From assembly GCA_028689065.1 (NCBI GenBank), contig JAQTWX010000003.1:62001-126000 (forward strand): a DNA stretch of 64,000 bases. The letters are read 5' to 3'. The position numbers and the translations under genes were made by a program. The DNA comes from Candidatus Altimarinota bacterium (GTDB taxonomy: Bacteria; Patescibacteriota; Gracilibacteria; BD1-5; UBA2023). Shown one piece after another: positions 1-64,000 of this stretch. Below the pieces are notes generated by a model. The model was not told where the DNA came from and made no database searches. It saw only the letters and a list, made by a program, of their open reading frames with translations. The first letter of the stretch is position 1. Each line of letters begins with the position of its first letter.

Positions 1-69
1 GTATGTTTCGGCAATCGAACGAGTAAAACTTGTCTGACTTGGATGAGCGGTGATTATAAGAGTATTCAT
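1..69 (-). CDS. NAD(P)H dehydrogenase (quinone)/flavodoxin-fold protein, N-terminal fragment
   Basis: The 23 visible residues read MNTLIITAHPSQTSFTRSIA and on. This matches the first beta strand and FMN-binding loop of KefF/MdaB/NQO1-type oxidoreductases (pattern LIIxAHPxxxS, then a helix). The family reduces quinones with NAD(P)H using bound FMN in the cytoplasm. The gene runs off the left edge, so length and active site cannot be checked. It is divergent from the MBL gene at 308, and palindromic element A1 lies between them. Confidence 0.7.
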   Translation of the reverse strand, partial: MNTLIITAHPSQTSFTRSIAETY

Positions 70-189
70 ATTTTTTTTGATAAAAGATTAAAGATTGCTA
101 AGTATATGAAGAGGGATATGTAAGTCAAAATAAAAATCATTTTGATTTTTCTCCTTTTTGAAATAGAGTACGAGAGAATTTGCAGATTA

Positions 190-286
190 AAGCTTAGAAG
201 AATATTCTTCTGCTCTCTGCGGAACTCGCATCTTATTTGATAGCTCGGACACTCCTCGATTCGCTCCAGAATATTCTTCTAAGCTT
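190..286. repeat. Palindromic element A1 (family A)
   Basis: Perfect 19-bp inverted arms at 190-208 and 268-286 enclose a core of about 59 bp. The core, read on the minus strand, matches copies at 12214, 40788 and 45469: CGAGGAGTGTCCGAG in one half and GCGAGTTCCGCAG in the other. The arms are unrelated in sequence between copies. The element lies between two divergent genes. The rest of 70-307 holds no gene I can support. Confidence 0.75.
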
Positions 287-307
287 ACTGTTTTTATCTT
301 CATTCTT

Positions 308-1813
308 ATGTTCATCCACCCACTCTGACACACCGAATTTGGTGTAGAAATCCAGAATAAACAGGAGGAAACTATTCGTATTCTTGTTGATGCTTGGCTC
401 TCAGATTACGCGTTCGGAGACCTTATGGAGCGAACTCCGAGAATTATTCTGGATAATGAGAAACTGAAGACACTCGACGTAGTATATTTGAGTCATGCTC
501 ATTGTGACCATTTTGACCCTTATACTCTCATTCCGCTCTATAAAATCGGTAACCCTCTTCTTATCCTTCCAGAGACGCTCACGTATCTTGTTCCTGTACT
601 CAATAAATATATTCCACAAGCAAAGATTCAAATTCTCCGGAATCGGGAAATATTTACGTACAAGGGAATTGATTTTCAAGGTATCTGCTTTGATAATGAA
701 GCAATTACTAATGAAGATGATGTAATGACACTCGCCGTGAGCAATCATGAAGAGCTTATATATGCGGAGATTGATACGGTTATCCCGAAAACAGAAGAAG
801 CTTACAATCTACTCCAGAGGCTTTTTAGTCGAAAATCATACACTCGTGTGACCTATCTTTCCAGTCGAAATGAACTTGGTGCTAATCTTCCAGTTCTTGA
901 TTTCGCGACGGAACAGGAAAGAGAAAAATTTAAAAAACAATATCGTTCGAGTCGAAAAGAGGAGCTCGAATGGGAATATGAAATGCTCACATCCGGAGAA
1001 CTCCCGGATTTTACTGAGGTTCCAAACTTCGCACGCGGATTCATCGGGCAGGGGATTTGCTATCCGAGTATTCTTGATCCGGAACTTTCTCATATCGGTG
1101 CAATGAGTCTTATAGAGATTTCGGAACTTGAAACTTCTGTTGCTCGTAATTATGGGAAGGATTTTCCAAGTCGAGTACTAACGCCCGGAAAAGTATTTGA
1201 GACGACGGATGGTGGTTTGAAACCGATTCAAAGAGAAGTATTTATCGGGAAGATTATCACGGAAAATATTTTCAACAAACCGACTGGGCGAGGTCGAATT
1301 TATTCAAATGGACCCCTTCGGGATGAATCGCGGGATTTCGATTCACAGGAAGTTCTTCTCCTTAGTATCCTTAATAATCGGTTTCTTCCGAGTGTATTCT
1401 CGAATCCGGATGACAATCTGAAAACAGCGATTTTAAAAAACCCTGAAAGAACATACAAAATCGCAGTTCGATTTTGAACCCTAGATAAGTATGAGACTCG
1501 AAATTATATATTCTCGTTTGGAGAAATAGGTTTTCGTCGGGATCAGGAATTTCTTGAAAATAAACTTGTCTGTCAGGAGGACTACTGGATGAACGACCTC
1601 GAAGATTTCTGGAATGGTTCACAGGAACTCTATTCTAATTTCTTTCACCTCATTGATCCAAAACGAACGTATCGACTCTGGAATATGCTCGGGGCGAATT
1701 TTTTCAACCACGATATCGTGAAACGAAAATACGAGTACCATTTCGAACGGGCAAGCGAAGGGGAAACGGTGGAGGATTTCATCGGGGGTATCTATGATGG
1801 ATTAGAGGAATAA
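308..1813 (+). CDS. MBL-fold metallo-hydrolase
   Basis: The reading frame gives 501 aa if TGA is glycine at 326-328 (residue 7) and 1475-1477. The zinc motif HxHxDH is seen in SHAHCDHFDP at about residues 62-71, preceded by ILVDAWLS, the usual strand ahead of the metal site (UlaG-like arrangement). The C-terminal 110 residues, after the second TGA, are rich in aromatic and acidic residues and I do not recognise them. ATG at 308 is chosen because the fold's first strands lie upstream of the next ATG (425). Substrate unknown. A strong terminator follows. Confidence 0.8.
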
Positions 1814-1821
1814 AAAGATGA

Positions 1822-1852
1822 AAAAATCGGAACGAATTCGTTCCGATTTTTT
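1822..1852. terminator. Bidirectional intrinsic terminator
   Basis: Near-perfect hairpin with arms AAAAATCGGAACGAA and TTCGTTCCGATTTTT and T-runs on both sides. It lies between the convergent stops at 1813 and 1854 and can serve both genes. Confidence 0.85.
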
Positions 1853-1853
1853 G

Positions 1854-2165
1854 TTATATATTTATAGCTTCTCGCTGTTTTCAACAGTAGGAGCTATTTG
1901 GAAGTGATGCAAGATCGATAGGTTCTGCAAGTTTTCCTGTAAATTCTCACAGTTCTATCCCTCATGTATGCACGAGACAGATTTTGTATACCCATGTTTG
2001 CACTCTTTCCGGAAGATTTCCACTCGTAATTTGCATTGCTATTTTTACCTTGTCTATTACTTTTTCTTTAAGTCATTCTACACCTGATTGTTCTACTACT
2101 TCATCTACTATTTTTTGAACATCAGCAGATTGATAAGGAATTCGAATCTTATTTTGAGGAGCCAT
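1854..2165 (-). CDS. Hypothetical protein, recoded small gene
   Basis: A 103-aa frame opens only when TGA is glycine (four in-frame TGA codons). It starts MAPQNKIRIPYQSADVQK and ends in TAA. It has its own TTGACA-N16-TATAAA promoter about 30 nt upstream and a terminator just downstream, which together argue for a real gene. Predicted soluble and helical, with no signal peptide and no motif I recognise. A standard-code search would miss it. Confidence 0.65.
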
Positions 2166-2197
2166 AATATTTTTTCTGAAAAATAAGCTATAAGATA

Positions 2198-2225
2198 TTT
2201 ATAAGTATATATTTATGCTTGTCAA
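2198..2225 (-). promoter_or_regulatory. Promoter of the 1854-2165 gene
   Basis: Minus strand: TTGACA (2225-2220), 16-bp spacer, TATAAA (2203-2198). This is the dominant promoter shape of the window. Confidence 0.7.
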
Positions 2226-2254
2226 AAGTTTTTCAGATTCTCCCACATTTTCCC

Positions 2255-2282
2255 TTTACTTTCCTCACTATTTTCATATAAT
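2255..2282 (+). promoter_or_regulatory. gyrB promoter
   Basis: TTTACT (2255-2260), 16-bp spacer, TATAAT (2277-2282). The implied leader to the ATG at 2314 is about 25 nt and contains no Shine-Dalgarno sequence. Confidence 0.7.
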
Positions 2283-2298
2283 CCCTCCAGTTTTTTAA

Positions 2299-4229
<1,931 letters not shown>

Positions 4230-4230
<1 letters not shown>

Positions 4231-4364
4231 ATTCTTTGAAAAACTTGTTCTTCGAGCTTAAATCTCTGTGCTTTGTTCGCTGTACAGACGTACAAATCAC
4301 CACAGTACTCGATTTGCACACAAATTACTTCTCTTGCCCGTGCTAGTAGGAGTATAAAAGAATC
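4230..4364. repeat. Palindromic element B1 (family B)
   Basis: Shares TCTTCGAGCTTAAATCTC and CGATTTGCACaCAAATTA with element B2 (36753-36900), and a GTAC...GTAC inner hairpin. The outer arms (GATTCTTTG and AAAAGAATC) are specific to this copy. Confidence 0.6.
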
Positions 4365-4393
4365 TAGGCTTGGTTATATAATTTCTTAAAATT

Positions 4394-4981
4394 ATGAAAC
4401 AAAAAGGTCTACATCTTCCCTCTCAAGAAGAGATTCTTTGACAATCCCAAAAACTCTCCTGAGAAACAGTTGGGAAATTCGTTCAGGTAATTATTCGTGT
4501 GCTCGATACTATCGATATGGATGAAATCAGAAAGTCATTATCTGGCTTGAATATACAAGAACTCTCTGATTTCATACGACAACTACAATGAATGAGTCAG
4601 AAAGAATGATCGAAAGATTTTCAAAAAAATATTTCTCTGATAGCAAGAGAAATGTTGACTCAAAGACTCGATGAATTCATCTTTACTGATTTTGCTTTTT
4701 CTTTTCAATGATGCAAGATTCATCCTACGATACATATCCCTGAAAAAGATCCAAGTCCTTATAATAGAGATAATCGTTGATGAATCGAGATATGTGTGAA
4801 TTATTTTCAAAAGAAAGGTTCGTGCCTTTTCTTTAATGATATAGCAACGGTAAATGGAATTTTTGAAAGAGCCTCAGAAAAGTTTTTGGAAAAATGACTT
4901 GTCCTTTGAAGATATCCCGATGAATTTTATATATGAAAACAAACTTTAGGTTCCTCTATATGTGATTTTGTGCTCATATAA
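4394..4981 (+). CDS. Hypothetical protein, very TGA-rich
   Basis: 195-aa frame containing ten in-frame TGA codons, so most of its glycines are TGA; it ends in TAA. It starts MKQKGLHLPSQEEILGQSQK. Predicted soluble, with helices in the first half (IRVLDTIDMDEIRKSLSG) and a mixed C-terminal half containing two Cys. No family recognised. It lies between gyrB/B1 and the HTH gene, all on the plus strand. The 588-nt length without TAA or TAG, and glycine-plausible positions for the TGAs, support it. Confidence 0.65.
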
Positions 4982-4989
4982 TCTTTTTC

Positions 4990-5016
4990 TTGCATCTCCT
5001 TTAAATTCCGTATAAT
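4990..5016 (+). promoter_or_regulatory. Promoter of the HTH gene
   Basis: TTGCAT (4990-4995), 15-bp spacer, TATAAT (5011-5016). Leader of about 27 nt to the ATG at 5050. Confidence 0.55.
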
Positions 5017-5049
5017 TCTGGTAATTTACAACTTATAACTGGTAACTTC

Positions 5050-5616
5050 ATGTCCTACACCATCGATCGCTACGAAGGCGCAAAAATCCTCGGTTGTTCT
5101 ACTCGTACGATAGACCGATATATCAGTGCGGGGAAAATCCGTTCAAAACGAATCGGAAAGAAAGTGTATCTTCACGACGAAGATATGCGAATTATTCAGA
5201 ATGGAGGAATTCAAGAGGATTATATCGTGCTCGATTCTGATGGACATATGGTAACTGCTTCACATGAAGAATCTAGCTTTACACGTCGCCCTGTAACAGT
5301 TGATTATAAACAACTCTTCGATGATGCACAGAAAGCAATAGAACGTAAAGATACACTTATTCAAGAGCTTTCCTATCGTGCTGGTCAAGCCGAGGCAGAG
5401 CTCAAAAATTCTATCTCCATGATAGAATATAAGAAAGCGACCATGCTTCTCGAAAGTTCTAAAATACACAGTGAAGAAGAACGAAAAAACCTCGACAAGA
5501 AAATCGGAGAAATTACTCTCGATTTGGAACAAAAAAATACTCTCAATATTTTACTTATGATTCTCATTTCCATACTCTTTGTGGTGGCAGTTATTCTCTG
5601 GTTTTTTGCGTTGTAA
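5050..5616 (+). CDS. Membrane-tethered helix-turn-helix protein
   Basis: 188 aa. Residues 1-50 form a MerR/excisionase-type winged HTH (YEGAKILGCSTRTIDRYI, then a wing with GKIRSKRIGKKVYL). Residues 95-160 are charged and coiled-coil-like. The last 22 residues (NILLMILISILFVVAVILWF) are a single membrane span. Seen: DNA-binding head, stalk and tail anchor. Inferred: a DNA- or regulator-tethering protein at the inner membrane, possibly a membrane-bound transcription factor. It lies upstream of pyrH but is separated by 66 nt. Confidence 0.75.
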   Translation: MSYTIDRYEGAKILGCSTRTIDRYISAGKIRSKRIGKKVYLHDEDMRIIQNGGIQEDYIVLDSDGHMVTASHEESSFTRRPVTVDYKQLFDDAQKAIERKDTLIQELSYRAGQAEAELKNSISMIEYKKATMLLESSKIHSEEERKNLDKKIGEITLDLEQKNTLNILLMILISILFVVAVILWFFAL

Positions 5617-5682
5617 ATAAATCACTATTCTTCGACAAAGCCTTAGAATGACAAATTATTTTTATTTTTTCATTTCCCCTCT

Positions 5683-6402
5683 ATGAAACAACTTCCTATA
5701 CCAAAACGAATTCTTCTCAAGCTCTCTGGAGAAGCTCTTCAATGAAAAGGGGAATATGGAATAGAAACAGAATTTCTCGATAGTCTTGCAAAAAAAATCG
5801 TAATTCTTACAAAGGAAAAAGATATCGAAGTAGTGATTGTTATCGGGGGAGGGAATATATTCCGAGGAGTGTCTGGCGCTGCGAAGGGACTGGATAGAAC
5901 TGCTGCAGATTATATGGGTATGCTCGCAACCGTTATCAACGGTATCGCTCTCGGAAATGCTATTGAAAAGGCAGGACAATCTGTTCGGATTATGTCCGCC
6001 ATCGAAGTATCGAAAGTGGCAGAGCTCTTTATTTATCGTCGAGCTTTAAAGCATTTAAAAGAAAAACGAATTATTATCGTCGTTGCAGGAACGGGAAATC
6101 CATACTTTACGACTGATAGTGCTGCAGTTCTCCGAGCTCTCGAACTTCATTGTGATTTCATGGTTAAAGGAACCAAGGTGGATGGAGTGTATGATAAAGA
6201 TCCAGCTAAATTTCCAGATGCAAAACGGTATGATACTGTCTCGGTAGATGAAGCACTTTCAAAAGGACTTCGTATCATGGATCAGTCTGCCATTGCGCTT
6301 GCCAAAGATGAAAAGCTTCCGCTTTTTGTTTGTCGCATTGAAGATATTGACCAGATAGGCTCATCTGATATACAAGGAACATATGTATATGTGAATGAGT
6401 AA
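5683..6402 (+). CDS. pyrH: Uridylate kinase (UMP kinase)
   Basis: 239 aa, a hexameric amino-acid-kinase-fold enzyme that phosphorylates UMP to UDP. The N-terminal motif LLKLSGEALQG contains TGA as its glycine (residue 21), where the family has Gly. GGGNIFRG, the DRTAADYMGMLATVING segment and GTGNPYFTTDSAA follow at the expected positions. Start at 5683 rather than 5833, because the later ATG would delete the first ATP-binding strand. No SD sequence precedes it. A terminator follows. Confidence 0.95.
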
Positions 6403-6424
6403 TATCTCTACATATCTAAAATAT

Positions 6425-6458
6425 AAAAAATCATCCCAGAGATTTGGGATGATTTTTT
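6425..6458. terminator. Bidirectional terminator between pyrH and vanX
   Basis: Stem AAAAAATCATCCCA / TGGGATGATTTTTT with T-runs on both strands. It overlaps the stop codon of the convergent minus-strand gene. Confidence 0.85.
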
Positions 6459-7185
6459 ATTTTAGTACTCTTCCATATTTTGCAATGAGAGAAGAATATT
6501 CTCCTGATTTCTTTGCCTTCAAAAACACAGCATTCTGGTCATCCTTGGAAAAATGCCACCATTCACCGGAGAGTTGCACAAATCCCACCTCTTCCATTAT
6601 TTCTTTTAAAAGTAGTCTATTATAGTGAAAAATCATCTCTTGTGGTTCCATAGACTCTGCAAAAGCATTTGAATGAGCATTTTTCAACTCATCAATTTCT
6701 GATCCCATAGAAAGGTTGATTCACTCAGCATTAACGATTGTGAGATCTATTGCAGATCAGGTACTATGAGGTGGAGGAGCTTCTAATGAAGTATTAGGTT
6801 CTGCAAAAATACTCAGTGCATGACTCATTGATTCTTGACGAACTTCCATTACTACTTCCTCAAGGAGAATTCCATAGATTTTTTTACAAAATTCCTGTGC
6901 AGTATGTTTAACCATGAATTCTTGAACAGCAACTGGACGATAGGCATCGAAAATTCTGAATTTATATCCAGGATATCTTTTGGAGAGATTCTTCGCAGCT
7001 TGAATGAGTGATAGCAATACTCCTTCTCTTAATTGAAAAGGAGATTCATCTTTTTCATAAGGAGCTCAGAGTATTTCATAAGGATGTGGATTTGTAAAAA
7101 GGAACCGTCCATCGTTGGGAATATCGATAAGTGGTTCAAAGCATTCTTCTATGAGAATATCCTGTCGAGAATTTAGAATATTCAT
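6457..7185 (-). CDS. D-alanyl-D-alanine dipeptidase (VanX/DdpX family, M15D)
   Basis: 242 aa after joining across three TGA glycines. M15D signatures are present in order: FRIFDAYRPVAVQ (about residues 80), PPHSTGSAIDLT with zinc ligands His and Asp (the Gly at residue 143 is TGA), and GEWWHF at 207-212 with the catalytic Glu and third zinc His. The family cleaves D-Ala-D-Ala, in glycopeptide resistance or in wall recycling. No signal peptide is seen, so it is probably cytoplasmic. It starts 11 nt after the stop of the upstream gene, probably one transcript from the promoter at 7947-7974. No vanA or vanH gene is nearby, so recycling is the likelier role. Confidence 0.9.
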
Positions 7186-7196
7186 AAAAGAAATTC

Positions 7197-7916
7197 TTAG
7201 GTATAAATTTTTGGAGATCTCTTGTATATATTATAACTTTTATCTTGTTCTATAGTTTTATTTGATGATTTTCCATTTTTTGAGTCTATCCATTTCATAA
7301 GATCTATATAGGTATAGCCTGCACTCGCTCTTTCTGCAATGAGTGGTTCTTTCCATTTTTCATTAACTTCAGGAGTCCATGTTTTATTATAATCATTAAT
7401 TCCATCTCTGAGAAGTGTAATGTTTTCTATTTTAAGAATGTGTATAATTTTATCAAGTGCCATTATTTCTTTGTCAATCTGCTTGATGTTTTCTGGAATA
7501 TATACAGATGGATCTTTCCCTTTTTCTTTTCGATAGAGAATCTCTTGATTGAGACTTTGTCTAAAATGATTCAAAAAAATTACCTTGTCTTGAATTTCTC
7601 TTTCAACTTGTTTTTTTATCTCATGAAAAGATGTGCTTTGCAAGATGCTATATCCGAGAAAAGTAGATAATTCAGAATATTCTAACATAGCTGCTTCGGA
7701 ACTTTTCGATGCCTGTAGAATTGTTAGAGATTTTTTATTTGTAGATTCTGGCACAGAAATAGTTGGATTTTCTAATCGTTTTGTATCCTTAACTGCTGTT
7801 ACAGTAAGTATTCCCATAGCCATTGCAGTAATTCAAATTACACGTCCTGGTGTAATTCTATGACCATTATTGGAAAGGTTCTCTTGATGATGAAAAGAAG
7901 AATTATTTAGTGACAT
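7197..7916 (-). CDS. Hypothetical membrane-anchored protein
   Basis: 239 aa, with one TGA glycine inside the hydrophobic segment GRVIGITAMAMGILTVTAV (about residues 25-44). This segment is an uncleaved signal-anchor or signal peptide. The remainder is charged and helical (TSFHEIKKQVEREIQDKV) and is predicted to face outside the membrane. No family recognised. It is the first gene of a two-gene operon with the VanX-like dipeptidase, which hints at an envelope role by context only. Confidence 0.7.
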
Positions 7917-7925
7917 GATATGAAA

Positions 7926-7974
7926 ATTACGCAATATGAGAGATAATTTATATCCATATTACGTAATTTGTCAA
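7926..7974 (-). promoter_or_regulatory. Promoter with embedded inverted-repeat operator
   Basis: Minus strand: TTGACA (7974-7969), 16 bp, TATAAA (7952-7947). A 13-bp inverted repeat (ATTACGCAATATG at 7926-7938, CATATTACGTAAT at 7955-7967, one mismatch) brackets the -10 box, a layout expected for a dimeric repressor site. Confidence 0.65.
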
Positions 7975-7979
7975 AAGTT

Positions 7980-9758
7980 TTATAACCCCTTGTTTTCAAT
8001 TTCTTTTTGAATATTTTCTATAAAAATATCAAGTTTCATATCACTCTGTTCTTTGGTTTTGTAGTTTCGGACTGCGACACTTTTTTCATTCATCTCCTTC
8101 TCTCCGACGACGAGGATATAGTTCGTATGGGCAGTTTCTGCGTTTCGGACTTTTTTATTGAGTCCGTCATTGGAGCTGTCAAGTTCGGATCGGATTCCTG
8201 CTTTTTTGAGAGCATTCTGAACCTCTTCTGCGTATCCGATGAAGTTCTCGGAAACAGGAACAACGACTGTTTGAACAGGAGCAAGCCAGAGAGGGAAGGT
8301 TCCTGCGAAATGCTCGATCATGATTCCCATGAATCGCTCAAGAGATCCAGCAATCGCTCGATGAATAACTACGGGGCGTTCTTTTTCTCCAATTGTATTG
8401 ATAAATGAGAGTTCGAATCGATTTGGGAGATTGAAATCACATTGGATGGTTGCAAGTTGCCACTCTCGTCCAATTGCATCTTTGAACATAAAATCGAGTT
8501 TCGGTCCGTAGAATGCAGCTTCTCCTTCCATTCGCTTGTAGTTGAGTCCATTGTCTTTTGCAGCTTCTTCGAGTGCTCCTTCCGCAATTTTCCATACATC
8601 ATCCCCTCCGAGGTATTTTTCTGGATTTGCAGGATCTCGAACAGAGAGGCTTACCCAGTAACCTTCCATGAGACCAAAAGTGGTGTAGAAATTTTTGATA
8701 ATATCTACAATCGTCGAAACTTCCGCTTTAATCTGATCGACTCGGCAGAAAAGATGTCCGTCGTCTTGAGTGATGGAACGCACCCGAGTGAGACCGGAAA
8801 GTTGTCCCGATTTCTCGTCTCGGTACACAGTCGCAGGCTCGAAGTACCGGATTGGCATGTCTCGGTAGCTGAACTGATTATCTGCAAAGAGCTGCATGTG
8901 GTGGGGACAGTTCATAGGTTTTACATAGAAACCTTCTCCGCTTGAACCCCCTTTTACTGAGAACATATCATCCATATAGTGGCCTGCATGCCCAGAACAC
9001 TCATAGAGTGCTTCCTTTGCGAGGTGTGGAGTCCAAACACGACTATATCCTCGTTCAGCATGAAGTTCCCAGAGGTAATCCTCAATTGCTTTTCGGATAA
9101 TCATCCCTTTTGGCTGCATGAGCGGAAGTCCGGCTCCGACGAGGTCGGAAATAGTAAAGAGCTTGAGTTTTTTTCCAAGGATTCGGTGATCGCGTTTTTT
9201 GGCTTCCTCGAGCATCTTGAGATGAGCGTCGAGTTCCTCGCGGGTCTCATAGGCAAAGGCATAGATTCGAGTGAGCATCTCTCTCTTCGCATCTCCTTTC
9301 CAGTACGCTCCGGCGATTTTATCGAGTTTGAATATATTCTCATTGATTTCAATGGTTTTCTCCACATGAGGTCCACGGCACATATCTACAAATACTTCCT
9401 GACCTTGCTGTGTTACATTGCGGTAGAATCCGATTTCGGTTTCTCCGCTTGTCTTGAGGTCACGTGCCATCTCAACTTTGTAGGATTCTCCTTTGGATTC
9501 AAGGAACGCAATAGCCTCATCAATAGGCATGGTTGAGTGCTCGAACTTCTGATTCTGTTTGATGATATTCTTCATCTTCTTCTCGATATCTTTCAGGGCT
9601 GATTCCTCGAATTTCGTTTCACCGAAGTCGAAGTCGTAGTAGAAACCGTTCTCGATATCTGGCCCGATAGCGAGCTTCACATCTGGATAGAGGGACTTCA
9701 CTGACTGTGCCATAATGTGGGCGAGGGAGTGGCGAGTAGTGGAGATAGGGTAGGACAT
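7980..9758 (-). CDS. thrS: Threonyl-tRNA synthetase
   Basis: 592-aa class II synthetase that charges tRNA-Thr. It starts directly in the editing (SAD) domain (RHSLAHIMAQSVKSLYP) and lacks the N-terminal TGS domain of typical ThrRS of about 640 aa. The catalytic core shows MIRKAIEDYLWELH, the zinc ligands in YVKPMNCPHHMQLF, and VIHRAIAGSLERFMGIMIEH. The anticodon-binding domain is at the C-terminus. No TGA codons. The start is not preceded by an SD. A hairpin with a T-run lies 65-95 nt upstream and may attenuate it. Confidence 0.95.
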   Translation of the reverse strand: MSYPISTTRHSLAHIMAQSVKSLYPDVKLAIGPDIENGFYYDFDFGETKFEESALKDIEKKMKNIIKQNQKFEHSTMPIDEAIAFLESKGESYKVEMARDLKTSGETEIGFYRNVTQQGQEVFVDMCRGPHVEKTIEINENIFKLDKIAGAYWKGDAKREMLTRIYAFAYETREELDAHLKMLEEAKKRDHRILGKKLKLFTISDLVGAGLPLMQPKGMIIRKAIEDYLWELHAERGYSRVWTPHLAKEALYECSGHAGHYMDDMFSVKGGSSGEGFYVKPMNCPHHMQLFADNQFSYRDMPIRYFEPATVYRDEKSGQLSGLTRVRSITQDDGHLFCRVDQIKAEVSTIVDIIKNFYTTFGLMEGYWVSLSVRDPANPEKYLGGDDVWKIAEGALEEAAKDNGLNYKRMEGEAAFYGPKLDFMFKDAIGREWQLATIQCDFNLPNRFELSFINTIGEKERPVVIHRAIAGSLERFMGIMIEHFAGTFPLWLAPVQTVVVPVSENFIGYAEEVQNALKKAGIRSELDSSNDGLNKKVRNAETAHTNYILVVGEKEMNEKSVAVRNYKTKEQSDMKLDIFIENIQKEIENKGL

Positions 9759-10040
9759 AAAAGTAGTGGTTAGTGATTAGTGACTCGTAAATAGTTTAGT
9801 GTCGTTGCGGACAGTAAAATAAAAACTCCCACTTATATCAAGCAGGAGTTTGTTTTTATTCGAAACAAAATACCTACCCGATAGGGAAGTGAGAGGTAGT
9901 CGTGAGGGTGTTAAGTCGTGCGACCATAACTATGGGTTGGTGAAGTGGCTAATTGGAGGGTATTGTATGGAAAAGAGCGGGGAAATCAAGCGAAAATTAT
10001 TGGAATATTTGACTTATGTTATTTATATACTATAAAACTT
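9759..10040. other. Intergenic region upstream of thrS, no confident gene
   Basis: Contains the hairpin described separately. From about 9885 to 10000 the sequence is clearly more GC-rich than other intergenic DNA, with several short complementary segments (for example ACCATA...TATGGGT). A 22-codon frame (9970-10035, MEKSGEIKRKLLEYLTYVIY...) is preceded by GGAGG. It could be a structured RNA or a remnant of a small gene; I cannot assign it. Confidence 0.3.
9823..9851. terminator. Hairpin with T-runs in the thrS upstream region
   Basis: AAACTCC / GGAGTTT arms with a 15-nt loop. It is followed by TTTTATTTT on the minus strand and by GTTTTTATT on the plus strand. In the minus direction it would act as a leader attenuator of thrS. 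I see no convincing T-box core. Confidence 0.5.
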
Positions 10041-10068
10041 TTGACAAGAAACGAGAAAAATCTATACT
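10041..10068 (+). promoter_or_regulatory. Promoter of the 10141-10428 gene
   Basis: TTGACA (10041-10046), 16 bp, TATACT (10063-10068), close to consensus. The leader contains a perfect hairpin AACTACC-ATC-GGTAGTT (10088-10104) and then a strong SD (GAGGAGG) 8 nt before the ATG, which is unusual in this window. Confidence 0.75.
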
Positions 10069-10140
10069 CTCAAGGTTACTTCTAGCTAACTACCATCGGT
10101 AGTTTGGTTGAAAGAAGGACAATACTCCGAGGAGGAAATA

Positions 10141-10428
10141 ATGGCGGAAGATAAGAACAGAGGTAAAGTTCCCGCAAAACGTTTTGGTCAAGGGGGGCTG
10201 ACCGAAGAAACCTGTTTCAATACTGCGCACCTGCTTAATGCACGTACAAGGCATCGTAATAACAAGGTTTGTATTATCCGGGAAATACAAACGATAGTTA
10301 TGAATAATGAAAATATACGATTGTCTCAAGGGGTCATTAAACAGATGGAAGAGATGGCAAAGAAGTATAGAATTGCAAGAGAATTCCTGATATTTTATCG
10401 CAATCAGGCTAGTCCTAAGACGTCATAG
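10141..10428 (+). CDS. Small hypothetical protein with strong Shine-Dalgarno
   Basis: 95 aa, beginning MAEDKNRGKVPAKRFGQGGL and ending in TAG. ATG at 10141 is fixed by the AGGAGG just upstream, so the longer frame from 10108 is not used. Basic and probably soluble, with a C-terminal helix (IRLSQGVIKQMEEMAKKY). No family recognised. It has its own promoter, leader hairpin and terminator. Codon choice (GGT, GGG, CTG, ACC) and the SD differ from neighbouring genes, which suggests a different origin or regulation. Confidence 0.7.
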   Translation: MAEDKNRGKVPAKRFGQGGLTEETCFNTAHLLNARTRHRNNKVCIIREIQTIVMNNENIRLSQGVIKQMEEMAKKYRIAREFLIFYRNQASPKTS

Positions 10429-10446
10429 TTATCTCTCGGGGGATTA

Positions 10447-10480
10447 AAAGGCAGACATCGCTAGTCTGCCTTTCATTTTG
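10447..10480 (+). terminator. Terminator of the 10141 gene
   Basis: Perfect 10-bp stem AAAGGCAGAC / GTCTGCCTTT with a 7-nt loop, followed by CATTTTGTTTTATTTT. Confidence 0.85.
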
Positions 10481-10535
10481 TTTTATTTTATATATTCAGT
10501 TTGAGAAAGAGAATTTTGTCGGATGATTTCTTGGA

Positions 10536-10568
10536 AATAAAAAACAGCCACAATTTCTTGTGGCTGTT
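10536..10568 (-). terminator. Terminator of the two-gene minus unit
   Basis: 11-bp stem AACAGCCACAA / TTGTGGCTGTT with a T-run on the minus strand. It starts 9 nt after the TAA at 10577. Confidence 0.85.
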
Positions 10569-10576
10569 AAAGCATC

Positions 10577-10795
10577 TTACTTTTTCTTTTGCCATCAGGC
10601 GAGTATCACCGAGGCATAAGGAAGCCGTAGATGTTTGCCACGCTGCCCGATAGGGACACGCGGTGGTGGTTTTATTACTTCAGGCTTTTCATGCGGATGA
10701 ATGTGATCCATCATGAGTTTAGTCAGATCGGATCTCTGGAGATTACGAGATTCACGACGACGACGTTCAGCCGGTGAAACATTTGCTTGGTGCAT
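10577..10795 (-). CDS. Small basic hypothetical protein
   Basis: 72 aa if TGA at codon 67 is glycine, giving a tail GWQKKK; under the standard code it would stop there at 66 aa. It begins MHQANVSPAERRRRESRNLQ, then a proline-rich section (KPEVIKPPPRVPIGQRGK). Preceded by AGAAGGGGGGAACC, a strong SD. It is the second gene of a unit with 10808-10969, 12 nt apart. Arg-rich and probably nucleic-acid binding, though this is only inferred from composition. Confidence 0.6.
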
Positions 10796-10807
10796 GGTTC
10801 CCCCCTT

Positions 10808-10969
10808 CTATTTTTGTGATTGACTTGTTGCAGCTGGAGGATTGGTCTTTTGAAGACTCTCCATACCTCGCTGTGCCCCACGTGTCAGTCGTGCGCCTGA
10901 AGGAATATTTCCTCCGAGTGCGAGCAGTGCACGTACTTCAGAGCGATTTAATGTTTTTTCCCTGGCCAT
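10808..10969 (-). CDS. Small hypothetical protein
   Basis: 53 aa, MAREKTLNRSEVRALLALGG and on, ending in TAG. Preceded by TTGGAGAAATAT (weak SD) and by a near-consensus promoter at 11053-11079. First gene of a two-gene unit. The N-terminal half could form a short HTH-like pair of helices (RSEVRALLALGGNIPSGARL), but this is only a suggestion. Codon use is more GC-rich than the surroundings. Confidence 0.6.
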   Translation of the reverse strand: MAREKTLNRSEVRALLALGGNIPSGARLTRGAQRGMESLQKTNPPAATSQSQK

Positions 10970-11052
10970 AATATATTTCTCCAATCTTTATTTGTTTGCC
11001 TCTCAGTATTCGGATTTGAATCTGATAAGGGTTCCTTGCGAGAACAACAAGG

Positions 11053-11079
11053 AGTATAGACGATTTTTTTTATTGTCAA
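11053..11079 (-). promoter_or_regulatory. Promoter of the 10969-10577 unit
   Basis: Minus strand: TTGACA (11079-11074), 15 bp, TATACT (11058-11053). The downstream leader of about 80 nt contains a CCTTGT...ACAAGG-like stem. Confidence 0.65.
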
Positions 11080-11146
11080 GCCATTCTTAATAGAATTTTA
11101 ATTATTAGGTCGTAATTAAAATTCTAGTCAATATACATATTCTTCT

Positions 11147-11467
11147 TTAGTTTATACCAAGGGCAGCAAAACATCCGAGTGCTCCGAGGACGAATCCTAT
11201 TCGAGCTCCGAGACTAGGAATTTCTCCATCAATCGCGAATATGATAATAGGCTCAAGTACGAGAATTGCTGTAATACTTGCTACATAAATCGGCCAGAGG
11301 CTATTCATATATTTGTAGGCGAGCCAGTATCCGCCAAGCAGGAGACATCCACCAATAAACATAAGAAATATCATAGCGTACATATATTTTCCTTTAGAAA
11401 AGAAAACCTCCGAAGTAACAGCAATAAGTTCACCGAGAAAAACTATAAAAATAGCAAGAATTTGCAT
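11147..11467 (-). CDS. Small 4-TM DMT/SMR-like membrane protein
   Basis: 106 aa from ATG at 11467 (MQILAIFIVFLGELIAV); a start 10 codons earlier is possible. Four hydrophobic helices, with GGCLLLGGYWLAYKYMNSLW and a final AGE-like pair (ARIGFVLGALGCFAALGIN) reminiscent of EmrE/Gdx or half-DMT transporters. The SMR-typical Glu in helix 1 (LGELIAV) is present. The substrate cannot be deduced. A structured leader with an intrinsic terminator precedes it. Confidence 0.65.
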   Translation of the reverse strand: MQILAIFIVFLGELIAVTSEVFFSKGKYMYAMIFLMFIGGCLLLGGYWLAYKYMNSLWPIYVASITAILVLEPIIIFAIDGEIPSLGARIGFVLGALGCFAALGIN

Positions 11468-11499
11468 AAAAAAAGGAAAAGAATAAAAAATCAACAAAC

Positions 11500-11633
11500 C
11501 ATAAAAAAAACTCCCGAGAACTTAAAAAGTGGGGAGTTTTCTGACACGCACAAAAGATATCTCCCGTTAGGAAGAGATATCTGGAACATTGAGACGTGAA
11601 TATGTCATAAATTAAAAATGTTATTTGAAGATG
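11500..11633 (-). promoter_or_regulatory. Structured leader RNA with attenuator upstream of the SMR-like gene
   Basis: Between the promoter (11667-11640) and the ATG (11467) lies a transcribed leader of about 165 nt. It has a strong hairpin AGATATCTC...GAGATATCT (11560-11590) with ACGG in its apical part. A terminator follows: arms AAAACTCCC / GGGAGTTTT at 11507-11540, then a T-run before the gene. This is the layout of a riboswitch or attenuator. SMR genes are often under guanidine riboswitches, but I cannot match the conserved positions of a known class. Confidence 0.5.
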
Positions 11634-11639
11634 GGTGGG

Positions 11640-11667
11640 AGTGTATCTAAAAAAATCTATTTGTCAA
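11640..11667 (-). promoter_or_regulatory. Promoter of the SMR-like gene leader
   Basis: Minus strand: TTGACA (11667-11662), 16 bp, TACACT (11645-11640). Confidence 0.65.
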
Positions 11668-11687
11668 AGATTTAATTCACTATTCTT

Positions 11688-12185
11688 TTAAGGATTCAAA
11701 ATATTACTATTCTCCTCTCATTTGAATCTTAGAATTTCCGCATCCCATTGCTCACAGCTATTTGTTCCTTGTTTCTCACCAAGTATCTGTTCGCATCCGA
11801 TAGTGGGTTCTGTAGCTCCGAAATCATCTCCGTATTGATAGAGTGCACGACGTTCCAGAGGGGAACCATCCGGAGCGTAGGTATTCGTGAGACGTATCCA
11901 GAGACAAGCGTCTTTCAGAGGGCTATAAAAAATTCCACCAATACTGAACTTCCCAAGATTCGGATATTCTTTTTCGAGAGAATCTATCCTTGTTTGGATA
12001 TCGGATGTGAGTGAAGCACATCGGGTACGTTTCTCGAATACAGTCATCCCGCTCGATGTATTGTTTTTGAGTTCAGAAACTTGTTTTTCAAGTTCTGTTA
12101 TTCTCTGAGTTTTTGTATCGTTCCAGTCGATGGAACAGGAAGTGAGAAATGTTGCGAAAATAAGAATAATAGTGATATTTTTCAT
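11688..12185 (-). CDS. Lipoprotein with coiled coil
   Basis: 165 aa. N-terminal signal ending in the lipobox LTSC (Cys at about residue 17), so probably lipid-anchored. A short coiled coil follows (RITELEKQVSELKNN), then a soluble domain with four Cys that may form disulfides. TGA at 11718-11720 would be the stop under the standard code; as glycine the protein gains ten residues to TAA. No family recognised. It is separated from pilD by element A2. Confidence 0.75.
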
Positions 12186-12213
12186 ACGGAGAATGATAAA
12201 GAATATTTATTCA

Positions 12214-12319
12214 GAAAATGTATTTATTTTTTCCTCTCACTGTGGAACTCAACTACTATGCTCCGCATAGTTGGGATTCGAACAAGTCCTCGCTTCGTTT
12301 CAAAAATAAATACATTTTC
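12214..12319. repeat. Palindromic element A2 (family A)
   Basis: Perfect 18-bp inverted arms at 12214-12231 and 12302-12319 around a 70-bp core. On the minus strand the core carries GCGAGGACTTGTTCGA and GAGTTCCACAGTGAG, the family A halves, plus an inner CTATGCGGAGCATAG hairpin. It lies between pilD and the lipoprotein gene. Confidence 0.8.
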
Positions 12320-12337
12320 TTACTTAGAACATATCTT

Positions 12338-13189
12338 TTATAATGTAAATAATTTTGTATACCACTCCACTATCGGTGTGTACCAGAAAAGCGAGATGTA
12401 GAGCCCGAGTGCAAGGTACGGACCGAACGGAACTTCGGTATTGCGATTTCTATTATATGCAAGAATTCCGATTCCGATAATACTTCCTGCAAAATAGGCA
12501 AGAAGGAGTCCGAGTGCAGCGATTTTCGCACCTGCCATAAGTCCCATAAAAATAGCTATTCGAAGGTCTCCTCCTCCCATCCATTTTCCTCCAGAAATAA
12601 TAATCTGTAAGTAGAAGAAAGCAAATATTCCAAATGCTCCCAAGAGAGCATTAATAAGTGGGATATTAAATACTTCTTTCTGAAAAGAAAGAAAATGCTC
12701 AAAAAGAGGAATTGTTCCTCCAACCGATGCGATAAAAAGGAGTCCAAATAGGATAATATTTGCAGGAATAAGCACCTCATCAGGGATTTCCATGAAGAGG
12801 ATATCATAGAAGACAAACACGATAGTTATAAAGGCAACAACGAGGAAAAATCCGAGCTTCAATATCTCGATGAGGTTTCCTGAAAAAAGAAGAGTTTGAT
12901 CGATGAGAAAGTATCCTGAGAGCATAAAGAGCAGTCCTGTTGTGAGTTCGAGGAACGGATATACAGGAGAGATTTTTTCCTGACAGAATCGACATTTTCC
13001 CCGGAGAAAGAGGTATGAGAAGACAGGGAAGAGATCAGGTACTCCAAGCATATGTTCACACTTCGGACAATGACTTCGTCCTGCAACGATTCCCCCTTCA
13101 CCACTTCGAATCCGCCAGATAAGTACGGAAGCAAAACTCCCGAACAAGGTTCCGAAAACAAAGAGGGAGATGAGAAAGAAAAGAGTCAT
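12338..13189 (-). CDS. pilD: Type IV prepilin peptidase
   Basis: 283-aa polytopic aspartic protease (A24A) that cleaves and N-methylates type IV pilins. The N-terminal methylase loop has two zinc-type Cys pairs (CPKC and CRFC, about residues 41-71). The catalytic Asp residues are in FYDILFMEIPD and MGGGDLRI. About eight membrane helices; length is typical. Third or fourth gene of a minus-strand run from 16252. Its likely substrate is the prepilin at 36326-36955. Confidence 0.93.
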   Translation of the reverse strand: MTLFFLISLFVFGTLFGSFASVLIWRIRSGEGGIVAGRSHCPKCEHMLGVPDLFPVFSYLFLRGKCRFCQEKISPVYPFLELTTGLLFMLSGYFLIDQTLLFSGNLIEILKLGFFLVVAFITIVFVFYDILFMEIPDEVLIPANIILFGLLFIASVGGTIPLFEHFLSFQKEVFNIPLINALLGAFGIFAFFYLQIIISGGKWMGGGDLRIAIFMGLMAGAKIAALGLLLAYFAGSIIGIGILAYNRNRNTEVPFGPYLALGLYISLFWYTPIVEWYTKLFTL

Positions 13190-13227
13190 AGGAGAGAAGT
13201 AGATAATGAGGATAGATGGGAAATCAA

Positions 13228-13701
13228 TTAGATATTTGTTTCTAAGGAGAGAGAAAAATTTGTAAATCCTTTTTTTCTATAAAAATCTATAGCTTCTGTA
13301 TTTTCTATAGAGGCAGTAACAGATATTTTATTTACACCTTTGGATTTACACCATTCTACAAAAGCATCATATATTTTTCATCCGATCCCCTGATTTCTAT
13401 AAGTATCGAGTATGAACATATTTTCGAGTTCAGCACAATTGAAAGGTATTCTATAAGAATTTTCTTCATTGAGTGAACCTGCCAGATACCCGACGATTTT
13501 AGTGTTAATAATGGCTATAAATACACAGTTATCAGCATCGGTGATGTGCTCTATAAAATAATCCTCACCTGTTTCACTGAATGTCCAATCGAGATTCAGA
13601 GTATTGTCAAAATCCGTAAATTCTTTCTCAAATAACCGATGGTTGAGTTCTTGAATATCTTTTAGGTTATTGATTGTAGCTTTCTTTATAATGGGTTTCA
13701 T
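13228..13701 (-). CDS. GNAT family N-acetyltransferase
   Basis: 157 aa, joined across TGA at residue 108. The acetyl-CoA loop reads YRNQGIGGKIYDAF, where the second Gly of GIGG is TGA, and the C-terminal motif NTEAIDFYRKKGF is typical of Gcn5-related enzymes. Substrate unknown. It starts 15 nt after the RecO-like stop, so it is probably cotranscribed. Confidence 0.9.
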
Positions 13702-13716
13702 GAGATTTTTAGGGGT

Positions 13717-14298
13717 TTACATATACTGGCTCATACAAATCTGATTTACTCCCCGTATCTCTGCAAGTACTTCTACGCTCAGTTCAGGAAGTTTTACAAA
13801 TGCCCCGATAGGATAGGAATCAATATTCTTGTAGATTTTGCGAAAGATTATACTTTCGGTTGTTTCGTTTCTCTTCCATCCTGCACCATGAGATTTTAGG
13901 AGCTTCATAACAAAGAGTTCTTTTGCTTTCTCGCTCCATATCTCATCGCCAAATATAGGAAGAAGAGCGGTATAATCTGAAAATACTTGAATATAGGGAA
14001 TTCCTACGGGACAGAAGAGTGATATGGACTGCACACAAGCAAGAGGACAAAGAAGACTGAGATAATTCAATCCTTCTGTTCGTATAGTTTGTTTGATATT
14101 ACTCGACTCCAGAGTATTCTTCGAACCTTTTGTTGATATAACACAGTGTATAATACTTCCGTGATCGACCCCTGTAATCTGTTTCTTTTTCTTGGTCCAT
14201 ACTCGTATCTTTCCAAAATCCTTTGTGAAGAGTTCATGGAGTTCTTCACCGTCTCGGATAGGGATTTTTTTGAGAACTATAGCTTCGGTTGTGAACAT
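13717..14298 (-). CDS. RecO-like DNA repair protein
   Basis: 193 aa. The N-terminal 80 residues fit the RecO OB fold (TTEAIVLKKIPIRDGEELHE and DFGKIRVWTKKKK). The C-terminal part is helical and lacks the zinc Cys cluster of many RecO proteins. RecO works with RecR in RecA loading; recR is also in this window (24825-25424). Shorter than the usual 230-250 aa. It starts 4 nt after the upstream stop, so it is translationally close-coupled. Confidence 0.7.
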   Translation of the reverse strand: MFTTEAIVLKKIPIRDGEELHELFTKDFGKIRVWTKKKKQITGVDHGSIIHCVISTKGSKNTLESSNIKQTIRTEGLNYLSLLCPLACVQSISLFCPVGIPYIQVFSDYTALLPIFGDEIWSEKAKELFVMKLLKSHGAGWKRNETTESIIFRKIYKNIDSYPIGAFVKLPELSVEVLAEIRGVNQICMSQYM

Positions 14299-14302
14299 AT
14301 TT

Positions 14303-16252
14303 TTATCTCACAATTAATTTTCCGTCCGACACCTCAAAGTTCACAGTATAGACTCCTGTGTCGGTGGCAGCAATAATGGTTCCATCTTTTGGTACAGTGA
14401 TGGCTCCGAGATTTGCTTCCACAAACTCAATCTGCCCGACATATTTCACTGCTTTTACATCCTTGTAATTCTTGTTATCTGGTTCAAATACCCAGATTCT
14501 ATTCCCGATAGTAAGATAGAGATAGTTAAGATTTGGAGCATTGAAGAAATGAGGAGTCTTATTGTCTTCAAGTATGTAATTATCTGGGAGATTATTGATT
14601 CGGATAGAACGTTTTTCATAGCTTGGTATACCAAAAATCTTATCGATACTGAGATCTTCTTTGAGGAGATAAAAACCTCCATCGATACCGAATGCAAGAA
14701 TACTATGTCCTTTCATGTCAGCTGCATTGATAACCTCTGATTTAGAAGCGAATCCATTTACTCCTGGTCTATGTTTGTAGATTTGCTTTCCATCTTCGCT
14801 CAAAAGATAGAGATTGGAATTGAAAAGTTTGATAGTACTTCCATTTTCCCAAGTTTTTTGTCCTTCTACACTTACATAGGTAAATTCTCCTTTATAAAAA
14901 CGGAGAAGTCGTCCTGTTTTGGTAAATATGTACACATATCCATCAGAACTTATATCTGATGAAACCGCTTCCTCTCCATCTGGATAGATGTATTTTTTCA
15001 CTTCTCCTCCTTTTACATAAGGGCCAATGAGGCTATTTTTTCCGACAAAATAAAGTCGTTTACTTATTTCAAATATACCGTTCACAGCAAAATTATTTCC
15101 TTCAAAGAGATACTCAGAAGGGGAGGTTTTTGGATCAAATGATTCTATTCCATTCATTTGTTTTTTGAGAATAGAGATATCTCCGAGGAGCTTCTTTACA
15201 TCGTTCAGAAATACCTGTTTTGCACGAACTTCATAGATGATATCCTCCGCTTTTTTAATATTTTCATTGAAAACATCTCGATTTCCCATATCTTTTGGAG
15301 ATTTCTCGATGATAAGTTGTGCTTCGATGAGTTTATTCTTGTATTCTTCCGGTATAGTCGTATTGGCTTTCTGGGTAAAAATAGATCCAAGTATCATATA
15401 GAGAAGCCCGACACAAACTACTACCCCGAGTCCAAAGAGTCCAGAACGGAGATATTTATTATTCATATCAATACGTTTTTTTATCTCTTCTATGATATGA
15501 GTAAGTCGCTCACTTTCCTTACATGTGGTTTTGCATACATTGTACCAAGATATACTTTTTTGCTTTACAAGCGAGAGAATTTTTTCTAGTGCGGTCATAT
15601 TCCATGAAAGAGATACTTTCTTGGCAATGCTTTCTGGATTTCGAAGGAGGATGATATCGGTCGGAGTTTCTCGGATTTCTTGAGAGAGGAAATTTTCTAT
15701 AACATAATCTGTTCCTTCAGCAGAGTGCATTTTCTCATTTGTCATCTCAAACATATCGTCCGTCGTCAAGTGGTCGAGCAGATTCGTGTTACTGATATAG
15801 AGTGTATCGCTCGGTCCTATACTTCCAGTTGAGATGTAAGAAAATTGTGGTATTTTTTCACTCAGTCCCATTCCTTCGGCTATATTTATAATCTTCCCAT
15901 CCTTGAGGAGGTAAGCAAAAGCATTTTTGAGTACAGAGAAATGAAGTGTCGAGTCCTGAACAATTCCGATAAAGACAGAAAGACTAGTAAAATCCGATTC
16001 TTTTTCTATCTCTTTGAAATATTTGTTGAGGCGTTCAAGAAGGTATCCGAAGTGAGTATATGTGTCGTTTTCGATAGCAACAGAATTTGTAAGAATAAGG
16101 TCGATGATGGTATTCTCGATAAAAGAGCCGAGTTTTGGGTCCTGAAAAGATACCTGGAGAAGGAGGAGTGAACCATCATTGGTCTCGATTTTTCGAGATG
16201 AGAGGAAACTCGTTTCTGATTTCTCATTTTTATAAACTTTTGCTTGAAGCAT
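14303..16252 (-). CDS. Large membrane protein: PP2C-like N-domain, one TM, propeller-like C-domain
   Basis: 649 aa. Residues 1-210 resemble a PPM/PP2C fold (SLSVFIGIVQDSTLHFSVLK, then SIGPSDTLYISNTNLLDHL) but lack the metal-binding Asp residues, so this may be a pseudophosphatase. A single TM (GLFGLGVVVCVGLLYMILGS) lies near residue 280. A helical linker follows, then repeats of the type DGYVYIFTKTGRLLRF and SILAFGIDGGFYLL, suggesting a beta propeller outside the membrane. Function unknown. First gene of the operon with recO-like, GNAT and pilD. No TGA codons. Confidence 0.7.
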   Translation of the reverse strand: MLQAKVYKNEKSETSFLSSRKIETNDGSLLLLQVSFQDPKLGSFIENTIIDLILTNSVAIENDTYTHFGYLLERLNKYFKEIEKESDFTSLSVFIGIVQDSTLHFSVLKNAFAYLLKDGKIINIAEGMGLSEKIPQFSYISTGSIGPSDTLYISNTNLLDHLTTDDMFEMTNEKMHSAEGTDYVIENFLSQEIRETPTDIILLRNPESIAKKVSLSWNMTALEKILSLVKQKSISWYNVCKTTCKESERLTHIIEEIKKRIDMNNKYLRSGLFGLGVVVCVGLLYMILGSIFTQKANTTIPEEYKNKLIEAQLIIEKSPKDMGNRDVFNENIKKAEDIIYEVRAKQVFLNDVKKLLGDISILKKQMNGIESFDPKTSPSEYLFEGNNFAVNGIFEISKRLYFVGKNSLIGPYVKGGEVKKYIYPDGEEAVSSDISSDGYVYIFTKTGRLLRFYKGEFTYVSVEGQKTWENGSTIKLFNSNLYLLSEDGKQIYKHRPGVNGFASKSEVINAADMKGHSILAFGIDGGFYLLKEDLSIDKIFGIPSYEKRSIRINNLPDNYILEDNKTPHFFNAPNLNYLYLTIGNRIWVFEPDNKNYKDVKAVKYVGQIEFVEANLGAITVPKDGTIIAATDTGVYTVNFEVSDGKLIVR

Positions 16253-16288
16253 AGGACATTGGTATTTAAGACTACATATATATCTCTC

Positions 16289-16316
16289 AATGTATTCAAA
16301 ACACAGGTTTTGTCAA
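16289..16316 (-). promoter_or_regulatory. Promoter of the 16252-12338 operon
   Basis: Minus strand: TTGACA (16316-16311), 16 bp, TACATT (16294-16289). Confidence 0.6.
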
Positions 16317-16386
16317 AAGAAACAGAAGAGAACTTCTATTGCATTACAGTAAAAAATATCACAATATCGGAGTTATGTAAAAAATA

Positions 16387-16410
16387 AACGGCAGTCCGAG
16401 GATTGCCGTT
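16387..16410 (-). terminator. Terminator of the 16413 gene
   Basis: AACGGCA / TGCCGTT stem with TATTTTTT on the minus strand, directly after the TAA. Confidence 0.8.
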
Positions 16411-16412
16411 TT

Positions 16413-16769
16413 TTAGTGAGTGAGAAAAGCTCCGCTCAAGAATGCGAGTGCCCATACTGGGAAAAATACCCAGAGAGCAAATCGTCGGTGCCACTTGATT
16501 TTTCTCGTCAAACCCAGCGTGAGCTGGACGAAGAATAGAACCAAAGCGACGAGTGATAGGATGGTATGTATGTCAGAAATGAGAACCCCCGTCATCCATA
16601 TTCCTTTTTTGATTTCAAACATCAGTGCCGTTCCGTATGAATCCATTGAGAATCCTACGATTGCAACAACTTTATGCCATTTGTTTTTGTTTCTCGCCAT
16701 GACGTAGGCTATTCCGTACAGGAACAGTGCCACAGTCATGAGGAGTTCTATCTGCAGAATGAGAGACAT
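16413..16769 (-). CDS. Small 4-TM membrane protein
   Basis: 118 aa with four predicted helices (LLMTVALFLYGIAYVMA, a segment around MDSYGTALMF, ISDIHTILSLVALVLFF, ALWVFFPVWALAFLSGAF). A His before helix 3 and Trp/His pairs (KWHK, KWHRR) at helix ends recall haem-binding or DUF420-like proteins, but I cannot assign it. A rare good SD (AGGAG, 6 nt) precedes the ATG. It has its own promoter and terminator, so it is a monocistronic unit. Confidence 0.7.
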   Translation of the reverse strand: MSLILQIELLMTVALFLYGIAYVMARNKNKWHKVVAIVGFSMDSYGTALMFEIKKGIWMTGVLISDIHTILSLVALVLFFVQLTLGLTRKIKWHRRFALWVFFPVWALAFLSGAFLTH

Positions 16770-16797
16770 AGAAAACTCCTAAAAATGAAGTGTCAGA

Positions 16798-16825
16798 TTT
16801 ATATGTAAAATCTGAAACAAGTCAA
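16798..16825 (-). promoter_or_regulatory. Promoter of the 16413-16769 gene
   Basis: Minus strand: TTGACT (16825-16820), 16 bp, TATAAA (16803-16798). Confidence 0.65.
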
Positions 16826-16842
16826 ATAGAAAATAGAAGGAT

Positions 16843-16886
16843 TTCTGAAAAATGGTTTGGCGCGAATGGGGGAATGGATATAATCG
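16843..16886 (+). promoter_or_regulatory. Promoter repeat copy 1 (DUF1905 gene)
   Basis: TTGGCG (16857-16862), 16 bp, TATAAT (16879-16884). The whole 44-bp block is repeated at 17217-17260 with 38 identical positions. Leader of about 25 nt to the ATG at 16915. Confidence 0.75.
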
Positions 16887-16914
16887 AGGGAAATTATCTC
16901 AGTCTTTTCAAAAT

Positions 16915-17211
16915 ATGTCCACGCTATTTGATTTCTCTGCACCTCTCTGGCGTTGGTCGGGAGGAAAAGCATCTTGGTACTTTATAACTCTTGGTGTCGA
17001 GAATTCCGCACTTATCCGTCATATCGAGGGGCAGTTCGCACGAGGATTTGGCTCCATAAGAGTGGAGGTTACCATCGGAGACTCTACCTGGCATACCTCT
17101 ATCTTTCCAAGCAAGGAAAAGCGTTATATACTACCAGTCAAGGCTCTCATCCGCAAACAGGAAGGACTCGTGGAAGGCAGGGAAGTGAGAGTGCAATTAC
17201 GAGCAGGATAG
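16915..17211 (+). CDS. DUF1905 domain protein
   Basis: 98 aa. The DUF1905 pattern is clear: FDFSAPLWRWSGGKASWYF, then ENSALIRHI, RGFGSIRVEVTIGDSTWHTS and YILPVKALIRKQEGL. This is a small beta barrel of unknown biochemical role. Start 16915 (MSTLFDF) is chosen over 16852, because 16852 lies inside the promoter block and the domain starts at MSTLF. No TGA codons. Confidence 0.85.
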   Translation: MSTLFDFSAPLWRWSGGKASWYFITLGVENSALIRHIEGQFARGFGSIRVEVTIGDSTWHTSIFPSKEKRYILPVKALIRKQEGLVEGREVRVQLRAG

Positions 17212-17216
17212 AAGTT

Positions 17217-17260
17217 TTCTGAAAAATGGTTTGGAGGGAAGAGGGGAATAGGTATAATCG
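17217..17260 (+). promoter_or_regulatory. Promoter repeat copy 2 (DUF262 gene)
   Basis: TTGGAG (17231-17236), 16 bp, TATAAT (17253-17258). Direct repeat of 16843-16886; it gives the DUF262/HEPN pair its own promoter. Confidence 0.75.
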
Positions 17261-17297
17261 GAAATAAGATATGATTTTTATTTTTTATTTATTTGTT

Positions 17298-18362
17298 ATG
17301 TCCACACCAACAAATTACACTCCAATTGAATTAGATTTATATCCTATAGATTATCCATTAGAGACACTTGTTCAGAGAATTGAAAGTAGAATTGATGGTC
17401 AAAAAATTATCCTCGATCCTGACTTTCAGAGGGTGTATAGATGGGATGAAAAATGACATAATAAACGAGGTTCTAAATTCATTGAATCGTGTTTAATGAG
17501 AATTCCAATAACTTCTTGCTATTTTGCTGAGGATGAAAAAAAGAATCACAAGGTAATTGATGGTGTTCAACGTTTAACGACCCTCCAAAATTTTTTTAAT
17601 AACAAGTTTGCTTTAGAGGGGCTTGATTTTTATAAAGAATTGGAATGAAAGAAATTTTCTGAATTACCTTCAGATATGCAGATTGATTTAAGAAATTATA
17701 CAATACGATGTATTATTTTAAGAAAAAAGAATGATGAAAGAATGATTCGAGAAATATTCGCAAGATTAAATCAATGAGCCATGGTTCTTCATGATCAGGA
17801 GATTCGTCATGCACTTTATGGGGGAAATCTTGATAATTTACTTAAGGAACTTGCTGTTAAACATAAAGATGTACTCGAAAAGTTTAGCGGATGAAAAAAA
17901 GAATGAGATGATTTACGTAGTGCTACATTTAGGGAAGAAAATGTTCTTAGATTTTTTGCTTTTAATTCAGATTTATCTGAATATAAAGATAATCAAAAAG
18001 AATATCTTGATAATTATATGGAAAAAAATAAAGATTTATCAATGGAAGTAATCAAATCATTTAAAGACAAATACAATACTGCCATGGAGAATTGCAAAAG
18101 TATTTTTGAAGATCGTATTTTTGTAAATCCATCCAACGCAACAAGCAAAAGTTCCATCATATATTATGATCTATTGATGTTTAGTCTTGAAAACAAATCT
18201 TGAGACTTTCTTATAAGAAATAAAAATACAATCAAAAATCTATTTAGCGAAATTTGTACAGAAGATAAATTTAAAAAATTAGTTACCTCAGGAACTCAAC
18301 AAAAGAGAAATATTCTTGAAAGAAGGCGTATGTGGGCGGACAAACTCAATATATTGTCATAA
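17298..18362 (+). CDS. DUF262 (GmrSD N-terminal/ParB-like) protein
   Basis: 354 aa, joined across six TGA glycines. DUF262 hallmarks: LDPDFQRVYRWDEKG (about residues 43-57), FIESCLMRIPI, and VIDGVQRLTTLQ, the DGxQR motif of the ParB/Srx-like fold, then LNQGAMVLHDQEIR. The DUF1524 HNH domain found in GmrSD-type restriction enzymes is absent, so this is a stand-alone DUF262 protein. These proteins bind nucleotides or act as regulatory or nuclease subunits in anti-phage systems. A HEPN protein follows 17 nt downstream, so the two probably act together. More AT-rich than the next helicase gene. Start 17298 suits the promoter; the upstream ATG at 17271 would leave almost no leader. Confidence 0.85.
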
Positions 18363-18379
18363 TCTTTTTATTTATCAAT

Positions 18380-18949
18380 ATGCAAAGTAAGTTTGATAAT
18401 TTTGAGCTCTCAATAAAGGAGTTAATTGACTTTGCCAAGAGTGTGCAAAGTGAAATATTAAATTGAACACCCTCATATACTGATAATACACAATTTTATA
18501 CAAAATCCCTACTTATAATGGGATGTATTTATCTAGAAACATATCTCAAAGAACTTGGGTATATACTTTGTGATGATTTAACTAACAAAGTACAGGGAAT
18601 AAAAATACCAAAACATATAATAGACATTACTGCTGGTAAGGATTTGAAATGAAAAAATACCAATTTTGTTTTGAATTTTACACATGATAATATTGATAAG
18701 CGTATTTCTGGAAATGTAAGCAAAACCATTGATTTATTTTGACTATTTTTAGTTAATCTTACAAACAGTTCTATTTTTAATAGACATAAATCTACAATAG
18801 AATCTTATGTACAAAAAAGAAATGAGATTATTCATCAGAATAACATTGCTAATAATGTATCAATAGGAGATATTATTGGATGGCTTGAGCAAGATTTTTT
18901 ACCATACGCAGAATCTATTTTACGTTCTATTAAGAGAAAATATCCATAA
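18380..18949 (+). CDS. HEPN-domain protein, partner of DUF262
   Basis: 189 aa, invisible under the standard code (three TGA glycines). An all-helical protein with QKRNEIIHQNN near residue 150. RNxxxH is the catalytic motif of HEPN RNases (Rx4-6H family). NCBI-named MAE_28990/MAE_18760 HEPN-like nucleases are found beside DUF262 genes, which fits this pairing; the family name here is an inference from context and motif. Likely role: RNase effector of a two-gene defence or toxin module. No separate promoter is seen. Confidence 0.75.
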
Positions 18950-18970
18950 TTTGTCATTCAGAGTTTCCTT

Positions 18971-21900
18971 ATGTCCACCCCTTTCCAATCCACATATTCC
19001 ACCCTTAATCCACGCCAGAAGCAGGCGGTGGATACTTTGTACGGTCCGGTGCTGGTTATCGCGGGGCCGGGGAGCGGGAAGACGCAGATTCTGTCGGCGC
19101 GTATTGCAAATATATTACTCCAGACCGATGTGAATCCGAGTAATATTCTCTGTCTCACATTCACGGACAATGCCGCGAAAAATATGCGGGAGCGACTCTC
19201 TCGGGTTATCGGTGCCGATGCGTACAAAGTGGCGATTCATACCTTCCATAGTTTCGGGAATGAAATCTTAAATCGGTATCGCTCTCGTATTTCTGACTAC
19301 GCCGAGGCGACTCCGATAGATGACATAGAAGCATCAAGATTGTTCGATGAGATACTAACCGCACTTCCATGGAATGATCCGTACAAGCCGGGTCAGAATG
19401 CCAATGAGAAAATCCGCGAGCTCAGGAATGCGATTAAGCTCGTGAAGGATGCGGGTATCACCCCAGCGGAATATGCAGAGATTATCGAAACCAATCGCAA
19501 AACCATGGCAGTTCTTGAGCCGCTTATTCGGGCTCATATGGACGAGCTTCTGTCGCTCGGACAGAAAAAAGAGGACAAGATTCGTAAACTCGAACTGTTT
19601 CGGGTTTTTCACGACGCGGTTATAACGGCTTTTTCCGGATTTCCGGAACGAATGCACGAGCAGGATACTTTTGCGAAAACACTTACGGATTCGCTCGATG
19701 CTATCTGGGAACTCCAGGAATCCGAAACCGATGCCAAGATTGTCACCAAGTGGCGAGACGAATGGCTGGAAAAAAATTACGAAGGGAAATGGATACTGAA
19801 AGATACTTCACGACTCGAAAAATACGAGTCACTTGCACAAATCTATACCTGTTACGAAGAGCGGATGAAAGCCCTCGGGTACATCGATTTCTCCGATATG
19901 ATTCTCGGAGCGATTCGGCTTGTCGAACAGTACGGCGATATCCGTGCGAATCTCGCCGAGCAGTACCAGTTTGTGCTTATTGATGAGTACCAAGATACCA
20001 ATGACGCACAGCTCCGGCTCATTACCGATATTTTGTCCGTAACCGATACGCCGAACGTATTTGCGGTTGGGGATGATGACCAGTCCATCTATAAGTTCCA
20101 GGGAGCCAATACCAAGAATATCAAGGCGTTTCGCGATCGTTGGGCGGATACCGAGCTCATCATCCTCGAGACCAATTATCGCTCGAATGCAGAGATTATC
20201 GATACTTCTCGTGCACTTATGAACTCCGCTGCGCATTCTATTGGAGACATATTTCCATGAGCGGTCAAATCCTTTGACTCACATCACGGACAGGGCGGAT
20301 CGGTGACACAGAATATCTTCGAGACCGAAGCGGACGAACTCACTTGGGTGGCAGCCGACATCGAGCGGGCTATCGCGGATGGATTTCCGGCAGAAGAAAT
20401 CGCAGTTATTACGAAGAAGAATAAAACCCTCGAAAATCTTGCGAAAGTCCTTCTCTCCAAACATATTCCGGTTGCGCTCAGCAAGGATGAAAATATCTTC
20501 GACTCCGAGGAAGTACGTCTCGTGGATGAGATTCTCGAGTACCTCGTATCGCTTCGAGGAAGTGGGCAGCTTCGCGATGAGATTCTCCTCTCTATCCTTG
20601 CACATCCGTGTTGGGGGATTCATCGACTGACTATCTGGGAGCTTTCTCGAACCATTTCCTCCGCTCGCAGGGAAGATCGCAAAAATTGGATTGAAGCCCT
20701 CAGAACTCATACGGATAGTAATCTTGCAGGTCTTGCGAATTTCCTCATAGAGCTTTCCATTCTTTCCCACCATGCCCGTCTCGAAGACCTTATGGACTAC
20801 ATCACTGGAGCGAATGCGCTCGCGATTCCCGACGAGTACGATGAAGATCCGACCAAGAATACCCTCCAGATTGATATGTTCGGCGGAGGAAAGAAAGAAT
20901 TTGTTTCTCCGATTTATGACTACTATTTCGGTCGTGAGAAAATCACTACCGATGCAACGGTGTATGCTCGACATCTCTCCAATATCCGCAAACTGGTTGA
21001 ATCCGTTCGTTCTTTCAAGAAAGGGGCTGGATTTCTCTCGATTCTCGATTATGGCGAATTCATTTCCCTCGTGAAAAAGTATGACGTGCAGATATCGGCT
21101 TCACACTTGGTCGGACATGAAGGAACCGCGGTGAACCTCATAACGGTCCACAAAGCAAAAGGACTCGAGTACGGGCGGGTATATGCCATTGGACTCACCG
21201 AGAAGCAGTACAAGCTCGGAAAAGTTTCTGGTTCTCCACTTCCGAAGAACCTCCCACTCGCACCCGAGAAAGACGATGATGAAGATATCCGCCGTCTGGT
21301 CTACACGGTATTCACGCGTGCCAAAAAAGACCTCATTCTCTCATATGCACAAATGAATCTCGGTGAGAAAACGGATACACCGCTCGGATGTCTGACTGAC
21401 CTCAATCCTACTTGGGCAAGTAGTTCTGTCGAAACCGAATCACTCGTGGATTTCCTCGAACGTGAACGAAAGGATTTATTTTCTCTCCCGTACCACGGAG
21501 AGGAGCGGAACTTTCTCGCTGACCGTATCGCCAAGCAGTTTACCATGTCCGTGACCGCACTTCAGAATTTTCTGAATGTCGCGGATGGGGGACCTGAACA
21601 CTTCGTCTCCAATAATATCCTGCGATTTCCGCAAGCCAAGAGTGAATCTGCGTGCTACGGTTCTGCCATGCACAAAGCGCTTGAAGTGTTTTTTACCGAT
21701 TATAAGAAAACGGGACTCTATTCGAAATCCACGCTTCTCGAAGCTTTTGAAACAGCCTTTAAACAGGAGCGATTCACTGAAGCTACCGAACGAGATTTCC
21801 TCGCACGTGGGACAGAGAACCTGAATGCGCTCTATTCTGAAATAACCGGAAAATCCTATGGAGACCTCCATCTCGAGTACGATTTCCGTACCGCATTCTG

Positions 21901-22348
21901 AGGGATATTTCTCGACGGTATACAACTGACTGGAAAGATTGATCGAATTGAGGTTATCGATAATCAGAAACTTATCATTACTGACTATAAGACAGGTGGA
22001 GGGTTTGAATCATTCTCCGATACAGGTTCTGCGTACGAGAAAATCAAGAAGTGGAAATACAAACTTCAGTTCTGTTTCTATGCCGTGCTCTTCGAACTCT
22101 CTCCACAGTGGACGAGGTTCATCCAAAAAGAATTCACCCTTATGTTCATCGAGCAAGACCGAAAAACGGGACAGTTTGTAACCGTAACCGATTACGTCCA
22201 ACAGGGCGAAATCGAACGAACCAAAGCACTCATTCGAGTAGTTATGTCTAAAATCAATTCATTGGATTTTCCTGATATATCCGCGTATAGTCCCGATATC
22301 GCTGGGATTCGACAGTTTGAAGAAGATCTGTTGGAAGGGAAGATATAA
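18971..22348 (+). CDS. UvrD/REP-family helicase fused to PD-(D/E)XK nuclease
   Basis: 1125 aa, joined across TGA at 20258-20260 and 21899-21901. Superfamily 1A motifs in order: LNPRQKQAV (Q motif), VIAGPGSGKT (Walker A, about residue 35), LCLTFTDNAAKNMRERL, LIDEYQDTNDAQ, AVGDDDQSIYKFQGA, ETNYRSNAEI, and later VNLITVHKAKGLEY. The C-terminus has IDRIEVIDNQKLIITDYKTG, the RecB/Cas4-type nuclease core (D...K). The architecture resembles AddA or PcrA-nuclease repair enzymes. It is noticeably more GC-rich than the DUF262/HEPN pair that ends 21 nt upstream. It may be housekeeping end processing, or part of the defence cluster. Confidence 0.92.
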
Positions 22349-22351
22349 GAT

Positions 22352-22379
22352 AAAACGCTCCGTTTAAACGGAGCGTTTT
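22352..22379. terminator. Bidirectional terminator after the helicase gene
   Basis: AAAACGCTCCG / CGGAGCGTTTT stem with a short loop, between the convergent stops at 22348 and 22389. Confidence 0.85.
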
Positions 22380-22388
22380 ATTATAAGA

Positions 22389-24713
22389 TTATCTTTTTAT
22401 CTTCTTTAAAGTTCCAGGTTTCATATCTTCGAGGAAAAAAGAACGTAGATCATATTCATCTCTGAATTTTATCTCTGTTCCTACTGCAGTTTTTGATATC
22501 ATTTGATATACACCAGTTCTGATAGTTCAGGTATTGGTCTCAAAAGAGATTTGATCATAAACTTTTAATTGCAAGGCTTTAAAGTCTTCCAATGTAACTC
22601 ATCTAGATTCTGGGGTAGTATTTTTCATTGAGGTATTAACAGAAGGAACAACCTCAGGAGTAGGACTTTCAATAGGTTTTTTAACTTCAGGAATAGTCAC
22701 TTCCTCTTCTTTTACAGGAAGAGCTTCAACAGGTTCTGTATCGTTTGAAAGAGGAGCTATTGTAGATTTTTGTTCAGAATCATTTATTTCTTTGATAATA
22801 GCATCAAGTCTTACTACTGCTGGATCTTCTGGATGTTCACTCATATAATTGAGAGCTTTTTTCGCACTATCTCCTCCTGCTGTAAAGAGGTTGTTTAATG
22901 CCATAACACGATACTCTTCCGCTTTTTTACTTTTTGGATTATATGGAGAATTTTCCCATCTTGTTTTGGAACTTCCAGTATATTCACCAGTGGTTTCGTC
23001 TTTAGTTAAATTATTTCCTTGTTCTTTTTCAAATTGTTCTCTTCCTTGTTTTTCTGTTCTATTGAGAGGAGTTATTTCTCCAGTTGTAAGAATCGTTGTC
23101 TCGTTTCATAATTCAGTAGTAGTTGTTGTAAGTCCTCCTTCTTCTGTTGTATCTTCAGGAGTGTTTTCTGTTGTATCTTCAGGAGTGTTTTCTGTTGTAT
23201 CTTCAGGAGTGTTTTCTGTTGTATCTTCAGGAGTGTTTTCTGGAGTAGTAGTTTGAATTTCAAGAGGAGTATTTTCAGGAGTCTCAATAGGAACTTCCAT
23301 CTCTTTTACTCTTAATACTTCTATCATTTTCCCAATCGTTTTTGGTCCTATTTGTCCATTTGCATGTCCTTTTCTTGCAAGACCAGATTCTTCTTGAAAT
23401 TCTTTTACCGCTTTAATGGTATTACTCGTTTTTTCTTTACTGTCTTTATAAACACCATCAATAACACCAGGATTATATCCAAGTTTTGTAAGTGCAATCT
23501 GAACAAGAAGAATATCATTAACAGTATAATTTTTCTTCTCTAGAAGAGGTTGTAATGCGTTGCTAAGTTCAGTAGTATTATTGATCTTTTTGATTTCATT
23601 TACAGCAGTTTCCCGCTCTCTTGTTGGCCAAACTCATTTTTTTTCAGAAAATTTAATATCTTCAAAAAAGTCTTTTGGAGGAAGAATCTCATTAGGAATA
23701 GACTCAACAGTAACAGTAGGAGTAGAAGTAGCAGGGGTAATAATAGCAGGAGTAGGTTCCTCTACTGTTTCTTCTACTGTTTTTGTTCCCTGAATTTGCT
23801 CAGTCTTTTTATTGAGCGCATAGAGATTATTCTCATATATACTTACTTCTTGTTCTTTTTTTTGTGATTCTGAAGAGTTTTCAGAAGAAGTTCTTGTGCT
23901 CTTGATAAGTTCTTGTACACTCATGTATGAACTAAGAAGTCGTTCTATCTTTTTCTTCATTTCTGCATCGGTTGTGCTACTGAGTTTTTCTTCTAATGAT
24001 TCTGTATGATTAGTAATGTATTCATCATTCATTTGTTTCATTTCATCAAGATTTTTTGTCTTGAAGTCATCTACTTTATCTTTTTTTTCTTGGTTAGCAA
24101 TTTTTACATCAATAAGTTTTTGGTTGATGTCCTTATTCTTATTGTCAGATAAATTATTAGAAATATTCGAATTATTATTTGATTCATCGGAGAGATGAGT
24201 AGATTCTTTTACTTCTTCTGATTCTGTTTGAATGCTTTCTATCGATACAGCAGAAAGTTCTTGTTTGAATTTTTCAAGATTTGCAATAGCTTTTTCGATA
24301 AATTCAGGATACAATTCAGTATCGTTGAAATCAACAGTTTCTTTAGTTCCAGTAATTTTTGCTTCCAGATTTTCATAAGCAGCTACTGCAACAGATTGGT
24401 ACTCATTTTGGATACCATTAATATCTCTGTTATTGTTGAGTGTAGCGAGGGTTTTTGAAACATCTGCGAGAAGTTCCGCTTTTTGTTGATTGCTTTTTCC
24501 AACAATATCTGTTTTTCCTTGTTTATATTCACTGATAACAAGAGCAAGTTCTTGTTCTTGTTGAGTAAATATATTTTCCATTTGTTTTTTTGCTGCTTCT
24601 GTTGGTTCTTTTTCGGAAAACATATTATCCCACCAAGAAGTAGATTCTTCTTTTTTAGAAGCTACGGGAGTTTCTTTTGTTGTATTTTGGAGATTATTAT
24701 TTGTTTCTGCCAT
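22389..24713 (-). CDS. Large protein with peptidoglycan-binding-like domain and Thr/Pro/Glu repeats
   Basis: 774 aa, joined across four TGA glycines. Order: acidic Ser/Thr-rich N-terminus with WWDNMF; long helical region (about residues 45-290); a PG_binding_1-like domain about residues 395-455 (LVQIALTKLGYNPGVIDG, AVKEFQEESGLARKGHANG); four exact copies of an 8-residue TPEDTTEN unit; a mixed region; and a C-terminal domain ending in basic residues. No signal peptide, so location is uncertain. Its promoter resembles that of another PG-binding-domain gene at 63631. Possibly a wall-associated or structural protein. Confidence 0.75.
23147..23242. repeat. Four perfect 24-bp tandem repeats within a CDS
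   Basis: Four identical 24-bp units starting at 23147, 23171, 23195 and 23219 encode the TPEDTTEN octapeptide on the minus strand. The exact identity suggests recent expansion and likely length variation between strains. Confidence 0.9.
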
Positions 24714-24749
24714 AATATTTTTTGTATAAGAAATTAAAATAACATTTTT

Positions 24750-24778
24750 ATATTACCCTAATTTTTTTTAAAAAGCAA
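24750..24778 (-). promoter_or_regulatory. TTGCTT-N17 promoter of the 22389-24713 gene
   Basis: Minus strand: TTGCTT (24778-24773), 17 bp ending TTAGGG, TAATAT (24755-24750). Near identical in layout to 63570-63598 and similar to 43026-43054. Confidence 0.6.
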
Positions 24779-24824
24779 AAAATATGTATATGAATGTAGT
24801 TTTAATGTATTTTATCAATAAATC

Positions 24825-25424
24825 TTATCTCTCACTTCGTCCTTTGAAAGCATTAATGAGAGTTATGTCATCCGCATATTCGATATATCCAGCATTTGGA
24901 AGTCCTTTTGATAGTCGTGTGAGTTTTATGTCTCATCGAGGAATATTTTCCTCGATATAGAGATTGGTTGCTTCACCTTCTATATTTGGATTGGTAGCAA
25001 TGATGAGCTCCTGAATTTCAGGATTATTCTTTGTTCGATCAAAGAGCTCCCCGAAATGAAGAGAATTTGGCATACGACCATGGATAGGGGAGATAGAACC
25101 TCCGAGGATATGATAGTATCCATGAAAAATCCCAAGTCGTTCGATAGAGAGCATATCGAGATAATCTTCTACGACACAAAGAGTGTGTTTTTCTCGAGTT
25201 TCATCGGAACAGATAGTACATACAGTTCGATCCCCATCGGTAAGCCCAAAACATACGTGGCAATCATGTACTTCTGTCTGGAGTTTTTCAAGTTCTCGCG
25301 CAAAATTCTTCACGTATGAACCATTTGCTTTCAGCAAAAAAAACGCGAGTTTCACCGCGGTTTTTTCGCCGATCCCCGGCATATAGGAGATAAAGTCTAT
25401 GAGACGTTTAAGAGTTTCTGGCAT
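24825..25424 (-). CDS. recR: Recombination protein RecR
   Basis: 199 aa, joined across one TGA glycine. HhH motif near the start (YMPGIGEKTAVKLAFFLL), zinc finger CHVC...CTIC, and Toprim domain (LCVVEDYLDMLSIE, YHILGGSISPIHG, IATNPNIEGEATNLYI). The C-terminus reads TRLSKGLPNAGYIEYADDITL, the RecR signature. It acts with RecO in RecA loading. Its ATG overlaps the stop of the FtsL-like gene by one base, so the two are translationally coupled. Confidence 0.95.
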
Positions 25425-25789
25425 TATCTATTGAATGTAAGATGTGAATCTTTGAGGACAAGATATCCAGGAGTATCAACACTTTCCATTTTTTCAATCA
25501 TAGAATTTGTTGTAAGAGTATCGAGAGATTCTGCTTCAGCTATTCGGATATTAATTAGATTTTCTTCAAAAGTAAGATTTTTTCGAGTAATTTCAAGATT
25601 TCGGATATTATACCCTTTTGTAGCATTTACATTTAGAACCCATACGTAGTAGATACCGAGTATACCAATCATGAGGAGTGCAAGGACATAGGTCTGAGTA
25701 AAGCTGAATCGGTAGTTCTCCCGAGTAGTTTTTCTCTCGGAGAAAAAAGGGAATGTACCACGTTTCATGACCAGTATGTTTGCATTCAT
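25424..25789 (-). CDS. FtsL-like cell division membrane protein
   Basis: 121 aa with a basic cytoplasmic N-terminus, one TM (TYVLALLMIGILGIYYVWVL, about residues 33-52) and a short extracytoplasmic helix with heptad character (NIRNLEITRKNLTFEENLINI). Topology, length and position directly after rsmH fit FtsL or a related divisome subunit; sequence identity in this family is always low. A second ATG (codon 8) is an alternative start. Confidence 0.7.
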   Translation of the reverse strand: MNANILVMKRGTFPFFSERKTTRENYRFSFTQTYVLALLMIGILGIYYVWVLNVNATKGYNIRNLEITRKNLTFEENLINIRIAEAESLDTLTTNSMIEKMESVDTPGYLVLKDSHLTFNR

Positions 25790-25828
25790 AAGGCAAAGGG
25801 GTGTAATTCTAAATAAATAGGAATGGTA

Positions 25829-26779
<951 letters not shown>

Positions 26780-26824
26780 AATGTCAAAAAGTGATGAATG
26801 GGAAATAAAATATTTCCTAGAGAG

Positions 26825-26852
26825 AAAGTATCCTTTTTTCCTCTATTGTCAA
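26825..26852 (-). promoter_or_regulatory. rsmH operon promoter
   Basis: Minus strand: TTGACA (26852-26847), 16 bp, TACTTT (26830-26825). Confidence 0.6.
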
Positions 26853-26999
26853 ACGAAAAGGTGTATTTTTTTTCCGAAAATATATTGACAAATATCAAAT
26901 AATAATTATTAGAATCAAGAAGTTTTTAACAATCTTTGTACAATTTCGAATTTTTCTGTCAGAAAGTCTTGAAATTTTCATAAAAATTTTCAAAATCTT

Positions 27000-27038
27000 T
27001 TGACATACTTTTCATACTTAGTATACTCAGTCATACTT
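27000..27038 (+). promoter_or_regulatory. AbrB-like gene promoter with CATACTT repeats
   Basis: TTGACA (27000-27005), 16 bp, TATACT (27022-27027). CATACTT occurs at 27004, 27013 and 27032, spanning the promoter, and could be an autoregulatory operator. Confidence 0.65.
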
Positions 27039-27062
27039 TTTAGTCATTATAATATACTGTTT

Positions 27063-27302
27063 ATGGATTCACAAAAATGTTCAGATTTACCACAAGAATG
27101 TGATGTAAAGATGTATGGAAGTGTTACTGTTGGAACTAAGGGGCAAGTAGTTATCCCAAGGGATGTACGAGCAGATCTTGATATTAAACCAGGGGATACT
27201 CTTATAGTACTTACAAAGCACGGCAAGGCTATTGGTATGATCAAAACTGATGACATGGAGGTATTTATGGAATATATGAAAAAAGAGATGGGAAAAGGGT
27301 AA
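27063..27302 (+). CDS. AbrB/SpoVT-type transcriptional regulator
   Basis: 79 aa. The swapped-hairpin DNA-binding domain is clear: GSVTVGTKGQVVIPRDVRAD, then IKPGDTLIVLTKHGKAIGMIK. Such proteins are dimeric regulators or antitoxins. Start 27063 lies 30 nt after the -10 box; the N-terminal 15 residues are Cys-containing and unusual. No toxin gene is adjacent. It may control the downstream transporter adaptor gene 62 nt away. Confidence 0.88.
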   Translation: MDSQKCSDLPQECDVKMYGSVTVGTKGQVVIPRDVRADLDIKPGDTLIVLTKHGKAIGMIKTDDMEVFMEYMKKEMGKG

Positions 27303-27364
27303 AATGCGAAGTTAATATTTATAAGTCAGGAACGAAAAATATATCACTTTCTAATCATTATATT

Positions 27365-29329
27365 ATGTCAAAAAAGCTTATCACTTCTGTTCTCCTCACG
27401 AGTATACTTCTTACAAGTTGTGGAAATGCTCCAATGAATGAGAAAACAGGAACTCCGAAAAAATCAGTTACGACTGAAGTAGTAAAATCCGATTACTTTA
27501 CGGAACAAGTGAAGTTTGTTGGAAAAATTGTCCCAGAAAAAGAGACAACTATTTCTGCACAAGTTTCAGGCGTTGTAAAATCATTGAATACTGATATTGG
27601 AAAATACGTCAAGAAAGGCGATATTCTTGCAACTCTTGATTTTAGTACGACGACGGTTGGTGTGAATCTAAATAATGCGGCAACAGCATATTCCAATACA
27701 CTTGCAACTTATGGACTCACAAAAGAATCAATTGAAAATGATCTCGAAAATGCACGGATTGCATTAGAAAATGCTCGCACTAATAAAGAAAATACTTATA
27801 CGTCGACCGAAAAACAACTCCAGCTCGCACAACTCCAACTCGATAATATTCTTACTCAGAAATGAAATACTGAAAAAACAACAACTCTTTCCGTTGAACT
27901 TGCAACAAAGACTCGTGATCAAGCAAAAACAGCTCTTGAAAATTTTGAAAAGACCTCCAAGGATACGCTTGTATCAAACAAAGAAAACACTTCTGGGCTC
28001 TATTCTAGTACACAGACCTCTATGGAAAATGCACTTATTACTATAGATAGTGCTATCACCCAAGCGGATATTATGCTTGGTATAACTGATGCAAATAAAA
28101 ATTTAAATGACGGATATGAGACGTATCTTGGTGCTAAGAATATACAATTTAAATCCATGGCAGAAACTGCTTTCCAGAAATCTTATACTTCCTATCAAGC
28201 TATTATTGATGCGAAAAATACACTGAGTGGTGCGACAGATGTACGACTGATTGATATTATCACTCTGATGAATAATACTATCTCTCTCTATGATGCGATT
28301 ATATCTTTGCTTGATAATTCTATTGTTGGTGGACAATTTACACAAACTACACTCGATGGACTGAAAGCGACAATGAGTGCAAAACAATCGGTACTGACGC
28401 AGACAAATACATCTTTAATAGCATTGAGTAATTCCATTGTTACAACACGAACTCAACTAGAAACAGCTTTAACGATTGCAGAAACAAGTCTGCAGAATGC
28501 CATTGCTGGGACGACTTCGAGTCTGGATGGTATTACTGGAACCGAAACACTTACTCGAACACAACTTGAAAATACGATTGCAACAGTAAAGACTGCTCGT
28601 GACTCTGTCGATAGTGCACTTAAGATTGCCGAAGCTCAGTATAAGAGTACTCAAGCGAAGCTTCAGAGTCAACTCACAGGAGTAAAATCTCAGCTTGATG
28701 CATCAAAGGGGCAGAAAGATATTGCAGGGATTCAGGCGGAAAATGGACTAATTCGTGCTCCATTTGATGGAGTAATTCTTTCAAAGAAAGTAGAGTTAGG
28801 AACACTTGTAAATCCAGGAACTCCTTTCTTTACTATTGGTGATGACTCGAATCTTATTGTACAGATGGACGTAAATTCCGATATCGTAACCTCTCTGAGT
28901 CTCGGACAGATAATCAAGGTTGTAAGAGATTCTGCCTCATCTACTGGAACTATTTCTCTTCTTGCACCAGGACTCGATATTGCTACTCGAATGTTTCATG
29001 TAGAAGCAATTCTCTCAGATGGTGTATTCTCAAAAGAGTTTTTTCATATCGGAGATTTTGTCGATGTATTTATGGCTCGGATGAAGTCTGATTCAAAAAG
29101 TATTACTATTCCATTTTCTTCACTTATAAGTGATGGACAAGGAGGATTTGCTGTCTATACGATTGGAACGGGAAATATTGCAGAGAGAAAGTCAGTGAAG
29201 ATTGGGGCTCAGAATGAATCTCATATAGAAATTCTCTCTGGACTCAGAGAAGGGGAGAAAGTAGTAATCTCTGGAGTACTGAGTCTCCAAGATGGAGATG
29301 AAGTAGTAGAAAAAGAAACAAAAAAATAA
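27365..29329 (+). CDS. RND/ABC efflux adaptor lipoprotein (HlyD/MFP family)
   Basis: 654 aa with one TGA glycine. Signal peptide with lipobox LLTSC (Cys about residue 19). First lipoyl half: VKFVGKIVPEKETTISAQVS...GKYVKKGDILATLD. A very long alpha-helical hairpin of about 350 residues follows. Second lipoyl half: NGLIRAPFDGVILSKKVELGTLV; then the beta-barrel and membrane-proximal domains. MFPs link inner-membrane pumps to an outer channel. The hairpin is much longer than in MacA or AcrA and shares a LGITDANKNLND segment with the adaptor at 55815. The RND pump is at 30228. Confidence 0.88.
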
Positions 29330-29355
29330 GAGGTTCCGCTTTTCGCGAGAACCTC
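29320..29355 (-). terminator. Minus-strand terminator after the adaptor gene
   Basis: GAGGTTC / GAACCTC arms (29330-29355) with a TTATTTTTTT run on the minus strand. It matches the end of a short minus transcript from 29542-29569, and may also aid plus-strand termination. Confidence 0.65.
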
Positions 29356-29515
29356 AGGTTGATTTGGATGTCAGAAATGATGCATTTTCGGCAGGTTTGC
29401 CAGGAAAAAAATCACCAATGACAGTATGGGTAGATGTACCACAATTGCAATACGTGCCATGACATCCGAACTTTTTTCTAAAACAGTCTTTGTTTGCATT
29501 TTTGATTCCTCCCAT
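29354..29515 (-). CDS. Candidate Cys-rich small protein ending in TGA, or small RNA
   Basis: Between a promoter (29569-29542) and a terminator lies a transcript of about 215 nt. One frame gives 53 aa, MGGIKNANKDCFRKKFGCHG and on, with four Cys in a C-x6-C-x3-C-x-C pattern. It ends in TGA, which should be glycine here, and all frames stay open through the terminator. An alternative frame from 29499 has a GGGAGGAA SD and encodes a one-TM peptide, also ending in TGA. It is either an imported standard-code gene or a noncoding RNA. Confidence 0.3.
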   Translation of the reverse strand: MGGIKNANKDCFRKKFGCHGTYCNCGTSTHTVIGDFFPGKPAENASFLTSKST

Positions 29516-29541
29516 TTTGTGGTTGAAATTACAGCATCCGG

Positions 29542-29569
29542 ATAATATATACTTTTAATATTTTGTCAA
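29542..29569 (-). promoter_or_regulatory. Promoter of the short minus transcript
   Basis: Minus strand: TTGACA (29569-29564), 16 bp, TATTAT (29547-29542). Confidence 0.65.
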
Positions 29570-29594
29570 ACTTTTACTTTTCACTATCATATCT

Positions 29595-30206
29595 ATGACA
29601 TTTCTATCCAATCTCTCGTGGCGTTATGCTACGAAAAAATTCGATGTTTCTCGGAAGGTATCATCCGAGAATCTTGAACAGATTCTTGAAGCAATTCGCA
29701 TGACTCCGACCTCATTCGGACTTCAAGCATATCATTTCTATATTGTAACAAATCCAGAGATTCTCGCGAAAATCCAGTCGGTATCATGGAATCAGCCACA
29801 GATCGGAACTTGTTCACACCTCATTGTGATGTGTGCCCGCAATGACCTTATGCAAGCGAAGGATGAATATTTCGATGCGATGTCCGGAGGAAATTCTGAG
29901 GTTCGTACAAGTCTTGCTGGGTTTGAACAGATGGTGGATAGTTTTATTCCTCGTACATCTCCTGAATGGGCGAAGAAGCAGGTATATATAGCTCAAGGAT
30001 TTGCTCTTGCTGCTTGTGCAGAACTACAGATTGACTCTTGTCCGATAGAAGGATTCGATCCGGTGGCTGTGACTGAGATTCTCTCACTTCCAACAAATCA
30101 CGATATTGCCGTTATGATTCCCATTGGATACCGCGATTCGTCCGAGAATCCACGATCGAAGGTACGATTTCCGAAGGAAGTATTGTTTACAAGAATTGGA
30201 GAATAA
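29595..30206 (+). CDS. Nitroreductase family protein
   Basis: 203 aa FMN-dependent NAD(P)H oxidoreductase, NfsB-like. Signatures: WRYATKKFD at residues 9-17, RMTPTSFGLQAYHFYIV (FMN loop), AQGFALAACAELQIDSCPIEGFD and the C-terminal GYRDSSENPRSKVR. Cytoplasmic. It sits between the adaptor and the RND pump on the same strand, 21 nt before the pump, so it is probably cotranscribed. Confidence 0.92.
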   Translation: MTFLSNLSWRYATKKFDVSRKVSSENLEQILEAIRMTPTSFGLQAYHFYIVTNPEILAKIQSVSWNQPQIGTCSHLIVMCARNDLMQAKDEYFDAMSGGNSEVRTSLAGFEQMVDSFIPRTSPEWAKKQVYIAQGFALAACAELQIDSCPIEGFDPVAVTEILSLPTNHDIAVMIPIGYRDSSENPRSKVRFPKEVLFTRIGE

Positions 30207-30227
30207 TTTTTTTAATCTTTCCATCCT

Positions 30228-33200
30228 ATGTCCCCAAAATCCCCAAAATCCCAAGAATCCCTCTATCTCGAGAAACTCACGTACGATCCGAAGCTCGATG
30301 ACTCATGGTTCGCATTTTTTATCGATCGCAAGCGTTTTCTCTTCCTCCTCATCGCGATCATCTGTATCGCGGGGTATCTCGGACTAAAGTCTCTTCCGCT
30401 CGAATCTCAACCAGAAGTGAATATCGGGATTGGGATAGTTTCTGTGGCTCTTCCATGAGGAAGTCCAGAAGTTATGGAAGATCTCGTGACCAAGAAGCTC
30501 GAGAAAGAAATTTCGAAAATCAAAGGAATCGATACCATGTCCTCGACTTCTATGAACTCGGTTTCAGTGATTAGTGTCCAATTTAAATCCGATACCGATA
30601 TAGTTACAGGGATGCGTGATTTGAAGGATAAAGTTGATCTCGTAAAACCGAAACTTCCAACAGATGCAAAAGATCCAGTAGTAAAAGAGATTTCCTTTGA
30701 TGATACTCCTATCTGGACTTTTTCTCTCGCAGGAAAATATGATGGATTTAAGCTTCGTGAATATGCCAAGATTATTCAGCAAGAACTTGAAAAAAATACT
30801 CTCGTTTCTGAAGTGACTATCTCTGGAGGAGATGAAATAGAATACGGAGTGTTTATTGATCCGAAGAAACTTGATACATATGGACTTGCTATTTCTTCTG
30901 TAAATAGTACTCTTTCGTCTCTCAATTTTACTCTTCCGATTGGTCAATATGATATTGGGAGCTACACACATTCATTCAATATCGATGAACGATATTATAC
31001 TATCGCATCACTTCGAGATTTGGTTATAGCTAAGACTGGGACGACCGGAATTATTCGACTCTCAGATATTGCTCGAGTTGAGGAAGTCGCAAAGAAACGC
31101 ACGACTATTGCACGACTTTCAGATAAAGGAAGTCAACCAGAAAGTGCAGTAACTCTCGGAGTTGTAAAGAAAAAAGGAGGTTCTATTGTGAATCTCGTGA
31201 CAGAAGGAGAAAAAGCGATAGAGGGTCTTCGGACATCGGGAGTTATTCCCTCGGATGTTATTATTACTACTGTTCTTGATCAGTCAGAGCGTATTAAGCT
31301 TGATCTCTCACATCTTATCCGAGATGGTCTTATTACTGTTACGTTGGTATTTATTACTCTTTTTCTCATCATCGGAGTAAGAGAGGCGCTTGTTGCTGGA
31401 GCTGCAGTTCCACTGGTATTTCTTATAACATTTACAGTGATGGCTGTATTTGGACAGACGCTCAATTTTCTTTCGATGTTTGCTCTTATTCTCTCTCTTG
31501 GACTTCTCGTAGATGATGCAATAGTTGTTATTTCTGCTTTTAATCAGTACCATCGAACAGGGAAATTTACTCCGAAGCAAGCAGCACTTCTCGTACTTCG
31601 GGATTATAAACAAGTTCTTACTTCTACAACCTTGACAGTTGTGTGGATATTCTCTGCGATGCTTTTTATGACTGGGCTTATTGGAAAATTTATTTTCTCT
31701 ATCCCATTTGTTATAACTGTAACGCTTCTCGCATCGCTTGTAATCGCTCTGACAATCAATCCAGCGCTTGCTGTATTCTTTGTTGGACATTCTTCCGAAT
31801 GACAAAAACCATCGCGATGGTCAGATATGCTTAATAAGGGATTTATCTCCATTCATCCGCTCGAAGAGCTCTATGCTCGTACTATTGATAGACTGCTTGC
31901 GACTCGAAAAAAAGCAAAATGGTTTATACTTATGGTCGGTCTTCTTTTTATTTCAGCTCTTGTACTTCCAATAAGCGGAGTTCTTGAAAGTGATTTCTTT
32001 CCAAAAACTGATGCGGATCAGATATTTGTCAATATCGAAACGGAAGCAGGAACGAAACTTGATGTAACTTCTGAGATAACAAAACAAGTTGAGGAACTTT
32101 TGATTCATGAAAAAGAAATTGCAAGTTTTTCAACAACGATTGGTTCCCAAGTATCGGTTGGTAAATCTAGCGGGGGAGGGACAAGCGGATCAAACTTTGC
32201 AGGTATTTCCATAAGTCTCTTAAAAAAAGAGTATGGACGAAAAGAATTATCTATGTCTATTGCAGAACGTCTCCGTAATGAGGTAAAATGAATATCTGAT
32301 GCAAAAGTATCGGTTGTGGAACTTTCTGGAGGTCCTCCAGCTGGAGGAGATTTTGAACTGAAGATTTATGGTGAAGATTTTCGTGTTATGGAACAAATAG
32401 CGAGTGATATAAAAAAAGTTCTTGCAACGATTCCATGAGCTATTAATATAGAAACTTCCAGAAAACCACTTCCATTGGAATTTCGATTCTCTTTTGATTC
32501 CACGAAGCTTTCTCTTTATAATCTAACTCTTCCACAGGTTTCACTCTTCCTTAAAAATACTATCGATGGAACCGATACGACAACCATTTATAAAGGAGAT
32601 GATGAGATTGCAGTGAGAACTCGTTATGAAACAAGCTCAACTGACACTATTGATAAGATAAAAGATCTCAAAATAAAGAACAATCTTGGACAGAATGTAT
32701 TTATTCGAGATATATTGAAAAGCGAATTTGAACCATCGGTATTCTCTATTTCCCGTATCGATCAAAAGAGAGTTATTTCTGTTACTGCCTCGGCTGCGGG
32801 TGGAGCAACGGCAAAATCGCTCCTTGCAGGATTTACTGAAAAAACAAAAGATTATAAGATTCCATCGGGATATGAGCTATCAACTGGTGGAGCCAATGAA
32901 GAAAATGCAAAATCAGTACAATCCCTTCTGATTGCTATGGTATTTGGAATGTTCTTCATTATTGCGACACTCGTTATTCTCTTTGATTCATACAAACAAT
33001 CAGTAATGGTACTTGTAACTATCCCATTGTCACTCATTGGAGTATTCTATGGACTGACACTTTTTGGACAGCCACTTTCTTTTCCTGGACTTATCGGACT
33101 GGTTGCACTCTTTGGAATCGTTGTTCGAAATGGAATTATTCTCTTTGATAAAATTAATCTCAATCGTCGTGAGGGGATTCCTTTCCGCGAATCGGTGATA

Positions 33201-33395
33201 GACGGTGGAAAATCTCGTCTCGAACCTGTATTTTTGACATCAGTCTGTACAGTTCTCGGTATGATACCACTTACTCTCAGTAATCCTACTTGGACATCGC
33301 TCGGACTCTCGATTATCTTTGGACTTTCTGTTTCGACCATATTCACACTTCTTGTTTTACCAACGCTCTATTTCTTGGTAGTGAAGGAAAAATAA
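30228..33395 (+). CDS. RND efflux transporter (AcrB/MMPL superfamily)
   Basis: 1055 aa, joined across four TGA glycines. First TM after about residue 33, then VALPGGSPEVMEDLVTKKLE with the Gly from TGA, as in PGASPEEVE of the family. TM4 contains LLVDDAIVVISAFNQ, the proton-relay Asp pair. The second half repeats the plan (second TM cluster with FGIVVRNGIILFDKIN). Works with an MFP adaptor (27365). RND pumps normally need an outer-membrane partner, and none is seen here. A terminator follows. Confidence 0.93.
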
Positions 33396-33399
33396 TATT

Positions 33400-33430
33400 A
33401 AAATGCTCCCGTTTAAATGGGGGTATTTTT
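33400..33430 (+). terminator. Terminator after the RND gene
   Basis: AAAATGCTCCC / GGGGGTATTTT stem followed by a T-run. The remaining 33431-33548 is AT-rich with no gene. Confidence 0.75.
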
Positions 33431-33548
33431 TAAAGCTCAATCGTCACTTTTATAAAGTGAAGTTTATGAAAATAAATAAATATTTGTTTGCATATTTTTA
33501 TTTAGAAGATAGTATAGATTCTATAATTATTTTTTAAAAAAACCATTA

Positions 33549-35504
33549 ATGAAACGATATTTCCTCTCTTTTTTGTTCTTTTTTCTTGGTATACAGAGTG
33601 CTGTTGCAGGATCTTTTGTATATCCACTTGATCAGATTGCAAAGCCATCTTGTCGATTTTCTACATGGGGTACTCTGGATAATGGTTGTAAGATGACACT
33701 TCCGCGAATAGAAGGGGCAGATTATGTAAAATACAAGAATAATACCGATTATCGTCGTATTTATTCAGTGCTCTGGGAAGCAACGTATGATTATGGATGG
33801 GATGTTGGATATGGAAGTCATGGAGGAGTGGATATTTCCACTTCAGCAGGTACTCCAGTTCGTTCTATTGGTGATGGGGAAGTAGTGACCGCTTGATGGC
33901 TTGCGGGTTGGGGAAATACTGTTTCTATTAAACATAAACTTGCAGATGGGCGATATATTTGGTCGAACTATGCACATCTTTCGAAAATTTTTGTTTCGAA
34001 ATGATCAATTAAGGCAGGAGCTACTATCGGAGAAGTTGGGAATACAGGAAATTCTTATGGAAATCATTTGCATTTTCAAATTGATATTACCGATCAATTT
34101 CATCCTTATTACTATGTCACGTGTGGGAAATGAAAAGATCCTATCGATATTGTTAATAAAGGACTTTGTCAGAATTATCTTACAATAAACACTATTGATC
34201 CTATCGCGTTTCTCGAGTCAAATGGACAATTTACAACTCTCGAGCATCTTCAAGAACAGACAAGAATTGCTCCAAAGATTGAACAAAAGTCTATCAAAAC
34301 TCGTGAACAGATTATGGATGAAGAAATAGAAGAATTTTTTAGAGACCATACACTCTCGGTCAATATCGGAGTTCCAGGGAATAATATCGAGGTAGGAAAA
34401 TCGTATACTGCAAAAGTAAATGTTATGTATCGAGGTAAGCCGTTTACTGGAAATCTTCCAGCCGAAGGACTTATGCTTTCCTATGATCATGCAGGAGTGA
34501 AACTCTTTCCAGAGATTATTATCGTTATTGAAAATGGAGTACGAGAATTTAAAATTACAGGAGTAAAGCCAGGAAAATACGGTATCAGTTTAAGAATTGG
34601 GAAAAGAATATTTTTAACCACGACGATAAATGTTTATAAAAAGAGTGATATGTTGTACCCAAAGGAGGCTATTATGCTAAATAATTCATCTATCGTTCTT
34701 GCAGACGAGAAACTTGCTGCGGTAGTATTTCGAACAAAGTATGCTTCGAATCAAATAGATATTCCATATAGTGGACGTTATATTCTCAAATCTCTCACAG
34801 GAAAAGCAAAATTCTGTAATGTATCTCATCGGACAGTTCGTAAATGTAATGCGAGCGAATTGGTAGAAGAGCTAGAATTCTCATACGATGATACATATCG
34901 AGGAGTTCTTCTTGCAAATGTTATTCCATTGGATTATATGCCCATGAGTCTCGTTGTAGTAGGAAAAAATTCTGGAAAAACATATGCAAAAAGCAAAACA
35001 GATATTCTTGTAACAAATCCAAATGGTATTGATAAGACATATACCTATTTTACTGAAACAATCAGTGCTCTAAAGAAAGGTATAATGAAACCTAGTTCTG
35101 GGTATGTACTCCAAGATCGTGAACTTGTCGGAAGACAAGCAAAAGAGATGATACGAAATAGTTTAGCACATCTTTTTCTAAAGGCAGGAGATGATAAGCT
35201 TAAAAAAGAACAAATTATTCTAAAGATGAAAGATTTTGAAGCACGTGCGGTAAAAATTGATGATTACAAGAGGATATCTCGTGCAGAATTTGCAGGATTG
35301 GTTATAGGTGTCATAGACGGATCGCCCATTGTAAGCACTGATAAAAAATGGATGGATGAAGCTGGTGAATATAAAAATATGATTACTACTCTCAGAGTTC
35401 GATATAATTTTGCATGGAAAGATCAGTTTGCGGCCCGATATTTTCAATCAAATAAAGGTATTACAGTAGGGGAGAGTATGTATATGATAGAGAAAGTGCT
35501 ATAG
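33549..35504 (+). CDS. Secreted M23 peptidase (LytM-like) with long C-terminal region
   Basis: 651 aa, joined across three TGA glycines. Sec signal peptide (MKRYFLSFLFFFLGIQSAVAG). LytM domain about residues 85-190 with zinc motifs SHGGVDISTSAGTPV (HxxxD) and YGNHLHFQI (HxH), plus the intervening GWGNTVSIKH strand. The C-terminal half has two Ig-like regions and a final section (ISRAEFAGLVIGVIDG, then ITVGESMYMIEKVL) resembling SLH repeats. Probably a peptidoglycan endopeptidase anchored to the wall or S-layer. Confidence 0.9.
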
Positions 35505-35605
35505 ATTTTTCCATTTTGTGTATTTTATTTTTTCTATATACTGAAACTAAGAAACAGATAGAATACATTTAAAACAATACATCTTCTTAGTCATCAGTAT
35601 ATCTT

Positions 35606-36304
35606 ATGAAAAAAATCGATACTCGAAAAGTGCAAATATTAAAGCTTATTGTCGAGGAATACATACAAACAGGAGAGATAACTGGATCAAAATCACTCTT
35701 GAAAAAATATGACCTTCAGGTTTCGAGCGCAACTATTCGTAATGATATGGCAGCTCTTGAAAAAATGGGACTTATTTTTCAGCCATATAATTCTGCAGGA
35801 CGACTCCCGACAACCCGAGGACTTCGAGTGTTTGTTGATTATCTTATGGAACAGATGCCAGGGGTGTTTCTTGAAGCTGAACAAGCAGTTGTAGAACAAG
35901 CAATGGATTCTCGTATAGATGATACGCTTTATCTCCTTGTATCACGTCTTATGAAAATCACGAACGAGATTACTTTTGCTTGTATTCCATCACTTGGTGC
36001 AAACTATTATCTCGGAATATCGAACTTTCTCGAGAAAAACACCGTTACCATGGGAAGTGATGTATATAATATAATCAAAGTACTCGAAAACAAACACCAT
36101 TTTATCGACCTTCTGAAGGGGCTTGATATCGGAGAAAAAGTTTCGGTATTCATCGGAGAGGAGAATATATTTCCTGATCTTGAAAGTTGTACAATGGTGG
36201 TTAAAAAAATTAATATAGAAGGAAAAGAAGGGTATTTGGGTATCCTTGGTTCACTTAAGATGGATTATGCGTTCAATATCGCAGCAATGCGAAATATTTT
36301 ATAG
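35606..36304 (+). CDS. hrcA: Heat-inducible transcription repressor HrcA, short form
   Basis: 232 aa against about 340 in typical HrcA. The N-terminal winged HTH is clear: RKVQILKLIVEEYIQTGEITGSKSL and SSATIRNDMAALEKMGLIFQ, then SAGRLPTTRGLRVFVDYL. The C-terminal GAF-like part is reduced but keeps an ending like FNIAAMRNIL. HrcA represses groE/dnaK by binding CIRCE. No CIRCE site was seen here and no chaperone gene is adjacent. The wide gap upstream has no gene. Confidence 0.88.
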   Translation: MKKIDTRKVQILKLIVEEYIQTGEITGSKSLLKKYDLQVSSATIRNDMAALEKMGLIFQPYNSAGRLPTTRGLRVFVDYLMEQMPGVFLEAEQAVVEQAMDSRIDDTLYLLVSRLMKITNEITFACIPSLGANYYLGISNFLEKNTVTMGSDVYNIIKVLENKHHFIDLLKGLDIGEKVSVFIGEENIFPDLESCTMVVKKINIEGKEGYLGILGSLKMDYAFNIAAMRNIL

Positions 36305-36325
36305 AGATTTGTTGCAATTGTAGTT

Positions 36326-36955
36326 TTATTGTCCAACTATAAAACTATAATCCTTTTTTTCCGTTCCATCACTGAGGGTATTATATATCTTGAGACTTCC
36401 TGTATTATTTTGTACTGTGAAAAAGCTCCAAAATGTCGTTACGCCTGTTTCTGTATCATTCGTGTGTTCTAATAAGATTCCAGTGAAAGAAAGTTCTGGA
36501 TTGTAACTTCCAGTAAAACACCCGAGATTGTCTGTACCAAAATTGAGACTCTGTGTTCCAGTAGTCGCGAGAAGGGCAGGGTATCAAAAAGACTGCATAC
36601 AAGCCTTGGATGAGAGAAAAAGCTCATCTAGTGTTTTTGAATTTCGGAGATTTGTAATCTGGTGAGTATTATTGGAAATGAGAGTAAGGATAGCGAAAAA
36701 GACACTCGAAAGAATAACGGAGGCAACAAGGACTTCGATGAGTGTAAAGCCTCAGAAACTGCGGAAAAGCTCGTTCTTTGAGCTTAAATCTCCGCTTCCT
36801 CACTTTCCGTACAATCGTACGGTTCGTTCTCGGTGACACCACAAGGGTGCGCTATAGCGTCGATTTGCACTCAAATTATTTCGCTTTTGCACAGTTTCTG
36901 AATGAGAGTTTTTATAACTCTCTGAGGAATGTTTTTTTCTTTTGAGGGATTCCAT
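36326..36955 (-). CDS. Type IV prepilin-like protein with palindromic element in its leader
   Basis: 209 aa, joined across three TGA glycines. The class III signal FGGFTLIEVLVASVILSSVF (first Gly from TGA) has the G/F cleavage site and Glu at +5. It starts only at about residue 68, so the leader is far longer than the usual 6-25 residues. Residues of about 20-67 are encoded by palindromic element B2, read through in frame. After the pilin helix comes a globular domain with two Cys. PilD (12338) is the likely processing enzyme. The gene follows rimO by 12 nt. Confidence 0.8.
36753..36900. repeat. Palindromic element B2 inside the prepilin gene
   Basis: Outer arms CAGAAACTGCGGAAAAGC (36753-36770) and CGCTTTTGCACAGTTTCTG (36882-36900) are mostly complementary. 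The core has the CCGTACAATCGTACGG hairpin, GGTGACACCACAAGGGTG and the halves shared with B1 and B3. The element is translated in frame within the pilin leader. Confidence 0.8.
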
Positions 36956-36967
36956 AAAAATAGGATG

Positions 36968-38350
36968 TTATAGATGGTATTCCACAAACTTTCCAATCTC
37001 GAGTTCTTTACTTTTAATCGCACTTATCTTTACTTCATCGTACTCGTCCACTTCTGGAGCCTGAATCTCCCGGCGGATAATGACTTTTTTATCGTCCGTA
37101 TTCATGATGTATCCAGAGAATGTTTTTCCTTGTGCATCTTTTGTATGTTTTGCATAGACTTCATCGAGTACTTTTGCGAGTTTTTTCATTCGTTGATTTA
37201 CGACTGCATCTTGTACCTTTTCATCGAGCTTGGAGCTTGCTGCAAGCGGTTCGTCATGGTACTGAAATACTCCAACCGATTCGAAACTATGTCGCTTTAC
37301 GAAGTCAAGGAGGTGTTGAAAATCTATATCGGTTTCACCCGGGAATCCGATTATGAAGCTCGTCCGGATAAATGCATCGGGGAAGTTCTCACGGATGGAT
37401 ATGAGAAACGCTTCCACATGAGCCTCGTCATAGTGGCGACCCATTCGTTTCAAGATGTGTTCGCTTGAGTGCTGGAATGGGATATCGAAGTAAGGGAGGA
37501 GTTTCTTGAAACTCTTCAATTTTTGGATATGTTCCAGAGTGAGGATATCTGGGTACATATAGTAGAGGCGGTATCTGAAATCTCCAGGAATCGCCTCGAT
37601 TTTTTCCAAGAGCTCGAAAAGTCGTGGTTCTCCATAGAGATCGGTTCCATACCGAGTCGTATCTTGCGCGATGATCTGAATCTCTCGGATTCCGTTTGCG
37701 AGCATAACTTGCACTTCTTTTACGATGTCTTCCATTTTTCGACTCGTCTGTTTCCCACGAATCTGCGGGATGATACAGAAGGTACAACTATTGTCACACC
37801 CTTCCGCAATCTTGAGGTACTCGTACCCGAATGGGGCGTGGATATAGGCTCTTACTTCATCTCCTTTCCATACAAATGCCTTTTCTCCGCGTTGATTTCC
37901 GCCGATAGAACCGAGATATTCGGAAAGTTTTCTTTCCTTCGATTCCTTTATAGCAACTTTTGCCCGAACTACCGCATCAATATCGAGTCCTGCCTTCTTT
38001 CCAAATAACAAACTCTCAATAGTCGAATAGCTGATAAACGGAACTACCGAATGGAGATTCTTGAGGCTCGAGAGGAAATTATCGTCCTTCACCGAAACAT
38101 AGCACCCCATGAGGATAAGCTTCTTCCCGAGGCGGTCGTAGTGCCGGAGTGTTTCCTCGGACTCTTCTCGCGCAGACGAGAGAAAACCGCAGGTATTCAC
38201 GATTACATAATCGGTCTCCGGGTCTTCCGGATCCTCGATGTACTCGATAGGTGTGCGGTCGGAGTACTTCAAAATCTCCCCGATGGCGAATTCGAGGTCG
38301 ACGAGATTTTTGGAACAACCGAGGTTGATGGAGGAGAAGTGAAAGGACAT
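36968..38350 (-). CDS. rimO: Ribosomal protein S12 methylthiotransferase RimO
   Basis: 460 aa from ATG at 38350 (MSFHFSSINLGCSKNLVD); an upstream extension would overlap the cupin gene. Radical-SAM methylthiotransferase: N-terminal MTTase domain with LGCSKNLVD and VNTCGFLSSAREES and a third Cys in LMGCYV; radical-SAM CxxxCxxC in EGCDNSCTFCIIPQIRGKQTS; and a TRAM domain at the C-terminus. LGCSKN and PQIRG favour RimO over MiaB. It modifies Asp of ribosomal protein S12. No TGA codons. Confidence 0.93.
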   Translation of the reverse strand: MSFHFSSINLGCSKNLVDLEFAIGEILKYSDRTPIEYIEDPEDPETDYVIVNTCGFLSSAREESEETLRHYDRLGKKLILMGCYVSVKDDNFLSSLKNLHSVVPFISYSTIESLLFGKKAGLDIDAVVRAKVAIKESKERKLSEYLGSIGGNQRGEKAFVWKGDEVRAYIHAPFGYEYLKIAEGCDNSCTFCIIPQIRGKQTSRKMEDIVKEVQVMLANGIREIQIIAQDTTRYGTDLYGEPRLFELLEKIEAIPGDFRYRLYYMYPDILTLEHIQKLKSFKKLLPYFDIPFQHSSEHILKRMGRHYDEAHVEAFLISIRENFPDAFIRTSFIIGFPGETDIDFQHLLDFVKRHSFESVGVFQYHDEPLAASSKLDEKVQDAVVNQRMKKLAKVLDEVYAKHTKDAQGKTFSGYIMNTDDKKVIIRREIQAPEVDEYDEVKISAIKSKELEIGKFVEYHL

Positions 38351-38360
38351 AGGAGAAGGG

Positions 38361-38666
38361 TTATATTTTATTTCAAGGGAAAGATTTTTCTTTGATGATG
38401 AGATATTCAGCATCATCACTTTTTGCTGAAATTCTGTGTGCTTCTCAGGATTCAACCATAAGCAATTCCATTACTTTCAGAGCAAAAAGTTCTTTATTGA
38501 TTTCAACAATGAGACTTCATTTGAGGAGTAGATAATATTCTGCAAACTCATGGGCATGTTCGCTCTCCTCTCTCAGAGGACGCCCTTCCGAATGCTTGAT
38601 TTGGATATTTGAGCCATTCCAGTGTCCACAAAACCATCACTCTGGATTTTTTGAAAATGTTTTCAT
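38361..38666 (-). CDS. Cupin-fold protein
   Basis: 101 aa, hidden under the standard code (four TGA glycines). Cupin motif 1 is seen as SEHAHEFAEYYLLLKGSLIVEIN, abridged H-x-H...E...G, and motif 2 as SGEAHRISA. A small single-domain cupin that probably binds a metal; ligand unknown. It ends 10 nt before rimO. Its first 18 nt are identical to those of the HEPN-like gene upstream. Confidence 0.75.
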
Positions 38667-38669
38667 TTG
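38649..38669. repeat. 21-bp direct repeat, copy 1 (start of the cupin gene)
   Basis: Identical to 39297-39317. Covers the ATG and first six codons of the cupin gene. Confidence 0.85.
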
Positions 38670-38699
38670 ATAGATTTATGGGGATAAATTCAGGTTTCC

Positions 38700-38789
38700 G
38701 TCATTGCGAGCGGAGCGTGGCAATCCAGGACAATCAATCCTTACAAAAATGGAATAAGTAACATGGATTGCTTCGTGCCTTGCAATGAC
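38700..38789. repeat. GTCATTGCGAG-type palindromic repeat
   Basis: Left arm GTCATTGCGAGCGGAGCG (38700-38727 in all) and right arm ending CTTGCAATGAC (38764-38789) are imperfect inverted repeats around a 36-bp centre. Similar 'GTCATTGCGAGCGAAGC...GCAATC' palindromes occur in many unrelated bacteria and are thought to be MITE- or REP-like. Unrelated to families A and B. Confidence 0.75.
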
Positions 38790-38797
38790 AAAATAAA

Positions 38798-39313
38798 TTA
38801 TTTACTTAAATTAAATATCATCTTTCCAAGTTCAATACTTGTCTTATTCATTTGATCAGCAATCTCATTCACACTCTTGGCATTTATTATCTCCACTTGT
38901 TCGCGATAACCATTTTTTCCTTTACTTGTGTTTTTATGTCTTACAATAATCTCGGCTTCTTTATTGTGTCCGTAAAATGAATGAGTAATAGTATTCCGTC
39001 TTTCTTCAAGATAAAAAGCATCTTTTAGGATTTGATCAAATTTTGCCAGTTTTTCTTTATCAGTTTCAATAGCTTTATAGATTCCTGATGAAATATTTAA
39101 AAGCTGTTTAAAGGATAATTCTGAGATTATAATTTGATTAAGAGGTTGTCGAGTTCCAAGTTGTGAGCCTGTGAAAAGTGCAAAACAGAACTCAAGATGA
39201 GCGAAGTTTAATGTTAGTCGTCCAATAGATTTTATGAAGTTTTCATCTAATCCTTCACTATCCATGAGTAATTCGATTTTTTCTGTTTCTGAATCTTTTG
39301 AAAATGTTTTCAT
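38798..39313 (-). CDS. HEPN-like protein
   Basis: 171 aa, helical. The segment FYLEERRNTITHSFYG (about residues 103-118) has the RNxxxH motif of HEPN-type proteins, with the preceding helix LNFAHLEFCFALFTGSQ as the first core helix. Possibly an RNase or nucleotide-binding toxin-like protein; no partner gene is obvious. It starts 12 nt after gatB and shares its first 18 nt with the cupin gene downstream. A palindromic repeat follows it. No TGA codons. Confidence 0.65.
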   Translation of the reverse strand: MKTFSKDSETEKIELLMDSEGLDENFIKSIGRLTLNFAHLEFCFALFTGSQLGTRQPLNQIIISELSFKQLLNISSGIYKAIETDKEKLAKFDQILKDAFYLEERRNTITHSFYGHNKEAEIIVRHKNTSKGKNGYREQVEIINAKSVNEIADQMNKTSIELGKMIFNLSK

Positions 39314-39317
39314 TTGG
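39297..39317. repeat. 21-bp direct repeat, copy 2 (start of the HEPN-like gene)
   Basis: Identical to 38649-38669, 648 bp away. The two copies flank a unit containing the HEPN-like gene and the palindromic repeat. Confidence 0.85.
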
Positions 39318-39325
39318 TGAAGTTA

Positions 39326-40756
39326 TTACAATATCCCTTTCAAAATCTCCGTGAACATCTTTGGGTTTCCTTGTCCGGCGCTGGCTTTCATGCACTGTCC
39401 GACGAAGAATCCGAAGAGGTTTTCTTTTCCGGATTTGTATTCCGCGACCTGTCCCGGATTGTCGGCGAGGACTTTCTCGGCGATAGCTTTCAGGGCTTCG
39501 GTATCGGATACCTGGCGAAGCTTCTTCGCATCCACGATGGCGTCGGCTTTTCCTCCGTTTAGGAAGAGTTCTTCTACGACTACCTTCGCATTAGTACTGG
39601 AAATCTCGTCCTTGTTCACGAGGGTTATGACTCGGGCGAGTTCCTCCACTCCGAATTTGAGGTTATTGAAAGAAATAGCTTCTCCATGTACATCGAAGAG
39701 AGTAAAAAGGATAGTCGTGATGTACGAGCAAGATTTCTTCGCATCACCACTTTGTTTCACGAGTTCTTCGTAGAAGTCGGAGAGTTCTCGGGAAGCCGAG
39801 AGGATTCGTGCGTCATCGGCTTGGAGCTTGTATTCGTTTACATACTTAAGGCGTCGGTCGATCGGGAGGTCTCCGATGGAGCGTTCTTCGATGAATTCTT
39901 TGGTTATAACCAGAGGCGGAAGGTCAGGTTCTGGGAAATATCGGTAGTCCATAGCATCTTCCTTGGAACGTTGAGAGGAACTCATTCCTTTTTCGTCGTC
40001 CCATCCGCGGGTTTCCTGGGAAACCACTCCGCCTGTTTCGACGATTTTAATCTGACGCTTGTACTCATTATCAATTGCACGACCGATAGCGGAAAACGAG
40101 TTAATATTCTTGAGCTCGACACGGTTATTGAGTTTGGTTTCACCCTTCTTTCGGATAGAGATATTCACGTCGCATCGAAGCTGTCCTTTTTCCATATCAG
40201 CATCAGAGGCTCCGCACCATCGCATAAGCTTCTGGAGCTCTTCAAGGTATCCGATAACGTCTTCTTTGGAACGGAAATCTGGCTCAGTCACGATTTCCAT
40301 GAGCGGACTTCCGGCACGGTTGTAGTCACAAAGCGTTTTAGTGCCACTATGGATGAGTTTTCCAGCGTCTGCCTCGATGTGCATTCGCTCGATTTTGAAG
40401 GATTTTACTTCGTCTCCGACAAGTGCACGAACCACCCCATGCTGCACGATCGGGTGGTAGAGCTGGGTAATCTGGAATCCAGATGGATTGTCCGGATAAA
40501 AGTAGGACTTTCGGTCAAATACCGAAGTCTCATTTACCGTACATCGCATCGCCTGACCCGCACGGACTGCAAGGTCTATGACTCGCTCGTTAAGCACTGG
40601 AAGTGCTCCAGGAAATGCCATACAGTACGGACAAGTATGGAGGTTTGGTTCGTCGGCGAGCTCCACTGCATTACGGCAGGCGCAGAACATCTTGGTTTCG
40701 GATTTTATTCGGACATGGGTTTCGAGTCCCATGACGATTTCGTATTGGTTTTCCAT
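39326..40756 (-). CDS. gatB: Aspartyl/glutamyl-tRNA amidotransferase subunit B
   Basis: 476 aa from ATG 40756 (MENQYEIVMGLETHVRI, the normal GatB start). Family motifs: FCACRNAVELADEPNLHTCPYCMAFPGALPV with Cys zinc ligands (abridged here), RKSYFYPDNPSGFQITQ, IHIEADAGK-like IERMHIEADAGKL, and a C-terminal YqeY-like tail (FGFFVGQCMKASAGQGNP). It transamidates Glu-tRNA-Gln or Asp-tRNA-Asn with GatA and GatC, which are not in the window. The frame is open 62 codons further upstream through element A3, but that extension is not needed. Confidence 0.95.
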   Translation of the reverse strand: MENQYEIVMGLETHVRIKSETKMFCACRNAVELADEPNLHTCPYCMAFPGALPVLNERVIDLAVRAGQAMRCTVNETSVFDRKSYFYPDNPSGFQITQLYHPIVQHGVVRALVGDEVKSFKIERMHIEADAGKLIHSGTKTLCDYNRAGSPLMEIVTEPDFRSKEDVIGYLEELQKLMRWCGASDADMEKGQLRCDVNISIRKKGETKLNNRVELKNINSFSAIGRAIDNEYKRQIKIVETGGVVSQETRGWDDEKGMSSSQRSKEDAMDYRYFPEPDLPPLVITKEFIEERSIGDLPIDRRLKYVNEYKLQADDARILSASRELSDFYEELVKQSGDAKKSCSYITTILFTLFDVHGEAISFNNLKFGVEELARVITLVNKDEISSTNAKVVVEELFLNGGKADAIVDAKKLRQVSDTEALKAIAEKVLADNPGQVAEYKSGKENLFGFFVGQCMKASAGQGNPKMFTEILKGIL

Positions 40757-40787
40757 AATTTTTACAAAGGAATAGAGAGTATGTTGG

Positions 40788-40883
40788 GATTTTAAAATGT
40801 TTTTTCGAACGCTACCGAGGAGTGTCTGAGTTTTCAAAAAATAGCGAGTTCCACAGAAAGTGAGAAAATATATTTTTAAAATC
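40788..40883. repeat. Palindromic element A3 (family A)
   Basis: Arms GATTTTAAAA (40788-40797) and TTTTAAAATC (40874-40883). The core has CGAACGCTACCGAGGAGTGT and GCGAGTTCCACAGAAAGTGAG split over two halves. It lies upstream of gatB, in the likely leader. Confidence 0.75.
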
Positions 40884-40958
40884 GGGCTATATCTTTGTGA
40901 GATAATAACCCGAGTATTGTATGGAAAAGTGGGAAAATGCAAGAGAGAAATAGTCTTT

Positions 40959-42908
40959 TTATACAGTTCCTTTTAAAGAGTTTTTAAAAGCATTTATATT
41001 GATGGAATTATCTACTGTAATATATTCTTTCTTATTCTGACGAAGATATTCAAGTATTCCTCCGCTTCTCTGGATGTTTTTGAAATTCTCTTCTAATTTT
41101 TCTTTGTTTGAAGTATCTGTTTCGGGCATGAGTATGTCTGCCATGGATTTGAGTATGATATGTTTTTCATTACTTCATAGACCGTCTTTGAGATTAATTT
41201 GTTCCTTACCACCTTTTTTTGTTTGCCCGTTATTCATGATTGCAAGAATATCTGAAATATGAGAACCAAAAATATCAAGTCCCGTATCTCTGATAAATTG
41301 AATCATCTCTGGTACTTCGCTGAGATTTCTTGTTTCAATCCCTGAGATTTCCATTCATTTATAGAGAACAGTGGAGGTGTTTTCTGAATCCTTTCGGATA
41401 CTGAAGGATATATCTCCGCTTTTTGTTGGGATAATCTCATGAAAAGGAGTCTTGGAAAAATCTATCTGATTGAATTCGTATGCACGATTGCTTGTTTTTT
41501 CTTCTTGCTTCGCTTGTTGGATTTCCTGGTCTCGTTTCTCGATTATTTTATTAAAAACTTCAACACTTCCTCCATTCCAGTAAGTTTCAAAAGCTGCAAG
41601 TTTTGTTTTATCGGTGAGTATGGATTCTGTAAAATTACTCGCTGTTTGAAGTTTTATATATTTTTGCAAACTTTGCAAAAAAGATACTTTTTCTTCTTCA
41701 TTTTCAAATTTCTTGCTTGTTATCCCATACTTTCGTAATGCATCGATTTTTACGTCGATATTTACATCTGAATTAAGGAGTATCTGAAGCTTCTCTTTAT
41801 CTTCTTTTTTTAGTTGAGAAAGTCTTTCTTCATCGAAAGTAGTATCAATGCTTTTGAGACTTGTTCTCGTTTGTTTTGTTCACTCTTTTGCTGCATCAGC
41901 AACTATTGCCAGTGCTTCTTTTGTGGTTAGTGTTTTATTTTCTAGTTTATTTCCAATTTCAGAACCTTTGAAAATTTCTAAGAGTTGTTTCTTAAATTCT
42001 TTCGAATTAATTGCAATTTTTCCATCTTCTTTGACACATTTCTCTATCAAATAATTGAGTTTATTATTTTTTTCTTGAAGGACGGTTTTTTTTAAATTTG
42101 GGAAACTTGTTTCAAGAACAAGAAAGTGCAATCATCCGGTTTTATTTTCTTTTAATTCTTCTTTTTCCTTTCAGACATTGATTTGAGCAAAATAATATTG
42201 TTCTATTCAATAATAGAATACCATATCATTTTTTCTATTTTTTTCAGATCATAGTGATCTGATTTTATTAAGTGCCTCGAAAAATTGTTCTTTATAGATA
42301 AGATCCACATCGAGTTCGTCAATCATTTGAATAAGTCCATTATCATCATTATTTGAACACATTGTTTCGATTTCTGATAATTTCGATAGAAATACACTAA
42401 GATGTTCTTTTGGTATGCTTCTTAGAAAATTTTGTGCTACATTTTTTCCATAAGGAGACTTATTTATAATCTCATATATGGAGCTATTTTCCATATTTCA
42501 TGACTTTTCATGATTACTCAATTCATTTAGTATCATTTTGTTAAGGAAAGATACCAGTCCTGAGTTCTCAAAAAAAGCAATAATATTATTTCCAATACTC
42601 GTTCCTATAAAATATTGTTCATATAACTTGAGTGCTTTTCCTGATTCGCCATTTTCTGCACTATTCATCATCTCTATAAAATACTTTCTTTGGTCAGGAG
42701 TTCCATACTGGATAATATCAAGAAGAGCACCCATCTGACCAGAGTGAACATTTCATTTGTCATACCAAGATGCTTTTTGGGCTTCCCCGAAAAAATCAGG
42801 ATACTTCCGAATAAGAATATCATTAATCTCTTGAGATTGTTTTATTATGAGATTTTTTGCTTCTTGAGAAGATGTATTTGTCAGGTATTTCTTTTTTATA
42901 CTTTCCAT
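40959..42908 (-). CDS. Large unknown protein, TGA-rich, possible 5' nonsense mutation
   Basis: 649 aa from ATG 42908 (MESIKKKYLTNTSSQEAKN), joined across nine TGA glycines, stop TAA. Predicted soluble and mainly helical, with no TM, signal peptide or recognised domain. A better-placed ATG at 42995 (25-30 nt after a promoter-like site) is in frame but is separated from it by a TAG at 42939-42941. So the true N-terminus may include MTEILKQKTVPEVHEQLS, with the TAG being a mutation, sequencing error or recoding. No neighbour clarifies its role. Confidence 0.65.
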
Positions 42909-43025
42909 TGCGTTTATAAATTCCTCAAGAGTGTTTTTCTAGCTGAGTTGTTCATGTACTTCTGGTACAGTTTTTTGTTTGAGAATTTCTGTCATATTCA
43001 ATCATTTTATGAAACTATATCCATA

Positions 43026-43054
43026 ACACTATCATATTTCCTGAATAGAAGCAA
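43026..43054 (-). promoter_or_regulatory. TTGCTT-N17 promoter-like site of the large unknown gene
   Basis: Minus strand: TTGCTT (43054-43049) preceded by TTTT, 17 bp containing GGAAATA, then TAGTGT (43031-43026); TATGAT also lies within. Similar to 24750-24778 and 63570-63598, but weaker. Confidence 0.4.
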
Positions 43055-43103
43055 AAAACGAAAGATATTTTAATAATTTCTTAATATTTCGAAAATTTTC
43101 CAT

Positions 43104-43131
43104 TTTACAATGGATTTATTTTCTATATACT
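43104..43131 (+). promoter_or_regulatory. tpiA promoter
   Basis: TTTACA (43104-43109), 16 bp, TATACT (43126-43131). Leader of about 27 nt without SD. Confidence 0.7.
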
Positions 43132-43164
43132 TTCCGGACTTTAGCTTTTTATCTATTATTTTCT

Positions 43165-43893
43165 ATGAATCTCCTCATCGGTGCAAATTTCAAGATGAAT
43201 AAGACGAATACAGAACTCTTGGAATATTTCCAGACTTTTACTACAGAATATCCAAATACTCCGGGAGTGGATGTTATGATTGCTCCTGCAACTATAGGAC
43301 TTTCAAAGGCAGCAGAATTTATAGAGAATTCTCCTATACATCTTGGGGCACAAAATATGTTTTCAGAACTCTCTGGAGCATATACTGGAGAAACTTCTCC
43401 TCTTATGCTTCAGGATATCAAGTGTGAATATGTTATACTCGGACATTCTGAACGTCGAACGATTTTCGGTGAGACGGATGAGATGGTAAATAAAAAAGTA
43501 AAAACAGCACTTGCGCACAACATCCGTCCGATTCTCTGTATCGGTGAAAACCTCGCTCAAAAAGAAGAAGGACAAACAAAAGATATTCTTCGTGTTCAAC
43601 TCGAAAAAGGGCTCGCAGGAATTGAAGATACAACTAACATTGACATTGCTTACGAACCAGTATGGGCAATCGGAACAGGGAAGTCAGCTACTCCAGAATA
43701 CGCCGAGGAGATTCATATGTTTATTCGAGAAATCCTTGGGCAACAAGAGAGTCGAATAATTTACGGAGGAAGTGTGACAGAAGCGACTGCTCATGAACTC
43801 ATAAGTAAACGTGAAGTGAACGGATTTCTTATCGGTTCTGCTGCACTTGATCCGAGACGACTCATTAAAATTGTAGAAGAAGCAACAAGATAA
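43165..43893 (+). CDS. tpiA: Triosephosphate isomerase
   Basis: 242 aa TIM barrel that interconverts dihydroxyacetone phosphate and glyceraldehyde 3-phosphate. Substrate Asn-Lys in ANFKMNKT (residues 7-14), catalytic His in GHSERR, catalytic Glu in YEPVWAIGTGKSATP with the flexible loop, and phosphate-binding IIYGGSVTEATA and GFLIGSAALDP. Slightly short but complete. No TGA codons. Its stop touches element B3. Confidence 0.97.
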   Translation: MNLLIGANFKMNKTNTELLEYFQTFTTEYPNTPGVDVMIAPATIGLSKAAEFIENSPIHLGAQNMFSELSGAYTGETSPLMLQDIKCEYVILGHSERRTIFGETDEMVNKKVKTALAHNIRPILCIGENLAQKEEGQTKDILRVQLEKGLAGIEDTTNIDIAYEPVWAIGTGKSATPEYAEEIHMFIREILGQQESRIIYGGSVTEATAHELISKREVNGFLIGSAALDPRRLIKIVEEATR

Positions 43894-44033
43894 AATATGA
43901 AATAATCTCGATATTCATATTCAAAGACTCCTTTCCTCATTCTCCGTACAAGTCGTACGGTTCACTTCGGTAACACCATAAGGGTGTGCTATGGCGTCGC
44001 TTTTCATACGAATCTCATCGTTCTTTCATATTT
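43893..44033. repeat. Palindromic element B3 (family B)
   Basis: Arms AAATATGAAA and TTTCATATTT (43893-43902, 44024-44033). The core has CTTTCCTCATTCTCCGTAC, the CCGTACAAGTCGTACGG hairpin, CGGTAACACCATAAGGGTG and GCTATGGCGTCG, closely matching B2. It separates tpiA from the aldehyde dehydrogenase gene. Confidence 0.75.
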
Positions 44034-44077
44034 CTGGAAAATCAAATACTTTATTTAAATTTAATCCTTTTTTTCTT

Positions 44078-45442
44078 ATGTGATCAAAATCCATTAACCC
44101 AACTACGGGAGAAACTATCTTTGAAGCTCCATATATTAGTGAAGCGGAACTTGCAGTTAAAATTGAAACGGCAGCCAAGGCCTACAAAGCTTGGCGAGAT
44201 ACTCCGCTTGCTGAAAAACAACGTCTTTTTACTGCTCTTGCGGAAGTACTCGAGTCACAGAAAGGAGAACTTGCGAAGATTGATACTCTTGAAATGGGTA
44301 TGCCAATCGGCGATGCTTGAGGAGATGTTGCGAAATCTATCGGAACTATCAAATATTTCCGAGATAATGCAGAAAAACTTCTTTCACCAAAGGTATTTGA
44401 TGAAGGTGGTGCGAAAGGACGAATTGTCTATGAGCCACTCGGAGTTCTTTATTGTGTAACCCCTTGGAATTTTCCATTCAATCAGGTAATCCGATCAACT
44501 ATCCCAAATATTATTGCAGGAAATACCGTTCTCGTGAAACATGCATCTAATGTTCCTCAAGCAGCTATTGCTCTCGAAGCAGCGTTTCTCAAAGCAGGAT
44601 TCCCAGAAGGAGTATATACAAATCTCCTTATTCCATCGTCTTTTTCAGAATCGATTATCGCGAACAAAGCTATCGTCGGAGTAACCCTCACAGGAGGAGA
44701 CAAAGCAGGTCGAGTTATCGGTTCACTCGCAGGAAAGTACCTCAAACCTTCGGTTCTCGAGCTCGGTGGATCCGATCCATTTCTCGTACTCGATAATGCT
44801 CGTATGGACGAGATTGTGAAATCTGCAATCTCCGGACGAATGTCCAATTGTGGACAGAAATGTAACTCTTCAAAACGATTTATCGTTCTTGAAAAATACT
44901 ACGAAGAGTTCTGTCAGAAATTCGCAAAAGGAATGAGTGAACTGGTAGTTGGAGATCCCCTTGAACTCACCACAAAAGTTGGACCAGTTGCCAAAGAAGA
45001 TATGCTTGAAGAAATCGAATCTCAGGTTGCAGACTCTATCAAGGCTGGAGCAAAACTCTTGACTGGAGGTGCTCGTCTTGACCGACCAGGATTTTTCTAT
45101 ACTCCAACGGTTCTCGCTGATGCAAAACCAGGAGTTCGAGCCTTCGATGAGGAGGTATTTGGTCCGGTAGCACCAGTTGCTATGGCACGAGATATCGAGG
45201 AACTCATCTCCCTTGCTAACGCTTCACGTTACGGACTCGGATGTTCTATCTTTGGAGATGATCGAGCACAGATTGATTATGTTGCTGCTCGAATCGAAGC
45301 AGGAAATATTGCCATCAACAAAATCGTAACAAGTTATGCTTTTCTTCCATACGGAGGAATTAAAGATGCCGGATATGGAAAAGAACTCGGAGAACATGGA
45401 ATCAAAACATTTATGAATGAAAAAGTGATTGTGGAAGGGTAA
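44078..45442 (+). CDS. NAD(P)-dependent aldehyde dehydrogenase (succinate-semialdehyde type)
   Basis: 454 aa, starting MGSKSINPTTGE with TGA as the second codon and another TGA glycine in DAGGDVAKS. Family motifs: VTPWNFPFNQVIR (catalytic Asn), VTLTGGDKAGRVIG, catalytic Glu in LELGGSDPFLVL, and nucleophile Cys in NCGQKCNSSKR. It resembles GabD/YneI succinate-semialdehyde dehydrogenases, but the substrate is not certain. Flanked by elements B3 and A4. Confidence 0.92.
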
Positions 45443-45468
45443 AATAGTACTCTGAAATACTTACGTGT

Positions 45469-45595
45469 AAATAATCTCAAAAAAGATATATTGCTCGAAC
45501 GTACCGAGGATTGTTTGAGTGTATTGCTCTGATATATTTATAACAAGCAAAAGCGAGTTCCGTAGGAAGTGAGAGAATATATCTTGGTATTATTT
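45469..45595. repeat. Palindromic element A4 (family A)
   Basis: Arms AAATAAT...AAGATATATT (45469-45492) and AATATATCTT...ATTATTT (45576-45595). The core has CTCGAACGTACCGAGGATTG and GCGAGTTCCGTAGGAAGTGAG halves. It lies after the aldehyde dehydrogenase stop and before a terminator. Confidence 0.75.
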
Positions 45596-45610
45596 GAGTA
45601 ATTGAGCATA

Positions 45611-45647
45611 AAAAGAATCTCCAGATTTTTTCTGGGGATTCTTTTTA
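45611..45647 (+). terminator. Terminator upstream of secD
   Basis: AAAAGAATC-T-CCAGA paired with TCTGG-G-GATTCTTTT, followed by a T-run. Confidence 0.75.
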
Positions 45648-45658
45648 CAGAGGAAAAC

Positions 45659-45686
45659 TTGCAAACAAAAGGCTTTTCCATATAAT
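45659..45686 (+). promoter_or_regulatory. secD promoter
   Basis: TTGCAA (45659-45664), 16 bp, TATAAT (45681-45686). Leader of about 28 nt without SD. Confidence 0.65.
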
Positions 45687-45720
45687 CCCCGCGTATTTAT
45701 TATCTCACTATATTCTCCTT

Positions 45721-47499
45721 ATGAAATGACTTGGTTTCCGTCTCGCGATTATCGTGCTTTTGGCGATTTTTTCAGCTGCTTATATTCTTCCATGGAAAAC
45801 TATAGGAATCAGTACTCCGTTCCCTGTTAGTGAGTACAAACTTGGTCTCGATCTTCATTGAGGAGTAGAGCTTGATTATAAAATAGATCTTGAGGATGCT
45901 GCTAAAAAATCAGATTTTCAATCCAAGGATATTATTGAAGGATTGAAATCCATCGTAGAGAAACGTGTAAACTCTCTTGGTACTGCAGAACCTACTATAG
46001 CAACAGCAACATACGGAAACGAAGAACATATTATCGTTCAGATTCCAACTCAGAACTTCGATGGAGAAAATCTTACCGCAGAGGAAAAGAAAGCGAAAAA
46101 TGATGAATATATCGCAAAAGCAAAGGAAACTATCGGGAAAGTGGTTCGTCTCGAATTTAAAGAACAGAAAACTATAATAACTGATGCAGATAAACAGGAG
46201 CGTACAGATATCGCAAAAAAAGTTCTTACGGAAGTTCAATCAGCAAGTTATCCATTTGCTACTATTGCGAATAAATACAAGGATCAGTATGAAAATATAG
46301 AATACCGCGCAGGAAGTGGCGAAACTTCTGAGATGCCTGTAGAATTTACATTTACTGGAATGGAAAATGTAAAAACTCCCTATACTTCTCCGAAAATTAT
46401 GGAAACTCAGAAAGGGGCGGGATATACTCTCGGAAAAGATAATCAACTCGAACAAATAGAAGGGGAGAAAGGATACAGTATTGTTCGAATTAACAATATA
46501 ACAACTACTGAAAAAGAACGTGAAATAAAGACTGGAACTGGGGTGGATGAAGTAACTAAAAAAGAAAAGTACACGGCAACTATTTATGATTATGAAGGAA
46601 TATTTGTAAGTCAGAAACCAAGCGAATGGACTCCTGCTCAGACTGCAGATGGAAAGGTTCTTGATGAACAATATCTTACAAAAGCTTCTGTAAGTTTCTC
46701 TCAAGGATTCGCTCCTCAGGTAGATCTCCTTTTTAATGCAGATGGTGGAAAGATTTTCGCAGAACTTACGAAACGTCTTCAAGGAAAAGAGATTGCTATA
46801 TTTGTTGGAGGACAGCTTCTTACAGCTCCAACTGTTCAAACAGTTATTCCAGATGGTCGAGCAGTTATTACTGGAAACTATACTGCTGAGAGCGCGAAGA
46901 AACTCGCAACCGATATCAATACTGGTATTGTTCCAGCACCAATCTACCTTACGAGTGAACGAACTATCGATGCGAAAATCGGGGCAGATGCTCTTCGAGT
47001 TATCATTAATGCCGGTCTTATCGGACTTCTCCTTATTATCGTATTCCTTGTTCTTATCTATCGAGTTTCTGGACTTATGGCAGGGATTGCTCTTGTTATC
47101 TATGGACTTCTCCTCCTTGCTATTGTGAAATCATTTGGAATCGTTTTGACTCTTGCTTCCATTGCGGGTATTATCCTCTCCATAGGACTTGCGATTGATG
47201 CGAATATCCTTATCTTCGAACGAACGAAAGAAGAACTTCGTCGGGGGGTAGAAGTAGAGAAAGCAATCATTGTCGGATTTGGAAAATCATGGTCAGCAAT
47301 CTGGGATAGTCATATCACGTCATTTACCAGTGCGGTGGTTCTCTATATCTTCGGTATCAGTCTTATTAAAGGATTCGGACTTATGCTCGGTCTCGGTATT
47401 CTCCTTTCTCTCTTTACAGCTATGTGGGTATCTCGAATACTTATTCTTGTAGCTGGAAATAAGATGCGAAAGAAAACGAAATGTTTTATCGGAGTGTAA
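45721..47499 (+). CDS. secD: Protein translocase subunit SecD
   Basis: 592 aa. TGA glycines at codon 3 and in KLGLDLHGGVEL, the invariant GLDLxGG of SecD. P1 head residues include VNSLGTAEPTIA; the C-terminal six-TM RND-like domain has IGLAIDANILIFERTKEE. Between them (about residues 155-300) is an insertion resembling a parvulin-type PPIase (AKKVLTEVQSASYPFATIAN, then EGEKGYSIVRINNI). SecD uses the proton motive force to complete export with SecYEG/SecA. secF is not adjacent; a terminator follows. Confidence 0.93.
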
Positions 47500-47517
47500 T
47501 TAAACGGAAAAATAAAT

Positions 47518-47551
47518 AAAATCCCCTATTGGAAACAAGAGGGGATTTTTT
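47518..47551 (+). terminator. secD terminator
   Basis: AAATCCCC / GGGGATTT stem with a T-run. Confidence 0.8.
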
Positions 47552-47621
47552 ATTAAAAAATAACTTGATTTTTTGTCAATTATCCTATACTCGGAGTATA
47601 TAGTACTTTTCTTCTTTTTGT

Positions 47622-48488
47622 ATGAATAAAATACTGGAATTTAAACTTCCTAAAAAATCAACCCAAGCAACCTCTAATATCTCTCCTATTTGAGAAAAAG
47701 TTTCAGCAACTATACATAAACTCACCAGTCTAAGCCCGACATTTCATGTCTATGAAGAAAGACTTCTTGTTTGAGATGTGAATACTATGGAATTTTTTAC
47801 AGTACTTCTAGAATCTGGATCTGTGACTATCGTTAATCTTGGAGAGGAAATTAATCTTAAATCTATACTTAGGGTGGAAAAATCCCCAAATGATATATAT
47901 GAAATAGGTGTTGATGATTTTATTCGCCTAACAGAACCTATTCAATGAATGGTTCAGGGTGATGAAATTGACGCTTATCTTATACCTATGCTCAGTGGTC
48001 TTGGCTTGCAAATCGGAATGATAACAGAAGACGAGGATACCTTTACGGAATCGATTATGACTGAAGAAGATGCTGAAATTTTTCACGCAGATACTATTAT
48101 GGCAGTATGGGAAGATGGTTTTTATTCATGTCTTATAGATAATATAGATGGTGAAGGGCAATATTTCACAGTAGATAATTTTACATCTCCTATGGGAATG
48201 CCACTCTTGTATCTTCTTTGTCAAGCCTATGAAGAATATTTCGGAAGTGGATGTATTGTAGATGAAGAACGGATAAAAATAGAACTTGAATCATATGAAT
48301 GAATCTATACTCACACGAGACTCGTCTCTATTCCTCTCTTGAATAACATTATTCTTGCAGCAATAGAACGAAAATATCCTCTGTATTCGAATTATCCATC
48401 CGATAAACGTATTAAGATGTTTTATGATAAAGTAATATACCCGCTTCTCTCGGAAGAATACTTGAGCGGAGAATTTAAAGAAGAATAG
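47622..48488 (+). CDS. Hypothetical protein
   Basis: 288 aa, joined across four TGA glycines. Begins MNKILEFKLPKKSTQ; acidic middle region (GMITEDEDTFTESIM, then TEEDAEIFHADTIM); ends GEFKEE. No TM or signal, predicted soluble, no recognised family. Preceded by a plausible promoter (TTGTCA region, about 47574-47602) and bounded by terminators on both sides, so it is a single-gene unit. Confidence 0.7.
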
Positions 48489-48502
48489 ATAAATGAGCCA
48501 AG

Positions 48503-48534
48503 AAAAATCCCCACCGAATCGGTGGGGATTTTTC
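48503..48534. terminator. Terminator after the 47622 gene
   Basis: AAAAATCCCCACC / GGTGGGGATTTTT, a strong symmetric stem. It can serve both strands; ftsZ ends 107 nt away on the minus strand. Confidence 0.85.
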
Positions 48535-48641
48535 TGGATTTAATTTTTTTAAAAGCCAATTATAACGCTATAAACCAAGGAAAAAACCTCTGGCGTACTC
48601 ATATGCAATAAGGATTGGTTACTAAATTTTCCACAAAAAAC

Positions 48642-49853
48642 CTATTTCATCTTATTTCTCAAAAATGCTGGAACATCGAGATCAGACTGTGGGGCAGTGT
48701 TTGCAGCTCCCATGGAAGCCTGATTTGACGGAGCATTCTGCATAGGCGCGTGGTGTCCAAGCATCTTCTTTCCGAATTGGTTAGCAAGAGACTTTGGTGC
48801 TTCCTGATATCGTTGGTTGGTTTCTTCATTGAAACCAGTGGCAACCACGGTAATCTTGATTTCTCCAGTGTAGTTCTCGTTGATAGTAGCTCCGAAGATA
48901 ATATTTGCTTCTGGATCACATGCTTCGGTAATGATACGTGCTGCTTCATCTACTTCGAACATAGAGAGATCAGTTCCTCCTGTGATATTGAAAAGAAGCC
49001 CACGAGCACCTGCAATAGAGAGTTCGAGAAGAGGGGAGTCTACTGCTGCTCGAGCAGCTTCAACTGCACGGTTTTCACCGCTTCCATATCCGATACCCAT
49101 GAGGGCAGAACCAGCATTTTCCATAACACTTCGAACATCGGCAAAGTCGACATTGATAAGCCCTGGAAGAGTAATAAGGTCAGAAACTCCTTGTACCCCT
49201 TGATTGAGAACCTCGTCTACGATATTAAATGCATCAAGAAGAGGAGTTTTTTTATCAATAATAGAAAGAATCTTATCATTTGGAATCGTAATAAGGGTAT
49301 CTACTTTTTCCTTGAGACGTTCATATCCATCGATAGCTTGTATAAAACGTCGTTGTCCTTCAAAGGCAAATGGTTTTGTTACAACTCCAATAACGAGTGC
49401 TCCGAGTCCTTTTGCGATTTCTGCAATAATTGGTGCTGCTCCAGTTCAGGTTCCTCCACCGAGTCCACAAGTAACAAAAACCATGTCAGCTCCAGCAAGA
49501 GCTTGTTTGATTTCTTCGCTTGATTCCTCTGCAGCTTTCTTTCCCATTTCTGGATTTGCTCCAGCTCCAAGTCCACGAGTGGTTGCTCGTCCGATATTAA
49601 TTCGAATCTGTGCTTTAGAAGTGAAAAGTGCCTGTGCATCAGTATTAACTGCAATAAATTCTACACCTTCGAGTCCAGACTGAATCATGCGATTAATTGC
49701 ATTGGATCCGGCTCCTCCAACTCCAACTACTTTAATATTAGCAACAGGAGAAATGTAATCAGAAACATTAATTTCTTCAATATTATCTCGAGAAAAGTTA
49801 CTACCACCTCCGAGAAGAGATTTGAGTTTATCATCAGTCTTTCGAACAACCAT
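48642..49853 (-). CDS. ftsZ: Cell division protein FtsZ
   Basis: 403-aa tubulin-like GTPase that forms the Z ring. N-terminal [18 protein letters not shown]. The tubulin signature [20 protein letters not shown], in which the Gly at residue 136 is TGA, is the clearest proof of recoding. T7 loop [11 protein letters not shown] and the C-terminal core follow. The tail is short and ends [11 protein letters not shown], the usual conserved C-terminal peptide that binds FtsA. It lies 58 nt after ftsA. Confidence 0.98.
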
Positions 49854-49911
49854 ATAGGGAAAAGTTAAGAAAAATAAATAAGAAATTTATAAGTGATTTC
49901 TAGAAAAGTTA

Positions 49912-51147
49912 TTATGGCATTATTTTTTTCAGAGCATTTTTAATTGATTCAAAAAATCCACCGAATGAAACATTGAATTTAAATCCACTTCTTGCTACTC
50001 CATATTTTTGAGAAAGAAGAAGGGTTCCGATAATCCCTGCGAATATTGGATCTCCGATAGAAGTTCCACTGATGAAATCAGAATCCTCAGGAGTTCCAAT
50101 CATAGAAGGGAGCCGGAGAACTTCTTTCGCGAGATCATTTACATCTCGTGCTTTTGCACCACCACCACTTATTACTGCTCCTTCAGGAAGCATTCCATCT
50201 TTTCCTATTTTCTTGAGTTCATTATTTACATAGTAGAATATTTCAGAGTAACGAGCTCGAATAATTTCAGAAAGATATTTTCGTGAAATGGAAGTCGTTT
50301 CATTTTTAGAAATCTTTGCAAGATCAATTTCCTCATCTTTTGCTTTTTCTTCTTTGCAGAATCCAACAGAACCATATTCGATTTTGAGTTTTTCTGCCGT
50401 ATCAATAGATACTCGTGCTCCGAGAGCAATATCAGAGGTAACATGCTCTCCTCCGATAGGTATAACAGAAGCGAATACAAGAGCTCCTTCTTCAAATACT
50501 GCTACATCGGTCGTACTTGCTCCGATATCGATACATACGACACCGAGTTCTTTTTGTCTTTTAGAAAGAACTGCTTCCGGTGCTGAGAGAACATTCGGAT
50601 AAATATCAAGAATATCAACCCCTACATCATAGATACCTTTTTTAATATTTGAAAGAATATTGCTGGAAATACAAAAGATATGACTTCGAACTTCAAGTTT
50701 CTTAGCAGACATTCCGACTGGGTTTTTTACTCCTGATTCCATATCGAGAGTGAAGGATTCAGGGATAACTTTGAGAACTACTTTATTCATGAGATCAACT
50801 CCATTCTGACTCATATCAAGAACCCGATTTACATCATCATTACTTACTTCTCCGTGCGGAACGGAGATAATACCGTTATTAGCAACGACTTCGATATTGG
50901 TTCCAGAAAGAGAAAGATAGATGGCAGAAACTTGTTCTCCCGTCATCCTCTCTGCTTCAGATAAAGAATCATCTATATTTTTTTTGAACTCGTCCATATC
51001 GATGATATTTCCCTTTCGAATCCCATTGGATTTGGCAATACCAACACCAAGAACACGAAGTTTTTTATCCTCGGTAAATGTGGCGATAACAGTTTTTATC
51101 TTTGCTGTTCCTATATCTATGGCGGTGAAAACTTCTCCAGATACCAT
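49912..51147 (-). CDS. ftsA: Cell division protein FtsA
   Basis: 411-aa actin-like ATPase that tethers FtsZ to the membrane. Phosphate-1 VFTAIDIGTAKIKTVIA, SHS2/1C domain, phosphate-2 VVCIDIGASTTDVAVFEEG, adenosine motif AVISGGGAKARDVNDLA, and a C-terminal amphipathic helix (FFESIKNALKKIM). Complete length, no TGA codons. Upstream of ftsZ on the same strand, as in most bacteria. Confidence 0.96.
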   Translation of the reverse strand: MVSGEVFTAIDIGTAKIKTVIATFTEDKKLRVLGVGIAKSNGIRKGNIIDMDEFKKNIDDSLSEAERMTGEQVSAIYLSLSGTNIEVVANNGIISVPHGEVSNDDVNRVLDMSQNGVDLMNKVVLKVIPESFTLDMESGVKNPVGMSAKKLEVRSHIFCISSNILSNIKKGIYDVGVDILDIYPNVLSAPEAVLSKRQKELGVVCIDIGASTTDVAVFEEGALVFASVIPIGGEHVTSDIALGARVSIDTAEKLKIEYGSVGFCKEEKAKDEEIDLAKISKNETTSISRKYLSEIIRARYSEIFYYVNNELKKIGKDGMLPEGAVISGGGAKARDVNDLAKEVLRLPSMIGTPEDSDFISGTSIGDPIFAGIIGTLLLSQKYGVARSGFKFNVSFGGFFESIKNALKKIMP

Positions 51148-51339
51148 ATGTTGTAATGAAGTTAGTAGAAAATAAAGCGTTGTATAAAAATTGTGTTCAA
51201 GAACATCCTTTATGTGGAGACATTCTCTGTAGAAAGGATAACTCCTTAACGCGACATATTATATGGTGGAACTTCTATTTTTCAAATGGAAATAAAAAAT
51301 AAAATTTCTCTTTTTTTCTTTCTTTTTCGAAGAGAGTAT

Positions 51340-51367
51340 TTTTGGTCATTTTGATTATTAGTATAAT
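51340..51367 (+). promoter_or_regulatory. tig promoter
   Basis: TTTTGG (51340-51345), 16 bp, TATAAT (51362-51367). The same TTTTGG-N16-TATAAT layout is found before rpsO. Confidence 0.5.
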
Positions 51368-51452
51368 GGTATATTTTATAATATTTTTATTTGTCTTTTC
51401 TCTTGTTTTCCATACAATAACGCCACTTTTACTCAATAATACACTAAGTTTT

Positions 51453-52781
51453 ATGCAAAGTAGTTCTAAAAAACTCAACGCCTATACGGTAGAGCTTACT
51501 ATTAAAGAAAATGCAAAGGAGTTTGAAAAAGCTCGAGCGGAGACTATTGAAAATATCCGAAATAATGCAACTGTTAAAGGATTTCGAAAAGGAGCCCACA
51601 TTCCTGAAGAAGTGATCGTAAAAGAATATGGGGAGGATATGATTCGAGAACGAACCGTAAATACACTTCTTGATAAGATTTATCATAAAGCTCTTCAGAA
51701 AGAGGGAATTATTCCTGTTTCTGCTGGTTCTGTTAAATCAGTGGTTTCAGAATCTCCACTTGAGGTTGTGTTGGAGGTAGAGATACTCCCAGAGGCTGTT
51801 ATTGATGAGAAAAAAATGAAAAAGATTAAGATTAAGAAGACAGAAGTAAAAACAGAAGAAGACGAAGTAACTTCTACTATTGCTGAAATCGAGAAACGAT
51901 TCACTCATTTTCATGAAGCTGGAGCTCATAGTGAAGATGGATTCGATGCTTCTACTGTAGTTATCGAAAAAGGAGATCGTGTAACCATCGATACTCAAGG
52001 ATTCGATAAACAATGAGGAAAGGAAATTCCAGAAACGAAAGTAGATGCATTTCCTCTTGTTATTGGTTCAGGTTCATTTATTCCAGGTTTTGAAGATAAA
52101 ATGCTTGGAAAGAAGGTTGGTGAAGTAGTAGAATTCGATATCACTTTCCCAGCAGATTATCACTCAGAAGAATTCAAGAATCGAAAAGTATTCTTTATGA
52201 CCACTATTTTTAAGATTGAAAAAGCTCATCGTCCAGAATGGACTCCGGAGTTCATTGAACAACTTCGTGGAGTAAAAACAGATTTTGAAGGATTTAAGGA
52301 AGTGCTTCGAAAAGAAATTCAAGCAGAAAAAGACTATCAAGCACGAGCAAAAGATGAACACAATCTCTTAACGGAACTTATGGAAATCACGGAACTTGAA
52401 GTAGGACCATCTCTTATCCAGTCTGAAATTGACCGCGTATTCTCTGAACAGAAACATAATATCGAATCTCAGGGGTATACTATGAAAGATTACCTTTCTC
52501 ATGCAAAAAAAGACGAGGCTCAATATAAGGAAGAAGTAGTAAAACCAGAAGCAGTTCGTCGAGCAAAAGCAGAACTTATCCTTAAAAAGGTTCGAGAAAT
52601 GCTTAATATCGAATCTACAGAAGAAGAAGTAAAAGCAGAAGTAGAAAAAGTAATTGCTGGATATCAAAGCGATAAAGTCATAGAGCGACTCCGAGCGAAA
52701 CTTGTTCCTGGAGATGATTACTATGAGGATATCAAGAATAGAGTTACGTACCGAAAAGTGGTGGACTCATTCTTTGCTTAG
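51453..52781 (+). CDS. tig: Trigger factor chaperone
   Basis: 442 aa with one TGA glycine. Ribosome-binding domain with ATVKGFRKGAHIPEEVIVKEYG (GFRxGxxP motif, abridged), FKBP-type PPIase domain (KVDAFPLVIGSGSFIPGFED, KMLGKKVGE), and a long helical C-terminal domain. Start 51453 (MQSSSKKLNAYTVELT) excludes the hydrophobic upstream frame. First gene before secA. Acts co-translationally at the ribosome exit. Confidence 0.95.
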
Positions 52782-52794
52782 TTGGATATCTCTA

Positions 52795-52915
52795 AAATGC
52801 GAACTTCACGTTCAAACTTCACGTTCCTTTGATTCAGGCTTCATTGTATTTCAGTACGCCTCGCTTCGGTACGCAGTTTTCACGAGAATTTCATCATTTT
52901 TTAGACATTCATGAA
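52795..52915. repeat. Possible diverged family B element between tig and secA
   Basis: Has two AACTTCACGTTC copies, a GTACGCCTCGCTTCGGTACGC hairpin-type inverted repeat, and weak outer complementarity (TCTAAAATG / CATTTTTTAGA). The similarity to B1-B3 is partial, so the assignment is tentative. The frame through it is open and in phase with secA. Confidence 0.35.
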
Positions 52916-52957
52916 ATTATTAGAGATTTCGTATATCTATTTAATGTTCGTAATTTA

Positions 52958-55708
52958 ATGATTAATACTCTCATTACAAAAATCTTCGGTGATCCATCCG
53001 AAAAACGGGTTAAGAACTATACTCGTGATCTCGAAGAAATTAAGGTTCTTGAAGCGAAGCTGGAGCAGGAGATTACTTCTGTCGAGCTTGTTCAGGCGAA
53101 AACTCGCGATTTTATGGCGAGATTTGAGGGACTCGATTACCGAAAGGATGAGGATTACCAACAGATTCGTTCTATTTTGAACGAGATAAAGTTCGAAGCG
53201 TTTGCGACGCACCGAATCGCTTGTCGGCTCATCAATGACCAGACGTTCGTTCTTCCAGAAAATAAGGTTATGAAATGGTCGATGGTTCCGTATGATGTGC
53301 AGCTCATTGGAGCACTTGCACTTCATGATGGGGCTATCGCCGAGATGCGAACAGGGGAAGGGAAGACTCTCGTTGCGACGATTGCCGCGTATCTCAATGC
53401 ACTTGCAGGACTTCCGGTACATGTCGTAACAGTCAATGATTACCTTGCACGGCGTGATGCACTTGAGATGGGAGTTATTTACCGAACACTTGGACTCACA
53501 GTGGGAGTGATTGTTCATAATCAGCAACCGAATGAGAAGCAGGAACAGTATCGATGTAATGTTGTGTATGCAACCAATAATGAACTCGGGTTTGATTATC
53601 TTCGTGACAATATGGCTCCGACTCTCGAACGTCGTGCTATGGGGCCGCTCTTTTTCGCGATTATCGATGAGGTAGATTCTATTCTCGTGGATGAAGCTCG
53701 TACTCCGCTCATTATCTCTGCTCCCGATAGTGAACCGACAAGTAAGTATGTGAAGTTTGCTCAGATTGCAAAGAAATTGGAAGATATAAAACATTATAAA
53801 GTGGATGAGAAAATGAAGACCGCGAGTCTGACTGAAGAAGGGATTATGGAGATTGAACGTATTCTTGGAATCGAGAATATCTATGTTTCTGCTCACTACA
53901 ATGATCTTCATCATATAGAAAATGCGCTCAAGGCCGAGACGGTGTATAAGAAAGACGTGGACTATCTCTCTCGAAATGATGAGATTCTCATTATCGATGA
54001 GCATACGGGGCGTGTACTTTCTGGACGACGATATTCAGATGGACTCCATCAAGCAATCGAGGCAAAAGAGGGTGTAACAATTCAGCAGGAATCTCGTACA
54101 CTTGCTTCTGTAACATTTCAGAACTATTTTCGTTTGTATCGAAAGCTTTCTGGTATGACAGGGACTGCCAAAACTGAAGAAGAAGAATTTTATAAGATTT
54201 ATCGACTCGAAGTTCTTCCGATTCCAACAAATCGTCCGATGATTCGAGACGATCGATCTGATCTTCTTTTCAAGAATGAACTAGGAAAATTTGCGTACGT
54301 CGTGAAACTCATTAAAGCATTTCATGAAAAAGGACAACCAGTTCTTATTGGAACTGTTTCGGTTGTGAAATCCGAATATCTGAGCGATCTCCTGACAAAA
54401 GCAGGAGTTCCACATAAAGTACTTAATGCGAAACAGGATGCAAATGAAGCAGAGATTGTCGGTGCTGCTGGTAAATTTGGTGCAGTAACGATTGCAACAA
54501 ATATGGCAGGACGAGGAACTGATATTAAAGTGTCGGACGAAGTACGAAATCTCTCTGGAGAAGTTGTAGTGGAAGGACAGACCTACAAGCTTGGAGGACT
54601 TGCAGTCATCGGAACTGAGAAACACGAAACCCGACGTATCGACAACCAGCTTCGAGGACGTTCTGGACGCCAGGGGGATCCCGGACTTTCTCAGTTTATG
54701 GTAAGTCCACAAGATGATATTATGCGAATATTTGGAGGCGATAAACTCTTTTCGATTTTCAATGCTCCGATGTTTGCTTCTATTCCTGACCACGAACCAC
54801 TTCTCGAGTCTGGGATGCTCACGAAGCGTATAGATGGAGTTCAGAAACAGGTAGAGGGTCGGAACTTCGATGTTCGAAAGCATATCCTTGAATACGATGA
54901 TGTCCTCAATCAGCATCGTCTCGTTATTTATGGACGACGTAATAAAATTCTCGAACAAGGAGATATTCATGAGGATATTATTTCCATGGTTCGTATTCAG
55001 GCGGAAGCTTTTGTAGACGGAGTACTCTATTCTGACGACAAGTATGAATGGGATTTGGATCATCTTATTTCCGAAACCAATACATTTGCTGGAAAAGAAA
55101 TTCTGAGAGCAGAAGATATTACCGATGGAGAGGACAAAGAAGCGATTAAGGAAATAGTGGCAAATCAGTTTGTGACAACTATCGAGACGATTCGCGCAAA
55201 CGGAAAAACTGAAGATTTTGCTGATTTTGAAAGAAAACTTACTCTCCAATCTATTGATGAACTTTGGATGCAACATATTGATACAATGGCACATCTTCGA
55301 GAGGAGGTGGCTTTTGAAGGATATGCTCAGAAAAATCCGTTAGTTGTTTATAAAGAACGAGCCTTTGATAAATTCGTGGCACTTCTCGGGGAAATCGGAT
55401 TCAAGGTTACAAAAGGGCTTTTAACTGCTTCTCCGAAGCAACAGATTGAGCGAATTGAGCTCGATGAAAAAACACTTCAGGCACTTCTGGCTACAGATGA
55501 AAGTGAACTCAAGAATCTTAATATCAATAACCTTCTTTCTGATGCGATGGCACAGAAATTTGGAGCTCCAGGGCATACAGAAGAAGGGGTTCGTGTTGTG
55601 CATGCAGGTAAAAAACCAGAACTTGGAACTGAATACAAAAATATTGGACGAAATGATCCGTGTCCTTGTGGAAGTGGAAAGAAATTTAAACAGTGTCACG
55701 GAAAATAA
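52958..55708 (+). CDS. secA: Preprotein translocase ATPase SecA
   Basis: 916 aa. Motor signatures: MRTGEGKTLVATIAAYL (Walker A), PVHVVTVNDYLARRDAL, IIDEVDSILVDEARTPLIIS, TNMAGRGTDIKV, and GRSGRQGDPGLSQF. The C-terminal SEC-C zinc domain is NDPCPCGSGKKFKQCHGK. Start 52958 (MINTLITKIFGDPSEK) is the usual SecA N-terminus; the frame extends 43 codons upstream without need. No TGA codons. Confidence 0.97.
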   Translation: MINTLITKIFGDPSEKRVKNYTRDLEEIKVLEAKLEQEITSVELVQAKTRDFMARFEGLDYRKDEDYQQIRSILNEIKFEAFATHRIACRLINDQTFVLPENKVMKWSMVPYDVQLIGALALHDGAIAEMRTGEGKTLVATIAAYLNALAGLPVHVVTVNDYLARRDALEMGVIYRTLGLTVGVIVHNQQPNEKQEQYRCNVVYATNNELGFDYLRDNMAPTLERRAMGPLFFAIIDEVDSILVDEARTPLIISAPDSEPTSKYVKFAQIAKKLEDIKHYKVDEKMKTASLTEEGIMEIERILGIENIYVSAHYNDLHHIENALKAETVYKKDVDYLSRNDEILIIDEHTGRVLSGRRYSDGLHQAIEAKEGVTIQQESRTLASVTFQNYFRLYRKLSGMTGTAKTEEEEFYKIYRLEVLPIPTNRPMIRDDRSDLLFKNELGKFAYVVKLIKAFHEKGQPVLIGTVSVVKSEYLSDLLTKAGVPHKVLNAKQDANEAEIVGAAGKFGAVTIATNMAGRGTDIKVSDEVRNLSGEVVVEGQTYKLGGLAVIGTEKHETRRIDNQLRGRSGRQGDPGLSQFMVSPQDDIMRIFGGDKLFSIFNAPMFASIPDHEPLLESGMLTKRIDGVQKQVEGRNFDVRKHILEYDDVLNQHRLVIYGRRNKILEQGDIHEDIISMVRIQAEAFVDGVLYSDDKYEWDLDHLISETNTFAGKEILRAEDITDGEDKEAIKEIVANQFVTTIETIRANGKTEDFADFERKLTLQSIDELWMQHIDTMAHLREEVAFEGYAQKNPLVVYKERAFDKFVALLGEIGFKVTKGLLTASPKQQIERIELDEKTLQALLATDESELKNLNINNLLSDAMAQKFGAPGHTEEGVRVVHAGKKPELGTEYKNIGRNDPCPCGSGKKFKQCHGK

Positions 55709-55720
55709 GAATCTGAATAT

Positions 55721-55757
55721 AAAAAAGCAAGTCGAATAAAATTTGATTTGCTTTTTT
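55721..55757 (+). terminator. secA terminator
   Basis: AAAAAAGCAA / TTGCTTTTTT stem with an AT-rich loop and a long T-run. Confidence 0.7.
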
Positions 55758-55814
55758 TGTTTTTTTGAGTATAGCAATATATAGTGAATTGTTATTATTC
55801 TCAATATTTTCCCT

Positions 55815-57857
55815 ATGTCCATACTTTCGGAGATACAATCTCACAAGAAAAGTCGACGCTTTGCTACTATTGTTACAGTAGTAGTTCTAGTTTTTTTGGC
55901 GGGTATGGTTTATGTATGATTTCTGATATTTAAAGAAACACCAGAAACTTCCATTATTCCCTATATTGTACATTCTGGCTCTATTACGGAGAGTATTTCT
56001 GGGGATGGAAAATCACTCTACCGTGGATATTATAATCTCGCTTTTCCTATTTCGGGAAAAGTTGCAGATGTTTATAAGAAAGAAGGGGAGAAGGTAATAA
56101 AAGGAGAAGCAATTGTTGCACTCGATGACACTTATATGCAATTTGATCTAGAGAAAGCAAAAATCGCTCTTGAAACAGCACGGGCGAATCTCATTGCAAA
56201 ACAGGCGACAGCACCGTCGATAGAGGATATACGTATCTCTGAAAAGCAACTTGAACAAGCGATGTTGACGTTGGAAAATACCAAACGTCAGGTGGATTCT
56301 GGGATTCTCGCTGCAAAACAATCGCTCGAAACGACGGAAACAACATTAAAATCCGCAGAAAATGACTTGAAAGCAACAAAAGACAATATGGAAGCTACTC
56401 TTCAGAGTACAATTAATTCTATCACTATTGCAGAAAAAGAGCTTCAAAATGCAAGAAATGATAGAAATCGCATTATACTCGATGGGTCTGGAAGTCTTCG
56501 AGATCTCCGTGAAAAAGGATTTCTTGCTATCGATGCTATGACGAGTACTCTTATAAAAAATCTCAATGATATCGATTCTCTTCTCGGACTCACCGACGTG
56601 AATAAAAACAAGAACGATACCTTTGAAACCTATCTTTGAGCGAAAGATATAAGTACGAAAAACCGTGCCGAGAGTGATTTTCATACAGCGAAATCAGCAT
56701 TAGATTTATTTTTGTGAGATTGGAATACAGTTCGTGCATATCCTCCATATTCAGAGACTGTATCATATATGGATACACTCTATAAGGTATCGGTACTTGT
56801 TTCCGATACGCTCTCCGATGTTCTCCTTGTACTTCAAAATTCCATTGCTTCGAGTAATTTTCCACAGAGTTCCATCGATAATTCTATAACTTTATTTGAT
56901 TCAGAACTTTCTGCATTGAAATCGCAAAATAGCATTTTTATTGCAATGAAACAAACAATTTCTACCAAAGAAATGAGTCTCGTAACTGATGTAAAAACTC
57001 GGGATGATGCCATAAATATACTTATATCCCGACTCTCGCTTGCAAAAAGTACACTTCAAAATACCGAGTCCAATACTATACTTCTTCTTCAAGCATCTGA
57101 GGCGAGATATAATCTCGCACAAAAACAGGTCGAGTCGAGTAAGCTTCAGTATGACACTGTCGTGAAACAGGGAAAAGATACCATCGCTTCCGCGAGTAAA
57201 CAAGTCGATATAGCCCGTGCATCATTGGATGCGAAACGGAAACGGGTAAGCCCCGAGGAGCTCGCCCCATACGAGATTGCCATCCGTACCGCAGAAAACT
57301 CACTCAAGGAAGCAGAACAACGACTCAAAGATACCATTCTTATAAGTCCGACTGATGGGGTTATGACGAAAGTAGATGTCCTTGTATGAGAAGAAAGACT
57401 TGCAGGAACTCCATGTATTTCACTTGTTGATACGGTTCATCCGTACATAAAATCTAGCATGGAGGAGATTGATATTGTAAAAATCCATACGGGACAAATT
57501 GTTCATATTTCTTTCGATGCGTTAGAAGGAATAAATTTTACTGGATCTGTGACTTTTATAAGTCCATCGTCTTCGATCGATATGAATGGAATTGTGACTT
57601 ATTGAGTTGATATTGCTTTCGATCCTGATATAACTTGAGTTCGTGAAGGAATGAGTGCAACAATCGATTATATCATAGATGAAGTGGATAATGTCCTCGT
57701 CGTACCATTGGGGGCTCTCATGGAAACTGGTGGAAAATATTCACTTTTCTCGCTTGATCGTAATGCTCAAATTCCGGTTGAGATAGGAATTTCGGATGGG
57801 AAGATGACGGAAGTGCGAAGTGGTGTAAAGTTGGGGGAGAGAATAAAAAGTGAATAA
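55815..57857 (+). CDS. MacA-like efflux adaptor (HlyD/MFP family)
   Basis: 680 aa, joined across six TGA glycines. N-terminal TM anchor (FATIVTVVVLVFLAGMVYV), first lipoyl half (LAFPISGKVADVYKKEGEKV), a very long coiled hairpin of about 350 residues, second half (LKDTILISPTDGVMTKVDVLV), and beta-barrel and membrane-proximal domains. The hairpin shares LGLTDVNKNKND...ETYLGAKD with the adaptor at 27365, so the two are paralogues. First gene of a four-gene set with the ABC permease and ATPase. Confidence 0.88.
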
Positions 57858-57879
57858 TTTTATAATCACCAGAAACAAT

Positions 57880-58557
57880 ATGAAAACAACAAATTCTCTC
57901 ATAGCACTCGATATCGGTGCTGGTAATATTACTTTTGGAAGAGACCTCCGGAGACTGAATCCTCAGATTGGAACAGTTATCTGTGCGGATCCGTACATAG
58001 AAAAAAACTATGCAAAATATGATTCGATAGGGTCGTTATTAGGAGCAACGGTTTATAATATAGGGGTCGCTCTCTCAAAGCTCACAAAGATATCAACATC
58101 CCGAGAAGTGGAAGAAATAATTCAGAATTCGAAAAAAGGTGTTTTCAAAGCTATTGCTACCTATGAAAATACAGGATTGCCAGATGAATCAGTGGATATT
58201 GTTGTTCTCAATTCTCCACATCCTTTGACTATGCCAACGAATTCTGATTTTGATGAATTTCATCGGGTTCTAAAAAAATGAGGGATATTCTATTTCGGAC
58301 ATTCCACCGACATTCGCCATACATTCGATGAAGAACAGATGGTTCTTATGGGAAAATGAGGATTTTCTAGAAGTACACAGGAGGCTATTATTAAGGAACA
58401 AAATCTTGTATTTCCTATGAGTCCAGTGATACGCTCGAATGTTAAGACAAAACATTTTCGCGATAAATGATATGAAATATCTTCCATAAATTATATATAT
58501 CATGAAAATTGAGGACTTCCACTCCGTCCAAACTGGAAAGCGTGGATAAAAAAGTAG
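57880..58557 (+). CDS. SAM-dependent methyltransferase-like protein
   Basis: 225 aa, joined across four TGA glycines. Rossmann start SLIALDIGAGNITFGRDLRR (SAM loop DxGxG), ICADPYI (acidic end of strand 2), VVLNSPHPLTMP, then EFHRVLKKGGIFYFG with KGG partly from TGA. Class I methyltransferase core; substrate unknown. It lies between the adaptor (22 nt) and the permease (16 nt) and is probably cotranscribed. ATG 57880 is preferred over GTG 57850. Confidence 0.78.
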
Positions 58558-58573
58558 AAAATAATTTTTTCCT

Positions 58574-59761
58574 ATGACTCTCTCCATTCTCCTTCTTGCC
58601 CTCAAATCTCTCCGCTCAAACAAGCTTCGGAGTGGTTTATCGGTGCTTGGAATCGTGATTGGAACATTTACAATCGTATTTGTGAATGCGATTTCTGGTG
58701 GAGTAGATAGTTTTATAAAAAATCAGCTTAGTTTCCTTAATGCGACCTCAATTTTCGTCGAACCATCGAGTACATCGCTCGCATCTTCAAGGCTCCGGGA
58801 AGAGGATTTAAATGAGGTTATACCGAAAACAAAACATATTTTAATGTGATCAGTCCTCTCTATGGGGCGAGCAAATATAAGTGCGGAGAATAAAACAGAA
58901 GGGTATATGCTCATCGGAACCGATGAGAACTTTCTCAAGGTTATGAGTTTTTCTCTTTCTCTTGGGCGGTACTTTACCAAAAGTGAAGTGGTCACATCCA
59001 ATAAAGTGGTTATCATAGGTAAAGACATTGCCAATAAATTCTTTGATCGTGAGGATGTGGTTGGTGAATCTATTACTATTGCAAAGAAGAAATTTCGTAT
59101 TATCGGAGTGCTCGGAGATGCTCCATCTCTCTCGGGCATGTCATTTAATGCCATAGTATACATACCATATACAACTTCAAAACGCTTTCTTATCTGACAA
59201 AATAACAATACTCTTGCACTTGTATTCGTAGCACGAAATGCAGAGTCGGTCACACTCGCTGCCGAGGAAATCCGGATTATTCTTCGAAAACTTCATAATA
59301 TTCGTGAGGGGGAAGTGGATGACTTCAATGTCTTCGAGCAGAAGTCAATGGTGAGTGCGATAAATCTCATCACACAAGCGCTTGCATATCTCCTTATAGG
59401 AATCGCTGTTCTTATCCTCATAGTTTCAGGAGTCGGGATTATGAATATCATGTATGCATCGGTTGCAGAGCGAACTCAGGACATCGGGGTATTGCGGGCC
59501 ATCGGGGCGAGACAACAGGATATTGTTATTCAATTTCTCGCAGAATCGGTCATACTTGCACTCTTTGGAGCATGTATCGGAATTCTCCTTTCTGAAACTT
59601 GTATTTTTATTATCAATCACTTGAATCTTGGTTTCGAGCTTGTACGAGGAATTTTCGGAGATATTTTTGCTCTTGGTTTCACCGGTACACTCGCCGTGTT
59701 CTTTTGAATCTATCCAGCGATTCAGGCATCAAAATTAGATCCGGTAGAGGCGTTGAAATAA
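58574..59761 (+). CDS. MacB-type ABC transporter permease (FtsX domain)
   Basis: 395 aa, joined across three TGA glycines. N-terminal TM with SLRSNKLRSGLSVLGIVIGT, large periplasmic MacB_PCD domain, and C-terminal three-TM FtsX domain (GIMNIMYASVAERTQDIGVL, RAIGA, IYPAIQASKLDPVEALK). The permease half of a MacAB/LolCDE-like mechanotransmission transporter. Works with the adaptor (55815) and ATPase (59783). Confidence 0.93.
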
Positions 59762-59782
59762 TTAAAAATTAATAATAGGGAT

Positions 59783-60511
59783 ATGCTCAAAAAAATCCTC
59801 TCTGCTCTCACTCGTAAAAAATCTCCGATAAAATCGGTGCCGATTATCGAGCTTAAAGATCTTGCGAAGTCGTACTATCTCTCGACTGGTAAAGAGATTC
59901 CAGTTCTTCGGGATATCGACCTCACAATTCAGAAAGGCGAGTTTGTAGCACTTATGGGAGAGAGTGGATCAGGAAAATCGACCCTCCTGAATGTTATAGG
60001 ATTTCTTCACTTCCTTACAGGTGGAAAATACTTGTTAGAAGGAGAAAATGTTTCGGAACTTCGAGATGATGAATCACTTTCATATATTCGCAGTCGCAAG
60101 GTAGGTTTTATATTTCAACAATTCCATCTCCTTCCACGATTGAGTATCCTTGAAAACATAGCACTTCCTGGAATATATTCCGGTATTGATTCAGATGAGC
60201 GAATAACACGAGCGAAATATCTACTCAATCGTCTTAAGCTTTCTGAAAAGATATCAAGTTTTCCAGGAGAGCTCTCCGGATGACAACAGCAACGAGTTGC
60301 TATTGCAAGAGCTCTTATGAATGATCCAGAAATACTCCTCGCCGATGAACCGACTGGAAATCTGGATTCAGCAACAACAGAGGAAATTATGAAACTTTTG
60401 GTGGAACTTAATATGCAAGGAAAAACCATTATTATGGTTACACACGCAAATGATGTAGCAAGTCGTGCCGATAGGATTATTCGGCTTCGAGATGGGAAAA
60501 TAGTAGCATAG
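59783..60511 (+). CDS. MacB/LolD-type ABC transporter ATPase
   Basis: 242 aa. Walker [17 protein letters not shown]-loop [12 protein letters not shown], signature [15 protein letters not shown] (one Gly of SGG is TGA), Walker [14 protein letters not shown], and switch His [11 protein letters not shown]. Typical LolD/MacB subfamily (FQxFxLLP). It energises the permease 22 nt upstream. It has about 25 extra N-terminal residues before the NBD. Confidence 0.95.
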
Positions 60512-60596
60512 AGAATTATTCGTTTTCTCTTGCTTTTTTCATGAAATTTCATACAGTACTGGTAAAATATCTATCCGTACTTATTTTATCTATTTC

Positions 60597-61538
60597 ATGA
60601 ACGAACAACAAATACAGAGAAATTTTAACACAGAAGAAATAGAATTGGTGATGAACAAGTGGCTCATCGGAGATACTGAATCACTCATTGTCCTCATAGA
60701 AAAAGGAACGACTGACAATCTTATAGCACTTAAATGATTGGTAAATACTTCCAAAGCATTAGATAGTAATCAATCTACTTTTCTTGTTTCCAAGATAGAT
60801 GAGGCTATAAAAAATCGTGAGCTCGGAATAATGGGCGAACAACCAAAAACAAAGCTCCAAGAAGTAATCGATTTTTTTCGAGATCTCATTATTATTTTTG
60901 TAGTAGTAATTTTGGTGCGAACTTTTATTGCTGCACCGTTTCAGATTAGTGGTTCTTCCATGGAAGAGAGTTATCATGATGGAGAATTTATTCTTGTAAA
61001 TAAATTTTCATATGCAGATTTTTGAATCGCAAAAATAGGAGATCCAGTTCGTGGGGATGTGGTTATTCTCCGTCCGCATGCTGCGAACAATAAAGAATAT
61101 TATATCAAGCGAGTAATAGGAATGCCAGGGGATACTCTTAGATTCAAAGGAGGAGATGTATTCTTGAAAATGGCAGGAAAGACAGAATTTATAAAGCTCG
61201 ATGAAAAATATCTCTCACTCCTAAATAATGGGAAAACCTTTCTCCCAATGGATGTAAAAGAGACAGAGTTTGTAGTTCCATACGGACAATACTTTACTAT
61301 GGGGGATAATCGAAATAATTCTTCGGACTCACGTTCTTGCTTTATGTCTTGTACTATTCCAGGTTCTACTCATTTTATCAGTCGAGAAAATATTGTCGGA
61401 AAACTCTTTATTGATTTTGGATATGTGAATATCTTTCGTGAAGGAGGTATTCGTGCAACTGGAGAATGGAAATGGACACATGCTCCTCGATTTCTTGCAA
61501 CCCCAAAGGATTGGATATATACTGAATTAAAAAATTAA
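60597..61538 (+). CDS. lepB: Signal peptidase I
   Basis: 313 aa, joined across two TGA glycines. A cytoplasmic extension of about 95 residues precedes a TM (LIIIFVVVILVRTFIAAPF). Catalytic Ser is in QISGSSMEES, Lys in YYIKRVIGMPGD, and box E is GDNRNNSSDSR. The N-terminal extension is unusual and of unknown function. Cleaves Sec signal peptides. The HD-domain gene follows after 3 nt. Confidence 0.93.
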
Positions 61539-61541
61539 AAA

Positions 61542-62075
61542 ATGTTAAAAAAACATCCTCATTTTCATATACAAGAACTCCGTGGAATTATCGGACATAT
61601 TATTACTGACAAAGATTTTCGTAAGCTTCAGGCTCATCGACATCATATGTTTTTTAATCGATATGAACATCTTTTGAATGCTTCATTTTTTGCATATCAA
61701 CTTGCACGTCTTTTTCGTGCAGATTTGGAAGTATGTGCTCTTGCTGGACTTTTACATGACTACCATTTTACTACTTTGAAATCGTATAGTCATGCAGTAA
61801 TTGCCGCAAAGAATGCAAAGAGATTTGATGTTTCTGATGAAATAATAGAGATTGTTCAATCTCATATGTATCCTCTCGGAAGAAGTAAAATCAAACGAGC
61901 TCATGGACGGAATTTTTGGGTTGTAAAGATCGCAGATTTTAGTGCTGCTTTTTTTGAGATTAGTTATTCTATTCTCTTTCTTCAGTTCCAGCACGACCGT
62001 ATCAAACTTAAAAGAACCCATCTACTTATGGAGATGGCAGAGGAATTTGAACAGAAAAATGAGAAAGATAAATAA
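61542..62075 (+). CDS. HD-domain phosphohydrolase
   Basis: 177 aa. HD motif order: NRYEHLLNASFFAYQLAR (first His), ALAGLLHDYHFTTLKSYSHA (HD pair), IVQSHMYPLG (later His) and VKIADFSAA (final Asp). YqeK- or HDIG-like proteins hydrolyse nucleotides; the specific substrate is unknown. Packed between lepB and truB, so the three are probably one transcript. Confidence 0.85.
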   Translation: MLKKHPHFHIQELRGIIGHIITDKDFRKLQAHRHHMFFNRYEHLLNASFFAYQLARLFRADLEVCALAGLLHDYHFTTLKSYSHAVIAAKNAKRFDVSDEIIEIVQSHMYPLGRSKIKRAHGRNFWVVKIADFSAAFFEISYSILFLQFQHDRIKLKRTHLLMEMAEEFEQKNEKDK

Positions 62076-62089
62076 TTAAATAATCAGAA

Positions 62090-62956
62090 ATGTTTTTTCT
62101 TATTCAAAAACCCCTCAATCTCTCGAGTTTCTCGGCCATTGCACACTTGCGAAAGAAACTTGGTATTAAGAAAGTGGGACATACTGGAACTCTTGATCCG
62201 CTTGCGACGGGTCTTTTACTTGTTGCAACTGATAACTCAACCAAGCTTATTCCGTATATTGATAAAGCTCGGAAAACCTATATTTTTACGGTTCGACTCG
62301 ATGGTTCGACTCCATCTTATGATCTTGATACTCCTGTAGAATATCTGGATACAAATATTATTGAACAAGCCCGATTGATACTTACTCATGAGAACATAAA
62401 TCAAATATTACAAACATATTTTTCTGGACAAATAGAACAGGCTCCTCCTTCTTATTCAGCTATTCGAATTCAGTGACAACGTGCATATCACATGGCACGT
62501 TCTGGTCAGGAAGTTCAGATTCCAAAACGCCTCATAGAGATATTTTCTTCCAAAATTGTCTCTTTTTCTTTTCCAGAAGTAACCATCGAGATGGAAGTTT
62601 CGGTTGGTACTTATATTCGTTCCATCGCTCGAGATCTCGGAGAGAAGCTCGGACTTGCGGGGTATGTGACTATGCTTCATAGAAGTAAGATAGAACATTT
62701 GAATGAGAGTATGGCACAAAAAATCGAGGATATTGAAATCGAGAACGCTCTTTCATATGAGTATATTTTCCCTAATTTTGAAGTCCTTTCACTCTCTTCT
62801 GATATTATTCAGAAAATAGAAAATGGATTGAAATTTCCAAATACTCTTGGACTCGAATCAGGAAAGAAATACCTCGTGAAAGATGGAGAGAAATATATAT
62901 CACTCATCGAAGAACAAGAAGGAATAGTACGGATTTGTGCAAATAATATCGGATAA
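62090..62956 (+). CDS. truB: tRNA pseudouridine-55 synthase TruB
   Basis: 288 aa. Motifs: [37 protein letters not shown] with the catalytic Asp, [36 protein letters not shown] (the Gly is TGA, residue 129) and [19 protein letters not shown]-like C-terminal part is present. Forms pseudouridine 55 in the T loop of tRNAs. Upstream of rpsO, a pairing common in bacteria. Confidence 0.95.
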
Positions 62957-63018
62957 ATTTGCTTTTTTCTCTCTTTTCCATATAGTTCTGACTATTCCAT
63001 TTCTGGCGTATTTTCTGG

Positions 63019-63046
63019 TTTTGGAAGTTTTTTATTTTATTATAAT
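63019..63046 (+). promoter_or_regulatory. rpsO promoter
   Basis: TTTTGG (63019-63024), 16 bp, TATAAT (63041-63046). The ATG at 63057 leaves a leader of only about 5 nt, so the mRNA may be almost leaderless. Confidence 0.5.
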
Positions 63047-63056
63047 ACCTTGCTCT

Positions 63057-63326
63057 ATGGCACTCGAAAAAAATGAAAAGAAGACACTTATGGAGAAGTT
63101 CGCTACTCATAAAGGTGATACTGGTTCTCCAGAAGTACAAGTAGCTATTCTTACAGAACGTATTGAAGATCTCAAACTTCATTTGGATATTCATAAAAAA
63201 GATAATCATTCACGTCGTGGTATTATGCTCATGGTAGCAAAACGACGAAAACTTCTTAATTATCTTAAGAAGAAAGATAATGCTCGATATGAGAAACTTA
63301 TCGCAGAACTCGAACTCCGAAAATAA
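63057..63326 (+). CDS. rpsO: 30S ribosomal protein S15
   Basis: 89 aa, normal length. [40 protein letters not shown] and [20 protein letters not shown] are characteristic. Binds the central domain of 16S rRNA. Start 63057 ([10 protein letters not shown]) is preferred over the hydrophobic upstream frame. No TGA codons. Confidence 0.97.
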
Positions 63327-63336
63327 TCCAAAACAT

Positions 63337-63371
63337 AAAAATACGAACGAGATCTTCTTGTTCGTATTTTT
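63337..63371 (+). terminator. rpsO terminator
   Basis: 12-bp stem AAAAATACGAAC / GTTCGTATTTTT with a long T-run. Confidence 0.85.
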
Positions 63372-63402
63372 TTTTATTTCTCTCTATTTCCTCATACTTT
63401 CT

Positions 63403-63557
63403 ATGTCTTTTAAAAAATCCTCTCTTCCGATTATTCTTTTGACCGTTCTTCTTGATATTATTGGATTTACCTCCATACTTCAAGTTTATTTTTTCTTGTT
63501 GCTATCGGATTGGTTATAGGTGGTTTAAAGAATAAATTAAAAAATAATAAAACGTAA
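63403..63557 (+). pseudogene. Small two-TM protein gene with probable frameshift
   Basis: The frame from 63403 gives MSFKKSSLPIILLTVLLDII and stops at TAG after 38 codons. One extra T in the T-run near 63490 would continue it as FLVAIGLVIGGLKNKLKN and end at TAA 63555-63557, giving a plausible two-helix membrane peptide of about 52 aa. This is either a true frameshift or a homopolymer sequencing error. Confidence 0.4.
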
Positions 63558-63569
63558 AAATGAAGTTTT

Positions 63570-63598
63570 TTGCTTTTTATCGGAAAATAGGGTAATAT
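63570..63598 (+). promoter_or_regulatory. TTGCTT-N17 promoter of the last gene
   Basis: TTGCTT (63570-63575), 17 bp ending ATAGGG, TAATAT (63593-63598). Leader of about 25 nt. Very like 24750-24778. Confidence 0.6.
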
Positions 63599-63630
63599 AA
63601 ATTCGTTATCCTATTTTTTATTTCCACTTT

Positions 63631-64000
63631 ATGACAGAAAGAATTCATACATTCCCTAGTAAAAAGCCTTATACAGGGGAGATTTTTAATATTGGAAAAG
63701 AGGAATTAAAAAAAATTATTTCTCCGATTAAAGATATGAATAACACAGAAATTGTGGAAAATCTTGCAAAATATGAAAATACATCTCCTGGAAAAGATGG
63801 AGAAAATACTTTTGAGATGATGGCGCTCTATCAACAAGCTATAAATAGTATTAATAATAATAACGAACTTCGAGTTGATGGTTATTTCGGAAGAGGTATT
63901 TATAATGCTTTGAAAGATGTTCAGATAAAAATCGGAGTAGCGAGTGATGGTTTTCCATGACCTGAAACAACCAAAGCACTCATTGAGTATCTTAATTCAA
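63631..64000 (+). CDS. Peptidoglycan-binding-domain protein, partial
   Basis: At least 123 aa, cut by the window edge. Starts MTERIHTFPSKKPYTGEIFN. The region ALYQQAINSINNNNELRVDG, then RGIYNALKDVQIKIGVASDG with a TGA glycine at 63958, resembles a PG_binding_1-type repeat, as in the protein at 22389-24713. No signal peptide. Shares its promoter type with that gene. Confidence 0.65.

Follow-up and report, generated by a model that had tools for sequence, protein, structure and literature searches.

A segment in the leader of a prepilin gene in the window, by which we mean the whole stretch of 64,000 nucleotides from Candidatus Altimarinota bacterium that was analysed, is very probably a copy of a non-autonomous mobile palindromic element that has multiplied in the genus and the family, is translated where it lies inside genes and has its sense strand as the mobile form. 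An earlier note on this DNA had suggested a mobile palindromic element read in frame, similar to the Rickettsia palindromic elements (RPEs), in a bacterium in which TGA encodes glycine, and this suggestion is supported by our data. The note had also considered a selfish element that exploits a processed leader; however, most of the in-gene copies are located inside mature, mostly cytosolic enzymes, and the prepilin leader is one site among many, with nothing special about it. The gene and the parts of its insertion, in coordinates of the window, are:

36326 to 36955, minus strand: minor prepilin or pseudopilin gene, 209 amino acids under translation table 25, with a leader of 69 amino acids
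36752 to 36925, minus strand: whole in-frame insertion, 174 nt or 58 codons, residues 11-68
36752 to 36900, minus strand: palindromic element proper, long form of about 148 nt, 157.5 bits with the covariance model
36892 to 36900, minus strand: left arm of the prepilin copy, CAGAAACTG
36753 to 36761, minus strand: right arm of the prepilin copy, CAGTTTCTG, with the core in between
36902 to 36925, minus strand: mini-hairpin TCAGAGAGTTATAAAAACTCTCAT of about 24 nt, adjoining the left arm

Translation with table 25 confirmed that the prepilin frame is unbroken from ATG 36955 through the element and FGGFTLIEVLVAS to a stop near 36326, with in-frame TGA codons present. The TGA codon at residue 124 (QSFGY) aligns with glycine in all six orthologues, and TGA is therefore read as glycine in this bacterium. 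The cleavage motif FGG^FTLIE corresponds to residues 67-73, and the mature part matched the prepilin methylation motif (PF07963 N_methyl, residues 67-88) above the cut-off; among the NCBIfam profiles, TIGR02532 scored above and GspI below the cut-off. The inserted segment had been estimated at roughly 48 residues but amounts to 58 codons when the mini-hairpin is included. The proposed search for prepilin orthologues that lack the segment was successful: in six orthologues from the genus, the leaders measure 8, 8, 8, 10, 21 and 21 residues, as compared to 69 in the window, and the part of the leader contributed by the element has no match in any of them. A scan of the genome contigs recovered distant prepilins only. 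From the comparison with MKSLEKSG^FTLIE in genome G006, the empty site would have been ATTCC followed directly by GGCTTT. The mini-hairpin may be a small nested insertion. It begins with the motif TCAGA, which recurs immediately past its end.

Folding of the element gave -69.7 kcal/mol, as compared to -41.7 kcal/mol for shuffled sequences (z -6.5). Across copies, the element is a quasi-palindrome of about 120 bp, in short and long forms, with a core of about 101-127 nt and two complementary arms of 8-10 nt. A covariance model was built from 11 copies and used for searches at E <= 0.1, and base pairs were counted in an alignment of 100 copies, mostly the best-scoring ones. Changes on both sides were seen for 32 of the 36 base pairs; paired cells made up 96.4%, against 83.2% in shuffled and 29-54% in slid alignments, and double-change cells numbered 492 against 124, although these counts are biased towards the structure model to which the alignment was fitted. 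Among the non-Watson-Crick cells, G-U (222) far outnumbered A-C (37), which indicates that the structure belongs to the sense strand and that selection or copying has acted on it in single-stranded form. The arm sequences vary from copy to copy while their pairing is kept: 59 distinct 9-nt left arms were found among 75, and the outer helix of 8-10 bp contains at least eight uninterrupted pairs in 75% of the copies, a figure that falls to 8% when the arms of different copies are combined. Within a site the arm sequence is constant, as at gyrB (GGATTCTTT in G000, G001 and G003), and it differs between sites. A CCGTACG...GTACGG helix had raised the suspicion of a group II or group I intron-like RNA; a search of Rfam gave no family match at the gathering score and thus no support for this idea.

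At least 234 copies were identified with the model (E <= 0.1) in the seven genomes of the genus, with at least 9 in G000, 66 in G001, 12 in G002, 31 in G003, 33 in G004, 22 in G005 and 61 in G006. The element is also present in other genera of the family, with at least 14-15 matches each in G013 and G022, and 176 of 194 relatives had no match. Viral contigs, phages and plasmids were also searched, with no match in any of these sequence sets, and carriage by such vehicles was rejected on these grounds. The window itself holds four copies. Two had been reported near 4230 and 43893 and are real (BLAST E = 2e-5 and 3e-16); their description as intergenic holds in that they are located outside genes, but they are not loosely placed, since each abuts a stop codon, of gyrB and tpiA, respectively. 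The covariance model added the fourth. The three copies other than that in the prepilin gene are:

4226 to 4340, minus strand: diverged copy behind the stop codon of gyrB (2314-4224, plus strand), antisense to gyrB
43889 to 44035, minus strand: copy abutting the stop codon of the triosephosphate isomerase gene tpiA (43165-43893, plus strand), antisense to tpiA
52780 to 52912, minus strand: diverged copy abutting the stop codon of the trigger factor gene tig (51342-52781, plus strand), antisense, 44.9 bits

As a separate observation, the window contains 24-nt tandem repeats (TTCTGTTGTATCTTCAGGAGTGTT) at 23118-23261, within an open reading frame of 774 amino acids on the minus strand (22389-24713).

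The arrangement of these three copies is common. Outside gene interiors, 42 of 75 copies have a coding stop near their edge and run antisense to the gene that it terminates. For 41 of these 42 (41/75 non-gene copies), the end of the stop lies between -4 and +3 nt relative to the element edge, an interval in which a coding stop would be expected for about 0.3% of random edges at the same loci. Sense-oriented copies follow a stop in 14 cases, at distances of 7-65 nt, and none abuts it. The same antisense arrangement was seen in most of the copies read from another genus (G013 and G022), for which a less strict coding test was used. The abutted stops are the genes' own, as the C-termini agree with those of element-free sister species. 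The same stop codon may carry a full element, a short remnant or nothing in different species, and copies at gyrB, tig, tpiA and ybaB are common to several species. An artefact of open reading frame length was considered and rejected: antisense shadow frames had confounded a scan based on length, and scoring by codon usage cured this. The notion that the element replaces terminators was likewise abandoned, since an ordinary terminator hairpin is retained behind the element at g153 of G000 and G006 (L118 and L302). The literature searched contained no case of a constant antisense placement in which the gene retains its own stop.

The copies inside genes affect a broad set of proteins. Hosts assigned by profile are RsmA/KsgA, MurG, TrpS, SufS, RadA, AspS, PheT, UvrA, a copper-type P-ATPase (two copies), an RlmD-like protein (two copies), an FtsJ-like protein, RsmB/F, a UPF0020-type methyltransferase, a VWA protein, a UvrD/Rep helicase, an exonuclease-helicase and a SAM methyltransferase. 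Searches of the sister species with element-free queries showed that the in-gene copies are mostly missing from the orthologues, as found for the prepilin, the methyltransferase, 12 further genes and subsequently more. Thus, the filled form was seen only in G003 for AspRS, only in G001 for PheT, only in G006 for UvrA and, among the orthologues found, only in G004 for MurG. RsmA is filled in the sisters G000 and G001 with copies that are near-identical in a tree, and G006 has a copy of a different subtype there. Neighbouring positions of RadA carry an antisense copy in G001 and a sense copy in G003, so that one loop has been hit twice. At the G000 site of the methyltransferase gene, G004 retains only RGSEDLSSKDEFFRDSYQF, a remnant that has been partly deleted and is still in frame. 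The lengths of all inserts are divisible by 3, among candidates that had been picked for open frames, and length variation was observed at the insertion sites. The trait common to these sites is tolerance of length variation, and the element is open when TGA is read as glycine.

Two further observations concern in-frame sequences. In G004 (L172:1742-2704), an element copy precedes peptidyl-tRNA hydrolase as an in-frame fusion that has an ATG a few codons upstream; this is possibly another N-terminal extension. Furthermore, a second, unrelated palindromic repeat, CCTCTCC...GGAGAGG, encodes PSPLLLGEGSGVRG-like peptides in frame and is sometimes located at the site of the main element; it was seen at L223, L230, L231, L232, L237 and L245 (in G005, G001, G004, G005, G005 and G002, respectively), and it hits the genes for RsmA, UvrD, SufS and the UPF0020-type protein.

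Because selecting for open frames would bias the answer to whether the element is translated, the flanks were scored by a codon usage model trained on the genes of the window. Both flanks were coding in one frame for 14 copies, and the element was open in that frame in all 14, with no stops, which favours translation over bypass or splicing. In four other copies, the flanks were coding on one strand in different frames, and each of these copies adjoins the stop codon of the gene upstream. In-frame TGA codons were present in all 25 in-gene copies examined, at 1-5 per copy, so that read-through requires TGA to be glycine and would be impossible under the standard code. Judging from these sequence patterns, the in-gene copies are probably translated as an extra loop or tail of about 34-58 residues in length-tolerant places. 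A stable hairpin within a coding sequence is also seen in the byp elements (PMC6649704), and ribosomes might by analogy hop over the element, or it might be cut out of the RNA. We consider this highly improbable, since neither process demands multiples of 3 or a stop-free sequence, and both are seen; the frame is kept even in the methyltransferase remnant of G004. For the prepilin itself, translation could start at an in-frame TTG inside the element, such that the full 69-residue leader is never made. Such codons are present, and with a start at one of them the leader would be about 22 residues long, close to the longest leaders of the orthologues (21). Nevertheless, this seems quite unlikely to us: ATG 36955 sits 12 nt past the stop of the upstream gene, the first residues, MESLKRKKHSS, are similar to the MKSLEKS start in G006, and no in-frame ATG is present between the element and FTLIE.

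For the mobile element as a whole, we consider it most likely that a non-autonomous sequence spreads through the genome and that its mobile form is the folded sense strand, as RNA or single-stranded DNA. A single-stranded sense molecule is suggested by the retention of pairing with G-U far above A-C. Insertions would survive at two kinds of sites, just behind stop codons and in frame within genes at length-tolerant places, where, owing to the recoding of TGA, codons of the element that are stops in the standard code would be read as glycine. The 58 residues added to the prepilin would fall in the leader and should be removed by the prepilin peptidase. The search for a partner enzyme gave negative results. 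The Y1 transposase domain (PF01797) is absent from five of the seven genus genomes (G000, G002, G004, G005 and G006), which speaks against a Y1/RAYT transposase as the mobiliser. RVT_1 is absent from G000, G001, G002 and G004, and a reverse transcriptase was rejected as the partner since it is missing from the copy-rich G001 and G004; among the reverse transcriptase loci searched, an element copy was nearby only at L371 and L374. The reverse transcriptase at L375 (G006:C1:168800-172500) appears retron-like on visual inspection and has no adjacent element copy. No constant target-site duplication was seen. Nor do palindromic targets supply the arms, as the empty atpB, rpsM and murG sites have no such palindrome, and the filled-minus-empty lengths of 102-129 nt fit arms that belong to the insert.

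Several explanations for the choice of sites can be weighed against this scheme. A DNA transposase might target a motif within stop codons (TA or TAR), with selection purging most other insertions. GTAG-tagged REPs and TA-targeting MITEs provide models for such recognition of short motifs. Furthermore, TAG stops can be provided by the ends of REPs (PMC3733652), the gene flanking a BOX repeat often has its stop codon encoded within the repeat (PMC3049150), and TA is found at the right edge of 48/100 copies. We regard this explanation as possible but doubtful because the left edge is not enriched in TA (29/100), GTAG or CGTC edge tags are rare, and TTA or CTA follows the right arm in 36% of the in-gene copies as compared to 93% of the stop class. 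Alternatively, the element could primarily be a functional, structured 3' end of mRNAs that is selected at stops, with the in-gene copies as by-products. The single orientation of the 41 abutting copies, the sharing of several of these copies across species and the strong covariation would agree with such a role. It is unlikely, however, given that species differ at the same stop, that the ordinary terminator persists where this was checked, so that the element is no replacement, and that the hairpin is nearly symmetric, so that hairpin function alone hardly explains a fixed orientation. Finally, integration might be coupled to translation termination, with the folded sense RNA copied or joined onto an mRNA that ends at its stop codon. 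Reverse transcription primed by the mRNA after stop-codon cleavage, for instance, could generate gene, stop and antisense element in one step, and the resulting chimaera could then recombine home. If true, this would explain the 41/42 stop junctions, the single orientation, the indifference to the sequence past the stop and the structure of the sense strand, but the in-gene copies would need a second route, and we find it very unlikely.

In-frame palindromic selfish DNA is best known in Rickettsia and Wolbachia. The presence of hundreds of copies in an unrelated, recoded lineage shows that in-frame palindromic insertion can recur, and since every in-gene copy examined would be unreadable under the standard code, the reassignment of a codon can make genes accessible to insertions of this kind. 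In the partial in-frame deletions and the shared old insertions, parasitic DNA is seen to turn into lasting protein sequence. The one-orientation rule at stop codons offers a sharp and testable clue to how palindromic elements of this sort choose their sites.

Our literature search, with few subscription papers in its scope, retrieved no description of such elements in recoded Patescibacteria, but several known systems are similar in part. The assignment of the genomes to Gracilibacteria or Absconditabacteria was made from their genetic code. Like the REP/RAYT system, the element is palindromic, lies mostly 3' of genes and has termini that sometimes supply a stop, and G-T pairs have been taken to suggest an RNA or single-stranded DNA role in REPs as well (PMC3733652); however, it is three to six times longer, has no GTAG tag, and the Y1 transposase is lacking in five of the seven genus genomes. 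The element resembles ERIC, BOX, Correia/NEMIS and other MITEs in its size, its non-autonomous nature and the occasional in-frame fusions (PMC3049150, PMC2229807), and BOX also in the frequent overlap with stop codons (PMC3049150). It differs from MITEs in that it has no conserved terminal inverted repeat, its arms varying with pairing kept, and no constant target duplication, and in that many copies are located inside essential genes. The byp elements of Magnusiomyces mitochondria are likewise hairpins within protein genes, but they are reported to be untranslated (PMC6649704), whereas the present element keeps the frame and has no stops. The closest counterparts in the way of working are RPE/WPE, palindromes of about 100-150 bp that are considered mobile on comparative grounds and are found both in frame in conserved genes, as an extra peptide, and between genes (PMC3767692, PMC10969869, PMC2229807, PMC4224334). 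As in RPEs, a short palindromic repeat is dispersed in many copies and inserted in frame in unrelated genes whose orthologues lack the insert. We do not claim membership, since five element peptides matched no NCBIfam family at E<=10, in a release that may or may not hold RPE models, and the CGTC end tag reported for RPEs (PMC3733652) occurs at 1/100 left and 0/100 right edges. By sequence comparison, then, the element works like RPE/WPE, in a different bacterial lineage, with a fixed antisense placement at stop codons and with every in-gene copy relying on TGA being read as glycine.
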